In this document: piece after piece, positions 1 through 23,676 of the stretch
How positions within the stretch are numbered: the first letter of the stretch is position 1
How the letters are laid out: each line of letters opens with the position of its first letter
From: a virus
Virus record (IMG/VR): IMGVR_UViG_3300032293_000537
Location: 1 to 23,676 of that record
Reading direction: 5' to 3' (one strand)
Length of the DNA: 23,676 bases
The notes under the pieces: generated by a model
Seen by the model: the letters and a program-made list of their open reading frames with translations, nothing else
What the model was told of the DNA's origin: nothing
Database searches by the model: none
Made by a program: the position numbers and the translations under genes

Positions 1-1
1 A

Positions 2-745
2 AACGCAGGTGCAACATTCTCAAAGGTTGAATTGACTACAAAGAAGATTCGTCTTGACTGGGAAGTATCTGCAGAAGCACTAGAAGATAACATCGAAGGT
101 GCAGCACTAGAAGATCACATTGTACGCTTGATGACAAACGCTTTCGGTAATGATATCGAAGACCTTGCAATCAACGGAGATGGCGCAACAGGAAACTTCT
201 TGTCAATCATGAACGGTTTCGTAAACCGTGTAAAGACTGACGGAGATGCTCATGAGTCAGTTGTAACAGTCGCTAATAACGCTTGGACAACAGATGTAAT
301 GCAGAACATCATTCTTGCAATGCCACGTAAGTATCGTGCTATCAAGTCTAACTTGAAGTTCTATGCTGGTACAGATGCATTCCAGGGAATCGTTAAGAAT
401 AACGGTACCCTAGCAGACGCAGTCGCTGAGGCATTCGCTTCTCAGGCTGGCGGTACTCCAACTAATCGTCAGGCATACCTTGACGGTGGAGCACAGACAT
501 TCGGTGGAGCACGTACAACACGTGTTCTCGGAATTGACGTACAGGAAGTTCCTTACTACCCTGCAGGATATGTCGACTTGACATTCCCACAGAACCGTGT
601 ATGGGGATTCCAGCGTGACATCACTGTTAACCGTGAATACAAGCCAAAGAAGGACACTGTAGAATATACAGTATTCGTTCGCTTCGGTATTCAGTGGGAA
701 GAGCAGGATGCAATCGCATTCGCTGATGCTGCTGCAGATGCATAA
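2..745 (+). CDS. Major capsid protein, C-terminal part (5' end outside the window)
   Basis: The reading frame is open from base 2 with no start codon required inside the window, so the gene begins to the left; a TTG at 32 lies in frame but is only an internal Leu codon. The visible 247 residues begin with a lysine-rich beta strand (KVELTTKK) and continue with a helix-rich stretch containing ALEDHIVRLM and the DLAINGDG segment. This matches the pattern of HK97-fold phage capsid proteins, where a long helix and an N-G-D/G turn precede the P and A domains. The C terminus has a beta-rich end (ITVNREYKPKKDTVEYTVFV). The gene is followed by a terminator and by connector genes, the normal place of a capsid gene. 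All 12 arginine codons I counted are CGT or CGC, unlike the AGA-rich neighbours, which suits a very highly expressed shell protein. The HK97-fold assignment is from pattern recognition only. Confidence 0.85.
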   Translation, partial: NAGATFSKVELTTKKIRLDWEVSAEALEDNIEGAALEDHIVRLMTNAFGNDIEDLAINGDGATGNFLSIMNGFVNRVKTDGDAHESVVTVANNAWTTDVMQNIILAMPRKYRAIKSNLKFYAGTDAFQGIVKNNGTLADAVAEAFASQAGGTPTNRQAYLDGGAQTFGGARTTRVLGIDVQEVPYYPAGYVDLTFPQNRVWGFQRDITVNREYKPKKDTVEYTVFVRFGIQWEEQDAIAFADAAADA

Positions 746-764
746 TCTGTAAACAGTAAAATTT

Positions 765-801
765 AGGGGGAGTAGGAGTTAACGCTCCTGCTCCCCTTAT
801 T
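765..801 (+). terminator. Intrinsic terminator-like hairpin after the capsid gene
   Basis: An inverted repeat pairs 765-778 with 785-797. The stem has about 13 base pairs, one G bulge and one G-T wobble, around a six-base loop (ttaacg). It is followed by a short, imperfect T-rich stretch (ttatta). It lies 20 bases after the capsid stop codon and ends just before the promoter of the next gene, so it probably ends or attenuates capsid transcription. The T tract is weak, so partial read-through is likely. Confidence 0.7.
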
Positions 802-809
802 ACTTATAA

Positions 810-818
810 TGATATAAT
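810..818 (+). promoter_or_regulatory. Extended -10 promoter (TGATATAAT) upstream of the 836 gene
   Basis: The bases TG-A-TATAAT form a perfect extended -10 element. No -35 hexamer is visible at the normal distance, which falls inside the terminator stem. Transcription would start near 824-826, leaving a leader of only about ten bases that is almost all Shine-Dalgarno (AAGGAGG at 825-831) before the ATG at 836. A second TATAAT overlaps just upstream at 805-810. The same TGnTATAMT pattern occurs in front of the genes at 3931, 4621 and 5355. Confidence 0.6.
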
Positions 819-835
819 ACTAACAAGGAGGAATT

Positions 836-1282
836 ATGGAAAACACTAATGAAAATCCAATTGTAGAAGAAACAGTACATGAAGCACCAGTTTTTGAAGC
901 ACCAGTTGCAGAAGAGCCTGTTGTAGAGGCACCAGTTGTCGAGCATGTTGTAGAAACTACAGTTGTAGAAGAAGTTCAGGCAGTTGTCGAAGCACCTGCA
1001 TATCAGGCACCTGAAGAAGTTCAGGCACTTGGATCAGTAGCGGAAGGAGTCATTGGAGCAACAACAGCACCAAAGGCACCTGAAAGAAAGAAGAAGGAAA
1101 AGGTTGCAGAAAAGAAAGAGACTGTTGCCATTTATTCAACAAAGAATGTAACATGGTCAGAGGTAGGCAAGGTTTACCGTGGCTATAACATTGTTGAAAA
1201 GGACGCTGCTGAAAAGTGGCTTACTCGTTCACATATCCGCACAGCCACCCCAGAAGAAGTTGCCAAGGAATTCGGTAAGTAA
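836..1282 (+). CDS. Small virion-module protein with Val/Glu/Ala/Pro-rich N-terminal half; function unknown
   Basis: A 148-residue protein starting at ATG 836, five bases after a near-perfect Shine-Dalgarno (AAGGAGG, 825-831). Residues 1-75 are a low-complexity acidic tract built of imperfect repeats such as VVEAPVVE and EAPVFEAPVAEEP, probably disordered. Residues 80-95 are lysine-rich (ERKKKEKVAEKK). Residues 97-148 form a compact domain (VAIYSTKNVTWSEVGKVYRG, then a GYNIV segment, AEKWLTRSHIR and ATPEEVAKEFG). In my experience of actinophage genomes, short proteins with a similar C-terminal domain are common directly downstream of the capsid gene, but I cannot assign a role. A head accessory or connector-associated protein fits the position. 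The strong promoter, strong ribosome binding site and partial use of CGN arginine codons suggest good expression. Confidence 0.8.
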   Translation: MENTNENPIVEETVHEAPVFEAPVAEEPVVEAPVVEHVVETTVVEEVQAVVEAPAYQAPEEVQALGSVAEGVIGATTAPKAPERKKKEKVAEKKETVAIYSTKNVTWSEVGKVYRGYNIVEKDAAEKWLTRSHIRTATPEEVAKEFGK

Positions 1283-1285
1283 AAT

Positions 1286-2206
1286 ATGGAGATATTGAGA
1301 GTTCCGCCATATGATGACATCATAGTAAACTTTGTTGTTCCTTCAGGATACAGCGATACAGATATCTATGCAAGAGTAACAGATATGGCGGACCTTTCAG
1401 TACAAGTTTTAGAGTTTTTAGAATTTTCAACAGGAGATAATATAAATATTTCTCTTCCTGGAAGATACGACAATAATTACAGAGTTGAGATTTTTACAAT
1501 TGGCGAGGGTGAAGAATTAATTCACGAAGAATACTATGAACTAATCAGGCCATACGTAGACCCAAACACATTAGGAACAACAGCATCAGAGATTGCTGAA
1601 TATAAAATTTTAGAATTAGTTGCAAGATCAATGATAGATACATTTGTCCCAGAAGGGTTTTATAACAAAAAAATAACAATAGTTGGAACTGGTAATGGCT
1701 CAGATTATTTCTCTTTATGGGAAAAGGTTTACAGAGTATTTAAGGTTTACGAGAATAACGTTTTAGTTTATGATAGATCTACTCCAGATCTAAACGAGTT
1801 TCAATATGTAATAACATCAGATAAGACTGCAATACAAAGAGTTCGGGAAGATGTCTTAGAATTAAATAGGTACGAATCAACAGCGCAAAAACTTCCTGTT
1901 GCAAGTGGAGATCTTGGATATTATGGATACGAAGGAATATCATTTCCTTCAGGATATGACTATACATTTGTTGTAGACCACGGTTACCTTACAGTCCCTG
2001 ACGATGTTGAATATGCAGCAAAGTTATTAATTGAAGATCTTAAGTGTGGCAAGTTAGATTACTACAAGAGATATGTCACATCCTATAACACAGATCAGTT
2101 TAGAATTCAGTTTGATAAGGCGATGCTTGGCGGTACTGGTAACTTCTTAGTTGATAAGATACTTGACAAATATGTTAAGACCATTGTCAAGCCAGGGATA
2201 ATTTAA
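1286..2206 (+). CDS. Putative head-to-tail adaptor protein
   Basis: A 306-residue protein starting at ATG 1286, three bases after the preceding stop; no good Shine-Dalgarno is seen, so translation is probably coupled to the gene before it. Residues 1-85 look like a beta-rich domain. From about residue 85 comes the segment YYELIRPYVDPNTLG followed by a helix (EIAEYKILELVARSMIDTF), which is the pattern of the first head-tail connector (HK97 gp6 / SPP1 gp15-like adaptor) in actinophages, where an LxxxRPYV start leads into a helical domain. The C-terminal part (VPDDVEYAAKLLIEDLKCGK) is again helical. Its place as first of four overlapping connector genes supports the role. Twelve of 13 arginine codons are AGA or AGG, in sharp contrast to the capsid gene. 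The adaptor call is by position and weak pattern; the coding call is secure. Confidence 0.75.
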   Translation: MEILRVPPYDDIIVNFVVPSGYSDTDIYARVTDMADLSVQVLEFLEFSTGDNINISLPGRYDNNYRVEIFTIGEGEELIHEEYYELIRPYVDPNTLGTTASEIAEYKILELVARSMIDTFVPEGFYNKKITIVGTGNGSDYFSLWEKVYRVFKVYENNVLVYDRSTPDLNEFQYVITSDKTAIQRVREDVLELNRYESTAQKLPVASGDLGYYGYEGISFPSGYDYTFVVDHGYLTVPDDVEYAAKLLIEDLKCGKLDYYKRYVTSYNTDQFRIQFDKAMLGGTGNFLVDKILDKYVKTIVKPGII

Positions 2207-2652
2207 TGATATGCGAAGAGCCAGATTTTATATTTCCATTGCAAGCCGATATTTATTATCCAATCGTTGAGCAAGGAACTTATGGTAATATCAAAAAGAC
2301 TTGGATTTTAGATAAGACTATTGCTGCTAATTTTAATGCAGTAGGTTCTGCAGGAAACGAAGAAGTAAGACCCAATGTGAACATTACCCAAAGATCAAGT
2401 TTGATTGGAAGAGCAAAGACAGACCTAAGAATCTCAAGTTTAGATGCCCCTCATTCTATAACAAACATTATTTTAACTAACATTCGTGACAAGAACTGCA
2501 ATGAAATTTATATGGAAACATCTGGTCCAAGATCAGGTAAGTCAACTATATTTGAGATTGCCACACAAGAGCCGTTTGTAGGACCTTTTGGTGGAATCGA
2601 ATACTACAACTTGGTAATTCGCAGGTCTGAAAATCAGGCGGTAGATGTCTGA
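2206..2652 (+). CDS. Putative head-to-tail stopper (connector) protein
   Basis: A 148-residue protein whose ATG overlaps the preceding stop codon by one base (TAATG), with AGGGA a few bases upstream. The protein is predicted to be mostly beta strands (residues 10-60 and 75-140), with no membrane segment or signal peptide. A small beta-rich protein in second position of the connector cluster fits the head completion or stopper protein that closes the portal channel (SPP1 gp16 type). No diagnostic motif is visible, so the role rests on gene order and size. Expression is tied to the neighbouring genes through overlapping start and stop codons. Confidence 0.65.
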   Translation: MICEEPDFIFPLQADIYYPIVEQGTYGNIKKTWILDKTIAANFNAVGSAGNEEVRPNVNITQRSSLIGRAKTDLRISSLDAPHSITNIILTNIRDKNCNEIYMETSGPRSGKSTIFEIATQEPFVGPFGGIEYYNLVIRRSENQAVDV

Positions 2653-3326
2653 TGTTAAAGGTGGTATTTGATAATAGGCAATTTGAAAAAGAAATTAATA
2701 ACATAATGAAATACTCGACTGGATTTGTCGAGGGTATACAGAATGGTAAGTCTGAATTCTATATGGCATTAGCACCAAAGATAACAGAACTGGCATCACA
2801 GTTCATTGACGTAAATGCAAGGATGTCTCCAGAACTACTTCATCACATCTATGAGTGGGAAAAGGTTGGAAGCCCAGAGGCAAGACTGTTTGATTTAGAT
2901 TACAAGATTAGCAAGATTGGTATAACCTTTACATCGTCTTTAAAGCAGTCAGCCTCAATTAAAAATGGCTCAAATGTTCCTTTCTATAATAAAGCAAAGA
3001 TTATGGAAGAAGGTGTTGCGGTTACTATTAAGCCTGTAAGAGCAAACGCTCTACGTTTTGAGATTAATGGTGAAGAGGTTTATACCTCAAGAGAAGTCGT
3101 TGTCGACAACCCTGGTGGACAAACACAAGGACAGTTTGAAAATGTTCTCAATAACTTTTTTGGTGTATACTTTAGACAGTCATTCTTGAATGCAAGTGGG
3201 CTTCTTCAGTACTTTAAGTATCCAAAGGTTTATAAGAAAAATCTATCAGCAGCAAAAAGAGGCGGTAGGTCTTTAGGATTAAAGACTGGATACCAATGGG
3301 TGGCTAATGCAGGGAGGATTGCATAA
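2652..3326 (+). CDS. Putative neck / minor tail protein (HK97 gp10-like position)
   Basis: A 224-residue protein starting at the ATG in TGATG, overlapping the previous stop by one base. The N terminus (VFDNRQFEKEINNIMKYSTG) and the following helix are typical of the small neck proteins that lie between stopper and tail terminator in siphoviruses. Residues 45-90 are helical and residues 90-160 are mixed strands. The C terminus is basic (KRGGRSLGLKTGYQW). A role in joining head and tail is inferred from order and size. The stop codon overlaps the next gene, so this is one translationally coupled block. Confidence 0.65.
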   Translation: MLKVVFDNRQFEKEINNIMKYSTGFVEGIQNGKSEFYMALAPKITELASQFIDVNARMSPELLHHIYEWEKVGSPEARLFDLDYKISKIGITFTSSLKQSASIKNGSNVPFYNKAKIMEEGVAVTIKPVRANALRFEINGEEVYTSREVVVDNPGGQTQGQFENVLNNFFGVYFRQSFLNASGLLQYFKYPKVYKKNLSAAKRGGRSLGLKTGYQWVANAGRIA

Positions 3327-3859
3327 TGGCAGAATCAGGCTCAACACTTAACACTCCAGTGCTTTGGATTAATACATATCTAAGAGAAAAAATCAGTGCT
3401 TTGACTGGAACTGACATGCCACCATTTTTCCCATCATCTCCAACAGCACTTGACGCACTAACTTCATCATTCCCTAACTACAATGGAGGAGTTATGTGCA
3501 CCTGGGACAGACTTGTTAGAATGCGTAGGTCTCCATTCCCACATATCAAACAGGAGCAGTTGCTGTATTATTTTTATGCTACAGAAGCAAATGTTACAGA
3601 AACTATGGTTCAAATTCAAGAGTCAGTTCTACGCTTAATGGATCGTGAAGATGAAACCGCAGAAGAGATTAACAAATGGGCCAAGGCAAAGGGATCAATA
3701 GATGGAATGGATTGTAAATTCTTTTTTCATAAGTTTAGGGTATATCAATTAGAAGAAGTCAGAGATATAATAGATTTCGGAACAGCCAGAACATATGGCG
3801 GAAACAAGATAATTATAGACTTCGAGTACCACCAAGAAAACTCAATCGTAAACCCATAA
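3326..3859 (+). CDS. Putative tail terminator protein
   Basis: A 177-residue protein starting at the ATG in TAATG, with a clear Shine-Dalgarno (AGGGAGG, 3311-3317). It is the last gene before the tail tube protein, which is the standard place of the tail terminator that caps the tube and binds the head connector. The sequence has an N-terminal helix (TPVLWINTYLREKISALTG), then a strand-helix pattern (QEQLLYYFYA, METMVQIQESVLRLMDRE-like helix at about 90-112) and an ending strand (YGGNKIIIDFEYH). An alternation of strands and helices fits the tail terminator fold. No signature motif is visible; the call is by position and general pattern. Confidence 0.65.
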   Translation: MAESGSTLNTPVLWINTYLREKISALTGTDMPPFFPSSPTALDALTSSFPNYNGGVMCTWDRLVRMRRSPFPHIKQEQLLYYFYATEANVTETMVQIQESVLRLMDREDETAEEINKWAKAKGSIDGMDCKFFFHKFRVYQLEEVRDIIDFGTARTYGGNKIIIDFEYHQENSIVNP

Positions 3860-3867
3860 AAAAGGCA

Positions 3868-3876
3868 TGTTATACT
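3868..3876 (+). promoter_or_regulatory. Extended -10 promoter (TGTTATACT) upstream of the tail tube gene
   Basis: The bases TG-T-TATACT lie in the 71-base gap between the tail terminator and tail tube genes. No -35 hexamer is obvious. Transcription would start near 3883 and give a leader of about 45 bases that contains the AAGAGGTG ribosome binding site at 3917-3924. It would allow the major tail protein to be made in larger amounts than the connector proteins. Confidence 0.55.
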
Positions 3877-3916
3877 TAATACGAGGAAACAAGCCCTTTT
3901 AATCCAAAAGAAAAAA

Positions 3917-3924
3917 AAGAGGTG
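3917..3924 (+). promoter_or_regulatory. Ribosome binding site that decides the tail tube start (AAGAGGTG)
   Basis: A Shine-Dalgarno sequence ends six bases before ATG 3931. A GTG at 3922 is in frame but lies inside this binding site and has no proper site of its own. ATG 3931 is therefore preferred, giving a protein that begins MAYTRGSS. Confidence 0.7.
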
Positions 3925-3930
3925 AAAAAT

Positions 3931-4554
3931 ATGGCATATACACGTGGTAGCAGCAACAATATTATTGTTGGAGCAGCAGCCCTCTTCACACATGAAGACG
4001 GCGTACTCACAGACGCAGGACTTCCAGCATATGTAGCAGGAACATCATACAGAGAGACTCTCTCAAACGATGCAGACTTCCGCAATGTTGGTTACACAAT
4101 GAATGGTTTGGAAATTCAATTCCAGCCAGATTTCGGTGAAGTAGCAGTAGACCAGGTACTTGACGTTGCTAAGTTGTTCAAGCAAGGCATGCAGGTAAAC
4201 CTAAATACTACATTCGCAGAATCAACCCTAGAGAACCTATTGTTTGCACTAGCAGGCAAGGATGGAGATCTAAACACAGTATCAGGAAACCCAACACTTA
4301 ACCTTTCAGCAGGAGACATCGGCGAATGCCCAGTCGAACGTGGTTTGGTTGCAGTTGGTCCAGGAACTGGAGATTGTGCAATTGGAGACGAACTCGAAAG
4401 AGTTTACGTAGCATACCGTGCACTCTCAATCGAGAGCGTAACAGTATCTGCAAAGAGAGACGAAGCGACAATGTTCGAAGTATCATTCCGTCTTCTTCCA
4501 AATGATGATGCGTCATACGGTAAGATCGTAGACCGCACTATCCCAGCAGCATAA
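3931..4554 (+). CDS. Major tail protein (tail tube subunit)
   Basis: A 207-residue protein starting at ATG 3931. The N terminus (ITRGSS-like, NNIIVGAAALFTHEDG) followed by ETLSNDADFRNVGYTMNGLE and an FGEVAVDQVLDVAKLF helix, then beta strands (RVYVAYRALSIESVTVSAKR, ATMFEVSFRLLPND), is characteristic of siphovirus tail tube subunits of actinophages, in which a beta sandwich with one helix assembles into stacked hexameric rings. It lies between the tail terminator and the chaperones and tape measure, the expected order. Own promoter, good ribosome binding site, strong terminator and a majority of CGN arginine codons (about six of nine) all fit a very abundant virion protein. Confidence 0.88.
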   Translation: MAYTRGSSNNIIVGAAALFTHEDGVLTDAGLPAYVAGTSYRETLSNDADFRNVGYTMNGLEIQFQPDFGEVAVDQVLDVAKLFKQGMQVNLNTTFAESTLENLLFALAGKDGDLNTVSGNPTLNLSAGDIGECPVERGLVAVGPGTGDCAIGDELERVYVAYRALSIESVTVSAKRDEATMFEVSFRLLPNDDASYGKIVDRTIPAA

Positions 4555-4570
4555 TACAACTTAATATACG

Positions 4571-4606
4571 AGAGGCTCAATCCTTCGGGGTTGGGCCTTT
4601 CTGTTT
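4571..4606 (+). terminator. Strong intrinsic terminator with C(TTCG)G tetraloop after the tail tube gene
   Basis: A ten-base-pair G+C-rich stem (4574-4583 with 4588-4597) closes on a ttcg tetraloop flanked by C and G, the very stable C(UUCG)G type in RNA; flanking A-T pairs extend it outward. It is followed by tttctgttt. Two stem pairs are G-T wobbles. It lies 16 bases after the tail tube stop, and the extended -10 element of the next promoter starts at 4606, directly after the T tract. Confidence 0.88.
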
Positions 4607-4614
4607 GGTATACT
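4606..4614 (+). promoter_or_regulatory. Extended -10 promoter (TGGTATACT) giving an apparently leaderless transcript
   Basis: TG-G-TATACT ends six bases before ATG 4621. With the usual distance from -10 element to start site, the transcript would begin at or within a base or two of that ATG. No Shine-Dalgarno sequence precedes the ATG; the bases between are tatata and upstream lies the terminator. This is the classic arrangement of leaderless genes, which are common in actinobacteria. Confidence 0.6.
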
Positions 4615-4620
4615 TATATA

Positions 4621-5325
4621 ATGCCTACAGAAATATACAAAACCTCAACCATTGAACTCTTTGATGGAACAGAGTTGTATATAACACCATTAAAGATAAA
4701 ATACTTAAAGTTATTTTTACAAGAATTTGAAAGTGTTAAAGAAGCCAGAAACGATACAGAAGCAATTGACTCTTTATGTAGATGTGCAACAATAACAATG
4801 AGACAATATTATCCAAGCATAAAGACTCAAGAGCAACTTGAGGATAATATTGATATGCCAACAATCTATAAACTATTAGATTATTCGGCAGGAATAAAAA
4901 TAAACGAAAAATCAGAAGAGCCAGTAAAAGAGCAGGCAACTGAAAGTGGATCTACTTGGGATGACTTAGATTTAGCAGAGATAGAAGCAGAAGTATTTTT
5001 GCTGGGAATTTGGAAAGACTACGATGAATTAGAATCATCTATGTCAATGCCAGAGATAATGGCAACACTTAAGACTAAGAGAGATCTTGATTATTCTCAA
5101 AAGAAGTTTCTTGCTGCTATGCAAGGTGTTAACTTAGATGAAGCCAGTGGAAAGCAAAATGCCTGGGAAGAAATGAAGGCTAGAGTATTTAGTGGCGGAC
5201 AAGCATCTGACTCTAAAGATATTGTTGCACTTCAGGGATATAATGCACAAAAGGCTGGTTTCGGTATTGGCATGGGATTAACCTACGAAAAATTAGACGA
5301 ATCTGCACCCTCCAGCGTGGTATAA
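4621..5325 (+). CDS. Long tail assembly chaperone (GT-like, G and T domains in one frame)
   Basis: A 234-residue protein. ATG 4621 is chosen; an upstream in-frame TTG at 4591 lies inside the terminator stem. Residues 1-95 (IELFDGTEL, TPLKIKYLKLF, MPTIYKLLDY) form a domain that is visibly paralogous to the next gene (shared DGTE, PLK, a C-A pair, LED and PT-Y-D positions). Residues 110-234 form a second domain starting TWDDLDLAEIEAEVFLLGIW and continuing with ELESSMSMPEIMATL and KKFLAAMQGV, a pattern found in the T part of actinophage tail chaperones. Such proteins hold tube subunits and tape measure during tail assembly and are not in the virion. No programmed frameshift is needed because both domains are in one frame. 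No Shine-Dalgarno is present. Confidence 0.8.
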   Translation: MPTEIYKTSTIELFDGTELYITPLKIKYLKLFLQEFESVKEARNDTEAIDSLCRCATITMRQYYPSIKTQEQLEDNIDMPTIYKLLDYSAGIKINEKSEEPVKEQATESGSTWDDLDLAEIEAEVFLLGIWKDYDELESSMSMPEIMATLKTKRDLDYSQKKFLAAMQGVNLDEASGKQNAWEEMKARVFSGGQASDSKDIVALQGYNAQKAGFGIGMGLTYEKLDESAPSSVV

Positions 5326-5326
5326 T
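5318..5326 (+). promoter_or_regulatory. Extended -10 promoter (TGGTATAAT) overlapping the stop codon of the long chaperone
   Basis: TG-G-TATAAT includes the TAA stop (5323-5325) of the preceding gene. The start site would be near 5333, giving a leader of about 20 bases with a perfect AAGGAGG ribosome binding site at 5342-5348 and ATG at 5355. It would let the short chaperone be expressed apart from the long one. Confidence 0.55.
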
Positions 5327-5354
5327 TAATTGTTAACCTACAAGGAGGAAAACT

Positions 5355-5681
5355 ATGGCTGACAAGCCTTTAAACAGCAAAAGTATCACACTAATCGACG
5401 GTACAGAGATTGTAGCAAGACCACTTAAGTTATCATTGCTTAGACCATTCATGGCTAAGTTTTCTCTATTAGCAGAGTCATCAGATGATAATGATAAGTC
5501 AATGGATATTCTTATTGATTGTGCACAAATCGCACTAAAGCAATTCAAGCCAGAATTGGCAGAAGACAGAGAAGCGCTAGAGGATCTTCTAGACCTTCCA
5601 ACTGTTTATCAAATTATCGATGTAGCATCAGGACTTCAAAACTCCGATGCAGGAGCATTGCTTAATTCGCTAAACAAATAA
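5355..5681 (+). CDS. Short tail assembly chaperone (G-like paralogue)
   Basis: A 108-residue protein starting at ATG 5355, six bases after AAGGAGG. It consists only of the domain shared with the first 95 residues of the preceding gene: ITLIDGTEIVARPLKLSLL here against IELFDGTELYITPLKIKYL there, and LEDLLDLPTVYQIID against LEDNIDMPTIYKLLD. In the lambda paradigm a short protein G is made in large excess over GT; this gene has the stronger translation start of the two, which fits. It ends 19 bases before the tape measure start, leaving no room for a frameshifted T extension. Confidence 0.8.
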   Translation: MADKPLNSKSITLIDGTEIVARPLKLSLLRPFMAKFSLLAESSDDNDKSMDILIDCAQIALKQFKPELAEDREALEDLLDLPTVYQIIDVASGLQNSDAGALLNSLNK

Positions 5682-5700
5682 ATAAGGGGGTGCATGAGAA

Positions 5701-8700
5701 TTGGCAGATGTAAACTCTAATATAAATATTAATTTTAATACGGCTGCCGCCCTTGCACAACTTCGACAACTTCAGGCAGGCCTCAGTAAGTTTCATCAAT
5801 CACTTGCTGAGGGCAACCTGGCTGCTGCAAATGCTCAAAAAGGTTTAAATGCACAACTGCTTCAGTCTCTTGGAGCAACAGGAAAGTTTTCTGCAAGCCA
5901 AGTTAAAGTTGCAGGAAGTACATTAGCATTTACATCTGCTTTAGAAAAAAATAAACTTTCACTTCGTGAGTACTACAGATACACAATGGCAGCAGCAACT
6001 GCCAACACTCGTGTTCTGGGTAGGGCTTTTGCACAAGAGCGAGAAATTATCAACCGTGCAAGACGAGATAGAGTAAAGGCTTTACAAGCACAATACATCC
6101 AGATGAATAAAGCCAATGCTGGCTTTATGGATGCTATTCGCATTATGCCAAAAAATCTTCAGATGGCTAGTGGAAGATTTACTGAACTTGGAGCAAGAAT
6201 TCAGTATGCTGCACAAAGACAGCAATTCTTAAATCAATTATTAAAGCAGGGGTCAACACAACTCCTAAACTTCGGTAAGAATACTCAGTGGGCAGGTCGC
6301 CAGTTGATGGTTGGTCTTACAATGCCACTTGCTTTATTTGGTGCCTCTGCTGCAAAAGCATTTAGAGAACTTGAAGCAGAGATTGTTAAGTTTAAGCGTG
6401 TTTATGGAACAGCAGTTACAAATGATGCAGAAGTAAATGCTGCAGTCGAAAACATTAGAAAGTTAGCAACTGAATATACCAAGTACGGAGTCTCTGTTAC
6501 TAAAACAATGGAGATGGCTGGAACAGCAGCAGCAGCAGGTTTTGCAGGAGCAGCATTAAATACTCAGGTTGAAACTGCAACCAAACTAGCAGTACTTGGA
6601 CAAGTAGAGCAACAGCAAGCACTTGAAACAACTATGTCTTTGCAAAATGCTTTTGGTTTGTCTAGCGAAGAACTTGCAAAAAAGATTGACTTCCTTAACG
6701 CAGTAGAAAACCAAACCGTTCTTTCAATTGAAGATTTAACAATCGCTATTCCAAAAGCAGCACCAGTAATTAAACAACTTGGCGGAAACGTTGAAGACCT
6801 TGCATTCTTTATGACTGCAATGAAAGAGGGTGGAATCAACGCATCTGAAGGTGCTAACGCACTAAAGTCTGGTCTAGCATCCCTAATTAACCCATCCAAG
6901 AAAGCAGCAGGATTCCTTGCAGATCTTGGCATCAATGTTAAAGGAATTGTAGAAGCAAACCAGGGAGATATTAAAGCAACTGTTATTGGTTTTTCTCAAG
7001 CACTAGACACACTTGATCCACTTAATCGTGCAAGAGCAATTGAGCAAATGTTTGGAAAGTTCCAGTTTGCTCGTCTTTCTACCTTGTTCCAAAATGTTGC
7101 AAAAGACGGAACTCAGGCATCCAGAGCACTTGACCTAGCAGGATCTACTATAGAAGAATTAGCAGTCTTGTCTGAGCGAGAAATGAAGAAGATTGAAGAT
7201 TCAGTAGGAGTTAAGTTTCAAGCAGCAATAGAGCAGTTTAAGCAAGAGATCATGCCATTAGGTAAAGCGTTTCTTGAAGCACTAACTCCAGTTGTTAAGT
7301 TTTTTGGTAACATATTTGAAAAATTTAATGGATTAAGCGATCAAACTAAAAAGGTAGTTGCTGTCATAGTTGGAGTAGTTGCAGGTCTTGGACCAGTACT
7401 TCTTATGACATTTGGTTTACTTGCAAACGGCGTAGCAAATGTTATTAAGTTCTTTGCAATGTTGCGTGGAGGAATAGCAAAGTTAAATGGACAGACATCT
7501 GTAATGGGTGCAGGATTTAACTACATGACTCAAGAGCAGATAGAGTCCGCTGCAGCATCTCAACAGTTACACCAAACACATACAAGATTGATCGAAGTAT
7601 TTAATGTTGAAAAGGTTTCTGTAAATAATCTTGCTGCATCCTATCATGCTCTTAGCACACAAATGAGAACTATGGCTGCACAGAATCCATCATTGTTCGC
7701 AGGTGGAGTACCAGGTGCACGACGTGCAGTAAGCAAGTTGCCACCAGTTAAAAAGTATGCAGAGGGAATCCTGAGTGTTCCAGGTCCGAAGGGTGCAGGA
7801 GATGTTGTTCCAGCAATGCTTTCTCCAGGAGAAGCAGTTATTCCTACAGACACAACAAACAAATATAGAGGACTTATTAGTGCCATGTTCCAGGACAAGG
7901 TTCCAGGATTTATGGCTGGAAGACTTCCTGGTGGACCAGGTAGAGGAATACCACTATCTGATGGTCCAGCAGCAGTTAGAAAAGCACAGCAAGCAAAGTA
8001 TAGAAGAAGAGATGATGCAAGACAAGGATATAACGAGCCTCATCCAGAAGTTCCAACTGGTCCAGTATTTGTTGGAATGCCAAAGTCAAGCGATAAAACA
8101 TCTCAGTCAAGGCAGATAGTAGAAAAAATTAGTGATCAAGTAAGTGTCGGAAGATTTGGAACTTTGCCTCCATCAAACTTTGGGACACTACTTCAGCCAT
8201 TTTCTGGAAGAAGTTTCCCTGTTCAAGGAGTTGGCGGTATATATAGAAAGCCTAACGGAAAGATTGTTGTAGTAAAACCAACAATAGATGAAAAGACTGC
8301 ATTAGCAGAAGTTCGTGCTACTGAAATTGCAAGACAGGTTCATGGCCTAGTTGCACCAAAACAAAGTATTAGAACAATGATTGACCCAACAGATCCATCA
8401 GGTCAAAGAAAGTTTATAGTAATTGAATCACCGTATGATCCAAGAATAGCAGCGATGGATGGCAAGTTTAGCAAGTCTGATATGGTTAAGCAGTTAGTTG
8501 CTTCAACATTAAGAGGAGACAAAGATTTACAGCAACCAAACTTGTCTGGAAATGTGTTAGCAGATGTTGGAACGGCTGGAGTATTTGATAGAGCATCTGG
8601 TTTTAGAGATTTCTCAAAAGCAATGCCAAGCATGGAGGAGCAAGCAGTTGTTAACTTGCTTGGTGTAAAGGGAGGCGCAAAGAAGTTCTTTGCACAAGAA

Positions 8701-11700
8701 ACATCAGGTGTTGCAGCAAGCATGACACCAAAACAATATGATGATGCAATTAAGGGAGAGATCAATAGTTCTATTCCAAAACTAGAAAGACTTATTAAGT
8801 CTTGGGGTGGGGATTTAAATACAGAAGAGCAAGTTGTTTACAACAACATGCTTGAAAGACTTAAGGCTGGAGCAAAAGTACACTGGGATGAACTTCATCC
8901 AGTTCATGCTCGTGCATCAGAAGGTGTTAAAAAACTTGCACTTGGAGATTTTGAAAAGTTTAAAAATATTCCAGAATCACAAACACAGATATCAACACTA
9001 AGAAAAGGTCTTGCTGCCCAGGCTGCCAGAGATTTTAAGCAACTCCCTGAAGAGCAACAAAGAAGAGTTCTTGATGCAATTGCAAAACAAAAAATGAATG
9101 CAAGGACCCCAGCAGTAATTGGTCCACAGACATTAGAGGATTATCTAAGCCAAAGCAATATGCTTAAGTTTGTTGACGATGAACTTATTTATAAAGATGG
9201 ACTTTATCACGATAAAAAAACTTTAGATGCTGGAAGAGTTTATGGAAGAACACATGCAGAAATAATGCAAAAAGTTTTTTATCAGATGGGTATAAGACAA
9301 AAAGATGGAGAGTTTGTAAGCGATAACAAAATTAATACTGCTTCTAGATTAAGAAATGCAGTTAGTCCTGTAGGAAAAGAAAGTGGATCTTGGAGAGGAA
9401 ATGTTCCTAGAGACTCTGAATTATATCAAGTTTTAGATGCTGAAGAAAAAGCCTTTACAGAGCAAAACAAAATAGCAGGAAAAAATGACCCACTAAAGGC
9501 AGTAAGAGAAAAACTTGTTTCTTTAGGATACAAACCAAACGAGATTGATACTGCACTAAGAACTGAACTATCCCATATAAGTAAAACTGGAGAACCTGGT
9601 AAGGGTCCTGCTAAATGGTTAACAGGCTCTGCCATGTTTGATTTAGGTATATTAAATAAGTTTATGAACGCTTCAGTTAGACACGGGAAGATTTTAGACT
9701 GGAGTGCAAAAAATGGACACCCGTTTATTCCAAAAAATCAGATTGGAATTTATACTGAGGCTGCTGAGTTTATGTCAAAGGGTGGTCATCCAACAAATGA
9801 AAGAGAAGCAAGGTTAGTTCAAAAAGCAGCAGAACTTGATGTTCTGGCGCAGCAGTACAAGGATAGTGAAGAAAAAGCAGGAAGAAAGCCAAAGGGTTTC
9901 CCAAAACTAGGACCAGCAAAAACTGCTAAGGGAGTCTTGGCTGTTCTTGATGATAGATTTGGCACAAAGTACTATAGTTCTCCTCAACCAGAGTTCAATC
10001 TTAAGAGTGGGTCAGATAAAACATTACCAATCTTAGTAAACCCTGATGGTAGTGAGACCAAGATGACAATTGATCCAAAAACTAAAAGAGTAATAAGAAC
10101 AGAAAAACTAACAGATTCTAATACTACTGCAGCAAAGGCTGGAGCAGTCCCAAGCAGCGGAAGTCGCAAAGATAGCAGAGGAACATCATTAACGCCAGAC
10201 CAAACAGTTGTAACTAGAAGACAGTTTGCAAATTTCCGTAGAGGTTTTGCATCGATCCCTGGATTCTCTATGCCTGGAATGATTAAGGGTGATCCAAGAT
10301 TTGATTCTCAACCAGATAGACCAATGCCAACCCCTACAGTTCGTCAGGGTAGAGTGGCAGCAGATCTTCGTGCAAAGGGATATAGCCAAGACGAAATTGA
10401 TAGAGTATTAAGAAAGGTTGCAAAAGATGAAGCAAAACTTGCTAAGAGCAAGTCAGAGTCTGTAACTCAGCAAGCAAGAAATCAAAAATCAGACGACGCA
10501 GATCGCAGAAGACAGACTAATGAAGCAAGAGCCAGATTTAGAAAGCAGCAACATCTTTCAAATCTTAACTATAATCAGGCAAGGTATTATCAAGAAGCAT
10601 TAGATGAAGATGAAAGAAGAAAACTAAATAATCTTAAGCAGTCACAAAAACAAGATGCACAAGCACGAAAAAATAAGATTAAAGAAAAAAGAAACTATCG
10701 TGCACAAAAAGTTGGAGTAGCATCAGGCGGAATGGCTATGGGACTTGGCATGGCTGGATCTGCAATGTTAATGTCTGGCAATACATCTGGAGGCATGGCC
10801 ATGATGGGTGCTTCAGCAGTTGCTGGTATGGCTCCAATGCTTGCGGGTATGGGACCAATAGGCTGGATAACAACAGCAGCAGTTACTATAGGTGGTGGAC
10901 TATTATTATTAAATAAGCATTTTGAAAATTCTGCTAAAAAGCAAGCCCAGTATGTAGATTCAATATCAGCAACAACTAATAAGATGGACGAGATAGGAAA
11001 GATAACAGACAAGGTTGGCGCTTCTCGTGCAATGGACGAAGTGAGAAAGAAGGGATCATTTGGTTCATACAACGATGTCGAACGTGCTGGCACTGGATTT
11101 GGAGATACATTCTTAAGGTCAGAAGTTGGCAAGCAAATGGTAGATGGTTTTGTAAAAGAAATGTCTGCTAACGGCTCAACTGTTGCAGCAAAAGATTTTG
11201 CTTTACAATTATCAACATATGTTTCAGATGGAGTTTTAGATGCAGGACAGGCTGCGGACATTGCTGATCAAATAGGAGTACAACTTGGTAGTAGAAAGTA
11301 CACTGCTGAAATTCTTGGAGACCTAAGAGAAATTATTGGTCCAAATGGAGAAGATATTGCAAACAATCCACTTAAGGTAAGAATGGAAATTGTTTCAGAA
11401 ACAAGCAAGAGATCCGATAGAGTTCTTGGCGATATAAACAAAAAATCATCAGGAGTAACTTTTGGCAATGGAAGAACGGAGTCTGCACAACTTGCAGCAC
11501 TTTCTGTAAATAATATTGCTATTGCAAAGGCTCAAGCAGATGCAACAGAGTTTGAGTATAAAAAACGAATTCAGTTATTAGAAAAAGAGTTAGAGTCTAC
11601 TGCAAATGCAGAAAAACTTTTAAAAATAAAAGAAAAGATTGCTGAACTAGAAGGAAAGTTAACCGACGACATGGTGGTTGCAAACAACGCAGTTGTTGTT

Positions 11701-14700
11701 CAAATGGACCTAGAAAAGAAAAGATTTAAAGATAACATTCAGTCCGCAGGAGAGTTTTCTGGAGGAGTGCTTCTTCCGTCAGCAAAAGATCTAAAAGAAG
11801 ACGCATACTTTGATGCATTAAAATCTAAGGTTAAGGATGCATTCAAAGGCACAGGATTTGAGTCAGCAGCAGGAACAACTCTTGCAAAACTTTCTAAACT
11901 AAGCGATACCACAATGAATCCGTTTGACGGAGACAAAACAAAGGGAGGGTTTGCTAATAAAGCATTGGCTCAAGATTTTGAAGTTGACATGTCTCTTCTT
12001 CTTGCAAATAAAATAGTAAACCCTGATCAAATGAACACCTTCTTGGAGATGTTTAAAGGAAACTTGCCACAACTTAGTCAGACACTGAGGGTTGGAATTC
12101 AAAGACAGGGTTCTGGACCAACCATAGAACTACTGGAATACTTCTCAGCAATGAAAAAGGAAAAGGGCAAAGCAGATCCAGTTGAGATTGCTACAAAAAT
12201 TATTAACAGTGATAAAAAAACATTTAATGAAATAGGCGAGACGATGGCAGTTCTAAGAGCATTGGACGGCCACGAAATTAATATGGAAGCCTACATTAAA
12301 ACTGTTGGCTACGATGGTCTTGTAGACCTTTCTAAAGATTTAAAAATAATTGAGGGAATGCCAAAAACAATAGATAAGGCTATCATCCTTGACTACTTTG
12401 TTAACGGCAAGGGCAAGGGCATGGAGGGCATGTCTGAAAAGAACCTTGAAGTATTGTTTAGCAAGTGGAAAGACTTTGATAAACTTCCAGACTTTGCACA
12501 AAAAGAAGCAGTATCTAAATTTAAAACTATAATGGAAACAGTATTTGCTGATGAAGCATCCAGGTTGGCATTTTATAGTAAGTATGCAGAAAAGGCTACA
12601 GGCGGAGATACAACTGCTACAGGCCACTTAACATCGCTTATGTATAATGCAAAAAATGCAGATGAAACACTTGTTGACAGAGTTGCAGAAAGCGCAAAAA
12701 CTTATATTGGTGAAAATGGAGAAGTTCTTGTTAACTCTTCAGGAAATACTCCAGGTGATACTGGAGGTGGCAAAGGAAATGATCCACTAGCATTCTTAGC
12801 ACCATTGGCAATGGCTTTAAAGAATGTAAGAGACAATGCATTTAACGCCCTCACACCAGTAAAATCATTACTAGAATTATTGAAAGATAAAAAAACACAG
12901 AAGAATGCTTTTACTTTATTTGATGGTATTCAACATAGGCTTCTAAAACTTGGTGTTGGTCAAGAACTAAGAGATGCTGTTGCATCTATGTCTGCAGAAG
13001 ATTTTGCAAAGGTAGCAGCGCTACCAAAAGAAAAGGCTATGTTTACCTTTGAAACAGGAAAGCCAAGATCAAAGGATTCAATATCTGGTCTTGGTCCACT
13101 TGGAGAAGCAACAGACAAAGCAATTAAGGCAAAAGACCTTGGTAACTTTGACATTGCTAATGCAACAATAATAAGCGATATACAAAACCAGACTAAGGCC
13201 TATGCTATTCTTGTTGGTAGCGGCCTATCTGCAGCAAAAGCATTAGAGGTTGTTGCAGACTCAGGCCAAGCAGCAGCAATTGCAGCGGGAGCAATAGATA
13301 CATCATCACCAGCATGGCAAACATATATTAATAATATAAAGACAGCCAACACAGACCTTGAGCGCCAAGCAGTTTTAACTAAGGCAATAAAGGCAAATGA
13401 AGAGTTTGCTATGTACAAGCAGATGCCAGAACTTGTTTCTAAGATGAAGGAACTTGGATATAGCACAGATCAGATTGATGCAGTTCTTGGAGACCCAGAG
13501 TTAGCAAAGTTCTTAGTAGAAGATCTAAAGGATGGAAAGTTAGATGCTAAAGAAATTGCAGATACTCTAAATAACATTGAAGCAAGAAAGATTGTTGATA
13601 TTCAGATTGCTCTGAACAAGGGAGATCTTAAAGAAGCAAGCGATAAGGGAAGAGATGTTGTAGACGAACTATTTGCAGCACAAGAAGCACTTATTCGTAC
13701 AGGCCCAGAGGCAATGCAACTCAAGGGCAATCAAAGACAAATCAGAGATCTTGAAGGACAGATTGCTCCATTCCAAAGAAGAATTGCAGAACTCAATGAT
13801 GAAATTGAAGATGGTCAAAGAGCAATTGAAGAATCATACACAAGACCAATAGAAGATTTAAATGAAGAGATTAATGACCTAAACCGTGATCTAGAAATGA
13901 ATCCTTTCTTTGGTGACCGTGCAATAAAGAAGATTCAAGATGAAAACACAATGCTTTCAAATGATCTTGAAATTATAAATCATGCAGCAGATGAAGTTAA
14001 TAAGAGATACGACGAGCAAGCAGAAGCGCTTTCAAAGGTTCAAGAAATAAATCAAAACATCCTTGATCAGCAGAAGCAACAACTTGGTCTTGCTGATGCC
14101 TTGACCCAAGGTGATATTTCAGCAGCAGCACAGGCTGCACAAGACATGAGAGCAACAAGTGCTTCACAGTTTGCATCAGGTCAATCAGATGCATTGGAGC
14201 AGGCAAGACAAAATGCACTTGGTAGTCTTGTAGGTCCACAAAGTGGATTAACTCAGGAGCAGATAACTGAAAAGCAGTTCCAGAATTCACAAAAGATTTA
14301 TCAAATGGAAACTGATCCAAGAAGACTTGAGATATTAGATAAGATTCAGTTTAAGCAAGATCAAATTTATGAACTTGAAGAAAAGCGTGAAGCAGCATTA
14401 CGCAAGATTAGAGATCTCGAAGATGAAATTTGGAATATTGAAGAAAATTCTATCGAACCACTTCAAGAAAGAATTGATGCTCTTAACTACACAAATAGAT
14501 TATTACAAGATAGTATTGACAAGCAAATAGAAGGCCTCAAGGTTCTTGGAAAAACCAGGGACGAGTGGGATAGAATCAATGCAATGCTTGATATGGATGC
14601 AGCAACAAAGAGAGCACTTGCACAATCAGCAGACCTAGCAGGATTGCTTTCAGCAGCAGAACAACTAAACATGACATGGGCAGATATTCTTGCAAAGATG

Positions 14701-17454
14701 GCTGCGTATGCAAACGGAATTCCAGGTGCCGTTCAAAATGCAAGAAACGCAATTGGTGGAATTGGTGCAGATGCCTATGTGACACCTCAAGATACACCAG
14801 AATCACTTGCAGCATTTGAAGAGTTTTTAACTGTAGTTGAAGAACTTGATGCAGCCACTGCAGCATTAGAAGATGCATATGACAAGGGCCAGTGGGCACA
14901 GTTTGATTCACTGCAAAGAAGATTAGCAGCAGCACAAGATGCTTATAACAATACGCTACCTGTAGCAGATCCAAGTTCTATTGGAACAGGTGGCGGTATT
15001 GGTGGAAAATATGGAATGCTATATCAAGCAGATGGTGGATTCATTCCAAAGGGTACAGATACTGTACCTGCAATGTTAACTCCAGGAGAGTTTGTAGTTA
15101 GAAAGTCTGCAGTTGATCAGTACGGCGAAGGATTCTTAAATGATATAAACGTTCAAAGATTCTCAACTGGTGGAACCGTAGGTGCACCACATGGTCTAGG
15201 AATGTCATCAATGGGCTCTAGAAGCACCAAGACACAAGATGAAAGAGCAACATCGTTATTTGATAAGAAGATATGGGAAAAAACTGCTAACTTCTTTGCG
15301 CTTCCATCAATAGCAAAGACTGCTCTTGATATTGCAAAGTATGGCGGTATTCCTCAAATGTTCGCTGCTAAAGCAGTCGGTGCACCAACAAAGTCTAGCC
15401 TAAAAGATAATATAAATGCTGCTCTAGCAGTTGCACCAGTTCCAGGTATTAAAGCAGTAAAGCCACTAATTAACAAAATAAGCAATATGGTTCCTAAGAG
15501 CATAACAGAATCTCTTGGTAAAAATGGTATTGACATATTTAACAAACTATCAAAAAAGGCAAACGAAACAGTAGCATCAAAATCAAGTACAAGTTTAGTA
15601 GAAGAAAGAGTAGTAACTCCTGAAAACTATTCTGGTTTAACTAGTTGGGGAGCACCTAAGCCAACTTCACCTTCATATAGCAAGAATGATAGTCTCTGGG
15701 GCGATGACTGGGGACCAATGCCAGACTCGTCCGATATCGACTGGGCTAATATTTCTATTTCTCCTATGCAAAAAGTTATTGATAAACTATATGGTCTTGG
15801 TCCAATCGGCAAAGAACTGTCAAGCAAACTGTCAAGCGCCTTAGCCAACTATTCAAGTTTTAAATCTCCTCTTAAACAACAAATAATAGAGGCTTGGAAA
15901 TTTGGAATTAAAGAAAAAACTGACTTTGGATACGAACCTGCTTTGCTTGCTAAACTTGGACTATCTTTAGGAAATAAGATTAAATCCCCTATTGCTTCTT
16001 TATCAGATTCTTTTAATCCTAAAAGAATAAAGGAAACACCATCTCCAGATCGTAATTATATTCAAAACTCTATGCTTTCCACTAGCCTAAGAGGTGGAGA
16101 TGAAGTCCTTCCTAATAGGCAGTTTGCTGTTAGACAAGAACACTATGACACTGCATCAATATCTAATTTGTTTAAAAATATTGGATTAGATATTATAAGC
16201 CCAGTCACATCAACATTTAAAAAAGTTAAAACTGCAACAATGGATGCACTGTCAAAGAAATTTGCAGATACCCCATTTGGACAGAATATGGCTACGGCAA
16301 AAAATGCTGCCAAACGAAATAGCATGTTGTCAGACCCAGGATCTGTAGATCATTATAGAACTCAAGCAATAATAGACTCAATTCCAGGCGGACTTGGTGC
16401 CTTGATCCAAATGTATAGAGGTGTTCATAGGTCTGGCGTACCAATAACAGAGTTTCCATCTCCTTTAGAAAGATTCATAATATCAAAAACTGATGGATCA
16501 AAAACACCAATTAATGCATATGGTCCAGGACTGTATAGCGCAACAAGCCCAGTAACTTCTGAAAAAATATTTTCACAATTTGGTCCGTATCAGTATCGTG
16601 CAGACCTAACACCAAAAGCAATGCTTAAAGTTTTATCAAGTAAAGGTTTTATAAAGTTTGATGAACTTAGAAAGTTTGAAGACGACTTTTTTGCAAAAAC
16701 TGGAGAACCAGGAAGACGTTTGCACGATGTAAATGCTGACGTAACCTCTCCAATCGTTCAAGAACTTATGAAGGCTGGATATCTTGGATATAGACATGGA
16801 GATGCATTTACAAATTGGGGTGTAGGAAATATTCCTGGAATGAATTTAAAGAAGGTGGGTGGACCAGAAAAAGGAAGTCTTGGATATTCAGCCTTCCCTG
16901 ATGCGCCTGAATTGGCTACACCAAGTCTAAATGAAACTCAAAAAATTGGAACTAGTAAATCTTTGATTGCTAAGGCATCAGCACTTGTTGCTAGTGTTAC
17001 TGGTATTACTGGTCTTTCTTTATACAAGTCAGCAGAGGCTAAGGCAGACAATAGCACATCTTCATTAAGTTCTGTTGTAGAAAAACTTGTTGGTAATAAT
17101 GCTCCAATTCAAAGCGGTAGAGGTGGTGGCGGTGGAGTTGTAGATAGCATGATGTTCTCTAAGGGCGGACTAGTTCCAAGTTACTTTGCTCAAGGTGGAT
17201 ACGCTTCTGGAACTGATATAGTTCCTGCTATGCTAACACCAGGAGAATTTGTAATGAGCAAGTATGCCGTTCAATCTCACGGGGCAGATACTATGAGGGC
17301 AATAAATAATGGCTCATCAGTAGGTGACTCAGTGTATAATTATAGTATTAGTGTTAATGTAAAATCAGATGCAAACCCAGATGAAATTGCAAGAGTTGTA
17401 ATGACACAAATAAAGGGTATTGATTCACAAAAACTCAGGGGGAATAGATTATAA
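5701..17454 (+). CDS. Giant tape measure protein with putative kinase-like and ADP-ribosyltransferase-like domains
   Basis: A 3917-residue protein starting at TTG 5701, after AAGGGGG at 5684-5690; an in-frame stop at 5695 rules out earlier starts. In order: helical N terminus (1-180); tape measure core typical of phage tail proteins (about 180-530, with GLTMPLALFGASAAKAFREL and AFFMTAMKEGGINASEGANA); hydrophobic segment 551-588; VPAMLSPGE motif 695-714; kinase-like domain 820-1066; unassigned 1070-1570; basic charged helix 1572-1671; Met/Gly-rich hydrophobic stretch 1671-1738; coiled coils at 1942-1990, 2675-2800 and 2860-2965; second VPAMLTPGE motif 3109-3133; linker; ADP-ribosyltransferase-like domain 3565-3722; hydrophobic segment near 3755-3775; third motif 3831-3852. 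Tape measures set tail length and may enter the cell envelope. I see no peptidase or lysozyme motif. The tape measure call is near certain; the two enzyme-like domains are inferred from motifs. Confidence 0.95.
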   Translation: MADVNSNININFNTAAALAQLRQLQAGLSKFHQSLAEGNLAAANAQKGLNAQLLQSLGATGKFSASQVKVAGSTLAFTSALEKNKLSLREYYRYTMAAATANTRVLGRAFAQEREIINRARRDRVKALQAQYIQMNKANAGFMDAIRIMPKNLQMASGRFTELGARIQYAAQRQQFLNQLLKQGSTQLLNFGKNTQWAGRQLMVGLTMPLALFGASAAKAFRELEAEIVKFKRVYGTAVTNDAEVNAAVENIRKLATEYTKYGVSVTKTMEMAGTAAAAGFAGAALNTQVETATKLAVLGQVEQQQALETTMSLQNAFGLSSEELAKKIDFLNAVENQTVLSIEDLTIAIPKAAPVIKQLGGNVEDLAFFMTAMKEGGINASEGANALKSGLASLINPSKKAAGFLADLGINVKGIVEANQGDIKATVIGFSQALDTLDPLNRARAIEQMFGKFQFARLSTLFQNVAKDGTQASRALDLAGSTIEELAVLSEREMKKIEDSVGVKFQAAIEQFKQEIMPLGKAFLEALTPVVKFFGNIFEKFNGLSDQTKKVVAVIVGVVAGLGPVLLMTFGLLANGVANVIKFFAMLRGGIAKLNGQTSVMGAGFNYMTQEQIESAAASQQLHQTHTRLIEVFNVEKVSVNNLAASYHALSTQMRTMAAQNPSLFAGGVPGARRAVSKLPPVKKYAEGILSVPGPKGAGDVVPAMLSPGEAVIPTDTTNKYRGLISAMFQDKVPGFMAGRLPGGPGRGIPLSDGPAAVRKAQQAKYRRRDDARQGYNEPHPEVPTGPVFVGMPKSSDKTSQSRQIVEKISDQVSVGRFGTLPPSNFGTLLQPFSGRSFPVQGVGGIYRKPNGKIVVVKPTIDEKTALAEVRATEIARQVHGLVAPKQSIRTMIDPTDPSGQRKFIVIESPYDPRIAAMDGKFSKSDMVKQLVASTLRGDKDLQQPNLSGNVLADVGTAGVFDRASGFRDFSKAMPSMEEQAVVNLLGVKGGAKKFFAQETSGVAASMTPKQYDDAIKGEINSSIPKLERLIKSWGGDLNTEEQVVYNNMLERLKAGAKVHWDELHPVHARASEGVKKLALGDFEKFKNIPESQTQISTLRKGLAAQAARDFKQLPEEQQRRVLDAIAKQKMNARTPAVIGPQTLEDYLSQSNMLKFVDDELIYKDGLYHDKKTLDAGRVYGRTHAEIMQKVFYQMGIRQKDGEFVSDNKINTASRLRNAVSPVGKESGSWRGNVPRDSELYQVLDAEEKAFTEQNKIAGKNDPLKAVREKLVSLGYKPNEIDTALRTELSHISKTGEPGKGPAKWLTGSAMFDLGILNKFMNASVRHGKILDWSAKNGHPFIPKNQIGIYTEAAEFMSKGGHPTNEREARLVQKAAELDVLAQQYKDSEEKAGRKPKGFPKLGPAKTAKGVLAVLDDRFGTKYYSSPQPEFNLKSGSDKTLPILVNPDGSETKMTIDPKTKRVIRTEKLTDSNTTAAKAGAVPSSGSRKDSRGTSLTPDQTVVTRRQFANFRRGFASIPGFSMPGMIKGDPRFDSQPDRPMPTPTVRQGRVAADLRAKGYSQDEIDRVLRKVAKDEAKLAKSKSESVTQQARNQKSDDADRRRQTNEARARFRKQQHLSNLNYNQARYYQEALDEDERRKLNNLKQSQKQDAQARKNKIKEKRNYRAQKVGVASGGMAMGLGMAGSAMLMSGNTSGGMAMMGASAVAGMAPMLAGMGPIGWITTAAVTIGGGLLLLNKHFENSAKKQAQYVDSISATTNKMDEIGKITDKVGASRAMDEVRKKGSFGSYNDVERAGTGFGDTFLRSEVGKQMVDGFVKEMSANGSTVAAKDFALQLSTYVSDGVLDAGQAADIADQIGVQLGSRKYTAEILGDLREIIGPNGEDIANNPLKVRMEIVSETSKRSDRVLGDINKKSSGVTFGNGRTESAQLAALSVNNIAIAKAQADATEFEYKKRIQLLEKELESTANAEKLLKIKEKIAELEGKLTDDMVVANNAVVVQMDLEKKRFKDNIQSAGEFSGGVLLPSAKDLKEDAYFDALKSKVKDAFKGTGFESAAGTTLAKLSKLSDTTMNPFDGDKTKGGFANKALAQDFEVDMSLLLANKIVNPDQMNTFLEMFKGNLPQLSQTLRVGIQRQGSGPTIELLEYFSAMKKEKGKADPVEIATKIINSDKKTFNEIGETMAVLRALDGHEINMEAYIKTVGYDGLVDLSKDLKIIEGMPKTIDKAIILDYFVNGKGKGMEGMSEKNLEVLFSKWKDFDKLPDFAQKEAVSKFKTIMETVFADEASRLAFYSKYAEKATGGDTTATGHLTSLMYNAKNADETLVDRVAESAKTYIGENGEVLVNSSGNTPGDTGGGKGNDPLAFLAPLAMALKNVRDNAFNALTPVKSLLELLKDKKTQKNAFTLFDGIQHRLLKLGVGQELRDAVASMSAEDFAKVAALPKEKAMFTFETGKPRSKDSISGLGPLGEATDKAIKAKDLGNFDIANATIISDIQNQTKAYAILVGSGLSAAKALEVVADSGQAAAIAAGAIDTSSPAWQTYINNIKTANTDLERQAVLTKAIKANEEFAMYKQMPELVSKMKELGYSTDQIDAVLGDPELAKFLVEDLKDGKLDAKEIADTLNNIEARKIVDIQIALNKGDLKEASDKGRDVVDELFAAQEALIRTGPEAMQLKGNQRQIRDLEGQIAPFQRRIAELNDEIEDGQRAIEESYTRPIEDLNEEINDLNRDLEMNPFFGDRAIKKIQDENTMLSNDLEIINHAADEVNKRYDEQAEALSKVQEINQNILDQQKQQLGLADALTQGDISAAAQAAQDMRATSASQFASGQSDALEQARQNALGSLVGPQSGLTQEQITEKQFQNSQKIYQMETDPRRLEILDKIQFKQDQIYELEEKREAALRKIRDLEDEIWNIEENSIEPLQERIDALNYTNRLLQDSIDKQIEGLKVLGKTRDEWDRINAMLDMDAATKRALAQSADLAGLLSAAEQLNMTWADILAKMAAYANGIPGAVQNARNAIGGIGADAYVTPQDTPESLAAFEEFLTVVEELDAATAALEDAYDKGQWAQFDSLQRRLAAAQDAYNNTLPVADPSSIGTGGGIGGKYGMLYQADGGFIPKGTDTVPAMLTPGEFVVRKSAVDQYGEGFLNDINVQRFSTGGTVGAPHGLGMSSMGSRSTKTQDERATSLFDKKIWEKTANFFALPSIAKTALDIAKYGGIPQMFAAKAVGAPTKSSLKDNINAALAVAPVPGIKAVKPLINKISNMVPKSITESLGKNGIDIFNKLSKKANETVASKSSTSLVEERVVTPENYSGLTSWGAPKPTSPSYSKNDSLWGDDWGPMPDSSDIDWANISISPMQKVIDKLYGLGPIGKELSSKLSSALANYSSFKSPLKQQIIEAWKFGIKEKTDFGYEPALLAKLGLSLGNKIKSPIASLSDSFNPKRIKETPSPDRNYIQNSMLSTSLRGGDEVLPNRQFAVRQEHYDTASISNLFKNIGLDIISPVTSTFKKVKTATMDALSKKFADTPFGQNMATAKNAAKRNSMLSDPGSVDHYRTQAIIDSIPGGLGALIQMYRGVHRSGVPITEFPSPLERFIISKTDGSKTPINAYGPGLYSATSPVTSEKIFSQFGPYQYRADLTPKAMLKVLSSKGFIKFDELRKFEDDFFAKTGEPGRRLHDVNADVTSPIVQELMKAGYLGYRHGDAFTNWGVGNIPGMNLKKVGGPEKGSLGYSAFPDAPELATPSLNETQKIGTSKSLIAKASALVASVTGITGLSLYKSAEAKADNSTSSLSSVVEKLVGNNAPIQSGRGGGGGVVDSMMFSKGGLVPSYFAQGGYASGTDIVPAMLTPGEFVMSKYAVQSHGADTMRAINNGSSVGDSVYNYSISVNVKSDANPDEIARVVMTQIKGIDSQKLRGNRL
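7351..7464 (+). other. Hydrophobic membrane-type segment of the tape measure (residues 551-588)
   Basis: After a KK pair, residues 551-588 are almost entirely hydrophobic (VVAVIVGVVAGLGPVLLMTF, then GLLANGVANVIKFFAML). This follows the tape measure core directly, as in many siphovirus tape measures, where such segments are thought to insert in the host membrane during DNA entry. Confidence 0.75.
7783..7842 (+). repeat. VPAMLxPGE motif, copy 1 (tape measure residues 695-714)
   Basis: The protein reads PGPKGAGDVVPAMLSPGEAV. The same short motif recurs at residues 3109-3133 and 3831-3852. The motif is common near the ends of tape measure proteins; here the first copy follows the membrane segment and lies before the kinase-like domain. 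Confidence 0.85.
8158..8898 (+). other. Putative HipA/PI3K-like kinase domain within the tape measure (residues about 820-1066)
   Basis: The order of motifs fits a small kinase fold. A glycine turn and strand pair (VQGVGGIYRKPNGKIVVVKP) places a lysine at 859 in the VVVK position. A helix with glutamates 870 and 875 follows (ALAEVRATEIARQVHG), then a strand-hinge segment (KFIVIESPYDP). The catalytic-loop candidate is G939-D940-K-D942-LQQP-N947, with D+5 = N as in HipA and PI4K-like enzymes, and D963 in GVFDRASG is in the place of the metal-binding DFG-type aspartate 16 residues later. The usual loop histidine is replaced by glutamine. The helical end (YNNMLERLKAG, HWDEL) follows. This is motif-based inference without a database comparison. 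Confidence 0.55.
10711..10914 (+). other. Met/Gly/Ala-rich hydrophobic stretch of the tape measure (residues 1671-1738)
   Basis: A 68-residue hydrophobic stretch with about 11 methionines in 50 residues (for example GGMAMGLGMAGSAMLMSG) that ends in IGWITTAAVTIGGGLLLL. It directly follows about 100 strongly charged, basic, helix-forming residues (1572-1671). It is long enough for two membrane passes. Confidence 0.7.
13723..14595 (+). other. Coiled-coil region of the tape measure (residues about 2675-2965)
   Basis: Two long heptad-like blocks (2675-2800 and 2860-2965) are rich in Glu, Lys, Gln, Leu and Ile, with segments such as IAELNDEIEDGQRAIEE and IYELEEKREAALRKIRDLED. They are separated by an Ala/Gln-rich part. 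Extended coiled coils are normal in tape measures, which span the tail lumen. Confidence 0.8.
15025..15099 (+). repeat. VPAMLxPGE motif, copy 2 (tape measure residues 3109-3133)
   Basis: The protein reads QADGGFIPKGTDTVPAMLTP followed by GEFVV. It is close to copy 3, including the GG-aromatic-x(2-3)-GTD lead. It stands where the coiled coils end and the linker to the ADP-ribosyltransferase-like domain begins. Confidence 0.9.
16393..16866 (+). other. Putative ADP-ribosyltransferase-like domain within the tape measure (residues about 3565-3722)
   Basis: The segment LIQMYRGVHRSG gives an arginine (3573) in the Y-R-G context typical of the first NAD-binding strand. NAYGPGLYSATSP (3605-3617) matches the aromatic-G-x-G-x-Y-x-[ST] turn, and SEKIFSQFGPYQYRADLTPK resembles the helix and strand after it. 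The end, MKAGYLGYRHGDAFTNWGVG then IPGMNLKKV, matches the GYDGxx...(F/W)...P.xIK-V tail of phage and MuF-linked ADP-ribosyltransferase domains. A clear ExE catalytic pair is not identifiable by eye, so the domain may be inactive or belong to a different subgroup. A preceding linker (VAPVPGIKAVKPLINKI, about 3237-3260) looks like the PVPG linkers in front of toxin domains. Confidence 0.5.
17191..17256 (+). repeat. VPAMLxPGE motif, copy 3 (tape measure residues 3831-3852)
   Basis: The protein reads QGGYASGTDIVPAMLTPGEF followed by VM. It lies close to the C terminus, the usual position of this motif in tape measure proteins, and forms with copy 2 a pair on both sides of the ADP-ribosyltransferase-like domain. 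Confidence 0.9.
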
Positions 17455-18110
17455 TGGCAACTAATACATATATGTCTGGAAGAAAAAAATATTCAAGACC
17501 ACAGGCAATGCTATTTGCAGACAACCCTGGAACAAAGGTTAATGGTTTTTACGTCCCAGACGGGTACGAGGTAGGGGCATACACAGGCTCTGCAGCCAAT
17601 ACTGGAGACTTTCTAATACTCTCTGATGATAATAGATCAGAGATAGACTTTTCTCCCCTTAGAATTGAAAAGCGTGAAAGAATGATCAATGGTCGTATGA
17701 GGTCATACCACATTGCAGATAAATTAAACATATCTGTTTCTTGGGATATGCTGCCATCAAGAGCATATGACACCAAGGCAGACTTTAATACCAGTGGAAA
17801 TGCAGACATGGAATCGTCACCATCAAGACCAAAGCCATTAGAATTTACTACAGATGGCGGAGCAGGTGGAGTAGAACTTCTTGATTGGTATGAAAACCAT
17901 AAAGGATCTTTTTGGGTTTACTTGGCTTATGATAAGTACACAAACTTTGAAGATACAGATTTAACTGAAGCAGACAATAGATTTAATAATATAAATAAAT
18001 ATAATGAGATTGTGGAAGTTTTTTTCTCAGACTTTAAGTATGCTGTTGTAAAAAGAAGTGGTCTTAACTTTGACTTTTGGAATGTCGCTTTAACGCTGGA
18101 AGAGGCGTAA
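17454..18110 (+). CDS. Minor tail protein in the distal-tail (Dit) position
   Basis: A 218-residue protein starting at the ATG in TAATG, overlapping the tape measure stop by one base, with AGGGGGA upstream. It is the first gene after the tape measure and precedes the hub-like protein, the normal place of the distal tail protein that forms the first ring of the tail tip. The sequence is beta-rich: RIEKRERMINGRMRSYHIAD leads into strand LNISVSWDMLPSRAY, and a helix-strand pair (ELLDWYENHKGSFWVYLAYD) follows. No enzyme motif is seen. Its stop overlaps the next start, so the tail-tip genes are translated together. The role is assigned by position; I do not recognise the family with certainty. Confidence 0.7.
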   Translation: MATNTYMSGRKKYSRPQAMLFADNPGTKVNGFYVPDGYEVGAYTGSAANTGDFLILSDDNRSEIDFSPLRIEKRERMINGRMRSYHIADKLNISVSWDMLPSRAYDTKADFNTSGNADMESSPSRPKPLEFTTDGGAGGVELLDWYENHKGSFWVYLAYDKYTNFEDTDLTEADNRFNNINKYNEIVEVFFSDFKYAVVKRSGLNFDFWNVALTLEEA

Positions 18111-21100
18111 TGTTTCAGGGTAAAGAATTACAAAATCATTTAGAAACAAGTTCTTCTGTAAAGACACAGTCTGCAGTTGTAGTTGAGTGGAACATGAACA
18201 TCCCATCAAACATCTCTACTGTTGGAAACTATAGATATAGACCAACCAGTCAAGACTCCCCATATAGAGGAATTCCAAACACCTTTGATCAAGCAGATGC
18301 TGGAAACTATTACACAGGAGCAACAGATGCAGATGTAAAAATTGATGGTGGCTTTGATGATAATGGACAGCCAACGACTCTTACTGCTTATAAAGAAAAG
18401 TTAAAGATGCTTTACTCTTTAGAAGATTGTTTAAAACCTCAAAGACCAAGGTCTGGAATTAATAAAGCAACATATTTAAACGGCAGATACTTGCACAACC
18501 CAAATATTAATATGGCAAAAAGACCAAGATACTATATGCCAGACAAGAACGACCCATTTAAATACTGGACATCTTTTAGAACTGAAAATAAAATTGAGTA
18601 TGGTGTTGCAAATAAAACTATAAACGGAAGACACAGAATAGAAGATACTGCTCCATTCGTTGTATACAAGCAGCAAGTTCCAGCAAATAGAGTTATTGTA
18701 AAGATGCAAACCAATGTTGGAGAACTTGATTATGGAACATTTTCAAATTCAGCAGATACATTTTTAGATCCATACTTTGGCGATACAAATAAAACAACTC
18801 CAGATAGATGGAAGATTCAGGTTTTAAAGAATAACAATTGGGTAGATGCTGTATCGTTTACAGACAAAGATAAAAGAAAAGATGGAACAGACATCATCAA
18901 GTCTGACGGATATGTTGAACTTTCTTATGGCCTAATAGTTCCTAAGTTATATTCAGATATATTTATTTTTAAAGGAGAACTACCTTCTGTAACTCTTAGA
19001 CCAGATACTGCAGAAGAAGGACATTCATTTTTAGTAATACAAAATGATGGCGAACTTGGTACGTATTATATCTGGTACGATTCTGAATGGAAAACCTTTA
19101 CTCCAACATATGGTTGGAAACTTGAAGAAAGTTCTGTAGACAGTCTAACAAACTTTGTAACTGATTTAACATCCCCAAAATACTACAACTCTGGTACTGC
19201 TAAAAAATATAAAGAGTTTGAATATATTTCTGGAATTAGAATTGTGGTTGAAAGCATGAATAAGTTTGACTCAACATTTGATTTAATTGAAATGTCTTCT
19301 AGACTATCAGCAGATATCTCAGACAGAGTGTTGAATTTTTCAGTTAACAAAAGCGCATCAGACCTTGGTGCAAGTGGACTTCCTGTTGGACAACTACTTG
19401 CATCTACTGGTAAACTTGAACTCTTTGATTTTGACGATGCCTTTAATGCAAACAACACAAACAGTATTATTGGAAAGTATGTATCAAAAAATATACAGGT
19501 AAAACTTTACGAGATAATTGTGGATGTTGCAGGCGTGGACTACTACGTTCCAATCAAAACTATGTACTCCGATGGATTTCCAAAAACATCAAATGACTCA
19601 AAGCAGGTATCCATTGACCTAAGAGATTTATACTTCTACTTTGAATCTCAAACTGCCCCAGAAATTCTTTCAACAAATACATCTGTTAGCGCAGCCGTTT
19701 CACTTCTTTTAGACTCTATAGGATTTTCAAACTATGTATTTAAAAGGGTAGACGGAGAATCAGAAACCATAATTCCATATTTCTTTATACCACCAGAAAA
19801 GACCGTTGCTGAGATATTAGAAGATATAGCAATTTCAACACAGACAGCCATGTTCTTTGACGAGTACAATAATTTTGTAATGATGAGTAAAAACTATATA
19901 ATGCCATCATTAGCGCAAAGAGCAACAGACATAGTTCTGTACGGATCTTCCGACTCACAAGATTCTGGGGTAGTTAAAAACGAAAGAACAAAAACAAAAC
20001 TTGCAAATATCTTAGAGGTAACATCTGAGGACAACGATGTTTACAATGATGGAAAGATTGTTTATACAACAAGACACATTCAAAGATCTATTGGAAGCAT
20101 AAAGCAGGCAAGCCTTGTAGATGCTGAAAAGACCTGGATATATAAGCCAGTGCTATTGTGGGAAGTTGCAGGTACAGAAAATACCAAGTCTACTAATGGA
20201 GAGATTGGAAACCAGTCTACATACATGCTAAGCGCAATACCATTAAATTCTAATCTTTCTGCCACAGTTCCAAATGTTTCTAATAACGTAGTTGTTAATA
20301 ATGTTATGGATTTAGGAGAAGGCGTTTACTGGATAACAAGGTACAATGGATACTTTTATTCTAATGGAGAGATTATAAAGTATGATGCTGTTCAATATAA
20401 TATTTCTGGTACTGGAGATGTTTGGATTAATAATGTTCAGGAATATGAGAAGTACTTTTCATCCCTTCCTTTTAACGGAAAGATTTATCCAACGGGTTTA
20501 GTAAGAATATACTCTGAGCCAAACTATGAAGAAGTTTCTGGAATTGTAAAGTTAAAAAATGGTCCTGTTGCAAAGCACGGAAGAGGACAGTTTGGAACTC
20601 CAGTAACGCTACATACTGCTGGTCTAAATCCATACTGGTCGGATAACGCAAATGTTCGTGGATGCACAATGGAGTCAAAGTATTTATTTAAGTCAGATCA
20701 AACATTGCCAGACACAAGAGTTTTTGCAGCAGGCCTAAACAACACTCTTGCACAGAAAACAACAAGAAATGGTATTATTAAAAACTTCCTTTCATCAAAG
20801 TATATTGCAGAGACAAGTATCAATGCAATGCTTTCAACACAAACTGGAACAGTCCAGTCTTCTGCTTTGATTATGAATGGTCCAGGGTTTACAACAACAG
20901 AGTCACCAATTGATTTTATATCATATGTGTACAAGCCATTAACAAATAAGTATAAGCACTTTGGAACTAGAATGAGAATTGTTGGTAAAATTGAAAATGA
21001 TATTAATCGTGGTCAGACACCAGTAGGTGGATCTACTTATTACACTGTTCCAGGAACTACTCCAGACAAGAACATAAGTATTGTTGGTGGGTCAGGTGGT

Positions 21101-22390
21101 CTTGGTGTGATGATAAACCCAGAAACAAACAACGGATACTATTTTGAAATCATTGCGCTTGGAGCAAACAACCTTAATAACTCTGAGCAAGACAATGTTC
21201 ATAATGTTATATTCTATAAACTAAAGGCTGCTACTACTGGAACAGCAACCACATCTGCAGTGCCAGTAAAACTGTATGAAGGACTTACAAACATAATTGT
21301 AGACGATGGAAAATTCACGGGACAGTACAGAATGGCTGCAGAAGAAAACCCAACAGTATATGACTTAGCAGTTGAGTATCAAGACATAGGCTCACGCAGA
21401 AGGTTCTTCCTATATCTAAACAATAACCTAATTGCTACAATAGATGACACTGACCCGCTTCCAATATACAACAACATGTCATTGTTTGTTCGTGGATCTT
21501 CAAGAGTTATGTTTGAAAATATCTATGCATTGGCAAATAATTATTCACAAAACACAGCGTTTCAAATTGATGCACCGATTAGTTCAGCATTTGGAGACTC
21601 TGAAATAAATGCAAACGATTCATTTATGAAATACGCTATGTCAGGTGCAGTTCAGTCAACATACCTTACTGGTATCAGTTCTGCTGAGCCTCCAAAGTTT
21701 AGTATGTACTTTGAAGAGTTTGGAACAATAATGAGAGAAGCAGCATCATTTAATTTTAAATATGACAAGGCATACCCTGCTTTGTATGCAAAGTTATCTC
21801 CAACATTTAATAGATTAAAGGGTTATGCTGTTTCAGGATTTAGAGCAGGGGCATATGGAGCAGAATTTTTAATATTTAATTCTACAGACACAGCACTCAG
21901 CCTTGATGAGACAAGCGGAAACTATCTAAGAATTCAGGGCATTACATTTACTCAGCAATCAAACAACGATCTTACTGTTGATGAATACTTTTCAAAGAAT
22001 AGTAATTTAGCAGACCCACAGTTTGTTGGCAATTCATTAGTATCATATCCTAACAAAATTGCAAAAGATTATGAGGACATAAAGTTAAGTCGCATGACTT
22101 ATGGCAAAAAGGATTTTTCATTAGAGGCTCCATATATTCAGTCACACGATGACGCAGAAAACCTTTTGGCTTGGGTAATTAAAAAAATAATGAAGCCAAG
22201 AAAGTCTATAGGTGTTAAGGTTTTTGCAAACCCAATGATTCAACTTGGAGATATTGTATCTATTGACTACGTTGAAAATCAAATAGATAAGGTCGGATCT
22301 AAGGACTCAAGGTTTGTTGTATATAATATAGAATATTCTAAAGAACAAGATGGTCCAGAAATGACATTATTTTTAAGTGAGGTAGTTTAA
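18110..22390 (+). CDS. Large tail-tip protein: baseplate hub-like with lectin-like (LamG-type) insertion
   Basis: A 1426-residue protein. ATG 18110 overlaps the previous stop (TAATG); a TTG 33 bases upstream is in frame but lies inside the previous gene. Residues about 360-640 resemble a gp27/Tal-like hub (DISDRVLNFSVNK, then SAAVSLLLDSIGFSNYVF and AEILEDIAISTQTAMFFDEY), and the C terminus returns to the hub pattern (NPMIQLGDIVSIDY, RFVVYNIEYSKEQDGPEMTL). Residues about 935-1145 look like a concanavalin A/LamG-type sandwich (GYYFEIIALG, RFFLYLNNNLIATIDDTDPL, NMSLFVRGSSRVMFENIYAL), which often binds sugars. The protein is therefore probably the central tail tip with a built-in domain for contact with the cell surface. 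No peptidase motif was found. The hub call is by pattern and position. Confidence 0.75.
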   Translation: MFQGKELQNHLETSSSVKTQSAVVVEWNMNIPSNISTVGNYRYRPTSQDSPYRGIPNTFDQADAGNYYTGATDADVKIDGGFDDNGQPTTLTAYKEKLKMLYSLEDCLKPQRPRSGINKATYLNGRYLHNPNINMAKRPRYYMPDKNDPFKYWTSFRTENKIEYGVANKTINGRHRIEDTAPFVVYKQQVPANRVIVKMQTNVGELDYGTFSNSADTFLDPYFGDTNKTTPDRWKIQVLKNNNWVDAVSFTDKDKRKDGTDIIKSDGYVELSYGLIVPKLYSDIFIFKGELPSVTLRPDTAEEGHSFLVIQNDGELGTYYIWYDSEWKTFTPTYGWKLEESSVDSLTNFVTDLTSPKYYNSGTAKKYKEFEYISGIRIVVESMNKFDSTFDLIEMSSRLSADISDRVLNFSVNKSASDLGASGLPVGQLLASTGKLELFDFDDAFNANNTNSIIGKYVSKNIQVKLYEIIVDVAGVDYYVPIKTMYSDGFPKTSNDSKQVSIDLRDLYFYFESQTAPEILSTNTSVSAAVSLLLDSIGFSNYVFKRVDGESETIIPYFFIPPEKTVAEILEDIAISTQTAMFFDEYNNFVMMSKNYIMPSLAQRATDIVLYGSSDSQDSGVVKNERTKTKLANILEVTSEDNDVYNDGKIVYTTRHIQRSIGSIKQASLVDAEKTWIYKPVLLWEVAGTENTKSTNGEIGNQSTYMLSAIPLNSNLSATVPNVSNNVVVNNVMDLGEGVYWITRYNGYFYSNGEIIKYDAVQYNISGTGDVWINNVQEYEKYFSSLPFNGKIYPTGLVRIYSEPNYEEVSGIVKLKNGPVAKHGRGQFGTPVTLHTAGLNPYWSDNANVRGCTMESKYLFKSDQTLPDTRVFAAGLNNTLAQKTTRNGIIKNFLSSKYIAETSINAMLSTQTGTVQSSALIMNGPGFTTTESPIDFISYVYKPLTNKYKHFGTRMRIVGKIENDINRGQTPVGGSTYYTVPGTTPDKNISIVGGSGGLGVMINPETNNGYYFEIIALGANNLNNSEQDNVHNVIFYKLKAATTGTATTSAVPVKLYEGLTNIIVDDGKFTGQYRMAAEENPTVYDLAVEYQDIGSRRRFFLYLNNNLIATIDDTDPLPIYNNMSLFVRGSSRVMFENIYALANNYSQNTAFQIDAPISSAFGDSEINANDSFMKYAMSGAVQSTYLTGISSAEPPKFSMYFEEFGTIMREAASFNFKYDKAYPALYAKLSPTFNRLKGYAVSGFRAGAYGAEFLIFNSTDTALSLDETSGNYLRIQGITFTQQSNNDLTVDEYFSKNSNLADPQFVGNSLVSYPNKIAKDYEDIKLSRMTYGKKDFSLEAPYIQSHDDAENLLAWVIKKIMKPRKSIGVKVFANPMIQLGDIVSIDYVENQIDKVGSKDSRFVVYNIEYSKEQDGPEMTLFLSEVV

Positions 22391-22884
22391 TGGCAACTGA
22401 TTCAGTAGCAAATCAACCAGCATCACAAGCAAAGCCAGCAGTTAATCCAGCGGTTAAGGTTGCAACGCCTTCCTTGATTGCTCTTAGCAACCCGCCACTT
22501 GAAATTGATATTATGGCAGATCTTATATTTGAAAATATAGGAGGCCAAGAATTAATTAACATATCAAGAAATGACATCATTAATGGACAAGATGTTTTGT
22601 ATAGCCCAATTAAAAACCTGCAAAGCCTTTACTTAGAATACAACCCTAACAATATAATTAAACTTGAGAACACAGCAGATACTTATTTTAAAAACTTTCC
22701 AATCAGGCTTGAGAATAAGATCCCGTCAGTAGGCTCAGGTCCTGCTGGACAGATAGTTTATATAGATCAAACAACAGGTGATTTGGTAATCAATGTAACC
22801 AACCTTGATTCAGACGAGCAAATAGAGGTTCAAATAGTAAACAACGGTGAGATACTTAATGGTACAATATATGGGGCGGTATAA
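22390..22884 (+). CDS. Small tail-tip protein of unknown function
   Basis: A 164-residue protein starting at the ATG in TAATG, overlapping the hub-like gene by one base. Residues 1-35 are Ala/Pro/Val-rich and probably flexible. The rest appears beta-rich (QSLYLEYNPNNIIKLENTAD, GQIVYIDQTTGDLVINVTNL, EQIEVQIVNNGEILNGTIYG). No known motif is visible. Its place between the hub-like protein and a probable fibre or receptor-binding protein suggests a structural tail-tip or adaptor part. The coding call is secure from the frame, the coupling and the codon use. Confidence 0.75.
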   Translation: MATDSVANQPASQAKPAVNPAVKVATPSLIALSNPPLEIDIMADLIFENIGGQELINISRNDIINGQDVLYSPIKNLQSLYLEYNPNNIIKLENTADTYFKNFPIRLENKIPSVGSGPAGQIVYIDQTTGDLVINVTNLDSDEQIEVQIVNNGEILNGTIYGAV

Positions 22885-22887
22885 AAA

Positions 22888-23676
22888 ATGATAACTAATA
22901 CAGGTAAGAATATTCTGGCAAAGTATCTTGTAGGTCAAGCACCTGCATATGCTTCATATATTGCCATAGGCTGTGGAGCAAAGCCACTAAATACAGACGC
23001 AACTCTTGGAGACTACTCAGGCAAACAAACATTAGATTTTGAAATGTTTCGTGTGCCAATTACATCTCGTGGCTATGTTACAGAGGGCGGACAGTCAAAG
23101 ATAGTCTTTACTGCAGAACTTCCCACAGCAGAAAGATATGAGATTACAGAGGTTGGCGTTTGGTCTGCTGGATCAAATCCAACAGCAGGAGCATATGATA
23201 GCAAGAACATTTATTCATTTACTTCAAATGAAAACTGGGAATACCATGGAACAGCAACAGCAACAGCAATTCCTGTATACTACACACCGTTAGATTCAGA
23301 TGACAATGTTATCAATATTACGGATCAAGTGTTTCAAACAAATGCAGACAACAAGATTTTTACAAATCAGGAACGTGTGAACAGGTATGAAAGATGCAGA
23401 TTTTTAAATAACATTATGGTTGTAAGAGGAGACATGACAAATCTTTCTGTATCTGGTGACCATTTAGTTGTTCCACCTGCCTCAAAGCATATACACCTTA
23501 CTGGTGCAGCACTTGACTTTAACAAGAATGCACCAACAGATGATCTCAGACTTGCATTCTCTGTGGTAAATAAAGATGGCGAGTCAGATGTTCAACCAGA
23601 TGAAGTTAGAATAATGATAGAGTTTGCAGAGTCTGATGTTCACGGAACTGGAGAGTGGGCAAGGTTTGAGACAGTA
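22888..23676 (+). CDS. Minor tail / fibre protein, N-terminal part (3' end outside the window)
   Basis: The frame from ATG 22888, three bases after the preceding stop, stays open through the right edge for 263 codons. The start MITNTGKNILAKYLVGQAPA and the following AYASYIAIGCG, then FRVPITSRGYVTEGGQSKIV and ITEVGVWSAGSNP, are the pattern of the N-terminal attachment domain of actinophage minor tail and fibre proteins, where an IAxG...P segment is followed by F(E)...R.PV...EvGv(W/Y). Such proteins often carry the receptor-binding domains at the C terminus, which is not visible here. No Shine-Dalgarno is clear; coupling with the gene before is likely. Confidence 0.8.
   Translation, partial: MITNTGKNILAKYLVGQAPAYASYIAIGCGAKPLNTDATLGDYSGKQTLDFEMFRVPITSRGYVTEGGQSKIVFTAELPTAERYEITEVGVWSAGSNPTAGAYDSKNIYSFTSNENWEYHGTATATAIPVYYTPLDSDDNVINITDQVFQTNADNKIFTNQERVNRYERCRFLNNIMVVRGDMTNLSVSGDHLVVPPASKHIHLTGAALDFNKNAPTDDLRLAFSVVNKDGESDVQPDEVRIMIEFAESDVHGTGEWARFETV

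Follow-up and report, generated by a model that had tools for sequence, protein, structure and literature searches.

Precedents for the arrangement considered here come from enzyme-bearing relatives of phage tape measure proteins (TMPs) and from virion-packaged effectors, as described in passages of four papers (PMC11126660, PMC13277306, PMC9503650, PMC5512222). In the passages devoted to polyvalent-protein kinases (Iyer et al., 2017; PMC5512222), the kinase domain is one of several in a large phage protein believed to pass into the host, has lost its C-terminal subdomain and carries an insert between the His and the Asp; the words "tape measure" occur nowhere in the main text of that paper. 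The TMP-related protein Tme of Streptomyces davawensis, which belongs to a contractile injection system, ends in a C-terminal endonuclease according to passages of PMC11126660 and PMC13277306. Passages of PMC8876498 mention a 95-aa "kinase domain protein" separate from that phage's TMP. Among titles and passages of the open-access PMC literature, we found no paper that reports a phage TMP with a kinase domain. A hydrolase motif in the TM4 TMP was reportedly described by Piuri and Hatfull in 2006.

Within a 23,676-nt stretch of viral DNA (the window), a kinase-fold domain had been predicted inside a TMP. Like the polyvalent-protein kinases of the PMC5512222 passages, this module is a predicted kinase-type domain in a large phage protein, with the difference that its model has a helical C-lobe where theirs lack the C-terminal subdomain. 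As with Tme and the TMP-related effectors of contractile injection systems (passages of PMC11126660 and PMC13277306), a TMP-type protein carries an enzyme or effector part; that of Tme, however, is C-terminal and works in an injection system, whereas the kinase-fold module lies mid-protein in a phage TMP.

A variable slot behind the tape measure core

The TMP gene occupies positions 5701-17454 (+ strand, as do all features below; 3917 aa, TTG start as listed), and the genes around it look like tail genes. Judged by its sequence, the product is a member of the TP901-type TMPs, matching PF10145 in Pfam (PhageMin_Tail; E 5e-26, 92.3 bits against a cut-off of 33.2), TIGR01760 (tape_meas_TP901; E 1.3e-32, 113.2 bits against 28.8) and PHROG tape-measure families. 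Its conserved N-terminal core (residues 41-660, positions 5821-7680) is followed by a boundary repeat, DVVPAMLSPGEAV (residues 701-713, 7801-7839), which stands directly before a variable slot and recurs at residues 3120-3132 and 3839-3851. The slot holds the removable module (about residues 741-1072, 7921-8916), whose ends are approximate, being taken from a global alignment with the TMP of locus L182, an otherwise alignable protein from which this part is missing. Hydrophobic stretches at residues 549-585 and 1719-1737 lie on either side of the module. Residues 3501-3750 of the same protein had been considered as an ADP-ribosyltransferase; with no Pfam match, nine relatives and a model pLDDT of 42.4, this guess was dropped.

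The module and the TMP N-terminus share one open reading frame at 147 of 156 loci, a count that includes repeats and the window itself; at the other nine, eight reading frames start at the locus edge and one (L036) is frame-broken. When residues 41-660 served as the query for TMPs with or without the module, 80 loci with the core were found, of which seven were too short and were dropped, and the 73 TMPs compared hold 60 different core sequences. Behind this shared core, the slot contains the kinase in 28 TMPs, one of four unlinked sequence groups in 42 (17, 11, 8 and 6 members) and none of these in three. No profile links among the four groups were found within the first 350 slot residues, bar the tail of the 11-member profile, whose last ~80 residues reach the shared TMP part downstream; profiles of 700 residues do link, via that shared part. 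Representatives of the four groups (L199, L188, L192 and L203) have no Pfam match at E<=0.1. A count of six exchangeable module groups proved too high: the L182, L185 and L186 TMPs are a kinase-less form rather than a group of their own, their slot sequence being what follows the kinase in carriers, with matches in 23 of the 28.

A TMP can evidently do without the module, since that of L182, nested among carriers, lacks ~330 residues with both flanks kept. The reading frames of TMPs without the module are intact over the compared regions, and the core tree implies at least three changes of slot content, one of which depends on the insecurely placed long branch L237. Absence or replacement of the module in TMPs of the same core fits a cargo role.

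Predicted fold and catalytic-type residues

AlphaFold2 gives residues 800-1082 (8098-8946) a confident two-lobed fold (pLDDT 86.4, pTM 0.86; five models, pLDDT 82.9-86.4), with an N-lobe at about residues 829-911 and a C-lobe at about 912-1070, the latter helical (model residues 126-139, 179-188, 196-207, 211-239 and 242-258). A structural second look returned kinase-superfamily entries in all 50 rows listed, some of them assigned by what we take the protein to be; among these, Z-scores were 11.9 for CotH, 10.3 for CtkA, 10.2 for PI4KII, 9.3 for Fam20C and 8.9 for HipA. The top row, the spore-coat kinase CotH (PDB 5jd9), which is not a tail protein, aligns over 213 residues at rmsd 3.5 and 8% identity, other kinases following at Z 9-10. 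The proposed check by structure prediction and fold search gave two lobes and kinase neighbours; in a plain Foldseek search of PDB with the domain model, none of 608 matches reached E<=0.001 and TM-scores were low among the matches listed. Six BFVD structures matched at E<=0.001; the proteins concerned are all large (829-1340 aa) and, where they have a name, are called portal or ADP-ribosyltransferase.

Because the 264/325 domain-bearing loci include repeat copies of the same contigs, conservation was counted on 137 distinct full-length copies, represented by 90 sequences at a 90% identity cut with three partial copies left out; a count on 62 representatives agrees. The motifs lie where the original prediction had put them, residue 820 falling on base 8158: VVVK with K859, E870, E875, G939-D-x-D942, N947, and VFDR with D963. 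A glycine pair, G845-G846 (8233-8238; 89/90 and 90/90), stands at the start of model strand 47-50 and may be a glycine-rich loop. K859 (8275-8277; 90/90), the strand-3 lysine in model strand 56-61, would contact ATP phosphates and form a salt bridge with E870 (8308-8310; 89/90), the helix-C glutamate in model helix 65-80. In the catalytic loop D940-K941-D942 (8518-8526), both aspartates are found in 90/90, and D942, with an Asn at +5, is likely the catalytic one; that Asn, N947 (8539-8541; 90/90), likely binds metal. The other helix glutamate of the predicted set, E875, is Glu in just 22/90.

One correction concerns the DFG-type Asp. D963 (8587-8589), put forward for this role at N+16, is Asp in 27/90 and was rejected on that count; inside the model, it lies in the stretch predicted with the lowest confidence (model residues 161-170, mean pLDDT 56). 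By residue order and conservation the Asp is probably D955 at N+8, in D955-V956-G957 (8563-8571; D955 90/90, G957 88/90), immediately behind a pair of short strands (149-150 and 153-154 in model numbering). Among the four residues whose conservation in homologues had been set as a test, K859, D942 and N947 therefore hold and D963 fails. As for the catalytic His that the original prediction gave as Gln, position 944, two after the catalytic Asp and usually His or Lys, is Q here and S in 39, Q in 27, G in 20, A in 2, H in 1 and K in 1 of the 90. A simple counting method puts the dN/dS of the domain at about 0.10-0.18 in comparisons with six relatives, indicating purifying selection.

The predicted structure combines two lobes, a strand-3 Lys and a helix-C Glu with a catalytic Asp, an Asn at +5 and a metal Asp after the next strand pair. 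From the sequences, the ordered kinase-like residues are not chance, and a kinase fold inside the TMP, as first proposed, is well supported by the AlphaFold2 model, the 50 structural rows and the invariant catalytic-type residues.

By sequence the module stands apart. No named family for it was found in the family libraries, PDB sequences or isolate phages searched, nor did sequence profiles connect it with any named kinase family in the libraries and PDB sequences. Scanned against Pfam-A at E<=1, residues 751-1133 matched only Gluconate_2-dh3 (E 0.095), with no match to the CotH or PI3K/PI4K profiles, and the PDB sequences yielded noise alone (e.g., a cutinase at E 0.13). Among isolate phages, the domains of this TMP and of L079 had no match at E<=1, and that of L095 had 32 records at E<=10, the 15 listed of the 32 all at E 2 or more. 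Two scans of bacterial and archaeal genomes gave 22 and 132 pattern matches, none confirmed as a relative.

The anticipated likeness to HipA and PI4K-type kinases extends to the fold (Z 8.2-10.3 for HipA, HipT and CtkA; Z about 8.2-10.2, rmsd 4.5-8.6 and 8-15% identity for PI4KII, PI4KIIIb and VPS34) and stops short of the sequence profile. Comparison with E. coli HipA by hhalign was not significant (probability 0.2; 17/100 shuffles equally high for the kinase part), and HipA membership was rejected. The catalytic loop G-x-x-D-x4-N reads GDKDLQQPN in the module and GATDGHAKN in HipA, the His of the HipA-type D-x-H-x2-N loop occurs in just 1/90 representatives, and the Asn-to-Asp distance is +8 as against +18 in HipA if the metal Asp there is the D of FYD, presumably D332.

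HHTV-1 gp13, a structural match in BFVD (E 6e-4) and picked for profile alignment on that account, is a Pfam-silent protein from the head-gene region of a haloarchaeal virus, whereas the domain under study lies inside a TMP. The profiles compare at E 0.0022 with a low probability (12.9%) and 1/200 shuffles equally high. K859, E870, D942 and N947 pair with K, E, D and N, D942 falling on the D of GNRD; in the alignment's weak part, the VDNG Asp lies beside D963 and not on D955. We read HHTV-1 gp13 as itself kinase-like.

Alternative readings of the module

That the motifs arose by chance in a helical TMP lacking a kinase fold would be in keeping with the lack of a named family by sequence and the weak Foldseek E-values in PDB, but the confident fold, the kinase neighbours in all 50 rows listed and the residue invariance have already made it highly improbable. 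Alternatively, the domain could be a pseudokinase or scaffold that uses its kinase fold and ATP pocket not for catalysis but to fold, regulate or bind within the tail, as the S, Q or G two residues after the catalytic Asp in 86/90 and the presence of Fam20A, presumably a pseudokinase, among the structural neighbours listed would suggest. We consider this rather unlikely, as invariance of K859, D942, N947 and D955, with E870 at 89/90, is unusual for a domain freed from catalysis, and TMPs lacking the module stay open over the compared regions.

The module might also be an active enzyme of other chemistry or substrate, performing AMP transfer or phosphorylating lipids or small molecules rather than proteins. 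Its neighbours mix protein kinases (CotH, CtkA, HipA, Fam20C) with lipid kinases (PI4KII, VPS34, PI4KIIIb), and a short Asn-to-Asp spacing, as from N947 to D955, is typical of compact kinases like SelO. CotH, however, which heads the structural rows, is a protein kinase, and we regard this reading as unlikely. Finally, since the module belongs to a structural protein of the virion whose gene lies among tail-like genes, the kinase could act in the virus-producing cell or the particle, through autophosphorylation or modification of tail proteins at assembly, rather than on a new host. That close TMP relatives lack the module, and that unlinked sequences replace it in 42/73 TMPs as expected of cargo, makes such a role quite improbable.

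Possible delivery into the host

Over these alternatives, we think it reasonably probable that residues ~741-1072 form a removable cargo unit complete in itself and delivered to act on the host, with a body (modelled as residues 800-1082) that is an atypical enzyme of kinase fold and constitutes a separate family; its likeliest role is that of an exchangeable putative kinase cargo entering the host with the phage DNA. In this enzyme, K859 and E870 would hold ATP, D942 would be the catalytic Asp, and N947 and D955 would bind metal. The TMP would be threaded through the tail tube and, once ejected at infection, would insert in part into the host membrane. Lying between hydrophobic stretches 549-585 and 1719-1737, the module could then face the cytoplasm and, ahead of phage gene expression, would modify a host target by phosphorylation or another ATP-dependent reaction. 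Passage of the module into the host at this early stage is plausible, since TMPs are described as ejected in passages of PMC13277306. A folded domain of such size may not fit the tail tube unless unfolded or at the tip.

More tentatively, and with somewhat more doubt than belief, the TMPs of this group may possess a polymorphic effector slot behind the N-terminal core, comparable to polymorphic toxins, with at least five alternative occupants. One of these would be a family of active kinases not described before, which the tail injects into the host and which modify proteins there ahead of any phage gene expression.

Few phage proteins exceed TMPs in length, and the middle part of a TMP is usually regarded as a ruler. 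Fixed catalytic residues, together with presence or absence of the module on the same core, suggest that this ruler also serves to deliver payloads that can be exchanged. The module offers a concrete test of enzyme injection by siphophage tails and names the residues to mutate, and the comparison draws attention to the four other, as yet uncharacterised groups of sequences that occupy the slot.

A predicted kinase fold within the tape measure protein

The 23,676-base virus record carries a siphovirus-like tail region, and the largest gene of the window (5701–17454, + strand) encodes a tape measure protein (TMP) of 3917 residues that matches PhageMin_Tail (E 5e-26), tape_meas_TP901 (E 1.3e-32) and tape-measure PHROGs. 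A search with its N-terminal 700 residues hit 296 isolate-phage records, including 127 Streptomyces and 105 Gordonia phages, the best 25 of the 296 all being Streptomyces phages at 25.9–30.2% identity; the partial first gene of the window matches major capsid proteins from Streptomyces phages, at up to 45% for LukeCage. Upstream of the TMP gene, tandem ORFs at 4591–5325 and 5355–5681 have N-termini related by eye, like duplicated tail-assembly chaperones.

The original prediction placed a HipA/PI4K-like kinase domain within the TMP, and the residues that it named are found in the window where it put them. An AlphaFold2 model of residues 800–1082 (residue 820 at base 8158), built from 34 aligned sequences, reached a mean pLDDT of 86.4 and a pTM of 0.86. 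In model numbering (TMP residue minus 799), the N-lobe runs through strands, strand 3 with K859 (56–61), helix C with E870 (65–80) and strands 90–95 and 105–112; after the hinge come helix 126–139, a loop with D940, D942 and N947, short strands 149–150 and 153–154, D955 and a helical C-lobe, and this modelled order is that of kinases. Foldseek returned 608 PDB matches, none at E<=0.001, those listed being mostly kinases with poor overall superposition. A second structural comparison aligned 1000 of the Foldseek-matched chains, of which 84 had Z>=8, and all 50 listed are kinase-superfamily entries, as their titles show or, for the LepB and 'MDT' entries, as we take them to be (Z: CotH 11.9, CtkA 10.3, PI4KII 10.2, LepB 9.7, VPS34 9.4, Fam20C 9.3, HipA 8.9, HipT 8.3). 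The two-lobed model and these 50 matches support the fold proposed originally, and we consider it very probable that the domain has a kinase fold. Among predicted viral structures, six matched at E<=0.001: proteins named HK97-portal (1201 aa) and ADP-ribosyltransferase (1220 aa, and 1340 aa from Mycobacterium phage Onyinye), an 829-aa protein without a name, a 955-aa uncharacterised protein, and R4T6E8 of HHTV-1.

Putative catalytic residues and kinship

The 264 domain-bearing loci (repeats included) yielded 137 distinct full copies and, from these, 90 representatives. K859, D940, D942, N947 and D955 are present in all 90, E870 in 89 and G957 in 88. The catalytic set first proposed thus holds for K859, E870, D942 and N947 and fails for two members, D963 (Asp in 27/90) and E875 (Glu in 22/90); D963 also falls in model block 161–170, with a mean pLDDT of 56, and D955 is proposed in its place as the DFG-type Asp. 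Position 944 is S, Q or G in 86 representatives and His in one, whereas HipA and PI3K-type enzymes have His at the equivalent site. Estimates of dN/dS are ~0.10–0.18 for the domain (six pairs) versus ~0.07–0.10 for the TMP core (four pairs). Catalytic competence of the module seems reasonably likely.

The claimed likeness to HipA and PI4K survives structurally (Z 8.9 for HipA, 10.2 for PI4KII) but not in profile searches, in which neither CotH nor PI3/PI4-kinase profiles matched the domain and the domain profile did not align significantly to E. coli HipA. As there is no profile match and no His, the tests run reject HipA membership. Polyvalent-kinase membership was rejected as well, since that group lacks a C-lobe whereas the domain model has a helical one. 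Searches of Pfam, PHROGs, NCBIfam and PADLOC turned up nothing corresponding to residues 800–1082, PDB sequences gave nothing above noise, and we would class the domain as a new kinase-fold family that occurs in TMPs.

For HHTV-1, we take R4T6E8 to be gp13, the sole annotated gene of matching length (1100 aa), which sits among the head genes, two ahead of a MuF-like gene. Its sequence contains LTGNRDIHGGNFIV...PVDNG. The 90-representative profile aligned to gp13 with a pairwise E of 0.0022 and a probability of only 12.9%, setting K859, E870, D942 and N947 opposite K, E, D and N, and one of 200 shuffled controls scored as high. A narrower profile (A3) paired the same E, D and N (P 0.034). Beyond N947, where the Asp of VDNG adjoins D963, the alignment is unreliable. 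Because HHTV-1 was chosen from the structural match, the alignment counts as support rather than discovery. The gene (9436–12738 of its locus) encodes a head-region protein without annotation, with a kinase-like loop GNRDIHGGN...VDNG, two HExxH stretches by eye and no Pfam match at E<=1.

Distribution, apparent loss and replacement of the module

Two different members of the family matched nothing at E<=1 among 50,697 isolate-phage records, and at a cut-off of E<=10 a third (L095) drew 32 records, with E of 2 or more for all 15 that were listed. Two scans of bacterial and archaeal genomes, one per species, gave no confirmed relatives. Uncultured virus contigs often carry the domain: four scans, each with a wider query than the last and each contributing at most 80 stretches, confirmed 37, 84, 183 and 246, and pairwise identity within the compared set goes down to 41%. 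Kinase and TMP N-terminus share a single ORF in 147 of 156 loci; eight of the other nine start at the locus edge, and the ninth, L036 (contig IMGVR_UViG_3300045125_000031), has a disrupted TMP frame, with a 174-aa kinase ORF and several stops at the PhageMin_Tail match, reflecting either decay or assembly error.

A core-only search with TMP residues 41–660 found at least 599 loci, the best 80 of which comprise 28 with the kinase, 45 without and seven too short to tell. When these 73 TMPs were grouped by the 350 residues after the conserved VPAMLxPGE-type repeat, the 28 carriers formed one group and the rest fell into groups of 17, 11, 8, 6 and 3. Profile comparison shows that L182, L185 and L186, which make up the group of three, have the carriers' TMP minus the kinase: their sequence matches the post-kinase part in 23 of 28 carriers; in L182, whose core is 80% identical, residues ~741–1072 are absent and both flanks align. 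The four larger groups have no profile link to the kinase or to each other within the slot stretch, being joined only farther downstream through a shared TMP part. On a quick core tree, where L182 and L185/L186 sit among carriers, the kinase label needs at least three changes, one resting on L237, a long branch whose placement is uncertain. From the L182 gap, the non-kinase groups and the tree changes, a TMP can evidently do without the module, which has apparently been lost on more than one occasion.

Representatives of the four non-kinase groups (L188, L192, L199, L203) had no Pfam match at E<=0.1, and by eye many members share a short (A/S)H motif. The TMP of the window contains three copies of the repeat D-x-VPAMLxPGExV, at residues 701, 3120 and 3839 (7801–7839, 15058–15096, 17215–17253), with a phrog_35029 match around the last copy; the kinase-less relatives listed carry similar repeats ahead of the variable slot. 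Downstream of the kinase, residues 1083–1580 (8947–10440) have no isolate-phage match at E<=0.01, are common to L182 (~41%) and vary highly among carriers (e.g., 23% in L160); we read them as a second part of the TMP. Residues 3501–3750 (16201–16950) resemble by eye an ADP-ribosyltransferase-type segment, MYRGVH...GPGLYSATSP...GYRHGDAFTNWGVGN, present in nine virus loci, a reading left unconfirmed by a predicted structure with a pLDDT of only 42.4.

Possible delivery and likely role

According to PMC13277306, TMPs are ejected and insert into the membrane of the host. Were this TMP to behave likewise, the module could then face the cytoplasm, since it lies between hydrophobic stretches 549–585 and 1719–1737. 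In kind, both TMPs that bear an enzyme and kinases delivered by virions are already known. The Tme endonuclease is presented as a TMP relative with an enzyme part (PMC11126660), and accounts of phage effectors packaged in virions cover heads and polyvalent proteins (PMC9503650, PMC5512222), the NAD-related ones discussed in PMC9503650 occurring mostly in myoviruses rather than siphoviruses. Their combination, a kinase in a variable TMP slot, did not turn up in our searches of the open-access PMC literature. The likeliest reading is that the module serves as an interchangeable kinase cargo directed at a host target, and we lean towards the view that the kinase, if active, would act in the newly infected host.
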